From Paenibacillus kribbensis (GTDB lineage: Bacteria > Bacillota > Bacilli > Paenibacillales > Paenibacillaceae): DNA of 64,000 nucleotides. The notes beneath the pieces were generated by a model. That model searched no databases, had not been told where the DNA came from, and saw nothing but the letters and a program-made list of their open reading frames with translations. A program made the translations under genes and the position numbers. Position 1 is the first letter of the stretch. Every line of letters begins with the position of its first letter. This document shows positions 1 through 64,000 of this stretch, piece by piece. The stretch spans positions 2,505,501 to 2,569,500 of the forward strand of contig NZ_CP020028.1 in NCBI RefSeq assembly GCF_002240415.1, written 5' to 3'.

Positions 1-520
1 GGTTCGTTTTCAGAAGGAGGAGGGACAAATTTCTCGTGCCAAATTCAAGCTTTTGGAAGCGGAAGCGACGTTTGGCATTGATTTTGGTGCCTTTCATCAA
101 GGACTGGATATCGGGGCAGCACCGGGTGGGTGGACTTCCTTCTTACTGGAGCGAGGGCTTAAGGTAACAGCGGTTGATCCGGCCAAGATGGAGCCGTCGC
201 TGATGAAGTATGCCAATCTGACTTTTTTACGCAAAAATGCGAGTGAAGTCAAATTTAAAGAGAATACGTTTGATCTGCTGGTTTGTGATATGAGCTGGAG
301 TCCGAAGCAGATGGCAAGGCTCGTAACTGATTTACTGTATAGTTTGCGGAGCGGGGGTACTGCTATCGTAACGGTCAAGCTAATGCATAAAAAGCCTTTG
401 GCGCTCATTCATGATGTGATGGCTTCATTCGAGCAGTCTGGCATGCAGATTCAGCGGGCTAAGCAGCTATTCCATAACCGTGATGAGATTACCCTGTATA
501 TGATTAAGTATGGAAAATAA
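1..520 (+). CDS. FtsJ/RrmJ-like SAM-dependent RNA methyltransferase, 5'-truncated
   Basis: The frame is open from base 2, so the gene begins outside the window and only its C-terminal ~172 residues are present. The TTG at 53 is internal. The fragment has ISRAKFKLLEA, the usual lead-in to FtsJ-type methyltransferases with the first catalytic Lys. It is followed by the SAM-binding loop DIGAAPGGWTSFL, an acidic strand end VCDMSWSP, and TVKLMHKK with the second Lys. These match the K-D-K-E arrangement of the RrmJ/RlmM class that 2'-O-methylates RNA ribose. The substrate cannot be told from this fragment. A possible long-stem terminator follows, which separates it from the kinase operon. Confidence 0.75.
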   Translation, partial: VRFQKEEGQISRAKFKLLEAEATFGIDFGAFHQGLDIGAAPGGWTSFLLERGLKVTAVDPAKMEPSLMKYANLTFLRKNASEVKFKENTFDLLVCDMSWSPKQMARLVTDLLYSLRSGGTAIVTVKLMHKKPLALIHDVMASFEQSGMQIQRAKQLFHNRDEITLYMIKYGK

Positions 521-596
521 TACTTTACAATGAGTACAGGTCTGCTATATAATAGACCCAAATTGTTCCTTAAAAAAATAATAATCACGTTTTAAT

Positions 597-670
597 AAAG
601 GGAAAGCATCCCGCAGATCATTTTCATGGTGACATGGAGATTTTGTTTTGCGGCGGCTTTCCCTTTTTTG
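597..670 (+). terminator. Possible intrinsic terminator after the methyltransferase
   Basis: AAAGGGAAAGC (597-607) can pair with GCTTTCCCTTTT (656-667), which runs straight into a T-rich end. The loop is long (about 48 nt) and CCGC/GCGG may pair inside it. It lies between two genes that look unrelated. Plausible but not a textbook hairpin. Confidence 0.4.
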
Positions 671-701
671 CGTTGTTTGCTTATAGAAGGGAGGTGGAAG
701 G

Positions 702-2204
702 ATGATGCAGAAGCCATCACGATTGGAATACGGTTCTATAGTCGGTGAACGTTACCGAATTGTTCGCACGTTGGGTACAGGAGGAATGAGCCGTGTATTC
801 ATGGCAGAGGATTTGAAGCTGCCAGGCAAGCAATGGGCGGTGAAGGAGTCGGTTGCCGAGCCGCAAATGATGAAGCTTATACGGACGGAAGCGGAAATGC
901 TGATTTCATTAAGCCATCCACGCCTACCGAGAATTGTTGATTTCTTCGAGCATCCGCCATCTGGTGCGGTATATCTGGTTATGGATTACATTGAAGGCAT
1001 GACGCTGGAAGCCTATATGAAGGGCTACCAAGGTCATATTCCACAGAGGGAAATCATTCCATTTGCTTTGCAGGTGCTGGATGTGTTGGATTATTTGCAT
1101 ACCCGTCAGACACCAGTCATTTACCGTGATCTGAAACCGACGAATATTATGCTGACCCCGGAAATGGAATTTAAGCTGATTGATTTTGGGATCGCGCGGA
1201 GCTATAAGCCAGAACTGAATCAGGATACGGTAAAGCTGGGAACCGTGGGCTTTGCAGCCCCGGAGCAATATGGAGCAGGCCAGACGGATGCTCGCTCAGA
1301 CTTATACAGTTTGGGAGCGTTGCTGTTATATCTCTGTACGGGTGGAAAATATAGCGAGTGGACTTCAGGAGTAGAAAGATATATTCGCGGGGAATTACCC
1401 CGCCATTTGATTCCAGTGATTCGAAAGCTGCTGCGGCAGCATCCTGAGGAACGCTTTCAATCTGCTGGAGAGGTCATTGAAGAACTGCGACGAAGTGCAG
1501 AGTTTCAGCCTGCTCAACATGGAGCATCAGTTAGTGAACCTTCAAATACTTTATTGGAATACGCAGGTACAAGGGTAGTAGCTGTGCTCGGTGTGTCTTC
1601 CGGCTCCGGTGCTACACATACGGCAATTGCGGTGAGCCACTACCTGGCCCGAAGAAGTTGCTCCGTAGCTTTGGTTGAGCTGCATAGCACAGCCAAAGCG
1701 TTTGCCCGACTTCAAGCAGTGGTAGAGGGTGCGCCTGCTGGACGAACGAGTTCGAGTCGGCGTTTTGAGGTGGACGGAGTACATTATTGGCAGCAGACAT
1801 CTCGTGCGGACGTTATCTCTTTACTAGGCGGTTCCTATAGATTTATCGTTCTGGATTTGGGGAGTGGACAGGATAATGAGCGGCTGGAGGAATTTTTGAG
1901 AGCCGATTACCCGCTTGTCGTTGGTTCAGGAGCGGAATGGAGAGCTCAAGAGATAATCGGGCTGGCCCGATCGCTTCAGCGCCATCCGCAGCATAAATGG
2001 AATTACTGCTTGCCGTTGGCGCCCTTGGAGGCAGTTCGCAGGCTGCGTAAGGAACTGGATCATGAGAAAGTATTTGCTCTACCATTCCATTCTGACCCAT
2101 TCGAGCGAGATGGTGAGATGGATCAGGTGCTGGACGAGCTGTTTCGCGGTGCCATTCCGGATACCCGGAAAAAACGCTTCGGATTTCTAAAACGCCAGCG
2201 CTAA
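702..2204 (+). CDS. Ser/Thr protein kinase fused to a degenerate MinD/TadZ-like domain
   Basis: 500 residues, start ATG 702 (ATG 705 also possible) behind GGGAGGTGG. The N-terminal ~270 residues form a complete Hanks-type kinase: glycine loop LGTGGMSRVF, Lys48 (WAVKES), catalytic YRDLKPTN with Asp143, DFG with Asp161, and FAAPEQYG. There are no PASTA repeats and no membrane segment, unlike PrkC-type kinases. Residues ~285-490 resemble a MinD/ParA/CpaE fold (VVAVLGVSSGSGATHTAIA, then FIVLDLGSG). The P-loop lacks both the signature Lys and the Walker Lys, so ATP hydrolysis there is unlikely. It heads the Tad-like operon, 38 bp before the SAF gene. I infer that it phosphorylates or localises components of that machine. 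Confidence 0.85.
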   Translation: MMQKPSRLEYGSIVGERYRIVRTLGTGGMSRVFMAEDLKLPGKQWAVKESVAEPQMMKLIRTEAEMLISLSHPRLPRIVDFFEHPPSGAVYLVMDYIEGMTLEAYMKGYQGHIPQREIIPFALQVLDVLDYLHTRQTPVIYRDLKPTNIMLTPEMEFKLIDFGIARSYKPELNQDTVKLGTVGFAAPEQYGAGQTDARSDLYSLGALLLYLCTGGKYSEWTSGVERYIRGELPRHLIPVIRKLLRQHPEERFQSAGEVIEELRRSAEFQPAQHGASVSEPSNTLLEYAGTRVVAVLGVSSGSGATHTAIAVSHYLARRSCSVALVELHSTAKAFARLQAVVEGAPAGRTSSSRRFEVDGVHYWQQTSRADVISLLGGSYRFIVLDLGSGQDNERLEEFLRADYPLVVGSGAEWRAQEIIGLARSLQRHPQHKWNYCLPLAPLEAVRRLRKELDHEKVFALPFHSDPFERDGEMDQVLDELFRGAIPDTRKKRFGFLKRQR

Positions 2205-2242
2205 ATCAAAGATATATATCAAAAAGGCAGGGGAGAAGCTGT

Positions 2243-3229
2243 GTGTCCAAGCTAAGAAAGAGCAGTAAGCAAAAGCTATACGCCGGTTGTATTGGCGCGG
2301 GTATAGTTAGCATTATTTTTGTAGGCTACCTTATCGTTAATACCCATCAAATGAATGAGGTCAGGAAACAGGCCGAAGTAGACGCAGAACTAAAATGGAA
2401 AGTGTATGAACAAGAGCAACGCACTGCGAAAAAAGGCTGGGCTGTTATTCGTGACATATCACCGGGTGAACAGATTACAGTTAATGATTTGAAGGGAGTT
2501 ACGGTCCCTGGTTCTCAGGCTCCGGCAAATTTGGTGACAGATAAAAATGAAGCTTCCGGCACTACAGCCAAGATTGAATTGAAAAAAGGGTCTGTGCTTA
2601 CGTCTGCAATGGTAACTGTTGATGAGCCCGCACCTAAAGATTTACGCAACCGTGAGCTAAAGGTGGTAGTACTGCCCAGCAGCCTGAAGCAGGGAGATGA
2701 AGTGGATATCCGCATTCAATTTCCAACGGGCCAGGATTATATTCTATTGTCCAAAAAGAAAATTTCCAGGCTGGAAGGCCCCGTCGTCTGGGTCACTATG
2801 AATGAGCAGGAAATATTATCGTTTTCAAGCGCAATTGTTGATGCCTATCTGCATAAAGCATCCATCTATGCGCTGACATATGTCGATCCTGAGTTTCAGC
2901 CGAAGGCGATCCCAACTTATCCGCCTAATGCCCAAGTGTTAGCACTCATGAATAGTGATCCGAATGTGCTACGCGTGGCGGAACAAAAGCTGTCCAAGCA
3001 GTTGCGGAATTCTCTTGAAAATGCGATTAATTCATCAAACAATGTCATTTCGACACCAATAGAAAGAAGTCTGAGTGAGGAAATTGCAGCTCAGCATACG
3101 GATACAACTGTAGGAGATGCATCTGACGGGAGTAAGGGTATAGGGAATGGATATGGAATCGGGCAGGATCATAAAGAACAGGCGGAAATTTTGACGCAGG
3201 GTGGAAGCTCTGATCCGTATGCCAAATAA
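2243..3229 (+). CDS. CpaB/RcpC-like SAF-domain membrane protein of the Tad-like operon
   Basis: 328 residues starting at GTG 2243, seven bases after GGGAG. A short basic N-terminus is followed by one membrane helix (about residues 13-33, AGCIGAGIVSIIFVGYL). A SAF-like region follows at roughly 60-140: KKGWAVIRDISPGEQITVNDL, then a second strand block ending in KKGSVLTSAMV. In Flp/Tad pilus systems CpaB/RcpC carries this domain and works at the envelope. Gram-positive bacteria have no outer-membrane secretin, so here it may contact peptidoglycan or pseudopilins (inference). The tail from about residue 270 is low complexity and Ser/Gly rich. It lies between the kinase fusion and the MinD-like proteins, consistent with one transcript. 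Confidence 0.7.
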   Translation: MSKLRKSSKQKLYAGCIGAGIVSIIFVGYLIVNTHQMNEVRKQAEVDAELKWKVYEQEQRTAKKGWAVIRDISPGEQITVNDLKGVTVPGSQAPANLVTDKNEASGTTAKIELKKGSVLTSAMVTVDEPAPKDLRNRELKVVVLPSSLKQGDEVDIRIQFPTGQDYILLSKKKISRLEGPVVWVTMNEQEILSFSSAIVDAYLHKASIYALTYVDPEFQPKAIPTYPPNAQVLALMNSDPNVLRVAEQKLSKQLRNSLENAINSSNNVISTPIERSLSEEIAAQHTDTTVGDASDGSKGIGNGYGIGQDHKEQAEILTQGGSSDPYAK

Positions 3230-3251
3230 ATAAAAGAAAAGGAACGGAAGC

Positions 3252-3965
3252 ATGAAAACTTGGATATTTGCCGGACTTTGTGACAAAAGCGATACCTTGT
3301 TATACATCAGCAGCATATTAGCTGCTTCCGGCCAACAGGTGCTGCTTGTGGATGCTACGCTGCGGAAACAGTATCGATATAGCATCGGGATGCTCGATAA
3401 ACCACTTCCCATTATACAGTTTAATGGTTTTGATGTGGCGACTGGTTTTACAGCATGGGAAGATCTTAACATTGGTATGATGGCTGATCTAAAGGCAGAG
3501 AAGGCTTATGACATTGTAATTTTGGACGTGGAGTCAGCGGATTTTTGCCCCATATCTGCTTGGAAAAGGGCGGAACAGCGAATTTGGGTCAGTGATTATA
3601 GCCGAATGCAGATGCACAACGGACGGATGTGGCTAGAGCGTCTGTTCGGCCAGCCTGGATTTCCCAAAGATCTTGCATTTGACAAATTATTTTTACAAGC
3701 CGTGGATTGTGGTGTAGAGGAGCCGTACTTGTGGGAATACATGAACGGTTTTCCTGCCTTCTGGCAGCAAGAGCCGTATGTATTGCCATGGGATGAGGGA
3801 CATCTTGCCCTGAAGCTGGAAAATGAGCATAAACAGCAGCTTCAACTAAAACCGCTATCCAGAATGTATAAGAAAGAATTGTGTCGTTGTATTGGAGAAT
3901 GGATGGGCTGGGAATTTAAAGAGAGCCGACGTGCGCTAAAGCGTGCGGAAAGGAGGAGAGCATGA
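3252..3965 (+). CDS. MinD/TadZ-like protein with degenerate P-loop
   Basis: 237 residues, not assignable to a named family from motif alone. The N-terminus (WIFAGLCDKSDTLLYIS, then QQVLLVDAT) follows the MinD/ParA pattern of strand, loop, helix and acidic strand. The glycine-rich Walker A is missing: a Lys-Ser pair remains but no GxGK. YDIVILDVES fits the second acidic strand. The C-terminus is basic (KESRRALKRAERRRA). It overlaps the next gene by four bases (ATGA), so translation is probably coupled. In Tad systems TadZ/CpaE localises the apparatus and often has an atypical ATPase site, so a polar-localisation or scaffold role is the likeliest reading (inference). Confidence 0.55.
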   Translation: MKTWIFAGLCDKSDTLLYISSILAASGQQVLLVDATLRKQYRYSIGMLDKPLPIIQFNGFDVATGFTAWEDLNIGMMADLKAEKAYDIVILDVESADFCPISAWKRAEQRIWVSDYSRMQMHNGRMWLERLFGQPGFPKDLAFDKLFLQAVDCGVEEPYLWEYMNGFPAFWQQEPYVLPWDEGHLALKLENEHKQQLQLKPLSRMYKKELCRCIGEWMGWEFKESRRALKRAERRRA

Positions 3966-4819
3966 GCACTGTTTTATTTTGGAGCCCAATTAAGGGAGCG
4001 AGTGGAAGTAGCTCATTGGCGGCGGCAATAGCAGTTACCATAGGCAATCTATATAGAGGAAGATTACTATTGACCCATCTGGGACGTAGACATACGGGAA
4101 TTGAATCAGGATTCCCTATACAGGAGCATCGTATGGATGATCCAAATTTGCGGCTTCAGGAAGGGGGTTGGGATGCTGTCGCACGGTTAGTACTGCGTGG
4201 AACATTGTCTAGAGAAAATATTTGTAATTATACGACACCTGTACTGGAACAGACTCTGGATGTGCTTGAGGGAACCTCCAGCTTTGGAGCTGTTCCACCA
4301 CTGTTATCCCCTGGACTTGTACGGACAGTCATGGACACGGCGGGGCAATATTATGATTTGACGCTGGTTGATGCAGGAAGTGGAGCAGGGTGGGGATCTG
4401 TACAACATGAAGCATGTGCGGGAGCCAAGCTGGCTGTTCTGTCGCTGACTCAGAATATGCGAGAGCTGGATGCTTTTTTTGAATCTGTATCTCCGCTATC
4501 CACTTACTCGGCATTGCCGTTATTAATGGTGCTCGGGAAATATGATGTGCATTCTCAAGCAAGTGTAGCGAATATCCGCAGGAGATATGGCTACAAGGGA
4601 GCTTTACATACGGTTCCTTACAGTACTGAATTTATGGACGCGTGGAACCGCAGGGATGTGATAGGCCATGTACAGCGTGGTGTGCGAAGTGGGAAAGAGC
4701 CGCATCGCAGGCTTTTTACACCTATCGGATGGGAGCAGAGCATACGGCAGATCAGTAAAGCTATTCTGGAGGCGGCAGAATCCGATCTTCGGCTCAAGGC
4801 TTTGGAAAGGGGCGCTTGA
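3962..4819 (+). CDS. TadZ/CpaE-like MinD-fold protein lacking the Walker lysine
   Basis: 285 residues; ATG 3962 overlaps the previous stop. The N-terminus WSPIKGASGSSSLAAAIAV aligns with the deviant Walker A KGGxGKT of MinD/ParA proteins. It keeps the leading KG but has Ser where the catalytic Lys should be. LTLVDAGSGAG matches the MinD switch-II region. It is the third MinD-like fold in a row in this operon, all with altered P-loops. The stop overlaps the start of the CpaF-type ATPase by one base. TadZ proteins recruit the secretion ATPase to its site, and this position next to the ATPase gene agrees. Function is inferred from fold and context. Confidence 0.6.
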   Translation: MSTVLFWSPIKGASGSSSLAAAIAVTIGNLYRGRLLLTHLGRRHTGIESGFPIQEHRMDDPNLRLQEGGWDAVARLVLRGTLSRENICNYTTPVLEQTLDVLEGTSSFGAVPPLLSPGLVRTVMDTAGQYYDLTLVDAGSGAGWGSVQHEACAGAKLAVLSLTQNMRELDAFFESVSPLSTYSALPLLMVLGKYDVHSQASVANIRRRYGYKGALHTVPYSTEFMDAWNRRDVIGHVQRGVRSGKEPHRRLFTPIGWEQSIRQISKAILEAAESDLRLKALERGA

Positions 4820-6654
4820 TGCTGTCCGCTCAATTGATCAATGGATTGATACTTGCTTGCATTATACTGCTGGGCATCGTATTGATTATCGTTAAATATC
4901 GAGGAAATATTCACTCGCGTCATTCAACCTCGCGGGTCGGCAAAGAGAATGAAGAGGCTACATTGGAAATTCTGATGGAGTATATCAAAAATGCACTTCA
5001 TGAACTAAGTCATAGCCAAATGGCGGATGTCGGGTTGCATGAAGAGGAATACAGAAGGCGTATCCATCAAAGAGCGGAGCTGCGCAGAGCGTTAAAGGAC
5101 TGCGCCAATGGCAGTAGTGGCGATAAACGTTTTGTTAAAAATCTGATGGCTGAACTGCTGATTAACGGCTATGGCTTGAACGAAAAAATCGTAGATTCCG
5201 TTATGCCATTTTCCAGACCTGAGTCATTAAGTATACAGGATCAATTCGAAATTTTCTTTTACCAATACCAGCAAAAGTACGGCGCTGATGCCTTGTCGCG
5301 TTTACTGGATACTTATGACTTGGCCGAAATGAGATATTCACAGCCACATGAAGAGGATGGAAGCTATCTCGTCACGGGAGAGGATATCCGTTATATCTAT
5401 GACTGTGAACACCGCCCCCTTTCCTTTTTAGAGAAGGTGGATATTATTGTGCAGCGGATTTATCAGCATTATAAAGGCTTTTCCGTCATTGATGATATAC
5501 GTGATCAGCGGATTGACGGTGTAAGCGGGGGCGTTAGTGGCATGCCAAAATGTGGGGCTCCTGCATCGGCGGACTGGCCTTTGGATCGGTATACATTAGA
5601 ACAAGCATTTGAACCTACTGCAAATGGTTATGAGAGCGTGTGGATTTTTTATAAAGGAAAAACGATTCATCTTTCGTTTCTTTCCTTTGGTTCAGAGCGT
5701 GAGCTTAAACGGGTGTGCCAAAATATTTATAAATATAATTACCCGGGACAGCTTTCCGAAGCCAATGGTTATAAGGTAAACGAAATGAAGGATGGGTCAC
5801 GGGTTGTGGTAGTCAGACCTCCGTTCTCTGAATCGTGGGCTTTCTTTGTCCGTAAATTTGATATCCAAAGCGCATCGCTGGAGCAGTTAGTTAAGGGTGA
5901 AAATGCTGATTTTCCGATCCAGCTTCTTTCTTACTTAATGAAAGGCAGCCGGATTACTGCAATTACAGGCGCACAGGGTTCAGGTAAGACGACGCTATTG
6001 ATGGCGATGGTTAAGCATATCTATGCTTCGTATACGCTTCGTGTACAGGAAATGGCCTTTGAGTTGCATTTGCGTAGCATCTACAGTCGCCGTAACATTC
6101 TTACCTTTCGGGAAACTGACCATATTTCAGGGCAACAAGGGCTTGATTTACAGAAAAAGACGGATGGAACCGTCAATATCCTTGGCGAAGTAGCGAGTGA
6201 TGAAGTGGCTGCTTGGATGATCCAGATGTCGCAGGTTGCAAGTCTGTTCACCATTTTTACTCATCATGCCAAAACATTTCGTGATCTTGTATTCTCACTT
6301 CGTAATTCATTGCTCAAAACTGGAGTATTTCAACATGAAGGCATTGCTGAGGAGCAGGTAGTTCATGTCATTAACTTTGATGTGCATCTTAAGCGTGATG
6401 CGGAAGGGCGCCGTTATATTGAACGAATTACAGAATGTGTGCCGCATGACCCGGATCACATAGATACTGGCTCCAATGCTTCGGCGAATTATAGCTATCG
6501 GCATGTAATGGAATACCGGAATGGGTGTTATATGCCAATGGAACCGCTAACCGCCAAAAGCGCAAAGGAAATGTGTGAGCAGATGAATGCCAAGGACGCC
6601 AGTGATTTCCGCCGTTTTTTGACCCGTTATTGGGAGGAAAAATATGAGTCTTAA
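4819..6654 (+). CDS. CpaF/TadA-type secretion ATPase (GspE family)
   Basis: 611 residues from ATG 4819, which shares one base with the upstream TGA; AAAGG lies just upstream. A TTG at 4816 is in frame but less likely. Residues ~5-25 form a membrane helix, unusual for a cytoplasmic CpaF. A long linker follows, then the ATPase core: Walker A GAQGSGKTT (catalytic Lys near residue 390), a GEVASDEV box in place of the canonical GEVRGGE, and FTHHAKTF in the His-box position. CpaF hexamers power pilin assembly with the TadB/TadC platform, encoded next with an 11-bp overlap. The altered Asp/Glu boxes may mean slower or altered hydrolysis (inference). Confidence 0.8.
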   Translation: MLSAQLINGLILACIILLGIVLIIVKYRGNIHSRHSTSRVGKENEEATLEILMEYIKNALHELSHSQMADVGLHEEEYRRRIHQRAELRRALKDCANGSSGDKRFVKNLMAELLINGYGLNEKIVDSVMPFSRPESLSIQDQFEIFFYQYQQKYGADALSRLLDTYDLAEMRYSQPHEEDGSYLVTGEDIRYIYDCEHRPLSFLEKVDIIVQRIYQHYKGFSVIDDIRDQRIDGVSGGVSGMPKCGAPASADWPLDRYTLEQAFEPTANGYESVWIFYKGKTIHLSFLSFGSERELKRVCQNIYKYNYPGQLSEANGYKVNEMKDGSRVVVVRPPFSESWAFFVRKFDIQSASLEQLVKGENADFPIQLLSYLMKGSRITAITGAQGSGKTTLLMAMVKHIYASYTLRVQEMAFELHLRSIYSRRNILTFRETDHISGQQGLDLQKKTDGTVNILGEVASDEVAAWMIQMSQVASLFTIFTHHAKTFRDLVFSLRNSLLKTGVFQHEGIAEEQVVHVINFDVHLKRDAEGRRYIERITECVPHDPDHIDTGSNASANYSYRHVMEYRNGCYMPMEPLTAKSAKEMCEQMNAKDASDFRRFLTRYWEEKYES

Positions 6655-8728
6655 AGAGATGTTATTGTGGATTTTACTCATTTCAGGTGGGGGCTTTGTA
6701 CTTCTATATACAGCTTTGTGGTGGCTGAACAAACGCAATAATCGTGCAGTCCGCATTGGACGAATTCATTCTGTGCGGGAAGGGCGGAAGGGAAAAGCGG
6801 TACTGCAACGGGAGATACAAGCCTTATTGCACAAGCTATACACGCTGGGCATGGGAATGCCTATCCTATCCGAGTACATCAAGAGCGTACGCAAGCGTCT
6901 ATCCGGTTTGCATGCCTACGATGAGTACAAGCTACGCCTACAGACTATGAAGATGACACTGTTCATCTGGGGGGCATTTATTTGCAGCGGCATCGTGCTG
7001 TTAATGATGAAACCCGGATTAGAGTTTGCTGTATTGGCCCTTTTATGCGGTGTGGTAATCAACAGCCTCCTTTTGGATGTGGCCATTAGCCGGATGGAAA
7101 AAAGACTGCTTGCACAGATGATCGAACTGTTCGCCAATGTGCGCCATCATTATCACCAGCATGGCATGGTAGAGGAAGCTATTTCAGAAGCGGCCGATTT
7201 GGCCGGGGCCGAGGCTGGAAGACACGCACGACTCATTCATGAAGCACTAACAGATGTCGATCCGCATGAAGCATTGGAAAGATACTATGAATCTGCTCCT
7301 AACCGATTTTTAAAAGCCTTTGCTGGTATCTCATATATGGTGATGGAGTTTGGTGACCGGAATGAGGAGGGCGGCTCCATCTATTTGAAGGGACTTGGCA
7401 GTCTTGCGCGCGAAATCCAGTTGGAGGTACTGCGGAGAAATAAACTGGACTATCTGCTCAAGAGTTTGAACGTGATTGCACTGGCCCCCGTTTTTTTTAC
7501 GATACCGATTGAAAAATGGGCGAGATCCAGTTTTCCGTCCATGGATGATTTTTATCAGGGGAAATTGGGATATATTACAAAATTAACCGTTTATATTCTA
7601 ATTATCTTATCTTACTTTCTGTTACAAAAGCTGCAACAGACCAACGAAACAGGTTATCGTGCGGGTCGGGGCCGTTATGTCTGGGAGCAAAGGCTATACC
7701 GTTACCCCATCATTCATAATGTAGTAGATGCATTAATTCCGCGGCCGCAGGCATCTTCTTATTTCCAGATAACCCGCCTGCTAAAGGAGAGCGGCGCGGA
7801 GATTAAACTGGAATGGCTGTACATACGGAGGATTGCTCTTTTCATTACAGGATTGGTGCTGAGCATCAGTACGGTATTTATTTTACATGAAGCTGAGAAA
7901 ACACATATTCTTTATGCTCCTGTTCAATTGGGTCAAATGTTTGGACGTTTAAATCCCACAGAGGAAAAAGAAGCTTTGAAGCAGAGTGAGGTTGACCGCA
8001 AAATCATGTACCTACTTAACATGAGAGCGGAAAGCACATATGAGCAGACGTATGCAGCTCTGGAGCATAATGCAGGTGGCACAGTAAATGCAGATCAGCT
8101 ATCTAAAAATACGCGCCGTATCCTTCAAAAGCTGGAAGCGTGGAATGAGGAATACATCAAGTGGTGGGAAGTGCTGATCGGTTTGGTTGTGGGATATGCA
8201 GCCTACCAAATGCCTATGCTTTTGTTATATTTGCAACGAAAAATGCGTCGGTTGGATATGAGGCATGAGGTATATCAGTTTCAAACGGTCATTTCTATTT
8301 TGCGGGTCATGGAACGAATGTCTGTCGAGGAAATATTGGAGTGGTTGAATCGTTTTTCGGTTATTTTCAAGAGGCCATTGCAAAAATGCTTGCTTCATTA
8401 TGAACACGGACCCGAGACAGCTCTAGATTTGTTGAAAGAAGAAGCTCCTTTGCCGGAATTTCAACGTCTGGTGGACAAGCTCCATTTGTCTTTGGGCAAA
8501 ATTACGATTCGCGAGGCCTTTGACGATTTGGATTCTCATATGTCCTACTATTTTGAACAAAGAAAACAGGAGTATGAAAAAATGATAGACAGCAAGGCCA
8601 TCTGGGGTAGGATGATTGGTTTTGCTCCAATGTACAGTCTTATCTTTTTATATTCGGTGATTCCATTGATCGGCATGAGCTTTGTTCAAATGGATAGCTA
8701 TTATGAGCAGATACAAAAAATTCAGTAA
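6644..8728 (+). CDS. Fused TadB-TadC-like inner-membrane platform protein
   Basis: 694 residues, overlapping the ATPase gene by 11 bp. There are two halves, each of the GspF/TadB/TadC type. The first has a membrane helix at residues ~5-28, a helix pair at ~105-145, and a cytoplasmic helical region (LLAQMIELFANVRHHYHQHG) followed by more helices near 270-330. The second has helices near 395-415 and 510-530, a similar cytoplasmic region (VYQFQTVISILRVMERMS), and a final helix at ~660-680. In most Tad loci TadB and TadC are separate proteins of about 300 residues each, so this looks like a single-chain platform. It should anchor the ATPase and drive pilin extraction (known for the family). Confidence 0.7.
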   Translation: MSLKEMLLWILLISGGGFVLLYTALWWLNKRNNRAVRIGRIHSVREGRKGKAVLQREIQALLHKLYTLGMGMPILSEYIKSVRKRLSGLHAYDEYKLRLQTMKMTLFIWGAFICSGIVLLMMKPGLEFAVLALLCGVVINSLLLDVAISRMEKRLLAQMIELFANVRHHYHQHGMVEEAISEAADLAGAEAGRHARLIHEALTDVDPHEALERYYESAPNRFLKAFAGISYMVMEFGDRNEEGGSIYLKGLGSLAREIQLEVLRRNKLDYLLKSLNVIALAPVFFTIPIEKWARSSFPSMDDFYQGKLGYITKLTVYILIILSYFLLQKLQQTNETGYRAGRGRYVWEQRLYRYPIIHNVVDALIPRPQASSYFQITRLLKESGAEIKLEWLYIRRIALFITGLVLSISTVFILHEAEKTHILYAPVQLGQMFGRLNPTEEKEALKQSEVDRKIMYLLNMRAESTYEQTYAALEHNAGGTVNADQLSKNTRRILQKLEAWNEEYIKWWEVLIGLVVGYAAYQMPMLLLYLQRKMRRLDMRHEVYQFQTVISILRVMERMSVEEILEWLNRFSVIFKRPLQKCLLHYEHGPETALDLLKEEAPLPEFQRLVDKLHLSLGKITIREAFDDLDSHMSYYFEQRKQEYEKMIDSKAIWGRMIGFAPMYSLIFLYSVIPLIGMSFVQMDSYYEQIQKIQ

Positions 8729-8779
8729 GTAAGCTCTATGATTACCCATACGATATAACAAACTAAGGAGAGAAAAATA

Positions 8780-9259
8780 ATGAATAACGCATCAACTGCC
8801 TTAAAGGTAGCCGCCGGTATATTTTTGACTATCGCCCTCATTACAATTGTAGTCATTCTGTTTATTTCAGCTCAGGAGGCGACCAAAACGGCACAAAATA
8901 ATTTTGCTGATATTCAGACGGAATTGTCTCAAGCCTCTTTTACAGTATATGACGGTACAACGATTAGCGGATCTCAGGTAACCAATGCGCTACGCAAGTT
9001 TCAGGGCAAGGACCAATTCGGTATTCAGATTAAAACCGGCAAAAATATGGCAGGGCAGTGGTACGGTAATGCTTTGAACATTAGCCTGGACAGTGAACAG
9101 TATGGTGCAGTGAACGGTGGAAGTGATAAGACGGGAAAAATAGCGAATACGCTGAATGAGAAAGAAAACGAATACGTCAATCCAAGCGGTAAATTCAAGG
9201 CCGAAATCGTCAAAGACAAATCGAATGTTGTACGCGGCTTGCTATTTACCCAATCCTAA
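8780..9259 (+). CDS. Small single-pass membrane protein of the Tad-like operon, pilin candidate
   Basis: 159 residues, start ATG 8780 with AAGGAG nine bases upstream. It has a short polar N-terminus and one hydrophobic helix (KVAAGIFLTIALITIVVILF, about residues 9-28), then a hydrophilic domain. That is the layout of a pilin or pseudopilin, but no prepilin peptidase motif (Gly before Phe/Met with Glu at +5) is evident, and no prepilin peptidase gene is in the window. I do not recognise a family. Its place directly after the platform gene is where Flp pilin or TadE/F-like genes often sit. A structural subunit is the best guess. Confidence 0.55.
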   Translation: MNNASTALKVAAGIFLTIALITIVVILFISAQEATKTAQNNFADIQTELSQASFTVYDGTTISGSQVTNALRKFQGKDQFGIQIKTGKNMAGQWYGNALNISLDSEQYGAVNGGSDKTGKIANTLNEKENEYVNPSGKFKAEIVKDKSNVVRGLLFTQS

Positions 9260-9299
9260 ACGCTACAGTGGAGATCATAATGAGTAGGGAGATGGGTGC

Positions 9300-9695
9300 A
9301 TGTCTGATCACGCTTCGAGCATGCTGCGGCTTGGTGTATCACTTATTTTGTTCATAACCGCATGTACGGCAGCAGCAGACTTGTCCAGTCAGATGAGTAT
9401 GGCACTGGAATTAAGATCACAGCAGGAGGAGCGTTCCGAGGGGCGGATATCCCGTATTGCGGAGCCGGGCATGCCGGAACGGATTCAAGGGACTCAGGTT
9501 ATTCAGGCGATCCGCATGAATTTACAGGATGGAATTTCGGTTCAAGTCGACGGGACGGAGTACGATGTGTATTCCGAACCGTTTGAGCCTGATGTATCGG
9601 CTTTAAATGCTTCCTCTTTGTATTCCATGTACCCACAACGTAATCAGCATGGAGAGATCATATCTGTACGCTTTGAGAAATTGGAGGAGGACTGA
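9300..9695 (+). CDS. Small secreted or membrane protein, Tad-like operon, unknown function
   Basis: 131 residues, ATG 9300 after GGGAG. The N-terminus has a hydrophobic stretch (RLGVSLILFITACTAAADL, residues ~10-28) that could be a signal peptide or anchor. The rest is hydrophilic with a central VDGTEYDVYSEPF segment. No known family is recognised. It lies 40 bp after the previous gene and is followed one base later by the next start, so it is co-transcribed and probably an external minor subunit (inference). Confidence 0.55.
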   Translation: MSDHASSMLRLGVSLILFITACTAAADLSSQMSMALELRSQQEERSEGRISRIAEPGMPERIQGTQVIQAIRMNLQDGISVQVDGTEYDVYSEPFEPDVSALNASSLYSMYPQRNQHGEIISVRFEKLEED

Positions 9696-9696
9696 A

Positions 9697-10251
9697 GTGG
9701 TTCAATTAATATCCAAGCTGCTCGGGGCCCTGCTCGCTGTATTGCTTTTGTACATCGTACCCGCAGCTCAAGCTGCTGAACGGCAGGATGATATATCGGG
9801 GCTGAATGTTTATCATTCAACGGTACGTTTTGTAGATATGGTAAGAAGCAAGGGCTACATTACACCGACGATGTATAACGATTTTATGCGTGAACTGGAG
9901 CTTACAGGCAATACGTATGAAGTTGATCTGGAGCATATGCACAAAAAATATGTACCGGAATATGCAGATGCCTCGAAGCCGGATAGTTTTCTGGGCAATT
10001 ATGAAACGGTATATGATGGGTACTACGACGCGCAAATCTTGCCTGTCCTTTTTCCTGACAATCAGCAGCCAAAGTCAGACCAGGCACGTCGATATACCTT
10101 GATGGCAGGGGATTATTTTACAGTGCGGTTGCATAACACAAATCGGACTCCTGCTGATTTATACGAATCATGGCTTCTGGGCGGGAGCGATAGCGGAAAG
10201 CCGGCAGTTACAGCTTCTTACGGAGGCATGGTTCTGAATGAAGATTACTGA
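9697..10251 (+). CDS. Secreted protein with signal peptide, Tad-like operon, unknown function
   Basis: 184 residues from GTG 9697. An upstream extension in the same frame exists, but GGAGGAGG at 9683-9690 and the signal peptide fit GTG 9697. The signal sequence is LLGALLAVLLLYIVPAAQA with likely cleavage after AQA near residue 21. The mature part is charged and rich in Tyr/Asp (RFVDMVRSKGYITPTMYNDF). That resembles the pattern of minor pilins of TadE/TadF size, but I cannot name a family. It overlaps the next gene by 14 bp. Extracytoplasmic location is well supported; function is not. Confidence 0.6.
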   Translation: MVQLISKLLGALLAVLLLYIVPAAQAAERQDDISGLNVYHSTVRFVDMVRSKGYITPTMYNDFMRELELTGNTYEVDLEHMHKKYVPEYADASKPDSFLGNYETVYDGYYDAQILPVLFPDNQQPKSDQARRYTLMAGDYFTVRLHNTNRTPADLYESWLLGGSDSGKPAVTASYGGMVLNEDY

Positions 10252-11227
10252 TTTTGCAGTTATATTTATCCTGCTGTTTTTGCCCTTTGGTGTAATGAAT
10301 GATTTGCGGGTACAAAATCAGCGTGAAGTGCAGCAGTTGGAAATGAAATATACATCGGCTCTCCATACCGCAGTTCAGGATGCAGGTGTCGTACTCTCCC
10401 AAAATGAGCGTCAGGAACGGGAGGCTGGATACGGATCGGACAAGTTTTTTCGTGTTGATAAGGAAGAAGCGCTAAAGACGTTCCTGCATACCCTTTTTCT
10501 AAATATAGGTATTGATGGGGATACAGTAGCACAACGCGCTTTATTGGATTATATACCTGCCATTGTGATTTTGGATTATGACGGTTATTATACGTTTGCC
10601 TCAGAAACCTATACAGATGAAGATGGACAAGTTGCGATAGGTCCCAAATGGAGTGAAAAAAGGCCTTTTGCCTATGCTGATTCAGCGGGTAATAGTGTGG
10701 GATTCACTTTGGATAATTATGTACATGCGTATGATTCGCAGAATCACAGGTGGGTGGAAGGCTTTCAAAAGGAGCTTCAGGGCCAAACCAGCATTTCGTT
10801 GCTGAATAATTCCGAAACGTTTGAGCAAGTACAACGTTCCACCATCGTTCATAGTGTTCAGGAAGACCTGGCCCGCCTGATTAATCTCCATAACCAAAAG
10901 GCAGCACGCAACGGCGTAGCCTATACGTTTACACTGCCGACTATTCCGCAAGAAGAGTGGTATAACACGGTAGATGATGTGGGGTTGATGGCGTTTATCC
11001 AAGGCATTCCGGTTGGTGACAGGTTTTATAATAACTATGGATTTGGTGGTGGAAGAGTCGTTAGAAAGCAAGCCATTATCGGTGGCTTAGAACCGGATAC
11101 CGGAATGAAATATTTTTACAGAGATTCCTGTCCGGCACCCTTTCAGGCTAGAGAACGTTTTTCAGATGAAAAATCTGCGGCTGCTGCGGGGTACTTCGAG
11201 TTTAAATGTAATAACGGCTTACAATAA
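10238..11227 (+). CDS. Membrane-anchored extracellular protein, last gene of the Tad-like operon
   Basis: 329 residues, ATG 10238 with CGGAGG upstream, overlapping the previous gene. An N-terminal hydrophobic helix (FAVIFILLFLPFGVM, residues ~6-20) is followed by a large extracytoplasmic domain. That domain starts with a helical QREVQQLEMKYTSALHTAVQDAG and continues with YIPAIVILDYDGYYTFASE. A helix followed by a long coiled region recalls pseudopilin or TadE-like proteins, but no family is recognised. There are two Cys near the C-terminus (SCPAPF and FKCNNG). A clear terminator follows, so this closes the operon. Confidence 0.6.
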   Translation: MKITDFAVIFILLFLPFGVMNDLRVQNQREVQQLEMKYTSALHTAVQDAGVVLSQNERQEREAGYGSDKFFRVDKEEALKTFLHTLFLNIGIDGDTVAQRALLDYIPAIVILDYDGYYTFASETYTDEDGQVAIGPKWSEKRPFAYADSAGNSVGFTLDNYVHAYDSQNHRWVEGFQKELQGQTSISLLNNSETFEQVQRSTIVHSVQEDLARLINLHNQKAARNGVAYTFTLPTIPQEEWYNTVDDVGLMAFIQGIPVGDRFYNNYGFGGGRVVRKQAIIGGLEPDTGMKYFYRDSCPAPFQARERFSDEKSAAAAGYFEFKCNNGLQ

Positions 11228-11228
11228 T

Positions 11229-11257
11229 CACTCTGACGAGTGGTTTTTCTTTTTTTA
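11229..11257 (+). terminator. Intrinsic terminator of the Tad-like operon
   Basis: CACTC (11229-11233), loop TGAC, GAGTG (11238-11242), then a long T-rich tract. Short stem but strong T run, two bases past the last stop of the operon. Confidence 0.7.
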
Positions 11258-11413
11258 TAGGAAAGTCCGCATTAAAAACCTTAAAATTCGTTATTTTCAA
11301 TGTTCCGATAAGGCTGCTGAATGTGCTACAATAAGGCTTTGAAAGAAAACAAATGATATATGAAATAATGACAGTCGGCATCGCCGATGACAATAAGGAG
11401 CCAAAAACAGCGT

Positions 11414-12967
11414 ATGAGTTTATTGACTGTAGAAAATGTATCCCACAACTTTGGGGACCGCGCATTATTTAAAAATGTTTCCTTTCGATTACTTGCGGGG
11501 GAACGTGTAGGTTTAGTAGGAGCTAACGGTGTCGGTAAATCGACACTCATGAACATTTTGACCGGGAAATTGCTTAAGGATGAGGGTAAAGTGGAATGGA
11601 CTCCACGTGTACGTTACGGTTATCTGGATCAGCACACCAAGCTGACACCGGGCAAAACAGTACGTGATGTATTGAAGGACGCATTTCTTCCTTTGTTGGA
11701 ATTGGAAAAGGAATTAATGCAGATTACGGATAAAATGGGGGATGCTTCTCCCGAAGAGCTGGAAGTGCTGCTGGAACAGATGGGTGAAATTCAGGAGCAA
11801 CTGGATATGGGGGATTTTTACCTCATTGATGTAAAGGTTGAAGAAATGGCGAACGGGCTGGGTCTCTCGGCCATCGGACTGGATCGGGATGTATCCGCGC
11901 TTAGTGGTGGACAACGGACTAAGGTGCTTCTGGCCAAGCTGCTGTTGGAAAAGCCAAACGTCCTCCTGCTGGATGAGCCAACCAACTATTTGGATGTTGA
12001 GCATATCGAATGGCTTACACGTTATTTGAAGGATTATCCTTATGCATTTATTCTTATTTCGCATGATACGGAGTTCATGAACCAGGTCGTTAATGTTATT
12101 TATCACCTTGAATTTGCCAAGATGACCCGCTATTCAGCAAATTATGAAAAGTTCCTTGAGATGGCGGATCTGAACAAAGCGCAGCATATTGATGCTTATG
12201 AGAAGCAACAGGAATATATTAAGAAACAGGAAGACTTTATTCAGCGCAACAAGGCGCGTGCATCCACATCAGGCCGGGCGAAGAGCCGTGAAAAGCAGCT
12301 TGATCGGATCGAACGTATTGATAAGCCCGAAGAAGCTGCCAAGCCAACCTTTCAATTTAAAGAAGCACGTGCGAGCGGGAAAACGGTTTTTGAGGGAATT
12401 GATTTTGAAATTGGCTATACTCATGCCCTGTTGCCTAAAATGTCCATGACGATTGAACGTGGCGAAAAAATTGCAATTGTAGGCTGCAACGGTGTCGGTA
12501 AATCAACATTGCTCAAAACTATTCTGGGAAAAATACCGCCAATTAGCGGAAAAACCTATCAAGGCGATTTCTTGCAGCCGGCTTATTTTGAGCAGGAAGT
12601 AAAAGCGGGCAAAATCACACCGATTGACGATGTGTGGAATGAGTTTCCACATTTGAACCAGCATGAAGTAAGAGCGCATTTGGCCCGTTGCGGATTGAAA
12701 AATGAGCATATCACACGTCCTCTGTCTGCGCTTAGTGGTGGTGAGCAGGCTAAAGTACGTCTGTGCAAATTGTTAATGCGGGAAAGCAACTGGGTTCTGT
12801 TTGACGAGCCTACCAATCACTTGGATGTTAAAGCAAAGGACGAGCTTAAACGTGCCCTGAAGGAATATAAAGGGACTATATTGCTCGTCTCGCACGAACC
12901 GGATTTTTACGAGGACTGGGTAACCAAAACGTGGAATGTGGAAGAGTGGTCAAGTAAAGTCAACTAG
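11414..12967 (+). CDS. ABC-F family ATPase (ribosome-associated, YbiT/Uup class)
   Basis: 517 residues from ATG 11414, matching the usual ABC-F start MSLLTVENVSHNFG. An in-frame ATG at 11387 precedes the AAGGAG at 11395 and is rejected. It has two ATP-binding cassettes on one chain: Walker A GANGVGKST, signature LSGGQ, Walker B LLLDEPTNYLD; then GCNGVGKST, LSGGE, VLFDEPTNHLD. The two are joined by a charged inter-domain linker around KQEDFIQRNKARASTSGRAKS. There are no membrane segments. ABC-F proteins act on the ribosomal E site as translation factors or antibiotic-protection proteins; the sequence alone does not tell which. It stands alone between two transcription units. Confidence 0.9.
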   Translation: MSLLTVENVSHNFGDRALFKNVSFRLLAGERVGLVGANGVGKSTLMNILTGKLLKDEGKVEWTPRVRYGYLDQHTKLTPGKTVRDVLKDAFLPLLELEKELMQITDKMGDASPEELEVLLEQMGEIQEQLDMGDFYLIDVKVEEMANGLGLSAIGLDRDVSALSGGQRTKVLLAKLLLEKPNVLLLDEPTNYLDVEHIEWLTRYLKDYPYAFILISHDTEFMNQVVNVIYHLEFAKMTRYSANYEKFLEMADLNKAQHIDAYEKQQEYIKKQEDFIQRNKARASTSGRAKSREKQLDRIERIDKPEEAAKPTFQFKEARASGKTVFEGIDFEIGYTHALLPKMSMTIERGEKIAIVGCNGVGKSTLLKTILGKIPPISGKTYQGDFLQPAYFEQEVKAGKITPIDDVWNEFPHLNQHEVRAHLARCGLKNEHITRPLSALSGGEQAKVRLCKLLMRESNWVLFDEPTNHLDVKAKDELKRALKEYKGTILLVSHEPDFYEDWVTKTWNVEEWSSKVN

Positions 12968-13064
12968 AATCAAAAAAATTCAGTTCTGTTATGCTTCACA
13001 AAAAGTGGGGGTTGCAGAATTAGAAAAATATGCTAAGCTATTTGTAGCTGATACAATATAATAG

Positions 13065-13160
13065 TCACACTAGGGGAGCCGCCCATGCGGCTGAGACGGA
13101 ATAAATGGATTTCGGACCCTTTGCACCTGATCTGGGTTATGCCAGCGTAGGGAAGTGAGC
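13065..13160 (+). promoter_or_regulatory. TPP (thi-box) riboswitch aptamer
   Basis: The conserved TPP-aptamer blocks occur in order: GGGGAGCC, CTGAGA (13091-13096), ACCCTTTGCACCTGATCTGG, and CCAGCGTAGGGAA. P1 can close as CACT (13068-13071) with AGTG (13154-13157). It precedes five thiazole-branch genes, as expected for feedback by thiamine pyrophosphate. Confidence 0.95.
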
Positions 13161-13260
13161 GCCGTACAAGCAAGGTAATCGCATCATTACTTTTGTTTGT
13201 GCGTGGGACGATATACGTATACGGATTTGATTGTCCGTTCGATTATTGGACGTTCGTGAA

Positions 13261-13289
13261 ACCACTTCCTCTGGGAAGTGGTTTTTTTG
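13261..13289 (+). terminator. Riboswitch-controlled terminator of the thi operon
   Basis: ACCACTTCC (13261-13269) pairs with GGAAGTGGT (13274-13282) around TCTG, followed by seven T. Its 5' arm CACTTCC is also complementary to GGAAGTG (13151-13157) at the 3' end of the TPP aptamer, giving an antiterminator when TPP is absent. No gene is credible between here and tenI. Confidence 0.9.
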
Positions 13290-13481
13290 CGTTTCGTTTG
13301 GCTTTGCCTGTCGAACTTCCGTATACGGATTCACATATGTTCTCCTTTCATTATTGCTGGTACTTGTGGCTGGCTCCGTATGTTATTTCGCGATATGGAG
13401 CTGCAACGATATAGGTTCAGCTTATACGATTATTTTATAACTTTAGTTCATATTCTTAGTTCAATGTGAGGTGAAAACGAG

Positions 13482-14096
13482 ATCGAATTACACGTGATTA
13501 CGATGGAAAGTGGCTACCATGCAGATGTACCCCAACTGGCTGCTGCTATTTATCCGTATGTTCATTATGTGCACGCACGCCTGAAGCAGAAGGGTGCCTC
13601 AGAATTGCTTGCTTTGATCCGCAGCATGGTAGGGCAGGGAGTTCCTTTGCAGCAAATTGCAGTCAATGACCGTGTGGATGTAGCTTTGCTTACCTTGGCT
13701 GGAGCTGTCCAGCTACCGGCTAGTGGTTTACCTGTCAGGGATGTGAAAAGCCTGCTTCCAAAGGGGACACGCTGTGGAGTGTCAGTGCATTCCCTGGAGG
13801 AGGTGCAGATGGCCGAACGGGCTGGAGCTGACTATGTACTGTATGGTCATGTATATGAGACCCAATGTAAGCCCGGTGTTGTGCCGCGGGGTACAGCCCA
13901 GCTTAAGCGGATATGCAGCTTGTCGAACATTCCTGTGATTGCGCTCGGCGGCATACAACCGCATCATATTCCAGAGCTTTATCATGCTGGAGCAAGCGGA
14001 ATTGCAGTGATGTCCGGCATATGGGAAGCTGAGTCGCCAATTGCGGCTGTGATGGAATATAGACAAATGGTAGATCAGGTAGCCCACAATCTGTAG
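13482..14096 (+). CDS. tenI: Thiazole tautomerase TenI, probable AUC start
   Basis: TenI aromatises the thiazole phosphate made by ThiG. The body matches the family: VNDRVDVALL, VQLPASGLPVRDVK, SVHSLEEVQMAERAGADYVLYGHVYET with the catalytic His, and IPVIALGGI. This gives 204 residues if translation begins at ATC 13482, producing (M)ELHVIT, the family's usual N-terminus. GAGGTGA at 13468-13474 sits at the right distance for that codon. The first conventional start, GTG 13494, is 19 bases from the SD and would cut off the first strand. It leads the thi operon after the TPP switch. The product is certain at family level; the start is inferred. Confidence 0.9.
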   Translation: MELHVITMESGYHADVPQLAAAIYPYVHYVHARLKQKGASELLALIRSMVGQGVPLQQIAVNDRVDVALLTLAGAVQLPASGLPVRDVKSLLPKGTRCGVSVHSLEEVQMAERAGADYVLYGHVYETQCKPGVVPRGTAQLKRICSLSNIPVIALGGIQPHHIPELYHAGASGIAVMSGIWEAESPIAAVMEYRQMVDQVAHNL

Positions 14097-14157
14097 CAGG
14101 GAACGAGAGTAGTAGAAATTCGAAAGCAGTATGGTCAGTGGAGAGGAGATATAACAC

Positions 14158-15306
14158 ATGCTAAAGATACACACAGAGGCTACAGTTATAGGACATGCTG
14201 AATGCTTGGTCATAGGTGGAGGTGTGATCGGCAGTTCCATTGCTTATCATGTGGCCAGGGAAGGGCGCAGTACGATTATGCTGGAGCGAATGATGCCGGG
14301 TGAGGGAGCCTCGGGGGCAGCGGTCGGAATGCTTGCGGCGGAGAGTGAAGAGTTCGCCGACCCTGAGTTTGAACAATTTGCTCGCACAAGTCGGGATGCA
14401 TTCCCTGAGCTAGTTCGTGAGCTGGAGCGGTTGTCTGGTGTTTCAGTAGAATTTCGTACAGAAGGTTTTGTAACTCCTTTCCGTTCGGAAGCTGAGGGTG
14501 AAAAACGCTGGAAAGCTGCTAATACGCGCGAGGATAATCAGCCTGAGTGGTGGGATGCCGGGGAATTGGCCAGACGGATTCCGGGCATAGATCGTCAAGC
14601 GATTGGAGCTATATATCGATCGAAGGAGACACAACTCTTCCCCGTACAGCTGTGCCGTGCTTATACGGGAGCAGCTACAGTGTTGGGTGCAACAATAGGG
14701 TCCGGTACCCATGCAGAGCAGTTGGTCGTACAGAATGGCCGGGTTTGCGGTGTAGTGACAGATAGCGGCTTTGTTTCCTGCAACCAGGTCATTATTGCCG
14801 GAGGCTTGGAGAGCATGAATTTGCTAGAGCAAGTGGGCTTTTATTACCCGCTTTATCCGGTCAAGGGTGAAGCAGTTGCCGTCTCCTTGAAGGATCACCC
14901 TTTGGAATATACCATTTATGCCGATGATGTTTACCTTGTGCCGAAGCAGAAGAACGAGCTTTGGATAGGGGCTACGAGCCTTCCGCATCACGATGACACA
15001 GAAGTGACTGTTGCAGGTTTGGAGGGGCTACTGGCACGTGCTTCTGCATGGTTGCCGCGCGTACGCGAAGCTTCTTTTGTACGCACTTGGGCAGGCTTGC
15101 GGCCGCAGGCGGCAGCGGGACGTCCTTTCATAGGGGCTGTTCCCGGTGTGGAAGGGGTATATGCTGCAGTCGGGCATTATCGCAACGGTGTCCTGTTGAG
15201 TGATGCTACCGGACGTGCGATGGCTGCTCTGCTTAAAGGGGCTGATGCGGCTGAACTTGGAATAAGCAAAATTTCTTCTGCACGTATCAAGGAGGAAAGC
15301 TTATGA
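14158..15306 (+). CDS. thiO: Glycine oxidase ThiO
   Basis: 382 residues, start ATG 14158 after GAGAGGAGAT. The FAD-binding Rossmann motif VIGGGVIGSSIAYHVA sits at residues ~21-36, followed by a second flavin contact (EGASGAAVGMLAAESEEF) and the C-terminal WAGLRPQAAAGRPFIGAVP and GHYRNGVLLS typical of ThiO/DadA oxidases. ThiO oxidises glycine to dehydroglycine, the iminoacetate precursor for thiazole assembly in aerobic Bacilli. Its position between tenI and thiS supports this. The first ~18 residues are an extension relative to the motif, so a slightly later start cannot be excluded. It overlaps thiS by four bases. Confidence 0.93.
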   Translation: MLKIHTEATVIGHAECLVIGGGVIGSSIAYHVAREGRSTIMLERMMPGEGASGAAVGMLAAESEEFADPEFEQFARTSRDAFPELVRELERLSGVSVEFRTEGFVTPFRSEAEGEKRWKAANTREDNQPEWWDAGELARRIPGIDRQAIGAIYRSKETQLFPVQLCRAYTGAATVLGATIGSGTHAEQLVVQNGRVCGVVTDSGFVSCNQVIIAGGLESMNLLEQVGFYYPLYPVKGEAVAVSLKDHPLEYTIYADDVYLVPKQKNELWIGATSLPHHDDTEVTVAGLEGLLARASAWLPRVREASFVRTWAGLRPQAAAGRPFIGAVPGVEGVYAAVGHYRNGVLLSDATGRAMAALLKGADAAELGISKISSARIKEESL

Positions 15307-15506
15307 AGCTGACGATTAACGGGCAGAGCATGAACTTTTCTAACCGGATCACTCATGTGGAACAATTGCTGCATGAACTTGATTTAAAGGTGAAAACCGT
15401 TGTGGTGGAGCTGAATCGTCACATATTGACCCGTGAGGAACATGAGGAAGCGGTACTAAAGGACGGAGACAACCTGGAAATTGTACATTTTGTGGGAGGC
15501 GGTTGA
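15303..15506 (+). CDS. thiS: Sulfur carrier protein ThiS
   Basis: 67 residues, beta-grasp ubiquitin-like protein starting at ATG 15303 (overlap ATGA with thiO; AGGAAAG upstream). It begins [10 protein letters not shown] and ends in the diagnostic Gly-Gly (IVHFVGGG). ThiF adenylates this end and it is converted to a thiocarboxylate that donates sulfur to ThiG. The size is normal for the family. Confidence 0.95.
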
Positions 15507-15508
15507 TT

Positions 15509-16276
15509 ATGTTAACTATTGGAAAAGCATCTTTTACATCAAGGCTGTTGCTGGGAACAGGGAAATTTTCTGACCTGAGTATCCAATCCCAAGCTGTTGA
15601 GGCTGCTGAAAGCGAAATATTGACCTTTGCCGTGCGAAGATTAAATTTGGAGGAACGGGATAAGCAACATTTTCTGGATACGCTGGATTTGAGCAAGTAT
15701 ACACTTCTTCCCAATACGGCAGGAGCGACGACAGCGGAGGAGGCTGTTCGAATTGCAAAACTGGCAAGAGCCTCAGGTCTGTGCGATATGATTAAGGTGG
15801 AGGTCATTGGCGATGGCAAGACGTTGTTGCCTGATCCCTTTGAAACGCTGAAAGCAAGCGAAAAGCTGCTGGACGAAGGCTTTATCGTGCTGCCCTACAT
15901 ATCGGATGATGTCATTCTGGCCAAGAGGCTGCAAGAGCTTGGCGTGCATGCCATTATGCCTGGAGCTTCACCGATTGGTACAGGACGCGGTCTGCTCAAT
16001 CCGTTTGCATTGGAGTTAATTATTGAACAAGCAGAGATCCCGGTCATTGTCGATGCAGGTATTCGCTCGCCCGGTGACGCGGCAATGGCGATGCAGTTGG
16101 GAGCAGATGCTGTTTTGTTGAACACAGCCGTCTCGGGAGCAAAGGACCCTGTGAAAATGGCAGAGGCCATGAAGCTGGCTGTTCGTGCGGGCAGATATGG
16201 TTTTGAGGCGGGGCTGATTCCCGTACAACGGTATGCTTCAGCAAGCAGCCCAACAGAAGGTATGGTTCAGGCATGA
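15509..16276 (+). CDS. thiG: Thiazole synthase ThiG
   Basis: 255 residues from ATG 15509, eight bases after GGGAGGCGG. TTG 15503 is in frame but overlaps thiS and is less likely. ThiG is a TIM-barrel enzyme that condenses deoxyxylulose 5-phosphate, dehydroglycine and ThiS-thiocarboxylate. Visible hallmarks are [33 protein letters not shown] with the Schiff-base Lys, [15 protein letters not shown], and [20 protein letters not shown]. Length and motifs are complete. It overlaps thiF by four bases. Confidence 0.96.
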
Positions 16277-17331
16277 TGGAAACTGAAAAATCCGGTGCAG
16301 GAGTACAAGCAAGTGACCGCTATTCCAGACAGGAAAGATTCGCCCCCTTTGGATCAGAAGGGCAACGCCGGCTGGCTTCTTCTCATGTACTGATCGTAGG
16401 CGTCGGAGCGCTTGGTACAGGTATTGCGGAAACGCTTGTCCGTGCAGGGGTAGGGACGGTGAGTATCGTAGACCGGGATTACGTGGAATGGAGCAACTTG
16501 CAGCGTCAGCAGCTTTTTCAGGAGAGCGACGCCGCGGAGAGATACCCCAAAGCAGTGGCTGCCCAGCGACGATTAGAAGCCATTAACTCGGAAACGGTCA
16601 TACACGCACATGTACTGGATGTCGGGGTAGAAGAACTGGAAGAGCTGATCCAGGGAGTTGACCTGATAATGGATGCAACCGATAATTTCGACACCCGTCT
16701 GCTTATGAACGACATGGCACTTAAGCATCGCATACCGTGGATTTATGGGGCGTGTGTGGGAAGCTACGGTGTGACATATACCATTTTGCCTGGACAAACG
16801 GCTTGTCTTCACTGTCTGCTGGGAACCGTTCCGTTTGGAGGCGAGACCTGTGATACCGCCGGGATTATACCACAGGCAGTACAAATGGTTACGGCCAATC
16901 AGACTGCAGAAGCCTTTAAGCTTCTTGGCGGTTATCCGAAAGAACTGCGAGGGAAGCTGCTTTCGTTTGATCTATGGCGAAACGAGTATACAGCGATAGC
17001 CGTAGACAGTTTGAAAAAAGCGGATTGTCCTTCCTGCGGCAATCAACCTACGTATCCCTATTTGTCAGCCTCAAATCGGCAGAAAACAGATGTGTTGTGC
17101 GGTCGGGATACCATTCAGATTAGACCTGCCAAACCGGTACAGCTGAATCTTAAGGAAACAGCAGATAGACTTGCTTCTGTGGCAGAGGGGAAAGTAGAGC
17201 GAAATCCATTTCTGGTTTCCTTTAGCATCGGCGTGTATCGCTTGGTCGTTTTTGCAGATGGACGAGCGTTGATTCACGGGACAAAGGACGTGGCAGAAGC
17301 CAAAAGTCTATATCACCGTTATTTGGGTTAG
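16273..17331 (+). CDS. thiF: ThiS adenylyltransferase ThiF (MoeB/E1 family)
   Basis: 352 residues, ATG 16273 overlapping the thiG stop; no strong SD, so translation is probably coupled. Rossmann ATP site [17 protein letters not shown], then [14 protein letters not shown] and the Asp of DATDNFDTR. Zinc-binding Cys pairs are CLHCLLG and CPSCG, and the conserved Cys lies in [10 protein letters not shown]. It adenylates the C-terminal Gly of ThiS. About 80 extra C-terminal residues (from [14 protein letters not shown]) form a small domain seen in longer Bacillus MoeB/ThiF proteins. The operon has no thiC, thiD or thiE here, so the pyrimidine branch is elsewhere. Confidence 0.93.
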
Positions 17332-17335
17332 CTAT

Positions 17336-17382
17336 AAAAAGCAGAAAACCATTCTTTCAGGAATGATTTTCTGCTTTTTTGT
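17336..17382 (+). terminator. Intrinsic terminator of the thi operon
   Basis: AAAAAGCAGAAAACCATTC (17336-17354) pairs with GAATGATTTTCTGCTTTTTT (17361-17380) around a six-base loop; T tract present. Strong hairpin just after thiF. Confidence 0.9.
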
Positions 17383-17472
17383 TACAATAAATATACATAT
17401 GTTTTAATGACTTACAAACAAATTGTTCATATCCATATTGTAATGCGATGTCCAAACCAGGTGGGTGAAAAG

Positions 17473-18153
17473 ATGACCCCGTTAATTTTATTTGTGGATG
17501 GAAATGAAGCGTCTCCTGCATATGTACATCTGTTGGAGCAGGCAGGCTATCAGGTGGCTCATGTCCAAAATATGACGGAGGGAAGCCCCTATGTAGCCGA
17601 TCATCCTGTGAATATGCTGCTTCTGAACATCGATGACAAGCAAGCGGATGCACGAGGCATGATTCGTATTGCGAAACAAAACCATCCTTATGTACCATTA
17701 TTCGTATTGACCTCATCAGACGATGAGAACCATATTGTTTCCTGTTTTGAGCAGGGAGCACACGATGTGACGGTACACCCTTTTTCTCATAGAGTGTTTC
17801 TCGCAAGAGTGGCTAATTTATTACGAATTTTTGACACCGCACAGGATGTAGCAAGGGCAATCGAGGCAGGTGATTTACATATAGACCATGCAAGCAGGAT
17901 GGTGAGTAGAGGGGGACAAAAGCTGGAATTGACTCCGAAGGAATTCGATCTTTTGCTTCATCTGGCTATACATCTCAATAAGGCCTGCAGCAGGCAGCAA
18001 ATTCTGAAGGACGTTTGGAAACATGATTATATCGTAGATACGAACGTAGTAGATGTGTATATCAGGCATTTGAGAGTGAAGATAGATAAGGGACAAAAAT
18101 TCAAAATGATTCGCACGGTGCGGGGCATTGGCTATTCTCTCAGAACACCATGA
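17473..18153 (+). CDS. Orphan OmpR/PhoB-type regulator with a degenerate receiver domain
   Basis: 226 residues from ATG 17473, about seven bases after AGGTGGG. ATG 17407 is in frame but has no ribosome site. The N-terminal half has the receiver fold, but the phosphorylation machinery is altered. The acidic pair reads Asp9-Gly10 (FVDGNE), the phospho-acceptor position is Asn52 (LLLNID instead of LLLDV), and the conserved Lys is His102 (VHPF). The Thr of VLTSSD is kept. Residues ~125-226 are an intact winged-helix DNA-binding domain (LTPKEFDLLLHL, IRHLRVKI, IRTVRGIGYSL). There is no neighbouring histidine kinase. It should bind DNA without aspartate phosphorylation; target genes are unknown. 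Confidence 0.85.
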   Translation: MTPLILFVDGNEASPAYVHLLEQAGYQVAHVQNMTEGSPYVADHPVNMLLLNIDDKQADARGMIRIAKQNHPYVPLFVLTSSDDENHIVSCFEQGAHDVTVHPFSHRVFLARVANLLRIFDTAQDVARAIEAGDLHIDHASRMVSRGGQKLELTPKEFDLLLHLAIHLNKACSRQQILKDVWKHDYIVDTNVVDVYIRHLRVKIDKGQKFKMIRTVRGIGYSLRTP

Positions 18154-18190
18154 ACACCACCTGCAGTAGAATAGCATAGCGGCATATAAA

Positions 18191-18217
18191 AAAGCCGGGA
18201 ACTTTTCGTCCCGGCTT
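18191..18217 (-). terminator. Terminator of the NlpC/P60 gene, possibly bidirectional
   Basis: AAGCCGGGA (18192-18200) pairs with TCCCGGCTT (18209-18217). On the minus strand it is followed by TTTTTTAT, a good T tract for the peptidase gene. On the plus strand the trailing T run is weaker, but it may also end the regulator transcript. Confidence 0.8.
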
Positions 18218-18240
18218 GCATATTTTAAACGAGTTTGATA

Positions 18241-18741
18241 CTACAGCACGCGACGTGCTTTGATGTATGTTCTTTTCCAGTTGCCAGAGTTCAGATCGGA
18301 GATGGTAACACCAGGTCCACCGTAAGTGTGCAGAATCTTACCGCCGCCCATATAGACTGCTACGTGGGTAATGTTGCTGCCTGTAGCACGACTTCCACTT
18401 GAGAAGAAGACCAAATCCCCTTTTTTCAAATTGGACTTGGATACAGCACGTCCGACTTTAGATTGCTGCACAGAAGTGCGCGGCAAATCCACTCCGTACT
18501 TTTTGAAAATATGTTTCATAAAAGATGAGCAGTCAAAATAGTTAGTGGTGCTTGTAGAAGCTCCGAACTTATAAGGAGTTCCCATATATTTTTCACCATA
18601 GTTAATTATTTTTTGGCCTGTCGAAGTCGTAGCAGTGGCAGCTTGTGCCATATTTGTTCCCTCAATGGCAAAAGTTCCAAAACCGATCGTAGCTGCGACT
18701 CCCGTGATAATTACCTTTTTTATGATTTTATGCATGTTCAT
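18241..18741 (-). CDS. Secreted NlpC/P60 peptidoglycan endopeptidase
   Basis: 166 residues from the ATG at 18741, nine bases after GGAGGT. A longer frame begins at 18774 but lacks a ribosome site. A signal peptide (HKIIKKVIITGVAATIGFG, with AQAATA near residue 35) is followed directly by one NlpC/P60 domain. The catalytic Cys is in YFDCSSFMK, the His in NITHVAVYMGGG, and the third polar residue is probably His in ILHTYGG. Family members cut the gamma-D-Glu to diamino-acid bond in wall peptides. There is no SH3 or LysM targeting domain, so it is a minimal enzyme. The ~280-bp upstream region has no recognisable riboswitch. Confidence 0.9.
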   Translation of the reverse strand: MNMHKIIKKVIITGVAATIGFGTFAIEGTNMAQAATATTSTGQKIINYGEKYMGTPYKFGASTSTTNYFDCSSFMKHIFKKYGVDLPRTSVQQSKVGRAVSKSNLKKGDLVFFSSGSRATGSNITHVAVYMGGGKILHTYGGPGVTISDLNSGNWKRTYIKARRVL

Positions 18742-19021
18742 GATGTAAGTACCTCCAAAAAATGATTTCTGCAATATTTTGCTGAGTTGCTAACTTACTG
18801 ACAGCGTTGAGTATAACAGCTTTGGAGCCGCCTAATAGTTGGAAAATCACGCCCAAATGCTTGAGGGACAAGGCTTGCATAGCAATTATTAAAAAACGAT
18901 TAAAAATTACAATTTGTAAAAAATAAAAGCGTTTTACGAATTCTGAAAATCGAAAAAATGCTTGTAATCAAGGGTTTTGAGCATTAAAACAACTTTTTTA
19001 AAGGTTACAATAATGTCATAA

Positions 19022-19663
19022 CTAATCTTTGCTCTGAATAACAAGTAGTAGTCCGCTTTCGATGGAAATCGTACCTTTTGAAGCGGTTAGCTTATTGCTG
19101 ACAGCACGTGATTGTCCCATCTTGAGCGTGGCATTATGCAATGGGTACATAAATCCTTCCAGATTTATCCCTGTTACTTCGGCAGTCATAGGAAGCAGCG
19201 ATGTATATGTATAACCCATAGGCTTGATCTCCAGCGTAGACCCAGTGAGCTCAATATAATTATGTGCGTCCATAATTGCGCAGTTGATATGATGCTGCAT
19301 CGCGCGTACCAATATTTGAACATTAGCCAGTGTGTGGTCCATTCTGGTGCCGGTCACGCCGAGCATTAGCACATGATCTGCCTGTTCGTCTATAGCGATC
19401 TCCAGGGCAAGCTCTGTATCTGTCAGATCCTTTAGCACTGGATCACACGCAAGCATACGTTTACTTGCTGATTCAACCCGTTCTTTTTCCTGTGGTGTTA
19501 TCGAATCAAAATCACCTACAGATATATGTGGTGTAATGCCATGTTCAATCAGAAAAAGAGCACCCTTATCCGCACCTATAATAAAATCTTCAGGTTGTAT
19601 TTGTTGTAAATCTACTTCGCTTAGACGACCGCCGGAAAATACAATGGCGCGCTTCTTCGTCAT
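19022..19663 (-). CDS. thiN: Thiamine pyrophosphokinase ThiN
   Basis: 213 residues from the ATG at 19663; an ATG three codons earlier lies almost on top of the AGAAAGG ribosome site and is less likely. It converts thiamine to TPP. Motifs are GADKGALFLIEHG, VGDFDSITP and DLTDTELALE (metal and pyrophosphate binding), then GVTGTRMDHTLANV, in the order of the ThiN/YloS family. It is separated from the TPP operon by two genes and reads the other way, with no TPP switch of its own, so salvage and synthesis appear independently controlled. Confidence 0.92.
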   Translation of the reverse strand: MTKKRAIVFSGGRLSEVDLQQIQPEDFIIGADKGALFLIEHGITPHISVGDFDSITPQEKERVESASKRMLACDPVLKDLTDTELALEIAIDEQADHVLMLGVTGTRMDHTLANVQILVRAMQHHINCAIMDAHNYIELTGSTLEIKPMGYTYTSLLPMTAEVTGINLEGFMYPLHNATLKMGQSRAVSNKLTASKGTISIESGLLLVIQSKD

Positions 19664-19738
19664 ATCCAACATCCTTTCTTTCTGTCATACGCTCTATTTT
19701 GTACCATCAGCTTTTAAGTATAACGTGTTAAATATGGC

Positions 19739-19768
19739 TTGCACAATTTTGGAGGACACAGCTACAAT
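19739..19768 (+). promoter_or_regulatory. Putative sigma-A promoter for the tyrosine phosphatase
   Basis: TTGCAC (19739-19744) and TACAAT (19763-19768), 18 bases apart, 44 bases before the phosphatase start. Sequence match only. Confidence 0.5.
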
Positions 19769-19811
19769 AAAACAGAAAAAAGTAATGTACGTGCATAGGA
19801 AGGAGAACAAC

Positions 19812-20276
19812 ATGATTAATGTTTTATTTGTGTGTCTGGGCAATATCTGCCGTTCCCCTATGGGAGAAGCGGTACTAAGACACAAGGTGCAGGAACGGGG
19901 ACTAAGCACGCAAATTCAGGCAGATTCGGCTGGAACAGGCGACTGGCATATTGGGAATCCCCCGCATAAGGGAACGCTAAAGCAGCTCAAGCTGCACGGG
20001 ATTAGCGAGCAGGGCTTAAAGGCGCGGCAAATAGAGGCCCGTGATTTTGAAGCGTTTGATTATATTGTGTGCATGGATGATTCCAATGAACGAAATATGC
20101 GTAAGCTTGCAGGTGGGGCGGACGCTGACATTCTAAAATTCATGGACCTGCTTCCCAAAGAACAGCTAAGAGAAGTGCCTGACCCGTATTTCACCGGAAA
20201 TTTCGAAGAAACCTATCGACTAATGGATGCGGGGTGCGAGGCCTTGCTGGACAAAATCATAGAAGAAAAGCTATAA
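19812..20276 (+). CDS. Low-molecular-weight protein tyrosine phosphatase (YfkJ-like)
   Basis: 154 residues from ATG 19812 with AAGGAGAA upstream; the much longer open frame to 19536 runs antisense to thiN and is ignored. The N-terminus VLFVCLGNICRSPMGEAV carries the CX5R phosphate loop with nucleophile Cys8. PDPYFTGNFEETYRL supplies the general-acid Asp. The pattern WHIGNPPHKGT and DPYFTGNFEE matches B. subtilis YfkJ rather than the arginine phosphatase YwlE, as far as I can recall the families. Monocistronic, with its own promoter and terminator. Confidence 0.88.
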   Translation: MINVLFVCLGNICRSPMGEAVLRHKVQERGLSTQIQADSAGTGDWHIGNPPHKGTLKQLKLHGISEQGLKARQIEARDFEAFDYIVCMDDSNERNMRKLAGGADADILKFMDLLPKEQLREVPDPYFTGNFEETYRLMDAGCEALLDKIIEEKL

Positions 20277-20291
20277 TGTGAACGACAGAAG

Positions 20292-20313
20292 ACGGCAATG
20301 TTTGCCGTTTTTC
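20292..20313 (+). terminator. Intrinsic terminator of the phosphatase gene
   Basis: ACGGCAA (20292-20298), loop TGT, TTGCCGT (20302-20308), then TTTTT. Sixteen bases after the stop codon. Confidence 0.75.
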
Positions 20314-20428
20314 CTTATATAATTTTGAAAGCGTAATCATTTTATGAAAAAGAGGAAAGAGCATGACGATCTGATCTGGTCGATCAATGCCCAATCCTCA
20401 ACGATTGTTTAGTTTGGAAAAAGTACAC

Positions 20429-21163
20429 TTAGGCGCGATCCAAAAAGTACATGAGTGCGTCAGGCAGCTCGTTTTGCCAAAAGCCCCACAAATGTTTGCC
20501 ATCCTTTTCACGATAGGAAACCTCGGCGTTGCGTTCGCGCAGCAAATCTGCGCATTGACGATTAAGCTCTACAAAGTTATGAATGCCGGTATCGCTCTTA
20601 AATGCATCCTCCTGAAGGCCGACTATCATCCACACCCGCAGCCGGGACAGATCCTTCTCACGGGCGATGATTTCCTGCGAAGCCTCAAAGTAAGCGCCAG
20701 ACAAGCTGATAATGCGGTTGAACAGTTGTGGATACAACAAGGCCAAATGCAGAGAAACACTGCCTCCGAGTGAGTCCCCTGCCAAAATGCGGGACGATGC
20801 ATCACTTCTTATAGGATACTTTTGTTCTACATAGGGAATAATCTCTTCTGCAAAACAGGTGGTATACGCCTTAAAACGATCGCCAAAGGGAGCGTATTCC
20901 TGGGTTCTGATTTTGGTGTTCACTTCGACGCCGACAATGATGAAGGGCTCGACGCCTTCATCCAGGATGAGGCGGTTGGCATGAGTTGCAATGCGGCCAA
21001 AATTGAAAAATTCCTCTCCATCCTGACAGTATACGACCGGGTAGCTCAATATTTCATTATAGCCGGGAGGCAAGTAAATGCGGAGTGTTCTGGTTTCGCC
21101 AAGAAGGCGGCTTTCTACTTTGTCTTTAAGGATAGTTCGTTTTAAATACCGGGAATCCGTCAT
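20429..21163 (-). CDS. Alpha/beta-hydrolase esterase (Fes/BesA/YbbA-like)
   Basis: 244 residues, start at 21163 with AAAGGTGA upstream. Esterase-D-like alpha/beta hydrolase: LRIYLPPGYNE, VVYCQDGEEFF, nucleophile elbow AGDSLGGSVSLHLALL (Ser of GDSLGG), and C-terminal DGKHLWGFWQNELPDAL with the catalytic His. Bacterial relatives include siderophore trilactone hydrolases such as Fes and BesA, and general carboxylesterases. There is no siderophore gene beside it, so the substrate is not assignable. It is convergent with the phosphatase gene. Confidence 0.8.
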   Translation of the reverse strand: MTDSRYLKRTILKDKVESRLLGETRTLRIYLPPGYNEILSYPVVYCQDGEEFFNFGRIATHANRLILDEGVEPFIIVGVEVNTKIRTQEYAPFGDRFKAYTTCFAEEIIPYVEQKYPIRSDASSRILAGDSLGGSVSLHLALLYPQLFNRIISLSGAYFEASQEIIAREKDLSRLRVWMIVGLQEDAFKSDTGIHNFVELNRQCADLLRERNAEVSYREKDGKHLWGFWQNELPDALMYFLDRA

Positions 21164-21235
21164 TTTTCGTCACCTTTCTTGGTGTATTATTTTGCATTCG
21201 GGATCACAATAAGTTAAGATTACCCTGATTGCAAT

Positions 21236-21292
21236 AGATGCTTAAAAAAGATGCTTAAAAAATGCTTAAAAGATGCTTAAAAGATGATTTAA
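21236..21292 (+). repeat. Short tandem repeats upstream of pdhA
   Basis: Four consecutive variants of AGATGCTTAAAA (near 21236, 21249, 21261 and 21271) and a fifth degenerate copy (AGATGATTTAAA) at 21283, spaced 10-13 bases. They lie ~90 bases upstream of the pdhA promoter. Possible multi-site operator or slippage-prone tract. Confidence 0.6.
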
Positions 21293-21382
21293 ATTCCAAT
21301 CATGTACTAATCTGTTGTAGTAATATTGGTATCCTGTTACATACACAAAAATGCGGTGAACTCAAAAAAAATAACTAAATCT

Positions 21383-21412
21383 TTGACGCCAGCAATATAA
21401 CAGGTGTATAAT
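21383..21412 (+). promoter_or_regulatory. Putative sigma-A promoter of the pdh operon
   Basis: TTGACG (21383-21388) and TATAAT (21407-21412), 18-base spacer, 54 bases before the pdhA start. Strong consensus match. Confidence 0.7.
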
Positions 21413-21465
21413 AATCCTATAACAGCGGAACTTGATATTCAAATTTTTTTGTTGAGGTGAAGAAA

Positions 21466-22533
21466 ATGAGCAAGGTTCCTTATGAAGTGTACACAGAGGA
21501 AGTTGAGGCTCTGTCCGTGCTTTCTCCGGATGGTGAAATTATCAATAAAGATAAATTGCCTAAACTTACAGATGATCAATTGAAAGAAATTATGTATCGT
21601 ATGGTATTTACACGTACTTGGGATGACCGTGCTGTTAACTTGGGCCGTCAAGGACGTCTCGGCTTCTACGCTCCGGTATCCGGACAAGAAGCAACCATGG
21701 TTGGTAGTGAATTTGCGCTCCAAAAAGAAGATTTTATTGCTCCAGGCTACCGCGATATTCCGCAACTCGTTTGGCATGGCCTGCCTTTATACCAAGCTTT
21801 CTTGTATTCCCGTGGTCATCAACACGGCGGTCAAATACCGGACGGTGTTAACGTATTGATGCCGCAAATCATCATCGGCGCGCAAATTCTGCACGCTATG
21901 GGTATTGCAATGGGCTACAAACTGAAAAAACAAAAACAAGTCGTCATTACATATACAGGTGACGGCGGTTCTTCCGAAGGTGACTTCTACGAAGGTCTGA
22001 ACTATGCTGGTGTATACAAGTTGCCAGTTATTTTCTTTGTGCAAAATAATGGTTACGCCATCACAACTCCATTTGCGAAGCAAACCGCTGCTCTTTCAAT
22101 CGCTCACAAAGCAGTTGCTGCTGGTATTAAAGGCGTGAAAATTGACGGTATGGACGTGCTTGCAGTAATCAAGGCTGTTCAGGAAGCTGCAGAACGTGGT
22201 CGCAATGGCGAAGGTGCTACACTGATTGAAGCGGTAACATACCGTTTCCGTCCGCACTCCCTTTCTGACGATGCAACGAAATATCGTACCAAAGAAGAAG
22301 AAGGCGAATGGAACGAAAAAGATCCAATTGCCCGCTTTGCGAAATATCTTGAGAAAAAAGGTCTGTGGACTGAAGAAGATACAGCTCGCGTAAAAGAAGA
22401 AGCTAAAGCGAAAGTGAACGAAGAGATCAAAAAAGCCGAGAAAACAGAAAAAATGACCATTCCTGGCCTGATCGACAGCATGTTCGAAAAAACGCCTAAG
22501 CATCTGGAAGAACAAAAAGCTGATTTTAAATAA
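21466..22533 (+). CDS. pdhA: Pyruvate dehydrogenase E1 component, alpha subunit
   Basis: 355 residues from ATG 21466 with GAGGTGA upstream (GTG 21457 lies inside the SD). It is the thiamine-pyrophosphate-dependent subunit that decarboxylates pyruvate. The TPP/Mg motif is GDGGSSEGDFYEGLNYA, with YAITTPF and the phosphorylation-loop-like RFRPHSLSDDATKYR of the E1-alpha family. FYAPVSGQEA is the usual N-terminal signature. The C-terminal ~60 residues are very rich in Lys/Glu. First gene of the pdh operon, with a candidate hairpin before pdhB. Confidence 0.96.
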   Translation: MSKVPYEVYTEEVEALSVLSPDGEIINKDKLPKLTDDQLKEIMYRMVFTRTWDDRAVNLGRQGRLGFYAPVSGQEATMVGSEFALQKEDFIAPGYRDIPQLVWHGLPLYQAFLYSRGHQHGGQIPDGVNVLMPQIIIGAQILHAMGIAMGYKLKKQKQVVITYTGDGGSSEGDFYEGLNYAGVYKLPVIFFVQNNGYAITTPFAKQTAALSIAHKAVAAGIKGVKIDGMDVLAVIKAVQEAAERGRNGEGATLIEAVTYRFRPHSLSDDATKYRTKEEEGEWNEKDPIARFAKYLEKKGLWTEEDTARVKEEAKAKVNEEIKKAEKTEKMTIPGLIDSMFEKTPKHLEEQKADFK

Positions 22534-22546
22534 TTGAGTACGAAAG

Positions 22547-22580
22547 AGACCGGGCGGTATCCCGATCCGGTCTGTTTTTC
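22547..22580 (+). terminator. Hairpin between pdhA and pdhB, candidate partial terminator
   Basis: AGACCGG (22547-22553) pairs with CCGGTCT (22567-22573), followed by GTTTTTC. It is inside the operon, 14 bases after pdhA, so it may act as an attenuator or processing site that lowers downstream expression rather than a full stop. Confidence 0.6.
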
Positions 22581-22632
22581 AATTGGACCTGAACTGAAAC
22601 TGATCTGTAATGTTTAAGGAGGAAATGAAGCA

Positions 22633-23613
22633 ATGGCACAAATGAACATGAAAGAAGCTATTCGTGACGCACTGCGCGTAGAGTTGAAACGCGACCCTAA
22701 CGTCCTGCTTTTCGGTGAAGACGTAGGTCATGTAGGCGGCGTTTTCCGTGCAACGGAAGGTTTGCAAAAAGAGTTTGGCGAAGAGCGTGTATTCGATACT
22801 CCGCTGGCGGAATCCGCAATCGGGGGTCTTGCTGTCGGTCTGGGTATCCAAGGCTTCCGCCCTGTAGCTGAAATCCAGTTCGTAGGCTTTATTTTTGAAG
22901 CACTCGACCAAATGGCAATTCAGGCATCCCGTATGCGTTACCGTTCCGGTGGACGTTATAATTCTCCAATCGTATTCCGTACACCATTTGGTGGCGGTGT
23001 TAAGGCAGCCGAGCTGCATACCGATTCCCTGGAAGGTCTTTTGACTCAAACACCTGGTATCAAGGTTGTTGTTCCTTCCAATCCTTATGATGCAAAAGGT
23101 CTTATGATCGCGTCTATCCGCGATAACGATCCAGTATTTTTCATGGAGCATTTGAACTTGTACCATGCGTTCCGCGCTGAAGTTCCTGAGAATGATTACG
23201 TTGTTGAGCTGGGCAAAGCCAACGTGGTTCGTGAAGGCTCCGATGTGACGATCATTACTTACGGTATGATGGTACACACTTCGATTAAAGCTGCTGATGA
23301 GCTGGAAAAAACAAAAGGCATCAAGGTGGAAATCATTGACTTGCGTACGATTAGCCCGATTGACATTGATACCATCGTTGCTTCTATTCAAAAAACCAAT
23401 CGTGCTATCGTTGTTCAGGAAGCGCAAAAGAGCGCCGGCGTAGCTGCTGAAGTGATTGCACAAATTAACGAAAAAGCAATTCTGCATCTGGAAGCACCAG
23501 TTCTGCGTGTAGCTGGTCCAGATACCGTTTATCCTTTTGCTCAAATTGAAGATACTTGGTTGCCAACGCCAACACGTATCATTGATGCGGTTAATAAAGT
23601 ATTGGAATTTTAA
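22633..23613 (+). CDS. pdhB: Pyruvate dehydrogenase E1 component, beta subunit
   Basis: 326 residues, ATG 22633 after AAGGAGG. Transketolase-like pyrimidine-binding domain: [53 protein letters not shown], then a C-terminal transketolase domain with [15 protein letters not shown] and [13 protein letters not shown]. It pairs with PdhA to form the E1 heterotetramer. Complete length and normal motifs. Confidence 0.96.
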
Positions 23614-23647
23614 TTAAAGCACACCGTAAATTTGGGAGGTTTTAAAC

Positions 23648-25270
23648 GTGGCAAAATTTGAATATAAATTTCCGGAGCTGGGTGAAGGTCTTCATGAAGG
23701 CGAAATCATCAAGATGCACATCAAGCCCGGCGATAAAGTAACTGATGAAGATATCATCATGGAAGTACAGAACGACAAGGCTGTAGTTGAAGTTCCATGT
23801 CCGGTCAATGGTACGGTTCAAGAAGTATTTGCCAAAGACGGTGACATCTTCAACGTAGGCCAAGTTGTAGCTGTCATTGATGCAGAAGGTGAACTTCCTG
23901 AACAAGAAGATGCACCGGAAGCACCAGCTGCTGCTAGCCCTGAGCCAAGTGCTGCTGCACCTGCACAAGGAGGAGCTGCAGGCGCAGCTAGATTTGAATA
24001 TAAATTCCCAGAGCTGGGTGAAGGTCTTCACGAAGGCGAAATCATCAAGATGCACATCAAGCCCGGCGATAAAGTAACGGATGAAGATATCATCATGGAA
24101 GTACAAAACGACAAGGCAGTGGTTGAAGTTCCTTGCCCAGTCAATGGTACAGTTCAAGAAGTATTCGCCAAAGACGGTGACATCTTCAAGGTAGGTCAAG
24201 TCGTGGCAGTTATTGCTGCAGAGGGTGAGCTTCCTGAACAAGAAGATGCACCAGTTGCTGCTAAGCAAGAACAGAATGCTACACAAGGTGGAACTGCCAC
24301 AAAACCGGCTGCAACTCCAGCTGCATCGAACAAAGATGTGTTGGCTACACCTAGTGTGCGCAAATTTGCTCGTGAGCAAGGTGTAAACATCGCTCAAGTG
24401 AGTGGCTCCGGCAAAAATGGTAAAATCACTAAAGAAGATGTAGAAGCTTTCAAAAATGGTGGAGGCCAAGCGGCTGCACCGGCAGTGAAAGAAGCTGCAA
24501 AAGCACAAGAGCCAGCTAAAAAAGAAGCGAAAGCTGCAGCGCCATCCGCACCAGCAGCAGATCCGCGTGCTGAGGAAGAGCGTGTACCATTTAAAGGTAT
24601 CCGCAAAGCTATTTCCAATGCCATGGTTAAATCGGCTTACACGGCTCCACACGTTACGATTATGGACGAAGTGGATGTAACCGAACTGGTTGCTTTCCGT
24701 ACTCGTATGAAACCAATTGCTGAGAAGAAAGGCACAAAAGTAACATACCTGCCATTCATCGTTAAAGCTCTGGTTGCTGCTTCCCGTCAATTCCCGGCTC
24801 TGAATGCCTCGATCGACGAAGAAGCGAACGAAATCGTCTACAAAAAATACTACAACATCGGTATCGCTACAGATACAGACAACGGCTTGATCGTTCCTGT
24901 TATCAAAGATGCTGATCGTAAGAGTATCTGGATGATCGCTGATTCCATTCGTGATCTGGCTGTACGCGGTCGTGATGGGAAATTGGCTGCCAACGAAATG
25001 AGAGGAAGCACAATTTCCATCACTAACATCGGTTCTGCAGGCGGTATGTTCTTTACGCCAATCATCAACTTCCCTGAAGTTGCGATTTTGGGAACTGGTC
25101 GTATCAGCGAAAAAGCAGTTGTGAAAAACGGTGAAATTGTTGCTGCTCCAGTAATGGCTCTTTCTCTCAGCTTTGACCATCGTATTATTGACGGTGCAAC
25201 TGCTCAAAACTTCATGAACTATATCAAACAGCTGCTCGCTAACCCTGAGTTGCTTGTTATGGAGGTGTAA
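23648..25270 (+). CDS. pdhC: Dihydrolipoamide acetyltransferase (E2) with two lipoyl domains
   Basis: 540 residues, GTG start at 23648 after GGGAGGT. Domains are: lipoyl 1 (residues ~3-78), an Ala/Pro linker, lipoyl 2 (~115-190), a second linker, a peripheral-subunit-binding domain (~235-270, [16 protein letters not shown]), an Ala/Lys linker and the catalytic acetyltransferase core (~310-540) with SFDHRIIDG. Each lipoyl domain has the attachment Lys in [10 protein letters not shown]. The two lipoyl domains differ at only a few residues and are almost identical in DNA, pointing to a recent tandem duplication; B. subtilis PdhC has one. It forms the core of the complex. Confidence 0.96.
23657..23916 (+). 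repeat. Lipoyl-domain direct repeat, copy 1
   Basis: About 260 bp within pdhC that recur, nearly base for base, at 23993-24252 (offset 336 bp, 112 codons). They encode the first lipoyl domain. Confidence 0.9.
23993..24252 (+). repeat. Lipoyl-domain direct repeat, copy 2
   Basis: Second copy of the pdhC lipoyl-domain repeat. Differences from copy 1 are mostly synonymous; visible coding changes include Asn to Lys in DGDIFNV/DGDIFKV and Asp to Ala in VIDAEGE/VIAAEGE. Confidence 0.9.
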
Positions 25271-25273
25271 TCA

Positions 25274-26695
25274 ATGGTAGTAGGAGACGCTTCTCTGGAT
25301 ATTGACACATTGGTTATCGGTGCGGGTCCTGGCGGCTATGTAGCTGCCATCCGTGCCGCACAATTGGGACAAAGCGTATTGATCGTTGACAAATCTGAGC
25401 TGGGCGGTGTCTGTCTGAACCGTGGATGTATTCCATCCAAAGCTTTGATCTCTGCAGCTCACCAATACGAAGCAGCTAAACATGGCGAGTCTTTCGGTAT
25501 TACGGCTGAGAATGTAAAAGTAGACTTCGCTAAAACACAAGAATTCAAAAACGGTGTTGTTAAAAAAATGACAGGCGGCGTAAGCGGCTTGCTCAAAGGC
25601 AACAAAGTTGAAGTTTTCAATGGTGAGTGCATGTTCATCAACGAAAACGAAGCACGTGTATTCAATGAACATGAATCACCACGCTACCGTTTTAAAAATG
25701 CCATTATCGCAACAGGTTCCCGTCCAATTGAACTGAAGCCATTCCCATTTGGCGGACGCATTCTGTCTTCTACTGAAGCATTGAACCTGCCTGAAATTCC
25801 GAAAAGCCTGATCGTGATCGGCGGCGGATACATTGGTGCAGAGCTTGGACAAATGTACTCCAAATTCGGTTCCAAAGTTACCATCATTGAAGGTATGGAT
25901 ACTGTTCTTCCTGGCTTTGACAAAGATATGACTTCCATCGTTGCTAAGAGCATGAAGAAAACAGGCATTGAAATTTTCACTGGTGCTAAAGCGGAAAGTG
26001 CGGAACAAACAGATAAAGACGTAACCGTGAAATTCTCCGTTAACGGCGAAAGCAAAGAAGTAACTGCTGATTACCTGCTTGTAACCGTTGGACGTCGTCC
26101 AAACACAGACGGCGAACTGGGTCTGGATCTGATCGGTGTAGAACTGGATGAGCGCGGAATGGTGAAAGTTGACCATCAAGGACGCACCAGCATTCCTCAT
26201 ATCTTTGCCATCGGCGATATCGTTGCTGGTCTTGCTCTGGCTCACAAAGCTTCTTATGAAGGTAAAGTGGCTGCTGAAGCGATCGCAGGCGAGCCGTCCG
26301 TAGTAGACTACAAATGTATGCCGGCTGTCGTTTTCACAGATCCAGAATGCTCCAGCGTAGGCTACACAGAGGCACAAGCCAAAGAAAAAGGCCACAATGT
26401 CAAAGTTGGCAAGTTCTCTTATGGAGCAAACGGCCGTGCCGTTTCCCTGAACGCTGCTGAAGGCTTTGTGAAAATCGTAGCTGACGCAGATACCGGTCTG
26501 GTACTGGGTACGCAAATCGTAGGTCTGGAAGCTTCCAACCTGATTGCTGAGTTGGGTCTGGCGATTGAAATGGGTGCTACACTCGAAGACATCTCCCTGA
26601 CTATTCACGCTCACCCTACATTGGGCGAAATCGTTATGGAGGCAGCTGAAGTCGTGCTGGGTCATCCGATCCACGCATTGGCACCACGTCGCTAA
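25274..26695 (+). CDS. pdhD: Dihydrolipoamide dehydrogenase (E3)
   Basis: 473 residues, ATG 25274 three bases after pdhC, with GGAGGTG upstream. Flavoprotein disulfide reductase: FAD motif [19 protein letters not shown], redox pair [18 protein letters not shown] motif [37 protein letters not shown], and the C-terminal dimer motif with catalytic His-Glu in [16 protein letters not shown]. It reoxidises the lipoyl groups of PdhC. Last gene of the operon; a terminator follows. Confidence 0.96.
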
Positions 26696-26738
26696 TTCCA
26701 TTTCATCATCTCGTTTTTGATTTTCATATATCTTCAAG

Positions 26739-26780
26739 AGAGGCAAGGAGCGCAATATCTGCGTTCTTCGCCTCTTTTTT
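26739..26780 (+). terminator. Intrinsic terminator of the pdh operon
   Basis: AGAGGC (26739-26744) with GCCTCT (26770-26775), inner GCGCA/TGCGT helix, then a T run. Confidence 0.85.
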
Positions 26781-26946
26781 CCATGTTTTAGGAATTTTCA
26801 GAACTACCATGAAAATTCAAACAGTACATGGTCAATGAAGTATCGTACATGATAAACTAAATATAGCTGTGGTGTAGAGCGAATTTTTTCAAGATTAGAT
26901 TCTAGGGCTGCTAGATCTTAATTCATGTTTAAAGGAGAGAAAAGAA

Positions 26947-27741
26947 GTGCGCAACTATTTGGAATTGCTGGAGGATATATTAGAGAATGGAGTAAAAAAA
27001 GAGGACCGCACAGGGACGGGAACACTATCTGTTTTCGGAAGACAGCTTCGCTTTGATCTGGCCAAGGGCTTTCCCCTGGTAACCACCAAAAGAGTACATT
27101 TAAAATCGGTTATCCACGAGCTGTTGTGGTTTTTGCGTGGGGATACCAATATTTCTTATCTCAAGGAAAACGGAGTTACCATTTGGGATGAATGGGCGGA
27201 TGAGCAGGGCAATCTGGGCCCCGTATACGGATCGCAATGGCGCTCGTGGGAAACGACAGACGGGCAACATATCGACCAGATTGCCAATGTCATTGAGTCG
27301 ATTAAAAACAATCCAGATTCACGCCGGCATATCGTCAGTGCCTGGAATGTGGCTCAAATCGAATCGATGAAGCTGCCGCCATGTCATTTTGTATTTCAGT
27401 TCTACGTAGCTGGAGGCAAGCTTTCCTGCATGCTGACCATGCGTTCAGTAGATACCTTTCTTGGGCTGCCGTTCAACATCGCAAGTTATGCATTGTTAAC
27501 GCATATGGTTGCACAGCAATGCAACTTGGAGCCGGGAGAATTTATTTGGTCAGGCGGTGATGTGCATATTTATTCAAATCATATGCAACAAGTGCATACC
27601 CAACTGGAACGTGAGCCTTATCCGCTGCCTCAGTTGAAAATTATGCGCAAACCGGATTCCATTTTTGATTATACTTACGAGGATTTTGTTTTTGAGAATT
27701 ACGAATACCACCCAAGGATCAAGGCGCCTGTCGCCATCTGA
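26947..27741 (+). CDS. thyA: Thymidylate synthase ThyA
   Basis: 264 residues from GTG 26947, eight bases after AGGAGA. It methylates dUMP to dTMP using methylene-tetrahydrofolate. Motifs are [32 protein letters not shown], the nucleophile Cys146 in [28 protein letters not shown], and [10 protein letters not shown]. Length and motifs are those of the E. coli-like ThyA. It is followed by dfrA, which regenerates the folate it consumes; the two are probably one operon. Confidence 0.97.
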
Positions 27742-27776
27742 TTAGAGGGGATTTGAAAGTAAAGGAGGTGGACAGC

Positions 27777-28265
27777 ATAAGTATTTCGATGATATGGGCT
27801 ATGGCACAAAATGGTGTGATCGGCCGTGATAACCAGCTCCCTTGGCGTCTCCCAAGAGACATGGCCTTTTTCAAGGAGCAAACGATGGGCAAGACTGTAT
27901 TGATGGGGCGCAAGACGTGGGAGTCCTTTGGAGGAAAAAGCCTGCCAAACCGACGAAACGTGGTTTTGACCCGAGATCAGAACTACCGGGCAGAAGGGGC
28001 GGAAGTGGTTCATTCTCTCGAAGAGGGACTCCAATTGGCTACAGAACAGGAACTGATGGTCATCGGAGGAGCGGAGATTTATTCACTGTTTTGGCCACAT
28101 GCCGGTCGACTGATCGTGACCCGAATTGAGGAGATTTTTGAAGGGGACACCACTTTTCCTGAGCTGGATTGGAATGGCTGGCATATAGTCAGTGAGATTC
28201 CTGGTATTAAGGATGAAAGAAACCCGTACAACTACCGTTTTGTTGTTTATGAGAGAACAAAATAA
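27777..28265 (+). CDS. dfrA: Dihydrofolate reductase, probable AUA start
   Basis: 162 residues if translation starts at ATA 27777, which lies eight bases after a perfect AAAGGAGGTG. This yields (M)SISMIWAMAQNGVIG, the full first strand expected for the family. Conventional options fit worse: ATG 27789 is 20 bases from the SD core and removes the start of strand 1, GTG 27768 overlaps the SD, and TTG 27753 precedes it. Motifs are NQLPWRLPRDMAFFKE with the catalytic Asp, GKTVLMGRKTWESFGG, LPNRRNVVLTRD, and VIGGAEIYSLFW. It follows thyA by 35 bp. Function is certain; the start is inferred. Confidence 0.92.
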   Translation: MSISMIWAMAQNGVIGRDNQLPWRLPRDMAFFKEQTMGKTVLMGRKTWESFGGKSLPNRRNVVLTRDQNYRAEGAEVVHSLEEGLQLATEQELMVIGGAEIYSLFWPHAGRLIVTRIEEIFEGDTTFPELDWNGWHIVSEIPGIKDERNPYNYRFVVYERTK

Positions 28266-28503
28266 GAATGGGAACCATTTGACCTCACCGATTTGAAAAA
28301 TTAATGAACCATATAAAAAATCCTTTTGGCTGTTGATGCAGAAAGTTGCATAAGTTTTCATTACTTTTGCGCTGTATTGTGATACAATAAATCAAATTCA
28401 ACGAGAACAGACCCTTTCATGATACAAACAGACAAATTCGAATTTGACTCAAATTCTGAATGGATGGACGGGGTTCATAAGCGAAGAGATGGGGGAACGT
28501 AAC

Positions 28504-29991
28504 ATGTCTACACCAACTGGATTTATGGAATACACACGACAGCTTCCTACAGACCGGGACCCGGCAGAGCGTATTAAGGATTGGGAAGAATTCCATAAGC
28601 ATATGTCTGAAGAAGAGCTGCGTACCCAAGGGGCACGTTGTATGGACTGCGGAACTCCTTATTGTCATACAGGGATGGATATGATGGGAGCAACTTTAGG
28701 CTGCCCGGTTCATAATCTTATTCCGGAATGGAACAATCTCGTATATCGTGGTTTATGGAAGGAAGCGCTAGATCGGCTGCACAAAACGAATAATTTCCCG
28801 GAATTTACAGGCCGTGTCTGTCCTGCGCCATGCGAAGGCTCCTGTACAGTCGGTCTGATCGGACAGTCTGTTACCATTAAGACAATTGAGGAAGCTATAA
28901 TCGAAAAAGGTTTTGAGGAAGGCTGGGTTGTCCCTAATCCGCCAGAAAAGCGTACAGGCAAACGAGTGGCTATTGTCGGCTCGGGTCCGGCAGGATTGGC
29001 TGCTGCTGCTCAGCTTAATAAAGCAGGGCACAGCGTGACTGTGTATGAGCGTGCGGATCGTGTGGGTGGATTGCTGATGTACGGAATCCCTTCCATGAAG
29101 CTGGATAAGAAAGTTGTACAGCGCCGTGTAGATTTGCTGGAGGCTGAAGGTATCCAATTCATCACTAATACGGAAATCGGCAAGGATATCCCTACTGAGC
29201 AGTTAATAGCTGAGTATGATGCAGTTGTACTATGCGGTGGATCTACGAAGCCGAGAGAATTCAACATTGAAGGCAGCGATTTGAATGGTGTTCATTATGC
29301 GATGGATTATTTGAATGGCACCATCAAGAGCTATCTGGATTCCAATCTTGAAGATGGAAACTATTTGTCCTCCAAAGATAAGGATGTTATTGTAATCGGC
29401 GGCGGTGATACGGGTTCGGATTGTGTAGCTACCTCTCTGCGTCATGGATGTCGGAGCGTCACTCAATTTGGTACGCATGCTAAAGCTCCTTTGGAACGTG
29501 ACCCGATTGCCAACCCTTGGCCACAATTTCCAAATGTGTACTCTCTTGATTATGCACAGGAGGAAGCAAAGGCGTTGTTCGGGGAAGATCCGCGTGAGTT
29601 CTCCATCATGACGACTAAATTTGTAGGTGACGAGAACGGGAATTTGAAAGAGCTGCATACTATCCAAATTCAACGTATTGTTGATGAAACAGGGCGTAAA
29701 ATCTATCAGCCGATTCCGGGTACAGAGCGCATATTCCCGGCACAGATTGCACTTATTGCGATTGGATTTGATGGACCTGAACAAACGATCGTAGAGGAAA
29801 TCGGTTTGGAAACGGACCGTCGCTCCAATGTTAAAGCACGCTATGGGAAGTATGTTACGAATGTGGAAAAGGTTTTTGCTGCGGGTGATATGCGCCGCGG
29901 ACAAAGTCTTGTCGTGTGGGCTATCAATGAAGGTCGGGAAGCCGCGCGCGAGGTTGATAAATACCTCATGGGTGCTACCGTTTTGGTGTAA
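28504..29991 (+). CDS. gltD: Glutamate synthase small subunit (NADPH)
   Basis: 495 residues from ATG 28504, after GGGGGA; the open frame to 28444 has no better start. The N-terminal iron-sulfur domain has Cys clusters [22 protein letters not shown] and CPAPCEGSC. Then come an FAD Rossmann motif ([19 protein letters not shown]) and an NADPH motif ([19 protein letters not shown]). The large subunit is not adjacent, unlike gltAB operons in Bacillus, and a terminator follows. Stand-alone GltD-like proteins also partner other enzymes, so the acceptor complex is inferred rather than shown. Confidence 0.9.
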
Positions 29992-30019
29992 ACCTAGCTT
30001 TATCATTACGGATCGAGTC

Positions 30020-30046
30020 AAAGCTCCATCTTCGGATGGGGCTTTG
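30020..30046 (+). terminator. Intrinsic terminator of gltD
   Basis: AAAGCTCCATC, TTCG loop, GATGGGGCTTT, then TTG-rich sequence. A UUCG-capped stem typical of strong terminators, though the T run is short. Confidence 0.75.
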
Positions 30047-30453
30047 TTGTGTTTACAGGCTAGTGGATAGCAGGACACAAAAGAGAATAATATGTGATTT
30101 AAGTTTACGAAATTTTTCTGAGTCGAATGTGATTTCATGGTATGTAAAGAGTTGTTACTATTCTGCTATTGTGCTGTCATTATAATGTGATTAAAGTTGA
30201 CGCATAAATTAAATAATCTGAATGTTTATTTATTATCTACAGTGATCATAACATAAAATCCGAAGAAAAGTGTAGCTTTTTTATTGAATTATGAAATTAT
30301 TTTACGATAAAAAGAAAACATTTAATTTTTATGTTAGATAAATTAACTTGAATATGACTCATGCCGTCTTATTGTGCAACTTTTAGGAGGTTTTTTACAT
30401 ATCCTTTTCAAGCTTCACAAAATCATAGCCTGAGAGAACAATGATATCTATGG
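30047..30453 (+). other. AT-rich intergenic stretch without a gene
   Basis: About 400 bases of very AT-rich sequence with no coding frame of interest. It includes GGAGG-T tract sequence near 30386-30396 but no start codon at a suitable distance. I see nothing else in it. Confidence 0.5.
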
Positions 30454-30531
30454 TATAATACACGTATATTGTTGAAGCGTTAGACTAAATGAATTTACAA
30501 AGGAGCTTTCGCCCGGGAGAAAGCTCCTTTT
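30454..30531 (+). ncRNA. Candidate ~65-nt small RNA or topB leader
   Basis: An extended -10 element TGGTATAAT (TATAAT at 30454-30459) is followed ~40 bases later by a hairpin AAAGGAGCTTTC (30499-30510)/GAAAGCTCCTTT (30519-30530). The -35 region is poor. The predicted transcript starts near 30466 and ends at about 30531, about 90 bases before topB. The stem contains AGGAG and CTCCT, so its CU-rich arm could pair with ribosome-binding sites. Prediction only. Confidence 0.35.
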
Positions 30532-30623
30532 GCATGAGGCCATGCTACCTGTGTTTCCTGTACATCTATATGTATGATTCGTAGAAGGAAAACAGAAGGC
30601 CGTCAGGAAGGAATGGAATATGA

Positions 30624-32969
30624 ATGAAAACGTTGATTATTGCTGAAAAACCGGATATGGGGCGGACGATTGCTGCTGTTATGGAGCCGCGTGCTAAAAA
30701 TAACCGCACTTATTTGGAAGGGGAGAAATACATTGTAACCTGGGCAATCGGTCATTTGCTGGGCCTGGCTGAGCCGGATGCATACGATGCCAAGTACAAA
30801 CGATGGAATATTCAGGACCTGCCCATTATCCCTGAGCAGTTCAAAATTGTACCGAATCCCAAAACAAAGGATCAGCTGAAAATGATTGGTGAGCTGGCCA
30901 AACGCTGCAATGCCATTGTCAATGCATGTGATGCCGGGCGGGAAGGGCAGTATATTTTTGCGTTGATTCAACAGCAGCTGAAGCTGCGTCAGCCAGTCAA
31001 GCGGCTATGGATCTCAGATTTGACAGCAGAAAGTATTGCGACAGGTTTTGAACGGCTGCGAGATGCTTCAGAGTTTGAATTTCTGACTCAGGCTGCGCGG
31101 GCACGAAGTGAAGCGGACTGGCTGATCGGTATGAACGCCTCCAGAGCTTTCACAACACGACATAACACGCTGCTGTCGGTAGGGCGGGTGCAAACGCCTG
31201 TGCTGGCATTGATCCATGATCGGGAGAAGGAAATTGAAGCATTTCAGTCTCAAACCTTTTATGATGTATGGGCTGAGTTTAAGCAAGATCAAATCAAGTA
31301 CAAAGGTACATGGCAGGGGGATCGACTGACCAAACCCGAAGAAGCTGAGGAGATCGCTGCAGCGGTTCGCGGCAAAGCGGGTAGCATTACCAAATATGAT
31401 ACGAAGCAGACGAAGGAGTATCCTTTTAAACTGTACGACTTGACGCTGCTGCAACGCGAGGCAAATGCCAAGTACGGTTATTCGGCCAAAAAGACATTGG
31501 ATGTGGCACAGGCTCTTTATGAGCGGCATAAAGTTATTTCTTATCCGCGTACCAACTCCAATTATGTAACAGAACAAAATATAGACGGGATGCACAAGGC
31601 GCTGCGTATGTTGGGCACAGGCCCTTATGCTGAGCTGGTACAACAAGCAAACCCTAATTTGGTCCATAAACAGAATAAATCGGTCTGCAATCCGTCTCGT
31701 GTTGAGGATCACCATGCTATTTTGCCAACGTTAAAAAGACCGGGAACGCTTAGCAAGGAGGAGCAAAATATATATGATCTGATTATTCGCAGGTTTTTGT
31801 CCCATTTTTTCCCTCCCGCTGAATATAAAATGCATACCGTGATGACACAGGTGGACAAGCATCTATTTAAAACAAGTATCAAGGAGCTTCTTTCCTTAGG
31901 ATGGAAAGTGGTTTTGAGCAAGGCTGACCAGGATAAAGGTAAAAAGAGCAAAGCAGCCAAGAAAGAGGAAGAAGAGGAGACGGATGAGTGGACGGACAAG
32001 AAGTTTGAAATCGACGCAGGTCGTCAGGTGGATTGTATTCGTGCCGAAATGAAAGAAAAGGCGACTCAGCCGCCTAAAAGCTACACAGAGGGCACATTGC
32101 TGAAAGCGATGGAAAGCGCGGGCAAGCAGATGGAGAATGAGGAATTACGCGAGGTCATGAAGGATGCTGGATTAGGTACGCCTGCGACACGTGCGGCCAC
32201 CATTGAACGGTTGAAGAATGTCGGCTACATTGAAATGAAGGGTAAAAAGATTCTCATTACGGATAAGGGGAAAATGGCCATTGAGCTGATCCGTCATGCA
32301 GGCGTCGATTTGTTGGCTTCTCCGGAGATGACGGGACAATGGGAACGCCGTCTGCATCAAATTTCCAAGGGGGAGGCAGCCCAGGAGAAGTTTATGGACA
32401 ATGTTAAAAGATTTACGTTGTCCATCATTGACAAGGTGAGGCAGCAGCCACCGGCTCCGGCCAATGCTTTTGGCGAGGAAGCGAGGGGCAAGCGTGCGGG
32501 TGGCAAGGGAAGCACTAGCGGTGCAGGCGCGAGTGGACGCACCGCTGCCAAAGGGACGCGCGTTCCAGCAGGGCGCGGTAGCAGCGCTGGAAGCGCAACG
32601 CTGGAGCGTGCCTCGGACGCGGCAGCTTCTTCAGCCGCAGGATCAGCGCGCGGCTCCTCCAGCGTGCCGTCAGGCGCTTCAGCGAGCCGACGGGAAGCTC
32701 TGGGCAACTGCCCACGCTCTAATTGCGGTGGAAGCATTATTGAAGGCCGCAAGGGGTACGGGTGCAGCCACTACAAGCAGGGCTGCGGCTTTGTTGTCTG
32801 GAAGGAATATGCTGGCAAGCAGATTACGGAAACCATGCTCAAGTCTCTGTTGACGAAGGGACAGACGCAGTTGTTGTCTTTTAAGCGTAAAGATGGATCG
32901 ACCGTCAAAGCGCGAATTGTGCTGAATGAACCGGGTACAGGCCAACTTAGTGTTCGTGAGGAAATTTGA
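30624..32969 (+). CDS. topB: DNA topoisomerase III
   Basis: 781 residues, ATG 30624, GGAAGG about 12 bases upstream. Type IA topoisomerase: Toprim MKTLIIAEKPDMGRTIAAVM with the catalytic Glu, NACDAGREGQ acidic triad, and active-site Tyr307 in SYPRTNS. LGTPATRAATIERL and QWERRLHQISKG follow as usual. The C-terminus is unusual: residues ~620-695 form a Gly/Ala/Ser/Arg-rich low-complexity linker in GC-rich DNA, then a zinc-ribbon-like CPRSNCGGSIIEGRKGYGCSHYKQGCGF and a short tail domain. TopB of Bacillus generally ends near residue 730. It resolves recombination intermediates by single-strand passage. Confidence 0.94.
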   Translation: MKTLIIAEKPDMGRTIAAVMEPRAKNNRTYLEGEKYIVTWAIGHLLGLAEPDAYDAKYKRWNIQDLPIIPEQFKIVPNPKTKDQLKMIGELAKRCNAIVNACDAGREGQYIFALIQQQLKLRQPVKRLWISDLTAESIATGFERLRDASEFEFLTQAARARSEADWLIGMNASRAFTTRHNTLLSVGRVQTPVLALIHDREKEIEAFQSQTFYDVWAEFKQDQIKYKGTWQGDRLTKPEEAEEIAAAVRGKAGSITKYDTKQTKEYPFKLYDLTLLQREANAKYGYSAKKTLDVAQALYERHKVISYPRTNSNYVTEQNIDGMHKALRMLGTGPYAELVQQANPNLVHKQNKSVCNPSRVEDHHAILPTLKRPGTLSKEEQNIYDLIIRRFLSHFFPPAEYKMHTVMTQVDKHLFKTSIKELLSLGWKVVLSKADQDKGKKSKAAKKEEEEETDEWTDKKFEIDAGRQVDCIRAEMKEKATQPPKSYTEGTLLKAMESAGKQMENEELREVMKDAGLGTPATRAATIERLKNVGYIEMKGKKILITDKGKMAIELIRHAGVDLLASPEMTGQWERRLHQISKGEAAQEKFMDNVKRFTLSIIDKVRQQPPAPANAFGEEARGKRAGGKGSTSGAGASGRTAAKGTRVPAGRGSSAGSATLERASDAAASSAAGSARGSSSVPSGASASRREALGNCPRSNCGGSIIEGRKGYGCSHYKQGCGFVVWKEYAGKQITETMLKSLLTKGQTQLLSFKRKDGSTVKARIVLNEPGTGQLSVREEI

Positions 32970-33028
32970 TACATTTCATAGCTATAATTTATATAAAATT
33001 ATAATAATAACTTTTTTTAGTCGTCGTC

Positions 33029-33066
33029 AGATGACTTCTGAATTTCATCAGGAGTCATCTTTTTTT
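33029..33066 (+). terminator. Intrinsic terminator of topB
   Basis: AGATGACTTCTGA (33029-33041) pairs with TCATCAGGAGTCATCT (ending 33060), followed by TTTTTT. About 60 bases after the topB stop. Confidence 0.85.
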
Positions 33067-33294
33067 ATGCCCACTGTTGTGCCCAATTAAGTTTTAGCAA
33101 GATTACGAATTCTAAAAATACCCACAAAAATCGAATAATTAACATTAGATTAAACATTTGTAAGCTTCCGACCGATAAAATAAAGAGAAGTTTATGCAAA
33201 ACAAATTTTTCCAGTTAATTTATAAACACTCTATGCGTTGCGGAACGCGATCGTTTGACATGAAAATTTCTTTACAGGAGATGGTGGAAGAATC

Positions 33295-34305
33295 GTGGAA
33301 ACGAAAATGGTAAATGTGACAGACTCAACGCAATTACGCAAACTGGGCAACTCGGACTTAAAGCTGTCACCGCTTGGGCTTGGCTGCTGGCAGTTCAGCA
33401 ACGGAAAAGGGATGGTCGGGAAATTCTGGCCGGCGCTGCGTCGGGAGGATATACGGCAAATTGTTCAGACTAGTTTAGAAGGTGGGATTAATTGGTTTGA
33501 TACTGCTGAAGCATACGGTGGCGGACAGTCTGAGCAGCTGCTGGCTGGCACGTTAAATGAGATTGGAGGGCCGCTCGCGGAAGAGGCAAATATCGCTACG
33601 AAATGGTGGCCGGCCTTTCGCACTGCAGGCAGCATCACAGCAACGATTGATGAACGTATTCACCATTTGGCTCAACGGACGATTCACCTTTATCAGGTGC
33701 ATTCGCCTTACTCCTTTTCTTCGGTCGGCGCGACGATGAATGCGATGGCTAAACTGGTCGAGCAAGGTAAGATTAAATATGTGGGTGTAAGCAACTTTTC
33801 CGCGCAACAAATACGTGAAGCCGATCGTGTGTTGCGTGAGCACGGCCTACGCCTGGTTTCGAATCAAGTGAAATACAGCCTTCTTGACCGGAGAATCGAA
33901 CAAAACGGAATTCTGGACACGGCCAAAGAGCTCGGTGTGGCGATCATTGCCTACTCCCCGTTAATGCAGGGGATCTTAAGCGGAAAATTCCATAAAAATC
34001 CGAATTTGGTCAAGTCAATAAAGGGTCCGCGCAAGTGGACGGCGGCATTCCGGGATTCGGGGCTGCAGAGATCGAAGCCACTGATTGAAACGCTAGAACA
34101 GTTGGCCCAGCAATATAATGTGACGCCAACGCAGATTGCCTTGAATTGGCTGATTAACGCCCATGGAGAGAACGTATTTGCGATACCTGGGGCTTCAAAA
34201 ATACATCATGCCCAGGAAAATGTGAGGGCGATGCAGTTTACCTTGACAGCAGGAGAGATTGAGATAATCAGCCACGTTTCCAACCAAGTGCTGAGATCGA
34301 AGTAA
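33295..34305 (+). CDS. Aldo/keto reductase
   Basis: 336 residues from GTG 33295 (ATG 33307 is an alternative). NAD(P)H-dependent TIM-barrel reductase. The catalytic tetrad is visible as Asp and Tyr in FDTAEAYGGGQSE, Lys in IATKWW and His in YQVHSP. KYVGVSNFSAQQIREADR, SNQVKYSLLDR, AYSPLMQG and FAIPGASKIHHAQENV follow the family pattern. The substrate is not predictable. No terminator is seen between it and the AT-rich gap before the NRPS, whose product may be an aldehyde, so a role in reducing that product is possible but purely inferred. Confidence 0.88.
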   Translation: METKMVNVTDSTQLRKLGNSDLKLSPLGLGCWQFSNGKGMVGKFWPALRREDIRQIVQTSLEGGINWFDTAEAYGGGQSEQLLAGTLNEIGGPLAEEANIATKWWPAFRTAGSITATIDERIHHLAQRTIHLYQVHSPYSFSSVGATMNAMAKLVEQGKIKYVGVSNFSAQQIREADRVLREHGLRLVSNQVKYSLLDRRIEQNGILDTAKELGVAIIAYSPLMQGILSGKFHKNPNLVKSIKGPRKWTAAFRDSGLQRSKPLIETLEQLAQQYNVTPTQIALNWLINAHGENVFAIPGASKIHHAQENVRAMQFTLTAGEIEIISHVSNQVLRSK

Positions 34306-34805
34306 TCGTGGTTAAAACATTACTCTTCCGAAGATGCCCACCAATTGCTCCACTCCCTATACACCTCACGTCGCCAATTTTGGCAAAACATCGAATGCGA
34401 GAGAAGCTTTGGAATATCATTTTTGTCGTAATCTGATAAAAGATTAAAGGATATCACATCAATGATAAATTGTAAAAGAAAATATATAATCTTTTAAAAT
34501 AAAGTAATTATTATGAGCGAATATACAATTTATTAGCCATTGTGAAATGGCACTATATATTGTTGTTTACCAAAGATTTCGACTATATCTTGTGGTTATA
34601 TAATCGATAATTGCTCCTTTACACACATATTAAAAACTTAGAACTAATTGACAAAATGAGATATTTTTATTATTGTACAATTGATTAAATTTATTTCATA
34701 TATATTCCATATTAAAATAATATACTAAATGGCTCACAATTCATCATTCAAAAGCTAAACCGCTAAAGTTGTCCAGGTGGGCATCTTGGAATGTGGGGGG
34801 TGGGG
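34306..34805 (+). other. AT-rich intergenic region upstream of the NRPS locus
   Basis: About 500 bases of strongly AT-rich sequence with no credible coding frame. A TTGACA (near 34649) and TACAAT (near 34676) occur 22 bases apart, too far for a standard promoter. Nothing else is identified. Confidence 0.5.
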
Positions 34806-34967
34806 ATGAAGTATTTCACGCAGCTGCTAACAACGTATTGTAAATATAATTGCAGGTTATTGTAAATATAATCCAAGGTAAAAGGTTCGAAAAAAAAACG
34901 AGCTGATAACAAAGCTTACCGCATTGTGGCGCCGGAGGGGGACCTGAAGGCGTGGATACAGCAGTAG
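34806..34967 (+). pseudogene. Possible decayed small ORF interrupted by two stops
   Basis: GGGTGGGG followed by ATG 34806 opens a frame MKYFTQLLTTYCKYN that meets TAA at 34863 and 34869. The same frame then continues as SKVKGSKKKRADNKAYRIV and ends APEGDLKAWIQQ at TAG 34965. The second half has GC-rich, protein-like codons in otherwise AT-rich DNA. Both stops lie in the second copy of a 22-bp tandem repeat. No family recognised; this may be chance. Confidence 0.25.
34837..34880 (+). repeat. Two-copy 22-bp tandem repeat
   Basis: ATTGTAAATATAAT plus eight variable bases, repeated at 34837-34858 and 34859-34880. The first 14 bases are identical. It carries the stops that interrupt the small frame around it. 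Confidence 0.7.
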
Positions 34968-35015
34968 ATATACTTGCTGTTTTCGGTACAACCTGATGTT
35001 CAAAAGATGCAAAAA

Positions 35016-35021
35016 ATATAC
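35016..35021 (+). promoter_or_regulatory. Candidate -10 element for the riboswitch-NRPS transcript
   Basis: TATACT at 35016-35021 would place the start of transcription near 35028, exactly where the aptamer begins. The -35 region (TGATGT at 34993) is weak, so an activator or alternative sigma factor is possible. Confidence 0.35.
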
Positions 35022-35027
35022 TTACTT

Positions 35028-35126
35028 ATTTCCCGTTAATCGTAAACACCTCGAAAGTGGTGGACACAAAGCCATGGGTCTAAAGCTGGATTCAACAGCC
35101 ATGATTGCCAGGTTCCCAAAGGAAAC
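35028..35126 (+). promoter_or_regulatory. Cyclic di-GMP class I (GEMM) riboswitch
   Basis: The hallmark order is present: GTAAAC, a hairpin capped by the GAAA tetraloop (CACCTC-GAAA-GTGGTG), GGACACAAAGCC, then ATGGGTCTAA and CATGATTGCCAGGTT. These correspond to GACGCAAAGCC, GGGUCUAA and AUGAuaGCCgGGUU of the GEMM-I consensus. The one clear deviation is ACACAAAGCC for ACGCAAAGCC. P1 can close with TTTCC (35028-35032) and GGAAA (35121-35125). A terminator follows and the next gene is the NRPS. Recognised by consensus memory, not by a covariance search. Confidence 0.85.
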
Positions 35127-35141
35127 TAGGTGAATTCTGCT

Positions 35142-35182
35142 GCCTGTTCCTGTGTTTTTTATATGGGGACAGGCTTCTTTTA
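35142..35182 (+). terminator. Expression-platform terminator between c-di-GMP switch and NRPS
   Basis: GCCTGTTCC (35142-35150) pairs with GGGACAGGC (35166-35174), then TTCTTTTATTT. The TTCC of the 5' arm can also pair with AGGAA (35120-35124), which belongs to the aptamer's closing stem, giving mutually exclusive folds. Confidence 0.75.
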
Positions 35183-35252
35183 TTTGTGATGGAAAGTCGT
35201 TTGGGCATATGGAGTAGAACGCATGAAATGCTTAACAACAGGAGGAAATTTT

Positions 35253-38200
35253 ATGAAAACGAGCATGATAACTATTAAGGAGTATCCGTTAAGCTCCTAT
35301 CAGAAAGACATATGGTTCGAACAGTGCATGTACCCTGAAAAACCTATTTACAATATTGGTGGGTATGTTGAGATCAAAGGAAACCTGGATACGGCTATCA
35401 TGAAGGAGTGCTTGCAGTTACTAATCAGCCAGAATGATTCTCTTAGTGCCCGTTTTATCGATAAAAAGGGAGAACCTTATTTAACATTCCTGCCGGAAGT
35501 TGAATATGAAGTTCCGCTATATAATTTCTCGATGAAGGAAAATGCAAATTCTTTTTGCATCGACTGGATGAAAAAGGAGTTTTTAAAGCCTTTTCAATCT
35601 GATAGCTTTTATTTTCAATTTGATTTATTGCAAGGCACCCTGAATACCTATTTTATTTTACTCAAAGTTCATCATTTGGTGATCGATGGATGGGGATTTG
35701 CTCTCTTAATCAATCAGCTCTTTGACAATTACAATAAACTCGCGCAAGGAATTGACGAAATGAACAGAACTGTCTATTCCTATGCTGATTTTATCTCCGA
35801 TAATCAGGATTATCTGAATTCTCCGGCCTTTTTAAAAGACAGGGAGTTCTGGAAGAACAAATACCAAACCATTCCCGAGCCTCTATTGAGCAGAGGAGTG
35901 AACTTCGATGATGGTGATTCCGCTTGGAGTGATCGGCAAACCTTAACGATAAACAAGACCTTATACAATCGAATGATTGAATTTTGCAAAGAGGAAGGGT
36001 GTTCGTCGTTCCATTACTTTTTAGGCATACTGTTCCTTTATTTCAGCAGGGTTTGTAATCGGAACGAGATGGTGATCGGCGTCCCGGTTTTTAACCGGGG
36101 CAAAGCGAGATATAAGCAAACGATGGGACATTTCGCCAACGTGCTGCCGCTGCGGATCAGCCCTGAAGAAGATCTAAGCTTTAAAGAGCTGATAAAGCGC
36201 ATCAAACGTGAGCTTATGCAATGCTACCGACATCAGAAAATGTCCTTCGGTGAAATTTACCGGGCAGTTTACGAGAATAGCCATGAGAAAGGAAAACTGT
36301 TTGATATATCGCTTTCTTTCGAAGAACAGGAAAACAGAGAATCATTGATCGGTACAGCAACCCAGATTGTAAGCATGCCGCATCATCATGAAAGGAATGC
36401 ACTTAATCTCTTTATATGGGGACAAGAAGGTAAAACGGATGTAGCCGTTAATTTTGACTATCAGATACAGGCTTTTGAAAGATTCATCCCTATTGAGAAT
36501 GTCGTTTCCCACTTTGAATATTTATTTGCTCAAGCCATGGAACAAAGTGAAACTCCTATTTCACAAATCGAAATCGTGCCGGAGGAAGAGGGCAGCCTGC
36601 TGCTTCGCGATTTCAATCGCACGGAGGCGGAGTATCCGAAGGATCAAACGATCCATGGACTGTTTGAGGAACGAGCGGAGCAAAGAGCAGATCATCCGGC
36701 TTTAGTCTGGGGAGAGCAAACACTGACCTACCGGGAACTGAACGAGCAGGCGAATCGGCTGGCCATCGTCTTGAGAGAGCGTGGAGTGAAGCCGGACGAT
36801 ATCGTTGCCATCATGATGGAGCGTTCCATGGAAATGGTCATCGGCATCCTGGGCACGCTCAAAGCGGGCGGAGCCTACCTGCCGATCGATCCGAACTATC
36901 CGGAGGAACGGATTCACTACATGCTGGAGGACAGCGGCGCGTCCATGCTGCTGACGCAAAAGCATCTTCGGGACAAGCTTACTTATCACGGCCCGATCAT
37001 GGATGTGGATGGCGAAGAGTTGAAGCATTTGGAACTGGATGGCCATGCCAATCTGCAACCTGTTAACAAGCCGGAGGATTTGGCCTATATCATCTATACC
37101 TCAGGCTCCACTGGGAAGCCCAAAGGGGTCATGGTAGAACACCGGGGAATCATCAACCTCTGGCGTTTCTTCCAGGAACAATGGGGCGTGAACGGATCGG
37201 ATCGGATGCTGCAGTTTGCCAGCAGTTCGTTTGACGCTTCGGTCTGGGAAATGTTCACGATTTTACTGGGAGGCGGAACGCTTTATCTGGTTTCGCGAGA
37301 TATTATTAATAACCTGAATGAGTTTGCGCGCTTTGTCAACGAAAACCAAATTACGATTGCATTGCTACCGCCTACCTATCTGGCGGGGATAGAACCCGAC
37401 AAGCTGCCGGCACTGAAAAAACTGGTGACAGGTGGATCAGCGATCACCAAAGAACTAGTGACGCGGTGGAAGGACAGCGTGGAGTATATGAATGCCTATG
37501 GTCCAAGCGAATCGAGCGTCATAGCAACGGCGTGGACGTACCGGGAAGAGGATATGGGGTACTCATCGGTACCGATTGGCAAACCCATTGCCAATACCCG
37601 GATTTATATTATGGATCAACAACAAAAGCTGCTGCCGCTTGGAGCAGCCGGGGAAATGTGCGTTGCGGGAGATGGATTGGCCCGGGGGTATCTGCACCGA
37701 CCGGAGCTGACGGCGGAGAAATTTGTGGTGAATCCCTATGAAGCTGGGGAGAAGCTGTACCGCACGGGCGATCTGGTGCGCTGGCTGCCGGACGGGAATA
37801 TCGAATTTTTGGGAAGAATCGACGATCAGGTGAAAATTCGAGGGTTCCGCATTGAGCTGGGGGAAATCGAAGCGCAGCTGCAAAAGCATCCGCTTGTCCA
37901 GGAGGTGGCGGTAATCGCCAGAGAGGACAAGCAGAAGGAAAAGTATCTGGCAGCGTATTTTACAGCAGAGGGTGAACCGGGAGCGGAAGAGCTGCGGGAA
38001 CAGCTGTTGCAGGAGCTGCCTGATTACATGGTGCCGTCCAGCTTTATGCAGCTGGATCGCATTCCGATGACTCCGAGCGGAAAGATTGACCGAAAGGCGT
38101 TGCCTGAGCCCGATCTGAGTGTGAGTGCAGTGGAGGAATATGAGGCACCGAGAAACAAGATAGAGAAGATATTGGCTGAAATATGGGGAAAAGTCCTGAA

Positions 38201-41200
38201 AGTCGAACGGGTCGGCATTAAGGATCACTTTCTCAATCTGGGGGGAGATTCCATTAAAGCCATCCAGATCGTGTCCAAGCTTCATGATTACAAGCTAAAG
38301 TTGCAGTTGAAGGATCTTTTTGACCATCCTGTAATTGAGCAATTGAGTGCTTATGTACAATCTGTCGAGCATACTGCTTTTCAAGGAATGGTAACAGGGG
38401 AAATGATGCTCACGCCTATCCAAAGCTGGTTTTTCGAGCAGCCTTTTGCAGCAAAACATCACTTCAACCAGTCAGTTCTGTTACATCGGAAACAGGGTTT
38501 TGACGAAAAGAGGTTAAGAAAAGTGTTCGACCGCTTGGTGGAGCACCATGATGCGCTGCGTATTGTAGTGCGCGAGAAGGCGGGACAGGTTGCTTTGTTC
38601 AACCGGGACATGGAAGGCGAGCTATATTCACTGGAGGTAAAGGATTTTACAAAGGATGATATAAATGCCAATGCGGTAAAGGAGGAAGCCATCCGGCTTC
38701 AGTCAGGCATGGATTTAGAGCGTGGACCTCTGATGCATGCAGGCTTGTTCAAAACGGGGGACGGTGACTATCTGTGCGTAAGTATTCACCACCTGGTGGT
38801 CGACGGGATTTCTTGGCGGATTCTTTTTGAGGATCTTTCTACGGGATACCGGCAGGCGGAAAAGGGAGAAAAAATCACATTCAGAGGGAAAACGGACTCT
38901 TTCCGCACATGGTCTGAACAACTTTATACGTATGCCGGCAGCGGGGAGCTTCTGCAAGAAATCACATATTGGCGTGAGCTGGAGCAGAATGAAATCAAGC
39001 CTATTCCCAAGGATCATTCCGTTCATAGCAGAAAATATATGGATAGCGACCATATCGAAATCGAACTGGATGAAGTCCAAACCGCCAAGCTGCTGAGAGA
39101 AGTGAATAAGGCTTACAATACGGAAATCAACGATGTTCTTTTGATGGCACTGGGAGAGGCGATTCGAGAATGGACAGGAGAAGACAAGGTACTTGTTAAC
39201 CTGGAGGGGCATGGACGCGAAGAAATCATTCAGGATGTGGATATCAGCAGAACCGTTGGCTGGTTTACCGCCCAATACCCTGTGATTTTGGATATGTCAG
39301 GTGTCAAAGACGTGTCTTCCCGCCTGAAATCCGTCAAAGAAAGCCTCCGGCGTATTCCGCATAAAGGCATCGGCTATGGCATTTTAAAATACCAAACGAT
39401 TGTTCAGGACGAAGAAATCTTAAAATTTAAATTGCGGCCTGAGATCAGCTTCAACTACCTGGGGCAGTTTGACCAGGATATCGATACCGAAATATTTACC
39501 CTCTCTGATGTTCTTGCCGATGAGACCATTTCACCTGACATGCAGAGACCCTATTGCCTGGATATTAACGGAAAAGTGACTGATGGAAAACTACGGCTGA
39601 GTTTTGCCTATCACAAGCACGAATATGAAAAGGCCACGCTGATCAGAGTAGGGGAAAGCTTTAAGCGCAATCTGGAGCAAATTATTGAGCATTGCGCATC
39701 ACGGGAATATACGGAACTGACAGCCAGTGATGTGAGTTCCAGACACATTATGATGGAGGAGGTAGAAGAGGTATACCGCGCGATGGGGGATTCCAGGTCC
39801 AATATCACGGATATTTATACACTGACCCCTATGCAGTCGGGAATGCTATACCACTTCCTCAGAGAGCAAAACTCACATGCGTATTTTGAGCAGGCCGTGA
39901 TCAGTCTGCAGGGTGAGATCGATAGAAGTTTGCTTGAGCGAGCTTTCCAGCAGGTAATTCAAAGGCACGATATTTTGCGGACCGCCTTTGTTTATGAAAA
40001 GGTGGAAAAACCGCTTCAGGTCGTTTTAAAGGACAGACCGGCTGAAATGTTTTTCGAGTATATTTCCTTCTTGACAGAGAGAGAGAAAGAAAACTATTTT
40101 GAAGCCTATTTGGACAAGGACAGAGAAAAGGGCTTTGATCTCACCCGGGAGCCGCTAATCAGATTCGCTTTGATTAGAATGAGTGCCGACAGCTACCGTT
40201 TGATTTGGAGTTTTCATCATATCATTATGGATGGATGGTGTCTTGGCATTGTATTTAAAGAACTACTGGAAGTTTACAGTGCGCTTCATCAAGGAAGCAT
40301 ACCGCAATTAGGTACGGTGCATCCATATCGTCAATATATCCAGTGGCTAGAACAAAGGGATGATCGGGAGACGGCGGCTTACTGGGAGAATTATCTTACG
40401 GAGTACGAACAGCCGGCGCTGCTGCCCAAAACCAAAAATAGTAAGGCTAGTTCGGGATACATTCAGGAGGAATACGATTTTACGATAAATAGGGACATGA
40501 AGGAAAGTTTAGAGGGGATTGCAAGAGAAAGCGGCGCTACGTTAAGTACGGTGATTCAGGCCGTATGGGGGATTTTGCTGCAACGCTACAACAATACCCG
40601 GGATGTGGTGTTCGGGACGGTTGTCTCGGGAAGACCGGCGGAAATCCAAGGCGTTGAACGGATGGTAGGGTTATTTATCAATACGATTCCTGTCAGAGTC
40701 CGGGCAGAAAAGGAAGAAAGCTTCTCTGCCCTGGTTGCCAAACTCCAGCGGGAGGCATGGCTATCTGAGCAGCATCACTATTATCCGCTGGCGGAAATTC
40801 AGTCGCGGACCGCTCATGGAAGCGGATTGGTGCAAAACCTGCTGGCCTTTGAAAATTACCCGATGGAGGAAGCCGTCAAAGGACAGGGCGACTACGGACC
40901 GGATTTGAGGGTTCTGTCCGCAAAGGTCTCCGAACAGACGAGTTTTGATTTTAATTTCATTGTTATGCCTGAACATGATTTGCAGATCAAATTCCGCTAC
41001 AATAGCTTGGCCTATGACAGAAACTTTATAGAGCGGGTAGCCGGGCAGATCCAAATGATCATCCGTGAAATCGTCCGTTGTCCAAAGATGCGGATCGAAG
41101 ATATCGAAATCGTACCGGAGGAAGAGGGTAGCCTGCTGCTTCACGATTTCAATCGCACAGAGGCGGAGTATCCGAAGGATCAAACGATTAACGCTTTGTT

Positions 41201-44174
41201 TGAGGAACGAGCGGAGCAAAGAGCAGATCATCCGGCTTTAGTCTGGGGAGAGCAAACACTGACCTACCGGGAACTGAACGAGCAGGCGAATCGGCTGGCC
41301 AAGGTCTTGAGAGCGCGCGGAGTGAAGGCGGACGATATCGTTGCCATCATGACGGAGCGTTCCATGGAAATGGTCATCGGCATCCTGGGAACGCTCAAAG
41401 CGGGCGGAGCCTACCTGCCGATCGATCCGAACTATCCGGAGGAACGGATTCACTACATGCTGGAGGACAGCGGCGCGTCCATGCTGCTGACGCAAAAGCA
41501 TCTTCGGGACAAGCTCACTTATCACGGCCCGATCATGGATGTGGATGGCGAAGACTTAAAGCATTTGGAACTGGATGGCCATGCCAATCTGCAACCTGCT
41601 AACAAGCCGGAGGATTTGGCCTATATTATCTATACCTCAGGTTCCACTGGGAAGCCCAAAGGGGTCATGGTAGAACACCGGGGAATCATCAACCTCTGGC
41701 ATTTCTTCCAGGAACAATGGGGCGTGAACGGATCGGATCGGATGCTGCAGTTTGCCAGCAGTTCGTTTGACGCTTCGGTCTGGGAAATGTTCACGATTTT
41801 ACTGGGAGGCGGAACGCTTTATCTGGTTTCGCGAGATATTATTAATAACCTGAATGAGTTTGCGCGCTTTGTCAACGAAAACCAGATTACGATTGCGCTG
41901 CTACCGCCTACCTATTTGGCGGGAATAGAACCGGAGAAGCTGCCGGCACTGAAAAAACTGGTGACGGGTGGATCGGCGATCACGAAAGAACTGGTGACAC
42001 GCTGGAAGGACAGCGTGGAGTATATGAACGCCTATGGTCCAAGCGAATCGAGCGTCATAGCAACGGCGTGGACGTACCGGGAAGAGGATATGGGGTACTC
42101 ATCGGTACCGATTGGCAAACCCATTGCCAATACCCGAATTTACATTATGGATGAACATCAAAAGCTGCTGCCGCTTGGAGCAGCCGGGGAAATGTGCGTT
42201 GCGGGAGATGGATTGGCCCGGGGGTATCTGCACCGACCGGAGCTGACGGCGGAGAAATTTGTGGTGAATCCCTATGAAGCTGGGGAGAAGCTGTACCGCA
42301 CGGGCGATCTGGTGCGCTGGCTGCCGGACGGGAATATCGAATTTTTGGGAAGAATCGACGATCAGGTGAAAATTCGAGGGTTCCGCATTGAGCTGGGGGA
42401 AATCGAAGCGCAGCTGCAAAAGCATCCGCTTGTCCAGGAGGTGGCGGTAATCGCCAGAGAGGACAAGCAGAAGGAAAAGTATCTGGCAGCGTATATTACA
42501 GCAGAAGGCGAACCGGAAGCGGAAGAACTGCGGGAACAGCTGTTGCAGGAGCTGCCTGATTACATGGTGCCGTCCAGCTTTATGCAGCTGGAACACATGC
42601 CGATGACTCCGAGCGGAAAGATTGACCGAAAGGCGTTGCCTGAGCCTGAATGGCAGGGGAGCGACGATACATTTAGCAGCCCAAGAAATGACATTGATCT
42701 GAAAATCCAGAAGGTATGGCAGGATATTCTCGGTATGAAACTGATCGGCATTGATGAGCATTTCTTCAGACTGGGCGGCAATTCGATCAAGGCAATTCAG
42801 GTGGTTTCAAGGCTGGCGCTGGATTTTGAAGTGGGTATTAACGACATTTTTCAATATCCGACGATTCGGGGCTTGGCGGATCACATCAAATATTCCAAAG
42901 GCAGATTACAACAATTCGTATACGCCCTGCAGGAAGCAGCAGCTGTCGGAAAAAGTGGCGTACCTGGTGTTGTATGGAAATTGCGCGAGAGTCTCAAGGA
43001 ATATGGCAAGAAAAATCAGGTATATGAAAGCATCAATCTTGCTGAACGGGCTGATTACCGAAATATTCTGCTGGTTGGAGGGACAGGGTATCTCGGGATC
43101 CATATTTTGTTTCAATTGCTGCAAAATACGGAATATGAGGTGTATGTGCCTGTTCGGGGAACGAGCGACGAAGAGGCACTGGAAAGACTGCGGGCGAAGC
43201 TGAAGTTTCATTTTGGCCATGAGCTTGCCGGGCAGAATGCCTGGGAGGACAGGGTGCACGTGTTCTGCGGAGATTTAACCCAGGACTGCTTTGGCCTGAG
43301 CCGGGAGCGCTATGAGCGTTTGGCCGAAATCATTGATGCGATCATTAATTCGGCGGCAAACGTGAAGCATTTTGGGCATTACTCGGAATTTTATGCCGTC
43401 AATGTGGAAGGGAACGAACGAGTGATCGAATTTGCCAGCACAGGGAAGAAAAAGACCTACAATTTTGTTTCTACCACCAGCGTAGGCAGCGGATGGATAG
43501 AAGATCAGAACAGCTTCGTGTTCACTGAATATGATTGCAATGTTGGACAAAGCTCTGATAACTATTATGTTATGACGAAACTCGAAGCCGAGAAAGAGAT
43601 TATTAAAGCAAGGGAACAAGGGCTTGATTCCAATGTATTCAGAGTCGGAAACCTCGTTTTTGATTCCAATTCAGGGATCTTCCAGGAAAATATCTCGGAC
43701 AATGCATTTTATTCATTGGTCAAGTCGATGATCAAACTTGGTCGGGTTCCTGCAATTCAAGATAAAACCATGAATTTCTCCTTTGTGGATGAGGTTGCCA
43801 AAGCTGTTGTACTGCTGTTCGACCGCAAAAATCTCAAGAATGAAACCTATCATCTATTTAATAGCCATCAGGTTAGCATGATATCCTTTGCCAAGCTTTT
43901 GAAGCAGGCGGATATACAAGTTCAGCCGATGCCAGTGGAGGATTTTGCCGAATACATGTTTGAAAAATACGATGAAGCACAGACGCAGCAGGAGGTTGCC
44001 CGGATTCTTGTTCATTCCAACGTCTTCTTTGAGGGAGCAAGCAAAACGTTGTTCATGACAATGAACAAGAAGACCGACGGTATTTTGCAGGCGCTAGGGT
44101 TTGAATGGTCCAGGCTGGATGGTCAAAAAGTGAAGCTGATGATGGATCATGTCAAAAAGGTAGAGTTCATGTAA
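35253..44174 (+). CDS. Dimodular NRPS with terminal reductase (C-A-PCP-E-C-A-PCP-R)
   Basis: 2973 residues from ATG 35253, after AGGAGG. Domains in order are: condensation (H140-H141...D145); adenylation A1 (YTSGSTGKPKG from residue 615, first specificity Asp661); carrier (LGGDSIKA, Ser1000); epimerisation (HHLVVDG at 1179, EGHGRE near 1318, VGWFTAQYP); condensation (HHIIMDG at 1655); A2; carrier (LGGNSIKA, Ser2511); and NAD(P)H thioester reductase (GGTGYLG at 2609, Tyr2772-VMT-Lys2776). Both A domains read D-A-W-L-V-G-A-V-I-K by alignment to GrsA, suggesting one large hydrophobic residue used twice. With no upstream module, the first C domain is probably an acyl-starter. Predicted product: N-acyl D,L-dipeptide aldehyde or alcohol. 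Confidence 0.93.
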   Translation: MKTSMITIKEYPLSSYQKDIWFEQCMYPEKPIYNIGGYVEIKGNLDTAIMKECLQLLISQNDSLSARFIDKKGEPYLTFLPEVEYEVPLYNFSMKENANSFCIDWMKKEFLKPFQSDSFYFQFDLLQGTLNTYFILLKVHHLVIDGWGFALLINQLFDNYNKLAQGIDEMNRTVYSYADFISDNQDYLNSPAFLKDREFWKNKYQTIPEPLLSRGVNFDDGDSAWSDRQTLTINKTLYNRMIEFCKEEGCSSFHYFLGILFLYFSRVCNRNEMVIGVPVFNRGKARYKQTMGHFANVLPLRISPEEDLSFKELIKRIKRELMQCYRHQKMSFGEIYRAVYENSHEKGKLFDISLSFEEQENRESLIGTATQIVSMPHHHERNALNLFIWGQEGKTDVAVNFDYQIQAFERFIPIENVVSHFEYLFAQAMEQSETPISQIEIVPEEEGSLLLRDFNRTEAEYPKDQTIHGLFEERAEQRADHPALVWGEQTLTYRELNEQANRLAIVLRERGVKPDDIVAIMMERSMEMVIGILGTLKAGGAYLPIDPNYPEERIHYMLEDSGASMLLTQKHLRDKLTYHGPIMDVDGEELKHLELDGHANLQPVNKPEDLAYIIYTSGSTGKPKGVMVEHRGIINLWRFFQEQWGVNGSDRMLQFASSSFDASVWEMFTILLGGGTLYLVSRDIINNLNEFARFVNENQITIALLPPTYLAGIEPDKLPALKKLVTGGSAITKELVTRWKDSVEYMNAYGPSESSVIATAWTYREEDMGYSSVPIGKPIANTRIYIMDQQQKLLPLGAAGEMCVAGDGLARGYLHRPELTAEKFVVNPYEAGEKLYRTGDLVRWLPDGNIEFLGRIDDQVKIRGFRIELGEIEAQLQKHPLVQEVAVIAREDKQKEKYLAAYFTAEGEPGAEELREQLLQELPDYMVPSSFMQLDRIPMTPSGKIDRKALPEPDLSVSAVEEYEAPRNKIEKILAEIWGKVLKVERVGIKDHFLNLGGDSIKAIQIVSKLHDYKLKLQLKDLFDHPVIEQLSAYVQSVEHTAFQGMVTGEMMLTPIQSWFFEQPFAAKHHFNQSVLLHRKQGFDEKRLRKVFDRLVEHHDALRIVVREKAGQVALFNRDMEGELYSLEVKDFTKDDINANAVKEEAIRLQSGMDLERGPLMHAGLFKTGDGDYLCVSIHHLVVDGISWRILFEDLSTGYRQAEKGEKITFRGKTDSFRTWSEQLYTYAGSGELLQEITYWRELEQNEIKPIPKDHSVHSRKYMDSDHIEIELDEVQTAKLLREVNKAYNTEINDVLLMALGEAIREWTGEDKVLVNLEGHGREEIIQDVDISRTVGWFTAQYPVILDMSGVKDVSSRLKSVKESLRRIPHKGIGYGILKYQTIVQDEEILKFKLRPEISFNYLGQFDQDIDTEIFTLSDVLADETISPDMQRPYCLDINGKVTDGKLRLSFAYHKHEYEKATLIRVGESFKRNLEQIIEHCASREYTELTASDVSSRHIMMEEVEEVYRAMGDSRSNITDIYTLTPMQSGMLYHFLREQNSHAYFEQAVISLQGEIDRSLLERAFQQVIQRHDILRTAFVYEKVEKPLQVVLKDRPAEMFFEYISFLTEREKENYFEAYLDKDREKGFDLTREPLIRFALIRMSADSYRLIWSFHHIIMDGWCLGIVFKELLEVYSALHQGSIPQLGTVHPYRQYIQWLEQRDDRETAAYWENYLTEYEQPALLPKTKNSKASSGYIQEEYDFTINRDMKESLEGIARESGATLSTVIQAVWGILLQRYNNTRDVVFGTVVSGRPAEIQGVERMVGLFINTIPVRVRAEKEESFSALVAKLQREAWLSEQHHYYPLAEIQSRTAHGSGLVQNLLAFENYPMEEAVKGQGDYGPDLRVLSAKVSEQTSFDFNFIVMPEHDLQIKFRYNSLAYDRNFIERVAGQIQMIIREIVRCPKMRIEDIEIVPEEEGSLLLHDFNRTEAEYPKDQTINALFEERAEQRADHPALVWGEQTLTYRELNEQANRLAKVLRARGVKADDIVAIMTERSMEMVIGILGTLKAGGAYLPIDPNYPEERIHYMLEDSGASMLLTQKHLRDKLTYHGPIMDVDGEDLKHLELDGHANLQPANKPEDLAYIIYTSGSTGKPKGVMVEHRGIINLWHFFQEQWGVNGSDRMLQFASSSFDASVWEMFTILLGGGTLYLVSRDIINNLNEFARFVNENQITIALLPPTYLAGIEPEKLPALKKLVTGGSAITKELVTRWKDSVEYMNAYGPSESSVIATAWTYREEDMGYSSVPIGKPIANTRIYIMDEHQKLLPLGAAGEMCVAGDGLARGYLHRPELTAEKFVVNPYEAGEKLYRTGDLVRWLPDGNIEFLGRIDDQVKIRGFRIELGEIEAQLQKHPLVQEVAVIAREDKQKEKYLAAYITAEGEPEAEELREQLLQELPDYMVPSSFMQLEHMPMTPSGKIDRKALPEPEWQGSDDTFSSPRNDIDLKIQKVWQDILGMKLIGIDEHFFRLGGNSIKAIQVVSRLALDFEVGINDIFQYPTIRGLADHIKYSKGRLQQFVYALQEAAAVGKSGVPGVVWKLRESLKEYGKKNQVYESINLAERADYRNILLVGGTGYLGIHILFQLLQNTEYEVYVPVRGTSDEEALERLRAKLKFHFGHELAGQNAWEDRVHVFCGDLTQDCFGLSRERYERLAEIIDAIINSAANVKHFGHYSEFYAVNVEGNERVIEFASTGKKKTYNFVSTTSVGSGWIEDQNSFVFTEYDCNVGQSSDNYYVMTKLEAEKEIIKAREQGLDSNVFRVGNLVFDSNSGIFQENISDNAFYSLVKSMIKLGRVPAIQDKTMNFSFVDEVAKAVVLLFDRKNLKNETYHLFNSHQVSMISFAKLLKQADIQVQPMPVEDFAEYMFEKYDEAQTQQEVARILVHSNVFFEGASKTLFMTMNKKTDGILQALGFEWSRLDGQKVKLMMDHVKKVEFM
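36570..38110 (+). repeat. A-domain direct repeat, copy 1
   Basis: About 1541 bp covering A1 of the NRPS that recur at 36570 + 4536 with only scattered base differences. Identity begins abruptly at GAAATCGT and ends at the GCCTGAGCC after the A10 motif. Confidence 0.92.
41106..42646 (+). repeat. A-domain direct repeat, copy 2
   Basis: Second copy, covering A2. The specificity-determining region is identical to copy 1 at the protein level. Flanking C, E and carrier domains are not duplicated at this level, so the unit exchanged was the adenylation domain itself. Confidence 0.92.
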
Positions 44175-44199
44175 AAAAACAGGAGAGGAGGGAAAAAGA

Positions 44200-45498
44200 A
44201 TGGACGCCATTAAACTGGCAAGCACTTACTTTTTCGGAACGGAAGATTATCTTTCATCCAACAGCATGATCGCAACGGTTACTTTTAAAAGAAGAATCGA
44301 CGCTGAAAAATTGTTTTCCAGCTACCGTTTGCTTATCATGGACAATCCATTGCTGCAAGCCAAAAGGGTGGAACAGTTCGAAAAAGACACGTTTGTATGG
44401 GGATGTTTTTCGCAGGAAGAGCTGGAAAATTTGCTGGAGACTGAAAAGGTGCAGCTTTCCCAATATTTTACGGAAGAAGAGGCACTGGCCCAGTATGCTC
44501 CAACCAATTCCAGACTGCCATTTCGCATTATCCCTATAAATGAACATACCATGATATTTGCGATGAACCATGCGGTAACTAATGGACGGGGCTTGGTTTT
44601 CTGGATCAAGAGATGGTTGGAATATTATGCGGGCGAATCTGAGGCGAAGCCGGAAAAGGAGGCAGCAAAGGGAGACATCCCCGGAGACAAGCTGTTGCGT
44701 ATGAAAAGAAGAGTTTCCGCTTTTTTATGGATGCCGGTTTTTATTACAGGCTTTATATCCAGGGTTATGGGAAAAAGGACAAGCGCTGGCGAAACCGTTG
44801 ATTTGAGCTACGGCAGAAAACCGGAGCAAGGCGGTGGCTACATTAAAAAATCGTACTGTTTCAGTAAAGAAGAGACAGCTGAGATTTTACGGCAATGCCG
44901 GAGCAAAAAAATGACATTGACCGAATACATTTGCTTTCGAACGACCGATGGACTACTGCAACATGCTCCTGGCATGCAGCGCGTATTTGTCTCCATGCCT
45001 ATGGATTTGCAGTTGCTGCTTGACTATTCGCCGGAAACGATGCACGGCAATTACGTCGCCAGTCTTCCGATGCAATTTTTCCGGAACGTGAATTTGGAAA
45101 AACAGGTGAAATCCGCATTCAAATGGTTCAAAAGGGGGGTTCCCTATGCACTGTCGATCTTTTTTTCTTCGTTTTCCAATTCATATCGGAAATATAAACA
45201 ACAGTGCCTTGAATTGTGTATGAAAACAATGCCTGAAAGATTCCCACTGTGGAATTTTTCCATCACCTTGTCCAATGTGGGTATTATATCGTATCCGATT
45301 ATGGAGGAATGGGTGGATACGATCTATTTTTCCATCAAAAACCAGTCGTTACTGCTCACAACCGCTACGCTTTCGGGACGTTTAATGATGGAAGTCAGCG
45401 TATTGGAGAATATGTATGATTCAGAAGAGGTCTTTGGTCTTTTTGACCACATTTTATCTGTGGAACATTTGATGAATGGTTATACCCCTGTCAAGTAA
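44200..45498 (+). CDS. Condensation-like acyltransferase accompanying the NRPS
   Basis: 432 residues, ATG 44200 with GGAGAGGAGGG upstream and only 25 bp after the NRPS stop, so one operon. Its fold resembles chloramphenicol-acetyltransferase/condensation proteins: RRIDAEKLFSSYRLLIMDNPLL at the N-terminus, an active-site-like MNHAVTNGRGL (His124, Asn128), and FSITLSNVGII in place of the second-half latch. The canonical HHxxxDG has become NHAVTNG: one His kept, Asp replaced by Asn. Relatives include alcohol acetyltransferases and stand-alone condensation proteins. If the NRPS releases an alcohol, this enzyme could esterify it; it might instead supply or transfer the starter acyl group. Both roles are inference. 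Confidence 0.7.
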   Translation: MDAIKLASTYFFGTEDYLSSNSMIATVTFKRRIDAEKLFSSYRLLIMDNPLLQAKRVEQFEKDTFVWGCFSQEELENLLETEKVQLSQYFTEEEALAQYAPTNSRLPFRIIPINEHTMIFAMNHAVTNGRGLVFWIKRWLEYYAGESEAKPEKEAAKGDIPGDKLLRMKRRVSAFLWMPVFITGFISRVMGKRTSAGETVDLSYGRKPEQGGGYIKKSYCFSKEETAEILRQCRSKKMTLTEYICFRTTDGLLQHAPGMQRVFVSMPMDLQLLLDYSPETMHGNYVASLPMQFFRNVNLEKQVKSAFKWFKRGVPYALSIFFSSFSNSYRKYKQQCLELCMKTMPERFPLWNFSITLSNVGIISYPIMEEWVDTIYFSIKNQSLLLTTATLSGRLMMEVSVLENMYDSEEVFGLFDHILSVEHLMNGYTPVK

Positions 45499-45525
45499 AC
45501 AAGTGAAGAAGGACTAAGCAACCAG

Positions 45526-45562
45526 CGCGTGCCGATACTCAATCGGTGCGCGTTGTTTGCGT
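45526..45562 (+). terminator. Intrinsic terminator of the NRPS operon
   Basis: CGCGTGCCGAT (45526-45536) with ATCGGTGCGCG (45542-45552), an 11-bp stem with two G-T wobbles, followed by TTGTTTGCGTTT. Confidence 0.75.
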
Positions 45563-45588
45563 TTGGCTGAAATCGTTGGCAATTATAA

Positions 45589-45663
45589 AAATTCCCCTCC
45601 AAGTTCACTCTATCCTCATGATACCATGTGGACTTTTTTGAGTGCCTACCTGAAGGGGATATT
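45589..45663. mobile_element. Possible insertion-sequence scar or MITE-like inverted repeat
   Basis: A 75-bp segment bounded by AAATTCCCCTCCAAGTTCACTC on the left and the inverted, imperfect GAGTGCCTACCTGAAGGGGATATT on the right. It holds no reading frame. This looks like the joined ends of a lost transposon, but no target duplication is obvious. Confidence 0.25.
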
Positions 45664-45674
45664 AGCAGTGCTCT

Positions 45675-46439
45675 CTAGCCGAGAGTCCTTTTTTGTTGAT
45701 GCAATTGTATGCTTTCGTGTATGACTCTTGGTACTTCTGTTAGCTTCTGTATCGTATACATCACGGAATTCACGTTTTTTTGCAGTTCAACCATATTGTA
45801 AATCCATTCCTTGGGCTGCTTGAGATATACAGCATGAATACCTGCCGCAAGTGCTGGAGATACGTCGGTACGCAGGGAGTTTCCGATCATCCAGGTAATG
45901 CTTCGGTCCAGACTATTCATCTGAATGATTTCTTCGAGTGCTTCGACATTTTTATGCTGGCGAATATAGATGCGTTCATCAAAATAATTAGCCAGCTTCA
46001 TTTGTTCAATCTTTCTTTCCTGAATGACCTGCTCACCGCCAGTGTAGAGATACAGGGAATGCCCGGCTTTTTGGAGCGAATTCAATGTTTCAACCATTCC
46101 CGGGTACGGTTCGATTTCTTGCTCGTACACACTTCGTCCAAGGGAGCGAAGCTCCTGCTCGTCCCGAGAATCAATACGGCGTCCGAATTGTTCGGAGAAA
46201 AAGTGGTACGTATCAATCAAAGATTGTGGAAAATGCTCGCTGGCAAAGCCCAACTGATGAACACCAGCCACATCAATTTCGATTTGTTTCTCGCGAATTG
46301 TATTTTTCGTCAGATTATGGGCTGCAAACCATTCCTGAAGCAAATCAAAAAAATGGCTGAGAATCAGGTCAAAATACTTGTTGCAGTGAACCAAAGTGTC
46401 ATCAAGATCAAATAAAATGTGCTGCTTCGGATACGACAT
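45675..46439 (-). CDS. HAD-superfamily hydrolase
   Basis: 254 residues from the ATG at 46439, eight bases after AAGGAG; an in-frame extension upstream to 46592 runs into the previous gene and has no ribosome site. HAD phosphatase motifs: FDLDDTLVH (nucleophile Asp and acid Asp), YLYTGGEQ (motif II Thr), and MIGNSLRTDVSPALAAG (acidic motif IV). The cap is helical, as in phosphoglycolate phosphatase or YjjG-like enzymes. The substrate is unknown. Probably co-transcribed with the ArsR-type gene 64 bp upstream. Confidence 0.85.
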   Translation of the reverse strand: MSYPKQHILFDLDDTLVHCNKYFDLILSHFFDLLQEWFAAHNLTKNTIREKQIEIDVAGVHQLGFASEHFPQSLIDTYHFFSEQFGRRIDSRDEQELRSLGRSVYEQEIEPYPGMVETLNSLQKAGHSLYLYTGGEQVIQERKIEQMKLANYFDERIYIRQHKNVEALEEIIQMNSLDRSITWMIGNSLRTDVSPALAAGIHAVYLKQPKEWIYNMVELQKNVNSVMYTIQKLTEVPRVIHESIQLHQQKRTLG

Positions 46440-46503
46440 GTTGCATACTCCTTCCAAGCCCAAAGCTTTAACGGTGTTCCGTATAACTAAAGGTGCAGTT
46501 TCA

Positions 46504-47421
46504 TTACAATCCAATATAGGATTCCAAAAATACCTGTAAATCAGCCGCTCCGTCGGGGCGGATGCTGAATTTTTCCTTGTGATAGCGTCCAATGTGAATG
46601 CGAAGCAGACCAGCCACTCGCAAAATCATCATATCAGACATAAGTGTATCTTCCAATCGGCTCAAATCATGGCGCATTTCCTCCAGAGATTTAGGGCCTT
46701 GAGCTACATAACGCAAAATTCGCAGTCGTTGCGGATCATTGACCGCACGAGTGAGCCGCAGCAGGAGCGTAGGCGGTTCTTCCTCGCTTTCCTCGGGTAT
46801 ATCTACCGGATACTGGATTAGCAGCATGCGCGAATAAAAACAGTAGGAATTAATCGGGCGATTATGGACGACCGGAAACAGGACAACCGTATCCAGATCT
46901 TCCATATGTGGAACGACCAATCCGGCTGTGGCGTATTCAACCAGTGCTTCCGGCTCCATCTTGCTCAAAAGCATACGCTTTTCCGCAGCGTCTTCCTCTG
47001 CCAGCACGCGCAGCTCGCCTTCCAGAGCCCGAAAATAATCGCGATCCCATAATTTGAGGAGGGGCGCATATACCTTGCGTATGCGTAAAGATTCTTCAAA
47101 GGTTAAAAAAGGGATGTGCGGAACAAGCAGCTCAAACATATCTTGATCTGGACCGTGCTCCAAATAAGTGATATAGTCGGATATTTCATCCGATTCCGGT
47201 CGAAGCAAGGCCCAGGCATAGAGTGCGTCATAATCGCTAAAAGGGCAATCCTGGGCCGTGGCAAGCTCGGTACGAACTTCGTGTTGCAGCCGTGCATCCA
47301 CCTTGTCGACCCATTCATGCCCCAGGTCCATATCGTGTACCCATTTTTTAGTTACATAGGCCATGAAGCTGCCGAGTAATTCGTAAATTGGAGAAGTGTC
47401 TATTTTAATTTGATAACTCAT
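46504..47421 (-). CDS. ArsR-family transcriptional regulator (large form)
   Basis: 305 residues, start at 47421 with AGGAGG ten bases upstream. The C-terminal ~90 residues hold a winged helix (LTRAVNDPQRLRILRYVAQGPKSLEEMRHDLSRLEDTLMSDMMILRVAGLLRI) in the ArsR style. The N-terminal ~200 residues form a ligand or partner domain that I do not recognise beyond similarity to long ArsR proteins of Bacilli. No Cys metal site is evident in the wHTH. It sits divergently from the MFS exporter and upstream of the HAD gene, so either may be its target. Confidence 0.75.
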   Translation of the reverse strand: MSYQIKIDTSPIYELLGSFMAYVTKKWVHDMDLGHEWVDKVDARLQHEVRTELATAQDCPFSDYDALYAWALLRPESDEISDYITYLEHGPDQDMFELLVPHIPFLTFEESLRIRKVYAPLLKLWDRDYFRALEGELRVLAEEDAAEKRMLLSKMEPEALVEYATAGLVVPHMEDLDTVVLFPVVHNRPINSYCFYSRMLLIQYPVDIPEESEEEPPTLLLRLTRAVNDPQRLRILRYVAQGPKSLEEMRHDLSRLEDTLMSDMMILRVAGLLRIHIGRYHKEKFSIRPDGAADLQVFLESYIGL

Positions 47422-47530
47422 GGAATCAAATGCCTCCTATTCTGTCTTCGAGCCCAGAGCGGTGAACGAATTAAGCCCGTCCATAAGCACAACACGAGCA
47501 TTTTGAAATTGCTCACTTATTTATTATGGC

Positions 47531-47559
47531 TTGTTCTGCCGGACATTGTCCACTATAAT
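47531..47559 (+). promoter_or_regulatory. Putative sigma-A promoter of the MFS leader
   Basis: TTGTTC (47531-47536), 17-base spacer, TATAAT (47554-47559). It faces the MFS gene and drives the structured leader. Confidence 0.65.
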
Positions 47560-47565
47560 ATGAAA

Positions 47566-47688
47566 TAGTGCGCTGTGCATGAAGAGGTTCGGATTGAACA
47601 TACGTGACTCCTTAACGAACGGAGTCGGATTACATATCAGACAAGCTCTTTCCGTAAAATCGTCATCTCAGATGACGATTTTTTTCTT
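47566..47688 (+). ncRNA. Structured leader RNA with terminator upstream of the MFS gene
   Basis: A predicted ~120-nt transcript begins near 47566. AAGAG (47582-47586) pairs with CTCTT (47646-47650), enclosing two hairpins, GTTC-GGATT-GAAC and GACTCC-(9)-GGAGTC, which makes a three-way junction. A near-perfect terminator follows. No known riboswitch consensus was recognised. It could be an attenuator for the exporter or a stand-alone small RNA. Confidence 0.45.
47656..47688 (+). terminator. Intrinsic terminator within the MFS leader
   Basis: AAAATCGTCATC (47656-47667), loop TCA, GATGACGATTTT (47671-47682), then TTTTT. There is no gene upstream on this strand, so it most likely controls leader readthrough into the MFS gene. 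Confidence 0.85.
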
Positions 47689-47905
47689 CTTTTCTGAAAT
47701 GCGTGCTGAATGCATGCTGCGATGCGTGTCGTACTGCATTCTATAATGCGCTAAAATCACCTGAATTTTATGTGTTGGCTGCTTTTTCAGGCCAGCAGAG
47801 CATGTATATGGATAAGAATTATTATTGATTATGGTATCAAATGCAAATCATTCCTTAATACTCATTTTTGCTGTTGATATTTTATTGTTTTTACCAGGGG
47901 GTACC

Positions 47906-49066
47906 ATGATGTCGTCGTCGTTACGTGTTCATTATTTTATTCTAATTGCGGTTATTATCGTAGCCGGATTATGTCAAGGTTTGCTGTTACCTATCCTGTC
48001 TATCTCGTTGGAGCAAATGGGGGTCTCATCTTCGCTAAATGGAATGAACGCGGCTGCGCTATATATAGGTTCATTCGCTATGACGCTGGTCGCTGAACGG
48101 ACACTAGGATGGTTGGGCTTCAAAAAACTGATGGCCGGAGGCTTGGTGCTTGTACTTGTGACGCTGCTGCTATTCCCGCTAATTCCTGATATCCGGGTGT
48201 GGTTCGTACTGCGGCTGCTGGTTGGTATAGGTGACAGTGCGCTTCACTATTCTGCCCAACTGTGGATTTTGCTAGTGACTCCAGCAGAAAACCGTGGCCG
48301 CAACATCTCCTTTTATGGCATGTCCTACGGTTTGGGCTTTGCAATGGGGCCATTGGGATTATGGCTGCTTGATTATGGAACACTGGTTCCGTTTGCTGCA
48401 CTGGCCTTGCTGTGCCTGCTTGTTTTGCTGCTGGTGTTAGTAAAGCTACCGGATTCCAGACCGGAAAAGCAGGCAACCGAGGCACGTCCCGCACAAAGAT
48501 TCCGACGCAGCTACAGCTGGGCATGGTATGCTCTATTGCCTGCATTCCTCTACGGCTATATGGAAGCCAGTCTGAACAGCAACTTTCCGGTCTATGGTCT
48601 GCGTATTGGCTTCCATACCGCTGAAATTGCCGCATTGCTGCCGTTTGTCAGCTTGGGTGGGTTGGTGCTACAGCTGCCGCTAGGTATTTTAAGTGACCAC
48701 TGGGGACGTAAAAAGGTGCTAATGAGCGTAGGTATAGCAGGTGGCTTGACCTTTATGCTGTTGCCCTGGAGCGGCAATCATTTTATGTTCACTTTAGTAT
48801 TGCTGACCATAGCCGGAGGCTTGGTGGGTTCTTTTTTCTCCCTTGGCTTGGCTTATGCCGCTGATCTGCTGCCCAAATCATTTTTGGCAGCCGCCAATGT
48901 ATTGGCATCCTTTCATTTTAATCTGGGAAGCGTGATCGGACCTAATATTAGTGGAGGTCTGCTGGACTTTGGGACCCAAGGAAGTATGTTTATCGTTCTT
49001 GGAGGCAGCTACGTCGTTTTTGGCTTGCTGGGGCTGTTGGCCCAAAAAAGAGCATTGACGGCTTAA
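47906..49066 (+). CDS. MFS transporter, probable drug exporter
   Basis: 386 residues from ATG 47906 (47909 is equally possible, both after AGGGGG); the upstream in-frame extension to 47825 has no ribosome site. Twelve membrane helices are predicted from hydrophobic blocks. The A-motif-like loop between helices 8 and 9 (GILSDHWGRKKVLMSVG) marks the major facilitator superfamily, DHA1 or YfkF-like. It lies next to the divergent ArsR-type regulator and behind a promoter, structured leader and terminator, which suggests conditional expression. The substrate is unknown. Confidence 0.85.
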   Translation: MMSSSLRVHYFILIAVIIVAGLCQGLLLPILSISLEQMGVSSSLNGMNAAALYIGSFAMTLVAERTLGWLGFKKLMAGGLVLVLVTLLLFPLIPDIRVWFVLRLLVGIGDSALHYSAQLWILLVTPAENRGRNISFYGMSYGLGFAMGPLGLWLLDYGTLVPFAALALLCLLVLLLVLVKLPDSRPEKQATEARPAQRFRRSYSWAWYALLPAFLYGYMEASLNSNFPVYGLRIGFHTAEIAALLPFVSLGGLVLQLPLGILSDHWGRKKVLMSVGIAGGLTFMLLPWSGNHFMFTLVLLTIAGGLVGSFFSLGLAYAADLLPKSFLAAANVLASFHFNLGSVIGPNISGGLLDFGTQGSMFIVLGGSYVVFGLLGLLAQKRALTA

Positions 49067-49148
49067 AACTGCGGTTAGCATGGTATTTGTTTTATATTTG
49101 CTATAAACTATAGACAATATTGATGGCGGACAAAGGGGAATCACATAG

Positions 49149-49874
49149 ATGATTAAAATTCAGAAGCTGACCAGGCAAGTGGGTCCTGAGCGCACCCCGT
49201 TACTTCGAGGAATTGATGCTGAAATTCATCAGGGCGAGCTCATTGCCATAGTGGGACCAAGCGGGAGTGGCAAAACAACGCTGCTTCGTTGTCTTGCTTT
49301 GCAAGAACCATGGCAAGAAGGCAGTTTGATTGTAGATGGCAATGATGTGCTGAAATCCGGTTGGACGGGCAAGATGAAAATAAAGCGCGAATGGGCATAC
49401 CTGGAGCAAAATCCGCATCTAAATATGAATCGGACCGCTCTCAAAAATGTGCTCATCGGCAGATCCGGTCAAACTCCATGGTGGAGAATGGTGACTGGTA
49501 TGGTTCGCTCTGACGATTATATGGGAGCGATGGATGTACTGGAGGAACTGGGACTGCTGGATAAGGCACATGATAAATGCGACAAGCTCAGCGGCGGCGA
49601 ACGGCAGCGGGTGGCGACAGCACGTGCTCTCGTTCATGGAGCCAGGGTCATTTTGGCTGATGAGCCTGTAAATGGTCTTGATCCAACTTCAGCGTCACAT
49701 GTGATGGATACCTTCCGCAAGCTGGCTTCTGATGAACGGGTGACGATTATTACTGTACTGCCGCTGGAAATGGCTGAACGCTTTGCATCCCGTATATGGG
49801 GACTGAACCATGGCGAGTTGGTGTTTGATATCCAGGGCAGACGGTTGACACAAGCAGAAAAGAACAAATTATGA
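49149..49874 (+). CDS. Orphan ABC ATPase of the phosphonate importer (PhnC) type
   Basis: 241 residues, ATG 49149 after AAAGGGG. Complete nucleotide-binding domain: Walker A VGPSGSGKTTLLRCL, Q-loop AYLEQNPHLNMN, signature LSGGERQRVATARAL, Walker B VILADEPVNGLDP. The H-loop position has Leu (VLPLEMAERF) where His is normal. The long insert around GRSGQTPWWRMVTGM is typical of PhnC. No permease or binding-protein gene adjoins it. It overlaps the following lipoprotein gene by four bases, so it may serve a sensor or non-transport function, or partner a distant permease. Confidence 0.8.
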   Translation: MIKIQKLTRQVGPERTPLLRGIDAEIHQGELIAIVGPSGSGKTTLLRCLALQEPWQEGSLIVDGNDVLKSGWTGKMKIKREWAYLEQNPHLNMNRTALKNVLIGRSGQTPWWRMVTGMVRSDDYMGAMDVLEELGLLDKAHDKCDKLSGGERQRVATARALVHGARVILADEPVNGLDPTSASHVMDTFRKLASDERVTIITVLPLEMAERFASRIWGLNHGELVFDIQGRRLTQAEKNKL

Positions 49875-51205
49875 AGGGAACGGCAAGTGAAGTGAAAATA
49901 ATGCTGTTGAGAATGTTGGCTGGCTGCTGTCCCTTGCTGCTCCTTGCTGGATTTTTGAGCGGTTGTAATGTCATTAGCGACCCGGTTTCGCTAATGCAGA
50001 CACCGACGATGTCTGACGAGAAACAGCAGCTGAATGGCGCAGTGATTACGCAACTAGGAGGGGTGCAGCCGCTAAGGCCGAATGACCCGGATGACCCGAC
50101 ACCCATCCGGACCGGGGATTTGAACAATGATGGCACAGACGAGGCAGTGCTCTTTTATGAAACGCCGGATGAGAGTGTAAAAATACATGGTGCCTTGTTT
50201 GAGGATCAGGGCGGGACATGGGTAAAGAAGCTGACGTTTGATGGAGAAGGCACCGTATTGGAATCATTTAAGCTAGTAGACTTAACGAATGACGGTACGC
50301 TCGATATTGTTGCGGGTTTTTCGAGCGGAGATAGTGGTGACAACGTAGATCAGAAGGGGCTTATCGTATATTCTTATACTGGAGGAACCCTGGAGAAAAT
50401 TTATGCTACAGGCTATACGGATTTTGTCGTAGACGATTTTAAACATAACAAGATGGATTTGAACGGGGATAAACTGAATGACTTGACGATTATTTTGCTC
50501 CGTCGCAATGAATTCTTTACGGTCAAAACATTCCAATTCAGCGGGGGAACCTTTAAGGAAATCGGATCGCTGGATTTGGACAGTCAGGTCTTAAGTGTCT
50601 ATAATGTCGTCGCTGGCAAGGTAGCGGAGGATAGGCAGGGGATCATTATTGATACCAAAATTGCCCAGACTACTACCGTTTCCAATGTCATTGTGATGGA
50701 TCATGGCAAGCTCAGGAAGCTTAATCTTATGGATGTTACTTTCAAGGATGCGACCATCGCCAGTGGTGATGTGGACGGTGACGGTATTCTGGAATTTGGT
50801 AATTTGGAGAAGCCTAAGGGCTGGAGCAACAAGCCGCTGGATGAGGTTCCGTATTTTGTATCGTTCTATCAGTGGGACGGGAAGAAAGGGACGATTTTCA
50901 AGCAGCAGCAGTATCGTGATTCCAATGAGCAGGTTTATTTCAGGTTACCGAAGGAGCTGCACGGCAAGGTGACCATTGATCCAAAGGTTTCAAGGAAGGA
51001 CAGCTATTTGCGGTTCATTCTGAGCGATACAGATAAGACGGTAGCGGAAATAAAATATTTCTCGTTGTCACAATGGGAACGAAACAACGAAGGTTATAGT
51101 CAACTGTGGCGAACGAATGCACAGGTGATTGGCATTAAGCGATCCAGTGAGCTGGAGCCACATAAACCGATTAAAAACAAGCTGGGGGAAAGGCAGGTAG
51201 AGTAG
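49871..51205 (+). CDS. VCBS/FG-GAP-like repeat lipoprotein
   Basis: 444 residues, ATG 49871 overlapping the ATPase stop. The signal peptide ends in a lipobox (LAGFLSGC, lipidated Cys near residue 32). The mature protein has repeated Asp/Asn-rich calcium-like loops spaced through a beta-propeller-like region: GDLNNDGTDE, VDLTNDGTLD, MDLNGDKLND, GDVDGDGILE. Such FG-GAP/VCBS repeats fold as blades and often bind surface ligands. It is followed one base later by a response regulator and sensor kinase, so it may act as an extracytoplasmic accessory sensor (inference). Confidence 0.8.
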   Translation: MKGTASEVKIMLLRMLAGCCPLLLLAGFLSGCNVISDPVSLMQTPTMSDEKQQLNGAVITQLGGVQPLRPNDPDDPTPIRTGDLNNDGTDEAVLFYETPDESVKIHGALFEDQGGTWVKKLTFDGEGTVLESFKLVDLTNDGTLDIVAGFSSGDSGDNVDQKGLIVYSYTGGTLEKIYATGYTDFVVDDFKHNKMDLNGDKLNDLTIILLRRNEFFTVKTFQFSGGTFKEIGSLDLDSQVLSVYNVVAGKVAEDRQGIIIDTKIAQTTTVSNVIVMDHGKLRKLNLMDVTFKDATIASGDVDGDGILEFGNLEKPKGWSNKPLDEVPYFVSFYQWDGKKGTIFKQQQYRDSNEQVYFRLPKELHGKVTIDPKVSRKDSYLRFILSDTDKTVAEIKYFSLSQWERNNEGYSQLWRTNAQVIGIKRSSELEPHKPIKNKLGERQVE

Positions 51206-51206
51206 A

Positions 51207-51905
51207 GTGAGTAAAGTTTTAATTATGGAGGACGAGGAATCCATCCGTAGTTTTATCGTTATTAATTTGAAACGCAACGGTTTTGAGGTGTTGGAGGCAT
51301 CGGAAGGGCATGAGGCACTAAATATTTTGAACACGGTGCGGGATATTGATATCGCGCTGCTTGACGTGATGGTGCCCGGAATGGATGGCTTTGAGGTTTG
51401 TCGGAGAATTCGGGAAACGAATGAGCGCATCGGCATTATTTTTCTTACAGCCAAGGTACAGGAGCAGGATAAGGTATATGCCTTGTCCGTAGGAGCTGAT
51501 GATCATGTGAGCAAGCCTTTCAGCCCGACGGAACTGATTGCACGTATTCAGTCGTTACTGCGCAGGGTGAATGTGCATCGCGAGACGGCAGCCAAGGTAT
51601 CCTTCCAGTCCGGTCCGTTTACGCTGGATTTGATTGCCAAGCAATTTAAGAAAAACGGGCAGCTGATTGAGCTGACACCGACAGAGTTCTCGCTGATTCA
51701 ATTTTTCCTGGAAAAAGAAAACACACCGCTCAGCCGGGATGTACTGCTTGACCACGTTTGGGGCAAGGAATATATGGGCGATCCGAAAATTGTGGATGTG
51801 AACATCCGACGTTTGCGGCAGAAAATCGAAAATAACCCTTCCGAGCCCGCTTTCTTACAAACAGTGTGGGGACATGGATATAAATGGAAAGGTCAGTCTC
51901 AATGA
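51207..51905 (+). CDS. OmpR/PhoB-family response regulator
   Basis: 232 residues from GTG 51207. Intact receiver: acidic pair MEDEES, phospho-acceptor Asp53 (LLDVMVPGMDG), Thr in FLTAK, Lys in SKPF. The C-terminal winged helix reads LTPTEFSLIQFFL and VNIRRLRQKI and ends VWGHGYKW. It overlaps the kinase gene by four bases and forms a cognate pair with it. The target genes are unknown; the upstream lipoprotein-ATPase operon is an obvious candidate. Confidence 0.93.
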   Translation: MSKVLIMEDEESIRSFIVINLKRNGFEVLEASEGHEALNILNTVRDIDIALLDVMVPGMDGFEVCRRIRETNERIGIIFLTAKVQEQDKVYALSVGADDHVSKPFSPTELIARIQSLLRRVNVHRETAAKVSFQSGPFTLDLIAKQFKKNGQLIELTPTEFSLIQFFLEKENTPLSRDVLLDHVWGKEYMGDPKIVDVNIRRLRQKIENNPSEPAFLQTVWGHGYKWKGQSQ

Positions 51906-53326
51906 TCAAAAAGGGGATTCGCAGACAGATTGTGCTGCACTATTTTTTCGTAGTGTTCTTGGCGCTTCTGTTAGTTGAGGTCATTTTCATGCTTCTCATC
52001 CGGTCGTATTATTATGACTCCATCTATAAAAAAATCGAGAATCGCATCTCATCGGTAAGTGAGTTTGCATCCAAATTCAAAGAGCCGGAGCAATCCTTGC
52101 AATCGTATTTGTTGAATACATTTTCCCTAAATGGCACGGAACTGCAATTGCTCGATGAACAGGGAAATGTCATTGATAACTCGACGAATTTTGCGGCAGA
52201 TCTAAGTGTGCAGACGAGTGATGTGACACAGGCGCAAGCCGGAGATATGGGAAAATGGATCGGAAAGCAACCGGGTACGGGTCAGCAGGTGATGGCGGTA
52301 TCCAAAAAACTGGACAACATCGTCGGAGATCAAGTGTACATTATCCGGTATACAACCTCGCTGGAATTGGTAAATGACAAGTTGTTCACCATTACGGTGT
52401 TTTCCGTGGGAATCATGGCAGCTGTACTGATTATAGTGTTTGTAGTGAGTACAGGTCTCGCCAATTCCATTGTCAGACCCATTAACAATATCCGCGATGT
52501 ATCTGCCCAGATGGCGCAGGGGCGGTTTGATGCACGCATCAAAGGCGATTATCGCTATGAGCTGGGGGAACTGGCTTCGACGCTGAACTATATGGCACAG
52601 GAGATTGTTAGAACAAATCAAATCAAGGATGATTTTATTTCATCCATATCCCATGAGCTGCGTACCCCGCTTACTTCCATTAAGGGCTGGAGTGAAACGT
52701 TGAATTCTGGCGGCTATGACCCGGAAGAAACGAAGATCGGGATGCAGATTATATCCAAGGAGACGGATCGGTTGATCGGCTTGGTAGAGGAAATTCTCGA
52801 TTTTTCAAAGCTGGAGCAAAACGCCATGAAGCTCGTCATGGGAACGGTGGATCTGCGGGAGTTGCTGCAGGAAATTATGCTGAACGTATGGGCCAAGGCG
52901 GAAATGAAGCAAATTAAGCTCCAACTGGATGCAGAGGAGACGGCATATCTCGTGCATGGAGATGGTAATCGTCTGAAGCAGGTGTTTCTGAACATTGTGG
53001 ATAATGCAATCAAGTTTTCGCATGAAAGCTCGATTATTTTTCTGTCTCTGCAACGGATTGGGGACAATATTGAGATATCGGTCCAGGATACAGGAATTGG
53101 GATTAGTGAGGAAAACCTGGCCAGAGTAAGAGACCGCTTTTTCCAGGTAGACCATCAGAATGGCGGTACAGGACTGGGATTGGCAATTTCACAGCAGTTT
53201 GTAGAACTCCACCATGGACAAATGCTCATCAGAAGTGAACTGGGAGCAGGCACCACGATTACAGTTTCACTGCCTGCTTTGCAAGCCGAGCAGGCCAAGG
53301 AACCGCCGCAGCTTATGGAAGGCTAG
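51902..53326 (+). CDS. Membrane sensor histidine kinase
   Basis: 474 residues from ATG 51902, overlapping the regulator stop. Two membrane helices (residues ~10-32 and ~163-187) flank an extracytoplasmic region of about 130 residues. Then follow HAMP (VRPINNIRDVSAQMAQGRFDARI), a dimerisation/phospho-acceptor helix with His251 (SISHELRTPLTSIKGW), and a catalytic domain with N-box NIVDNAIKFSHES, G1 DTGIGISEE and G2 NGGTGLGLAISQ. All key residues are present. The ligand is unknown. Confidence 0.93.
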   Translation: MIKKGIRRQIVLHYFFVVFLALLLVEVIFMLLIRSYYYDSIYKKIENRISSVSEFASKFKEPEQSLQSYLLNTFSLNGTELQLLDEQGNVIDNSTNFAADLSVQTSDVTQAQAGDMGKWIGKQPGTGQQVMAVSKKLDNIVGDQVYIIRYTTSLELVNDKLFTITVFSVGIMAAVLIIVFVVSTGLANSIVRPINNIRDVSAQMAQGRFDARIKGDYRYELGELASTLNYMAQEIVRTNQIKDDFISSISHELRTPLTSIKGWSETLNSGGYDPEETKIGMQIISKETDRLIGLVEEILDFSKLEQNAMKLVMGTVDLRELLQEIMLNVWAKAEMKQIKLQLDAEETAYLVHGDGNRLKQVFLNIVDNAIKFSHESSIIFLSLQRIGDNIEISVQDTGIGISEENLARVRDRFFQVDHQNGGTGLGLAISQQFVELHHGQMLIRSELGAGTTITVSLPALQAEQAKEPPQLMEG

Positions 53327-53359
53327 AATGTATACCTGAAGCTGGTTACAGGTTTCATT

Positions 53360-53407
53360 AAAACAGCCAGTCCTCGTCATATTGGAGGGCTGGCTGTTTT
53401 AATTTTT
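53360..53407. terminator. Bidirectional terminator between the sensor kinase and glgC
   Basis: AAAACAGCCAG (53360-53370) with CTGGCTGTTTT (53390-53400) plus an inner CCTC/GAGG pairing; T-rich on both strands. It lies between convergent genes. Confidence 0.85.
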
Positions 53408-53416
53408 GCGTACTGT

Positions 53417-54643
53417 TTATGAAGTAAAGCCTTCAGCACGCAGGCGTGTATTACGCTCATAGGCTTCTTTCAGCATACGAGCTGTTTGCGGACGCACCGC
53501 CATTTTGGCAAATACCGTTTCATTGGGCCCGATGACCATAATTTCGCTCGGGTTCCCTTTGATGACGGCACCATCACGAATGACCGCACCTTCGCCGACA
53601 ATCGCATGCTCAATGTGCACATTGCGCCCGATACGCGTGTCAGGCATAATGATACTATCTTTAATAACTGAGCCTTTACCTACCTCAACATCACCAAATA
53701 TGACAGAGCGTTCAATTTGACCTTCGACCTGGCAGGAGTCGTGCAATAGGCTGCCCATAGGGTGTGCTATACGGTTAGTTAGCTTGTGTGCACTCAATCT
53801 TGTGCGGCGTTCCCGCGTGTACATAGGCCAGTCCGTCCGTTGAAGATCAATTGCGCAATTCTCTTGCAGCAGGTCCATGTGAGAATCCCATAAACTCTTA
53901 ACGGTACCTACGTCCTTCCAATAGCCCTGAAATTCATAAACGTACAAGGATTCTTGATCTGCCAGCATTTTGGGAATGATGTCTTTACCAAAATCATGAC
54001 TGGATTGATCATCCAGTGCGTCCTCCAGTAGATAACTTTTCAAGTAATCCCATTTGAAAAGATAAATTCCCATAGAGGCCAAATTACTTTCCGGTTTTTC
54101 CGGCTTCTCGGCAAATTCTGTAATACGCAAATCTGTATCGGCACTCATAACACCAAAGCGGTGCGCTTCATCCCAAGGAACCTCCATAACAGAAATCGTA
54201 GCCGCGGCACCTTTACCTTTGTGGTAGTCCAGCATTTCACGATAATCCATGTAGTAAATATGATCACCGGATAAAATAAGCACATGCTCTGGATTCTGGC
54301 TGTCTACATACTCGATATTTTTATGAATAGCATCTGCCGTTCCCAAATATTCAGCATTACCTGTATCATAAGATGGGAGCAGCGTAATTCCTTTGTCGTC
54401 GGTTTTTGTAAGCCCCCAAGGTGTCCCGTCTCCAATATGCTCATGTAAGGATTCCGCCTCATATTGCGTCAGTACACCCACCGTGTCAATGTCTGAATTT
54501 ACGCAATTGCTGAGAGGAAAATCGATAATTCGGTAATGACCGCCAAAAGGTACGGCGGGCTTTGCAATCGTTGAAGTAAGGGGAGCAAGACGGCGTCCCT
54601 CTCCGCCTGCCAGCAGCATGGCAATGCATTCTTTGTTAAACAT
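53417..54643 (-). CDS. glgC: Glucose-1-phosphate adenylyltransferase GlgC
   Basis: 408 residues from the ATG at 54643, seven bases after GGGAGGG; the open frame to 54742 has no ribosome site. It makes ADP-glucose for glycogen. N-terminal nucleotidyltransferase: [57 protein letters not shown]. The C-terminal left-handed beta-helix has hexapeptide-like repeats ([32 protein letters not shown]). It is divergent from glgB-glgA, unlike the single glgBCDAP operon of B. subtilis. Confidence 0.96.
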
Positions 54644-54824
54644 TTCGTTTCCCTCCCGGTTTAGTTGCCTGTTGTAGTACATACATAAACGGTATGGGGT
54701 GCTCTTGAAACCATCAGGTGTATAAGATACCCCAAAAACCAAGGTTTATTTTTTTCGTAGTCATTTTTCTGTTCATTGTGGCTAGAATGGGGTAATGATA
54801 CAAACATATAAGGGTGGTGACGTG

Positions 54825-56747
54825 ATGACAAAACAAACTCTTCCGCAACAGGCTGTATCATCGGAAGATATTTATTTGTTTCATGAAGGAACGCTTTATT
54901 TCAGCTACCGATCTTTGGGTTCCCACCTTACTGTGGAGAACGGAGAACAGGGCGTCCGTTTTACGGTCTGGGCTCCTCATGCTCTCCATGTCGGGCTTGC
55001 TACAGATCGTAACAACTGGAATGGGGAACAGGATTCCTTATATAGAGTTCCCAAATCAGGTTTTTGGAGTCGTTTTTTTCCGAGGATATCCCAAGGAACT
55101 TTTTACAAATACGATATTACGGGTGCAAACGGTGAACGTTTTCTGAAAGCAGACCCTTATGCGGTTCGTGCTGAGGTGAGACCGGCAACGGCTTCTGTGG
55201 TCGCTTCTTTAGATGGATATCATTGGAATGATGCGGTTTGGCGCCGAAAACGCAGAGCACTATATGGAAAGCCTCTTCATATATACGAGGTCCATCTCGG
55301 TACTTGGAGGCAAAAAGAAGACGAAACGTTTTATACATACAGGGAAATGGCAGAGCTGCTTGTGCCTTATGTGAGCGATATGGGGTATACACATATTGAA
55401 CTGATGCCGTTGAGTGAGCATCCATATGACCTTTCCTGGGGATACCAACTTACGGGATACTTTGCACTGACAAGCCGTTACGGTGAGCCGCATGATTTTA
55501 TGTATTTGGTGGATCGTTGTCATCAGGCGGGAATTGGAGTGCTTATGGATTGGGTTCCGGCTCATTTTGCGAAAGATGCTCATGGATTGAGACTATTTGA
55601 CGGGTCGCCACTGTTTGAATACGCGGACCCGCTAATTGCAGAAAAACCTGGCTGGGGGACATTGACGTTTGATTATAGCAAGCCGGAAGTACGTTCCTTT
55701 TTGATCTCCAACGCGTTGTTCTGGATGGAGATGTACCATATAGATGGCCTGCGTGTGGATGCAGTGACGAGTATGTTGCGCCTCGATTTTGAAAAGCAGG
55801 ATGGACAATATTGTATGAACTCCAAAGGAGGCGTCGAAAATGAGGAGGCGATCGCTTTCCTTCAACAACTGAATGAGACTGTATTCCGCTATTATCCATA
55901 TGCCCTTATGATGGCAGAGGAGTCCAGTGCCTGGCCAATGGTGACCTCCCCGGTAAGCGATGGGGGGCTTGGTTTTAACTATAAATGGAACATGGGCTGG
56001 ATGAACGATACGCTTGATTATGTTCAAACGGATTTCGACCGTCGGCCTGAGCGCCATAATTTGCTGACATTTCCCATAGCCTATGCATACAGCGAAAATT
56101 TTACACTGCCGTTATCGCATGATGAGGTCGTACATGGTAAAAAGTCGCTGCTTGATAAAATGCCGGGCACCTATGAGCAAAAATTTGCCGGACTGCGAGC
56201 GCTTCTCGGCTACCAAATAACCTCACCAGGTAAAAAGCTCTTATTTATGGGCGGGGAATTTGGCCAATTTATTGAATGGAAGGATCAGGATCAGCTCGAC
56301 TGGTTTTTGCTGGAATATGACAGTCATCGGTCTGTGCATGTCTATACGAAAGCGCTGAATCATTTGTATATTCAGGAAAAGGCATTATGGGAGCTGGATC
56401 ATTCGTGGGACGGCTATCAGTGGATTGAGGCGGAAGACCGTGGACAGAGCGTAATTACGTATTTGCGTAAAGGGAAAAAGCCGGGAGATACTCTGGTTGT
56501 GCTTATTAATTTTCAGCCCGTGCAAAGAGAAAATTATCGAATTGGACTGCAAAAGGCAGGAAGCTATATGGAAATGCTGAACAGCGATCATAAGGACTTT
56601 GGGGGGAGTGGCCAGTTGAACTCCGGAGTGATCCGAACCGCCAAAATTCCTTGCCACGGACAGCTTTACAGCCTGGAGGTAACCATTCCACCCCTCAGTA
56701 TTGTTATACTCAAGAAGGTGCCCCGGAGGCCTAAAAAAGCAGACTAA
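54825..56747 (+). CDS. glgB: 1,4-alpha-glucan branching enzyme GlgB
   Basis: 640 residues from ATG 54825, after GGGTGG (GTG 54822 also possible). GH13 enzyme with an N-terminal CBM48-like domain (residues ~30-130, VRFTVWAPHALHVGLATDRNNW). The barrel has YEVHLGTWR, the nucleophile region MYHIDGLRVDAVTSML, the acid Glu in LMMAEESSAWP, and the stabilising Asp in LPLSHDEVVHG. FMGGEFGQFIEWKD is the usual branching-enzyme loop. The C-terminal beta domain is complete. It is followed 21 bp later by glgA. Confidence 0.96.
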   Translation: MTKQTLPQQAVSSEDIYLFHEGTLYFSYRSLGSHLTVENGEQGVRFTVWAPHALHVGLATDRNNWNGEQDSLYRVPKSGFWSRFFPRISQGTFYKYDITGANGERFLKADPYAVRAEVRPATASVVASLDGYHWNDAVWRRKRRALYGKPLHIYEVHLGTWRQKEDETFYTYREMAELLVPYVSDMGYTHIELMPLSEHPYDLSWGYQLTGYFALTSRYGEPHDFMYLVDRCHQAGIGVLMDWVPAHFAKDAHGLRLFDGSPLFEYADPLIAEKPGWGTLTFDYSKPEVRSFLISNALFWMEMYHIDGLRVDAVTSMLRLDFEKQDGQYCMNSKGGVENEEAIAFLQQLNETVFRYYPYALMMAEESSAWPMVTSPVSDGGLGFNYKWNMGWMNDTLDYVQTDFDRRPERHNLLTFPIAYAYSENFTLPLSHDEVVHGKKSLLDKMPGTYEQKFAGLRALLGYQITSPGKKLLFMGGEFGQFIEWKDQDQLDWFLLEYDSHRSVHVYTKALNHLYIQEKALWELDHSWDGYQWIEAEDRGQSVITYLRKGKKPGDTLVVLINFQPVQRENYRIGLQKAGSYMEMLNSDHKDFGGSGQLNSGVIRTAKIPCHGQLYSLEVTIPPLSIVILKKVPRRPKKAD

Positions 56748-56768
56748 CCACATAGGGAGGAAGACCAT

Positions 56769-58211
56769 ATGAATATTTTGTTTGCGGCAGCAGAAGCACA
56801 TCCATTTATTAAGACAGGTGGGTTGGCTGACGTCATTGGCGCACTGCCGAAGGCACTTCGTCAGGCGGGGTGTGACGTCCGCATCATTTTGCCTAAATAT
56901 GCGGGGATTCCTGATACGTATAAGAGTTCATTGCGGCCTGTAACGATAAAGCATGTACCTGTGGGCTGGCGCGAGCAATATTGTGGAGTAGAGGAACTGA
57001 CGTTGGACGGAATCAAGGTTTATTTTATAGATAACGAATATTACTTCGGTCGCGAAGGCGTTTACGGCTACATGGATGATGGCGAGCGCTTTTCCTTTTT
57101 TAACCGGGCCGTTTTGGAAATACTTCCTGATCTGGATTTTCGCCCAGATATTCTGCATTGTCATGACTGGCATACAGCCATGGTTCCGCTGCTTCTGCAT
57201 GCTGATTATCGCCATTTACCCTTTTACAGTGAAATTCGTACGGTGTTTACGATACATAATCTGCTGTATCAGGGGGAATTTCCATATGAGGTCTTAACAG
57301 AACTGCTGAACCTGGACGGGAGCTATTTTACCCCCGAGGGTGTGGAGTATTACGGCAGATTGAATTTTATGAAGGGGGGACTTACTTACTCGGATCATGT
57401 CACAACTGTGAGTCCAACCTATGCTGAGGAGATCCAGACGGAGTTTTACGGATATGGGTTAGAGGGTCTGCTTCACAAGCTGGGAGAGCAGGGACGCCTG
57501 TCAGGGATTGTGAATGGAATTGATACCACAAGCTATAATCCTGCCACGGACAATCGTATTTATACGAAGTATCGTACCAGTTTGGCCAAGAAGAAGGAAA
57601 ACAAAATTGGCCTGCAAAAGGAACTGGGGCTGCCGATTCGTTCGGATGTGCCTTTAATGGCCATGGTCACCCGGCTTGTCGATATGAAGGGGCTTGATCT
57701 GGTAACCAGAGTGCTTGACGAGATTTTATATTATGATGATATTCAATTTGTCGTGCTGGGCACAGGAGATCCTGCTTTTGAGCACTGGTTCCGGGAGGCG
57801 GCGGGGCGCCATCCTGCTAAAATGTCAGCGCAACTTACCTTCAGCGAGCCTTTGTCACGAAAAGTATATGCTGCAAGCGATATGTTTTTGATGCCGTCGA
57901 GGTTTGAGCCTTGTGGTATCAGCCAACTGCTGGCGCTTCGTTATGGAAGTATTCCCATTGTGCGAGAAACAGGTGGGCTGAACGACACCGTGCAAGCTTA
58001 CAATGAATCCACAGGGGAAGGAAACGGCTTTAGTTTCACGAACTATAACGCACATGACATGCTGCATACGATTCGTCGTGCTGTTGATTTGTATCGCCAG
58101 CCTGAGCATTGGTCCAAGCTTACACAGACGGCTTTTGCAGGAGAGTATAGCTGGGATGTGTCAGCCGAAGCGTATATGGATATTTACCGTTCGCTAACAA
58201 AGTCCGATTGA
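56769..58211 (+). CDS. glgA: Glycogen synthase GlgA
   Basis: 480 residues, ATG 56769 behind GGGAGG. GT5 family: N-terminal KTGGLADVIGALPKAL (ADP-glucose phosphate contact), ILHCHDWHTA, FTIHNLLYQGEF, GIVNGIDTTSYNP, and C-terminal MPSRFEPCGISQLLALRYGSIPIVRETGGL with the catalytic Glu. It extends alpha-1,4 chains from ADP-glucose. No glgD or glgP lies nearby, so breakdown enzymes are elsewhere. A terminator follows. Confidence 0.96.
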   Translation: MNILFAAAEAHPFIKTGGLADVIGALPKALRQAGCDVRIILPKYAGIPDTYKSSLRPVTIKHVPVGWREQYCGVEELTLDGIKVYFIDNEYYFGREGVYGYMDDGERFSFFNRAVLEILPDLDFRPDILHCHDWHTAMVPLLLHADYRHLPFYSEIRTVFTIHNLLYQGEFPYEVLTELLNLDGSYFTPEGVEYYGRLNFMKGGLTYSDHVTTVSPTYAEEIQTEFYGYGLEGLLHKLGEQGRLSGIVNGIDTTSYNPATDNRIYTKYRTSLAKKKENKIGLQKELGLPIRSDVPLMAMVTRLVDMKGLDLVTRVLDEILYYDDIQFVVLGTGDPAFEHWFREAAGRHPAKMSAQLTFSEPLSRKVYAASDMFLMPSRFEPCGISQLLALRYGSIPIVRETGGLNDTVQAYNESTGEGNGFSFTNYNAHDMLHTIRRAVDLYRQPEHWSKLTQTAFAGEYSWDVSAEAYMDIYRSLTKSD

Positions 58212-58223
58212 TTGAATTTGACT

Positions 58224-58272
58224 AAAAAAGGGGCATCCCTTTAGCCAGTGATGGCTGAGGAATGTCCCTTTT
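58224..58272. terminator. Bidirectional terminator between glgA and the amidohydrolase
   Basis: AAAAAAGGGGCAT pairs with ATGTCCCTTTT with an inner AGCCA/TGGCT stem; T-rich on both strands, between convergent genes. Confidence 0.85.
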
Positions 58273-58329
58273 GGCTGTAGAATGGATCCATATATGGCTG
58301 CTCCTTTCTGGAAAGAAAGAGGAGTAAGC

Positions 58330-59511
58330 TTAAGAAGTTCCGTTTTTTAACAGAGCAAATTCTTCTTTAATTTGTGCCAGCAGTTCAGGGTTCGTGATGA
58401 CATCACAAGCAGTCCATGCCAAGGTTCTCGCCGCCAGGAGCATTCCTTCCATAGCCCGGTCCTGCATCGCCAAATCGCGGAATTCAGGCGTATGCAGGGC
58501 ATGCTTCTCGTCAATAACTTGAATGTACGGATGAATGGCAGGGCAATGCAGCGATACGTTTCCGATATCCATGGAGCCGTGATCTTCACCTTCCGTTATG
58601 TCCTCCAGTGCAATTCCGGCCTGCACCAGATTTGCAGTAAAGGTATCGGAAAGCGCGCGGTTAGTCACCATTTCATCATAAGAAGTCTCGTAATTGGAGG
58701 TCTCCAGACGACATCCGGCCTGTAAAGCCGCTCCTTCGGCAATTTGAATAACCCGGCGGGTCAGCGTGTTCAGTTCATGACGTGTGGCCGCTCGCACATA
58801 AAACTGGGCAGAAGCGTAATCTGGAATGATGTTGGCTGCCTGCCCACCATGATTGATAATGCCATGGATACGTACTGTACTTTTCACCTGTTGGCGAAAC
58901 GCATTGATGCCGTTGAACGTTTGGATCACTGCATCCAGTGCGTTAATGCCTTCATGCGGACTGGCCGCCGCGTGAGCAGATTGACCAAAAAATTCAAATT
59001 GTACAGCATCCATTGCCAGCGATTTACCTGATTTCTCGTAGTGGTCATAGGGATGCGTCATAAGTGCTATGTCGCAATCATCAAACAATCCGGCAGCGGC
59101 CATCGGAACCTTTGCACCGCATGTTTCTTCGGCAGGTGTGCCATATATCCGTACTTCTCCACCAATCTCATCGATGACCGATTTGAGACCGACGGCGGCT
59201 CCGGTACTCATCATGCAGATCAAATGGTGTCCGCAGGCATGTCCTAGTCCTTTCAGAGCGTCATATTCCGCCAGAAAAGCGATAATTGGCCCGGGCTTGG
59301 CTGCTTTATAAGTTGCAATAAAGGCTGTTTCTATGCCCAACACAGGTGCCTGAACCTCAAATCCGTGAAAGACGAGTTCTTCTTTTAAACGGGCAGCGGC
59401 CAGAAATTCCTCATTACCAAGCTCAGGATTCGCGCCAATAAATAACGAAATGTCCTTAAAGCGCTGGGCATGCTGCTCAATGGTCTGCTGAATGCTCTGT
59501 TTAAAATCCAT
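58330..59511 (-). CDS. M20-family amidohydrolase (AbgB/PM20D2-like)
   Basis: 393 residues, start at 59511 with AAAGGAG nine bases upstream. Zinc-dependent M20 peptidase fold: IIAFLAEYDAL, GHACGHHLICMMSTGAAVGL, GTPAEETCGAK with the catalytic Glu, then a lid/dimerisation domain (VQFEFFGQSAHAAASPHEGINALD) and a C-terminal SLHCPAIHPYIQV with HTPEFRDLA. This pattern matches p-aminobenzoyl-glutamate or dipeptide amidohydrolases. It is divergent from an amino acid ABC transporter with 148 bp between, so it may work on imported conjugates (inference). Confidence 0.87.
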   Translation of the reverse strand: MDFKQSIQQTIEQHAQRFKDISLFIGANPELGNEEFLAAARLKEELVFHGFEVQAPVLGIETAFIATYKAAKPGPIIAFLAEYDALKGLGHACGHHLICMMSTGAAVGLKSVIDEIGGEVRIYGTPAEETCGAKVPMAAAGLFDDCDIALMTHPYDHYEKSGKSLAMDAVQFEFFGQSAHAAASPHEGINALDAVIQTFNGINAFRQQVKSTVRIHGIINHGGQAANIIPDYASAQFYVRAATRHELNTLTRRVIQIAEGAALQAGCRLETSNYETSYDEMVTNRALSDTFTANLVQAGIALEDITEGEDHGSMDIGNVSLHCPAIHPYIQVIDEKHALHTPEFRDLAMQDRAMEGMLLAARTLAWTACDVITNPELLAQIKEEFALLKNGTS

Positions 59512-59659
59512 GTTGAAAACTCCTTTATATAAGCTGTAATGTAGGTACTGCGTCAGGTACGCTGAAATTGTACTATAACATTCATTGCATAATCATGCAT
59601 ATTCATTTATAATGACACAATCTTATTTATTATAAAGAATTTAAGGGGAGAAAAAAAGA

Positions 59660-61123
59660 TTGAAAAAGCTATATCGTTTTACCGCCCTGATTCTGACGGC
59701 GGTTATCTTGCTGTTGGCTGGCCTTCCCATGCTCACCGCATATGGAACGGAAGCAAAGCCACAAAAAAAACTTGTAGTGGGCATGAGTGCCGACTTTCCA
59801 CCGTATGAGTTTCATAAAGTCATTAACGGTAAGGATACCATTGTTGGGTTCGATGTTGAAATCGCCAAGGAAATCGCCAAGGATCTGGGTGCGGAGATGG
59901 TCCCCGAGGACATGAGCTTCGACTCCTTGCTGCCTGCCCTGCAAAGTGGTCGCGTAGACTTGGTGCTGTCCGGTATGACACCAACGGATGAACGCAGAAA
60001 GAGCATTGATTTTTCCGACGTATACTACCGCTCCAAGCAAGTCATAATGGTACGCCCGGAGGATAAGGACAAATATCCGACGATGGCGGCTCTGAAAGGC
60101 GAGAAGCTCGGCGCGCAAAAGGGCAGTATCCAGGAAGAAATCGCTCAAAAAGTGCCCAATGCCTCTGTAACCTCGCTGGATAAAATATCCGACCTGGTGC
60201 TTCAGCTGCGGACAAATCGTATCAACGCTGTCGTGATTGAGGATACAGTTGCCAAAGGATACACACTGGACGGTACTGTAACGCTTGCCAAGGCGGTGCC
60301 TGAGGATGAGGGAGCAGAGACAGCCGTAGGTATTCGCAAGGGGAATACAGAACTGCTAGCCTCTGTAAATAAAACGCTCGCTCGCTTGAAAGCAGATGGT
60401 TCTATTGAGAAGTTTTCGACAGAAGCGAGTGCCCTGTCTGCCGATCGTCAGATTTCTTCCAATAGTATTGTTGATATTTTTTGGAAATATCGCAGCTTAT
60501 ACGCTACAGGAATTGGCTACACGCTGTTGCTGTCTGCGCTCGGAGTACTGTTCGGATTTGTCATTGGTTTGATTATATCCTTGCTGCGAATGAGCGGTAT
60601 ACGTATTATTGAGTGGTTGGGGACGACTTACGTTGAGGTACTGCGTGGTACACCTATGCTGGTGCAGCTCATGATCATCCACTACGGGGTTGCTCTGACG
60701 CTGGGTGTCAATTTTACGCCACTCCAGTCCGGTATAATTACGTTGTCACTGAATAGCTCGGCATACTTGGCTGAAATTTTCCGTGCAGGTATCCAGGCGG
60801 TAGACCGTGGTCAGATGGAAGCTGCCCGCTCGCTCGGTATGGGACGGGGCAAAGCTATGCGTCATGTTATTTTACCGCAAGCCTTTAAGTCTATTTTGCC
60901 TGCAATCGGTAATGAATTTATTACGATTATTAAAGAATCGTCCATTATTTCCACTATAGGTATGGTGGATATTATGTATCAGGCCCAGGTCATCAAGAAT
61001 ATTACCTACGAAGGATTAAGTCCGTTCTTAATCGCGGCCGCTATTTATTTTGTAATGACATTCAGCTTGTCCAAGCTGCTGGGTTTATGGGAAAGGAAGT
61101 TGAGAGCCAGTGATCACCGTTAA
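59660..61123 (+). CDS. Fused substrate-binding protein and permease of a polar amino acid ABC transporter
   Basis: 487 residues from TTG 59660 with AAGGGGAG nine bases upstream. The signal/anchor helix ([20 protein letters not shown]) is followed by a type-II periplasmic binding domain (residues ~35-260, [47 protein letters not shown]). A HisM/GlnP-type permease follows (~275-480) with the EAA loop [23 protein letters not shown]. Fused transporters of this sort are known from GlnPQ of lactic bacteria. Binding-site residues indicate an amino acid ligand, but which one cannot be said. It overlaps the ATPase gene by 14 bp. Confidence 0.92.
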
Positions 61124-61832
61124 GCAACTGCGTAAATCGTTCGGCAAAAACGAAATTTTAAAGGGAATTGATATAGAAATCGCCAAGGGGGAAGTTGTCG
61201 TTATCATCGGTCCCAGTGGTTCGGGAAAAAGTACGTTTTTGCGTTGTATGAATCTGCTGGAGCAGCCGACAGACGGCGAGATTTTGTTTGAGGGCGAGCC
61301 GATAACGGCCCGTGGCCATAACATTAATGCGACTCGGGAGAAAATGGGCATGGTGTTTCAGCATTTTAACCTGTTCCCGCATAAAACAGTGCTGCAAAAC
61401 CTGACACTCGCACCAATACAGGTTAAAGGTCAGTCCAACAAGGAAGCAGAGAAAATTGCGTTGGAGCTCCTGCGTACCGTTGGGCTTGAGGATAAGAAGA
61501 ATACCTATCCGAACCAGCTTTCCGGCGGTCAAAAGCAACGGATTGCGATTGCACGCGCTTTGGCGATGCAGCCGCACGTGATGCTGTTCGATGAGCCTAC
61601 TTCTGCTTTGGACCCTGAAATGGTTGGGGAAGTTCTCGATGTAATGAAAAAGCTCGCTGAAGGCGGCATGACGATGGTGATTGTCACACATGAAATGGGT
61701 TTTGCACGTGAGGTAGGGGATCGGATCATCTTTATGGATAAGGGCCAAATCGTGGAGCAAGGGACACCAGAACAGGTTTTTGGTACGCCAAGCCATGAAC
61801 GCACCCGAGATTTTCTTGCCAAAGTATTGTAA
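61110..61832 (+). CDS. Amino acid ABC transporter ATP-binding protein
   Basis: 240 residues, GTG 61110 inside the preceding gene (AAAGGAAG upstream). Motifs: Walker [17 protein letters not shown]-loop [17 protein letters not shown], signature [15 protein letters not shown], Walker [15 protein letters not shown]-loop VTHEMGFA. This is the GlnQ/HisP subgroup of polar amino acid importers. Together with the fused binding-protein/permease it makes a complete two-gene importer. Confidence 0.95.
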
Positions 61833-61861
61833 CGAATTGATTCATTAAGTTATAAAGCAAC

Positions 61862-61925
61862 CCCTCCGCAGTCAATAGGGTCTTGACCACAGTCCTATGT
61901 CTGACAGGAGGGATTTTTCTTTTTC
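61862..61925 (+). terminator. Possible terminator of the amino acid transporter operon
   Basis: CCCCTCC near 61862 pairs with GGAGGG near 61910 across a long loop, followed by ATTTTTCTTTTT. Good T tract, imperfect hairpin. Confidence 0.5.
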
Positions 61926-61968
61926 TGTCACTATTTCCCCATATTTTCGTAATAGATACCGATTTCAT

Positions 61969-61998
61969 AGTGACAAAATTGTAATGAATATAGTATGA
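61969..61998 (+). promoter_or_regulatory. Putative promoter of the c-di-AMP riboswitch transcript
   Basis: GTGACA (61969-61974), 18-base spacer, TATGAT (61993-61998). It precedes the ydaO-type aptamer by about 60 bases. Confidence 0.4.
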
Positions 61999-62069
61999 TG
62001 TTCAAGGTTCCCAACATTTTCATGCAGATAAGGTTACAAAATTGTGATATTATGCAGTAAGCCAAAACT

Positions 62070-62262
62070 TGCCGGGCCAGCATAAAGCTCATGATATACG
62101 CCGAATGCTTGGACCAAAACTATGGGAAGTGCGGGGGACGTAACAACGGCAGTCATTCCGATTCGTCATAAGACGGATAGGATTGGAAGCTGCCTAGGGG
62201 TGAATTGCACAAGCATAGGGCTTCTCCTGAGTCCGAATCCGACAGCTAACTTCGCAGGCATA
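62070..62262 (+). promoter_or_regulatory. Cyclic di-AMP (ydaO/yuaA) riboswitch
   Basis: The blocks of this large aptamer are present: CGCCGAAT (62100-62106), GCGGGGGACG (62131-62140), AGGGGTGAATTGCAC (62196-62210), and TCCGAATCCGACAGCTAACTTCGCAGGC (from 62232). These correspond to the GGGGTGAATC and CCGAATCCGTCAGCTAACCTCGTAGGC signature of ydaO motifs. It precedes a wall-lytic protein gene, a classic target of this riboswitch. Exact 5' boundary uncertain. Confidence 0.92.
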
Positions 62263-62282
62263 ACAGAGGAGGTACATATCTT

Positions 62283-62948
62283 TTGAAACATCTGAAACGT
62301 ATTGGACAAACCATGAAATTTGCGGTGCTTGCCGCAGCTATTGCAGGGCTGGCACAAACAGCCGGAGTAGCGAATGCCGCTTCGCTACATACCGCCAAAG
62401 AGGGCGATACCTTCTTCTTGCTTGCTCAACGTTATGGAGTATCGGTAGACGAACTGACGAAGGCAAACCCGAATATTGCCCCAGGCAACATATACGCAGG
62501 TCTGCAAATTATGGTGCCTGGTGACACAGGTGTGAAGGCTGCTTCGGATTCGAAGCCACAGCTTCTTAAGGAGACAGAACCAAATGAGGGTCCAACGATT
62601 AAAGCATGGGGCAAAACATTCAATTACAGTAAAGTAGTTGATGTTAAAGCTACAGCATATTCTGCCGCAGGTGATGAAAATGGCAAGTGGGGCGCGGTAG
62701 ACTACTACGGCAATCCGCTTAAGCTAGGTACGATTGCGGTAGACCCGAACGTAATTCCGATGGGAACGAAGGTGCTAGTTACAGGGTATTCCCACCCCGG
62801 CCTGCCAGACCATTCTTTTGTGGCCGTCGCCCGCGATCAGGGCAGTGCCATTACAGGCAAGCGAATTGATATCTTTATTCCTGGCAGCAAATCATTTGTG
62901 AACGATTTTGGCTTTCAAAATGTGAAATTATACGTTATTGATAAATAA
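62283..62948 (+). CDS. LysM and 3D-domain cell-wall protein (YocH-like)
   Basis: 221 residues from TTG 62283, nine bases after GGAGG. Signal peptide (FAVLAAAIAGLAQTAGVANA, cleavage near residue 31), one LysM domain (residues ~35-80, TAKEGDTFFLLAQRYGVSVDELTKANP) and a C-terminal 3D domain (~120-220). The 3D domain has VKATAYSAAGDENG, GTIAVDPNVIPMGTKV, and ARDQGSAITGKRIDIFIP, whose Asp residues define the family. These proteins are secreted muralytic enzymes of the MltA/YocH type. Control by c-di-AMP fits osmotic and wall homeostasis. Confidence 0.92.
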   Translation: MKHLKRIGQTMKFAVLAAAIAGLAQTAGVANAASLHTAKEGDTFFLLAQRYGVSVDELTKANPNIAPGNIYAGLQIMVPGDTGVKAASDSKPQLLKETEPNEGPTIKAWGKTFNYSKVVDVKATAYSAAGDENGKWGAVDYYGNPLKLGTIAVDPNVIPMGTKVLVTGYSHPGLPDHSFVAVARDQGSAITGKRIDIFIPGSKSFVNDFGFQNVKLYVIDK

Positions 62949-63055
62949 CATTAGCTAGAACACAGAGTAAACAAACATAATATATATTATGTAAACTTAA
63001 TGCATAGATTGTACAATTTAATAAATGGGATCAGGTTTAAAACAGGCCCACACCT

Positions 63056-63105
63056 AAAAAGCTGTCTTGACTAGCAGAATGCATCTGCTAGCAGGACAGC
63101 TTTTT
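63056..63105. terminator. Bidirectional terminator between the 3D protein and the deacetylase
   Basis: AAAAAGCTGTC (63056-63066) with GACAGCTTTTT (63095-63105) and an inner CTAGCAGA/TCTGCTAG stem. T-rich on both strands, between convergent genes. Confidence 0.9.
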
Positions 63106-63145
63106 GGTTGAATCTAGTTCGGTGCTTGCTCCTTAAACAACCCCT

Positions 63146-63952
63146 TTATTTCCGTTCCGATGTGTGGAGCAGCCGGGGAACTGTAACGAATTTGTAGCCC
63201 TTGGCCTTCAGGGACTGAATTAGACCCGGAAGGGCCTGGACTGTGCCTTGCAGGTTGGAGCTTTGGCCTCCGCCTGCGTGCATTAAAATAATGGAGCCGG
63301 GCCCGGTAGCAGGGATCACATTGCGCTGGATTTGTTTTTTACTTAGTCCCTTCCAGTCGAGGGAGTCTACATTCCAATTGACAATCATGTAGCCATGGCG
63401 ACGTGCCCACTGGATTTGAGGCTCCGTGATTTCGCCATATGGTGGACGAATCAGCTTGGGACGAAAACCGGCGCTGGCTTGTAAAATACGTTCTGTTTTC
63501 GTAATCTGATTGCGAAAGCGTTCTGGTGTAGCCTTCCTGAAATCCGGATGGGTATAAGAATGGTTCCCTATCGCATGACCTTCACGGATAATACGGCGGA
63601 TGATACCCGGATGTCTCTCCGCGCGGTGACCTACGATAAAAAAGGTGGCCTTGATGCCGTTCGCGTGCAAAACATCCAAAACCTGTGGCGTATACCTGGA
63701 ATCGGGTACATCATCAAAAGTTAAGGCAATTTGGCGGGTATGCGGGCCGCACATTTTAAAAATGTCGGCATGTTTTTTTCGCAGCATGCCTAAGGTAGGA
63801 GCTGTCCGGTCTGTACTTTGATGTACAGAAGAAGTAACTGCCGCTTCCTTGGGATGGTGCGCTCCGATGCTGGGAGGCACATCCGCGTGAACAGGAAAAC
63901 TCGTAAATGCTAGTAACAGTGCCATACTTGGTAACACTCCTCTGTACGGCAT
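63146..63952 (-). CDS. Secreted polysaccharide deacetylase (NodB family, CE4)
   Basis: 268 residues, start at 63952 after GGGGG. Signal peptide (VLPSMALLLAFTSFPVHA, cleavage near residue 23), a ~45-residue spacer and a CE4 domain. Motifs in order are TFDDVPDSRYT (catalytic base and metal Asp), HSYTHPDF (metal His pair), RPPYGEI, WNVDSLDW, and LMHAGGG (His). All metal ligands are present, so it should be active on N-acetylated glycans such as peptidoglycan. The upstream region runs off the window edge. Confidence 0.92.
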   Translation of the reverse strand: MPYRGVLPSMALLLAFTSFPVHADVPPSIGAHHPKEAAVTSSVHQSTDRTAPTLGMLRKKHADIFKMCGPHTRQIALTFDDVPDSRYTPQVLDVLHANGIKATFFIVGHRAERHPGIIRRIIREGHAIGNHSYTHPDFRKATPERFRNQITKTERILQASAGFRPKLIRPPYGEITEPQIQWARRHGYMIVNWNVDSLDWKGLSKKQIQRNVIPATGPGSIILMHAGGGQSSNLQGTVQALPGLIQSLKAKGYKFVTVPRLLHTSERK

Positions 63953-64000
63953 ATGTATTCCCCCTTTCCGTCCAGTGGTACGTGGTACCTAGTGGTGCTC

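Follow-up and report, generated by a model that had tools for sequence, protein, structure and literature searches.

The leader of a non-ribosomal peptide synthetase (NRPS) gene in the stretch of the Paenibacillus kribbensis genome analysed here (64,000 nucleotides, referred to as the window) was initially annotated as a c-di-GMP class I (GEMM-I) riboswitch with its own terminator. This raises the question of whether a second messenger gates peptide synthesis directly, and if so, which ligand is read by the RNA and in which direction it switches. The window leader is a real riboswitch with an unusual, conserved target, and the reading favoured here, with modest assurance, is that a transcriptional GEMM-I riboswitch of a C20 subclass senses c-di-GMP and acts as an OFF switch on a two-gene NRPS operon. 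If this is true, the sessile/motile second messenger gates a small, reductively released peptide directly, through RNA alone, and the metabolite of the NRPS operon gains a testable on/off condition.

Aptamer, terminator and NRPS operon

The RF01051 covariance model matches positions 35031-35120 of the forward strand over its complete length (model 1-87) with 71.3 bits and an E value of 5.4e-12 (cmscan), above the gathering score of 35 bits, which confirms the annotated class. All of the GEMM-I blocks quoted in that annotation are present in the sequence, and GGAAA at 35121-35125 is able to pair with TTTCC at 35029-35033 as it described. The ligand contacts are retained in the RF01051 alignment, where C35116 corresponds to C92 and A35068 to A47. 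The features of the locus are as follows.

35022-35033, forward strand: 5' strand of P1 by folding, of which TTTCC at 35029-35033 pairs with GGAAA
35031-35120, forward strand: c-di-GMP-I (GEMM-I) aptamer by the RF01051 covariance model
35041, forward strand: C at the Vc2 G20 position, the ligand-selectivity base (RF01051 model position 11)
35043-35066, forward strand: compensated pair U35043-A35066, which explains ACACAAAG (RF01051 model positions 13 and 36)
35116-35117, forward strand: C92/C93 equivalents, kept, by the RF01051 and sister-leader alignments
35121-35133, forward strand: 3' strand of P1, GGAAA-C-UAGGUGA, by folding; its GGAA doubles as the 5' half of the candidate GGAA/UUCC antiterminator
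35142-35184, forward strand: intrinsic terminator, a 14-pair hairpin at 35142-35174 with a T-rich tail, by shuffle test and leader alignment
35240-35245, forward strand: ribosome binding site AGGAGG, read from the sequence, with small changes in aligned relatives
35253-44174, forward strand: NRPS of 2973 amino acids, C-A-T-E-C-A-T-R, by Pfam and motifs
44200-45498, forward strand: partner gene of 432 amino acids and unassigned family, 25 nt after the NRPS, and beside the NRPS in relatives whose contigs reach it

The deviation ACACAAAG, which had been flagged for checking, turned out to be compensated, as model pair 13-36 (Vc2 22-45) is C-G in the model and U35043-A35066 in the window; ACACAAAGCC is thus half of a U-A pair and is ruled out as a defect. 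The hairpin and T-tract annotated after the aptamer also hold, as the segment 35139-35184 has a folding energy of -21.2 kcal/mol, whereas its shuffles average -7.45 (z = -7.5, none of 200 shuffles as good), and this terminator lies between the aptamer and the gene and is kept in all eight aligned leaders, the aptamer-less one included. The NRPS starts, as had been read, with the ATG at 35253, behind AGGAGG and about 70 nt past the T-tract, and an alternative in-frame start at 35223 was set aside because both the AGGAGG site and the orthologous genes point to 35253. The same window also carries a TPP riboswitch (13062-13170, forward strand, 77.8 bits) and a c-di-AMP riboswitch (62102-62275, forward strand, 63.6 bits).

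The first C domain of the window NRPS was found in 8 of 75 genomes of the genus (E 1e-60 or better), and an aptamer stands 130-133 nt upstream of the ATG in six of these eight, and these six are the only aptamers of this type in the 88 genus matches. The same leader is present in Paenibacillus maysiensis, P. ottowii and P. terrae. Beyond the genus, the same aptamer (71.0 bits) and the same terminator precede an NRPS of P. macerans with 74% identity over the first 1036 residues, which is a one-module C-A-T-R protein of 1468 amino acids in that assembly. The aptamer is conserved before orthologous NRPS genes. In one of the two exceptions, G060 (85% identity), the aptamer has been lost, with no match before the NRPS, and the terminator is retained (L065, G060:C1:3022693 onwards). 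In the other, G022 (67% identity), neither an aptamer match nor a counterpart of the terminator was seen in the 1.5 kb examined. Aptamer-less, terminator-only and retuned leaders in close relatives form a natural comparative series. The frame around the first C domain is short in G061 (458 amino acids), in G062 (587 amino acids) and, at a contig end, in G018 (517 amino acids), which indicates that the NRPS gene is interrupted or mis-assembled in G061 and G062.

The operon is expected to make an N-capped dipeptide that would be released as an aldehyde or alcohol. Both A domains show the specificity code D-A-W-T-V-G-A-V-I-K, read by eye at positions that we take to be the code-forming ones, and it presumably resembles codes for hydrophobic or aromatic residues. 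The assignment of the E domain likewise rests on a motif that we assume to be diagnostic. The A domains (36573-38132 and 41103-42662) share 96.7% DNA identity over 1538 bp, a likeness of the kind left by a recent duplication or a gene conversion. The 432-residue partner has no relative in Pfam, NCBIfam or PDB; its HAVTNG stretch recalls what we take to be a degenerate HHxxxDG motif of the condensation/acyltransferase fold. The partner was found in four of the six loci searched (68-86% identity) and in P. macerans (71%), and the two loci without a match (L070, L156) represent the same contig start, which cuts the NRPS off.

GEMM-I aptamers precede NRPS genes in three settings in Paenibacillus, of which the window-type leaders are one. 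P. piri carries a C20 aptamer (64.5 bits) before a large NRPS line with two or more proteins (3639 and at least 2785 amino acids), and G030, G031, G047 and G065 each combine an ordinary G20 aptamer and its own terminator-like hairpin with an NRPS A domain that lies about 2.6 kb further on. In G030, the sole annotated genome of these four, a chemoreceptor gene comes after the aptamer, and then one for a 1236-residue A-T-R protein whose C domain is partial (L090, L268). No description of GEMM-I control of NRPS genes was found in the literature searched, which covers few subscription papers.

The selectivity base and the ligand

A larger deviation than ACACAAAG, which was absent from the initial annotation, is C35041 at model position 11. 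This position adjoins model pair 12-37, which is G21-C46 by the Vc2 sequence and the contact list in PMC7288161, so that position 11 corresponds to Vc2 G20. The window aptamer is therefore outside the characterised G20 (c-di-GMP) and A20 (cGAMP, GEMM-Ib) subclasses by their defining base, and represents a widespread C20 form. According to PMC9262584, the G20 position is a selectivity factor and no hard filter, and mutation of its Cd1 equivalent neither abolished nor enhanced c-di-GMP binding. A ligand-binding measurement for a C20 GEMM-I was not found in the literature searched. The C20 form poses the question of which ligand is read, and why G, C and A occur at this site and U was not found.

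Of the 88 RF01051 matches in the 75 genus genomes, 60 carry G at the selectivity position, 21 carry C and 7 carry A, and none carries U. The 21 C20 matches consist of the six NRPS leaders of this type, all of which carry C20, as does that of P. macerans, and of 15 copies of a second conserved element. The latter (L106; G000:C1:4308061-4308141 in the window's genome) occurs in 15 genus genomes with an altered P1b base and precedes a GH26/PA14 protein in the window's genome. In 295 genomes of the family, searches for the core motif, which count pattern matches rather than individually vetted aptamers (at least one C20 match, in G320, looks doubtful), found G20 in 219 genomes, C20 in 47, A20 in 43 and U20 in none, and a backwards-pattern control gave zero, bar one genome in the G20 search. 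Among the matches listed, 55 belong to the C20 core and 51 to the A20 core. In GTDB species genomes, the C20 core occurs in at least 119 stretches and at least 130 sites, with hosts among the matches listed in Bacillota, Chloroflexota, Omnitrophota, Elusimicrobia, Proteobacteria and others.

A model trained on G20 aptamers only (R1) matches in 112 of the 119 C20 loci among the matches listed, a count read from tables in which the match may at some loci belong to a neighbouring aptamer, and no R1 match was seen in L135, L175, L182, L204, L220, L233 and L235. The training set of R1 comprised 24 of the 49 distinct G20 aptamers. Because its RNAalifold structure is poor, R1 serves as a mostly sequence-based check of GEMM-I likeness. 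Decay was rejected as the cause of C20, since every NRPS leader of this type carries it and it is common elsewhere, with U20 in none of the 295 genomes. C20 is a natural subclass of GEMM-I.

The host genome, a single 5.78-Mb contig, holds five GEMM-I matches, of which the window leader scores highest. A tandem pair in this genome, both members of which are G20, lies upstream of genes for a transglutaminase and a collagen-binding adhesin, and the fifth match, L114 (G000:C1:2750784-2750869, 53 bits), has no clear target gene and one short ORF, an integrase-core fragment, in its vicinity. In six polymyxa-group genomes (L078, L081, L083, L084, L087, L088), a tandem pair with G20 first and A20 second forms a possible mixed c-di-GMP/cGAMP gate.

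C-di-GMP appears to be the likeliest ligand of the window aptamer, because the genes behind C20 aptamers include those for adhesins, sortases, chemoreceptors and canonical diguanylate cyclases. Among the matches listed, 119 distinct downstream proteins fall into 59 clusters, some of which carry no annotation and the others a name taken from one representative each. The biggest comprise 24 choice-of-anchor-A LPXTG adhesins and 11 putative sortases, followed by 6 RuvB, 5 NRPS and 5 subtilases, and, with three members each, GGDEF proteins, LamG proteins, chemoreceptors, PapD-like chaperones and sortases. This census took the longest ORF starting within 900 nt, which misses some true first genes, and 6 of 130 sites had no ORF in it. 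RuvB, the third largest cluster, has no obvious fit to a c-di-GMP regulon; the ruvB genes with a C20 aptamer in front come from six records of Anaerolineales or related lineages (L133, L151, L154, L158, L170, L196). Of the direct c-di-GMP gate that was initially proposed, the aptamer class, the terminator, the position before an NRPS and the conservation before orthologues are supported, and the ligand becomes a prediction, as the base at the G20 position is C.

A competing proposal as regards the ligand is that C20 constitutes a third GEMM-I specificity class that favours adenine and senses 3',3'-cGAMP or several cyclic dinucleotides, which we regard as doubtful. The edge pattern of C is that of A, with an amino donor next to a ring-nitrogen acceptor, and U, which differs, was not found at this site in the 295 family genomes. 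Among the matches listed, 123 of 128 distinct C20 contexts have A or U at position 19, while 13 of 51 G20 contexts have C there, the C20 set in this comparison being enriched by the core-pattern scan. Furthermore, G20A GEMM-I RNAs are able to bind cGAMP, as stated in PMC7288161, PMC11352751 and PMC6274999. However, the usual c-di-GMP gene types lie under C20 aptamers, and the three GGDEF proteins among them carry the canonical Asp at the site where Hypr enzymes have Ser or Thr, as given in PMC6456294. The window genome has 10 GGDEF and 2 EAL matches, and the Hypr Ser/Thr is found in none of its eight classifiable GGDEF proteins (7 Asp, 1 Asn; the other two were unclassified). In addition, the C20 loci listed contain 34 pairs of adjacent aptamers, of which 16 join C20 with G20 and 3 join it with A20, the remainder being C20 with C20 (9) and G20 with G20 (6). 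An extended form of this proposal, in which a third natural class reading different or broader cyclic dinucleotides is common in Paenibacillaceae and also represented in further phyla, and in which GEMM-I switches of both the C20 and the ordinary kind were recruited more than once in Paenibacillus to gate NRPS operons, is offered tentatively, as rather unlikely.

Switching and the private changes of the window copy

With c-di-GMP as the most likely ligand, C92, which is retained, would read one guanine, and C20 would touch the other in place of G20. Binding would close the aptamer and P1 (35029-35033 with 35121-35125), which would keep GGAAA and the P3 strand off the 5' arm of the terminator. 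At high ligand, the terminator hairpin (35142-35174) would form and the NRPS would be OFF, whereas at low ligand the upstream RNA would hold the terminator arm and transcription would read on. The OFF polarity is likely, because the terminator is wholly downstream of the aptamer and would be free to form when the ligand is bound.

In the initial annotation, GGAAA could either close the aptamer or pair with TTCC inside the terminator arm, which was taken as a complete switch, a claim that finds modest support. The best fold of the 146-nt intermediate of the window does contain AGGAA/UUCCU, extended by UAGG/CCU, yet by a slim margin (-30.8 versus about -30.2 kcal/mol). According to folding, the polymyxa-group sisters prefer another antiterminator, in which the P3 3' strand and the terminator 5' arm pair around a GCCAGGUU/AACCGGGC hairpin, and neither fold is clear in the P. 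macerans leader. In free folding, the terminator 5' arm is paired upstream in seven of seven leaders before the 3' arm emerges (mean probability 0.66-0.75), and with the aptamer locked this pairing falls to 0.06 in the window and to 0.33-0.58 in the other leaders. Shuffled linkers (200 for each of the seven leaders, standard pairs only) sequester the arm nearly as often, with an average pairing of 0.55-0.61 and 14-46% of shuffles reaching the observed value. Earlier aptamer-constrained energies are approximate, since the six forced P1b pairs included one U-U mismatch. An antiterminator that is mutually exclusive with the aptamer is thus weakly predicted, and its exact pairing may be one of the two candidates.

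The window copy differs from its relatives around the 3' end of the aptamer. Two positions that flank C92/C93, 35115 (C, G in the sisters) and 35118 (A, G in the sisters), are private with respect to six sister leaders, as are changes within the ten bases after GGAAAC, and one P3-loop base differs from the polymyxa-group sisters. P1 of the window has 12 pairs at -9.7 kcal/mol, an extension found in the window only, compared to -2.8 to -5.0 kcal/mol in the six sister leaders, and the anti-aptamer hairpin reaches -8.6 kcal/mol, compared to -12.3 to -17.0 in the polymyxa-group sisters and -3.3 in P. macerans. Both the longer P1 and the weaker hairpin push toward the aptamer/terminator state relative to close relatives, and therefore the window switch is probably biased toward OFF.

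Three rival explanations of the locus were considered. The private changes are the sole point in favour of a chance match or a non-functional relic, which is barely credible given the E value of 5e-12 for RF01051 and an aptamer that is almost invariant from the window species to P. macerans, while the NRPS falls to 74% identity over its first 1036 residues. A drifting or locked copy, which would terminate by default with little or no response to the ligand while the sisters still switch, is a minor possibility to which the clustering of the private changes at the aptamer 3' end, the stable P1 and the weakened anti-aptamer hairpin all lend some weight, as does G060, which has a terminator and no aptamer. 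On the other hand, C92, A47, P1b, P2 and the terminator are intact in the window, the NRPS frame is open, and P. macerans, with a 3' end that follows the consensus, has a still weaker hairpin. Finally, in an ON switch the ligand would block terminator formation, which is improbable here. GEMM-I switches of both signs exist, according to PMC9262584, and the terminator of the tandem pair of the host appears by eye to overlap its aptamer. In the window, however, the aptamer ends at 35120 and the terminator hairpin starts at 35142, so no base is shared and ON polarity through such an overlap is ruled out; moreover, in each of the seven leaders folded, the terminator arm is released when the aptamer is locked.

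From the combined evidence, we infer c-di-GMP as the ligand, the OFF polarity and the antiterminator. What weighs against the c-di-GMP-sensing OFF switch is a selectivity base that is neither the G of c-di-GMP aptamers nor the A of cGAMP aptamers, the proportion of shuffled linkers that reach the observed arm sequestration, the weak anti-aptamer hairpin of P. macerans, the missing aptamer in two orthologues (G060, G022) and the window changes beside C92/C93.

Comparison with known systems

The closest characterised relatives are the Vc2 and Cd1 c-di-GMP-I riboswitches, with which the window leader shares a match to the whole covariance model, the GAAA-capped P1b, the A47 and C92 equivalents and a downstream terminator; it differs from them in the C at Vc2 G20 and in its target, an NRPS operon. 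The cGAMP riboswitch (GEMM-Ib) is built on the same scaffold and is altered at the same selectivity base, but the base of the window is C rather than A, and no Hypr cyclase was found among the classifiable GGDEF proteins (8 of 10) of its genome. Switches of the Bc1/Bc2 type in the Bacillus cereus group likewise carry both a GEMM-I aptamer and an intrinsic terminator and belong to Gram-positive hosts, but Bc2 reportedly controls a collagen adhesion protein and the window leader an NRPS. With regard to the enzyme, the window NRPS resembles AusA (NCBIfam aureusimine synthetase, the nearest model for a reductase-terminated NRPS) in its two modules and terminal NAD_binding_4 reductase, with a score of 1521.8 bits that lies below the model cut-off of 2500 bits, and departs from it by an extra N-terminal C domain, an E-like domain and the 432-residue partner gene.
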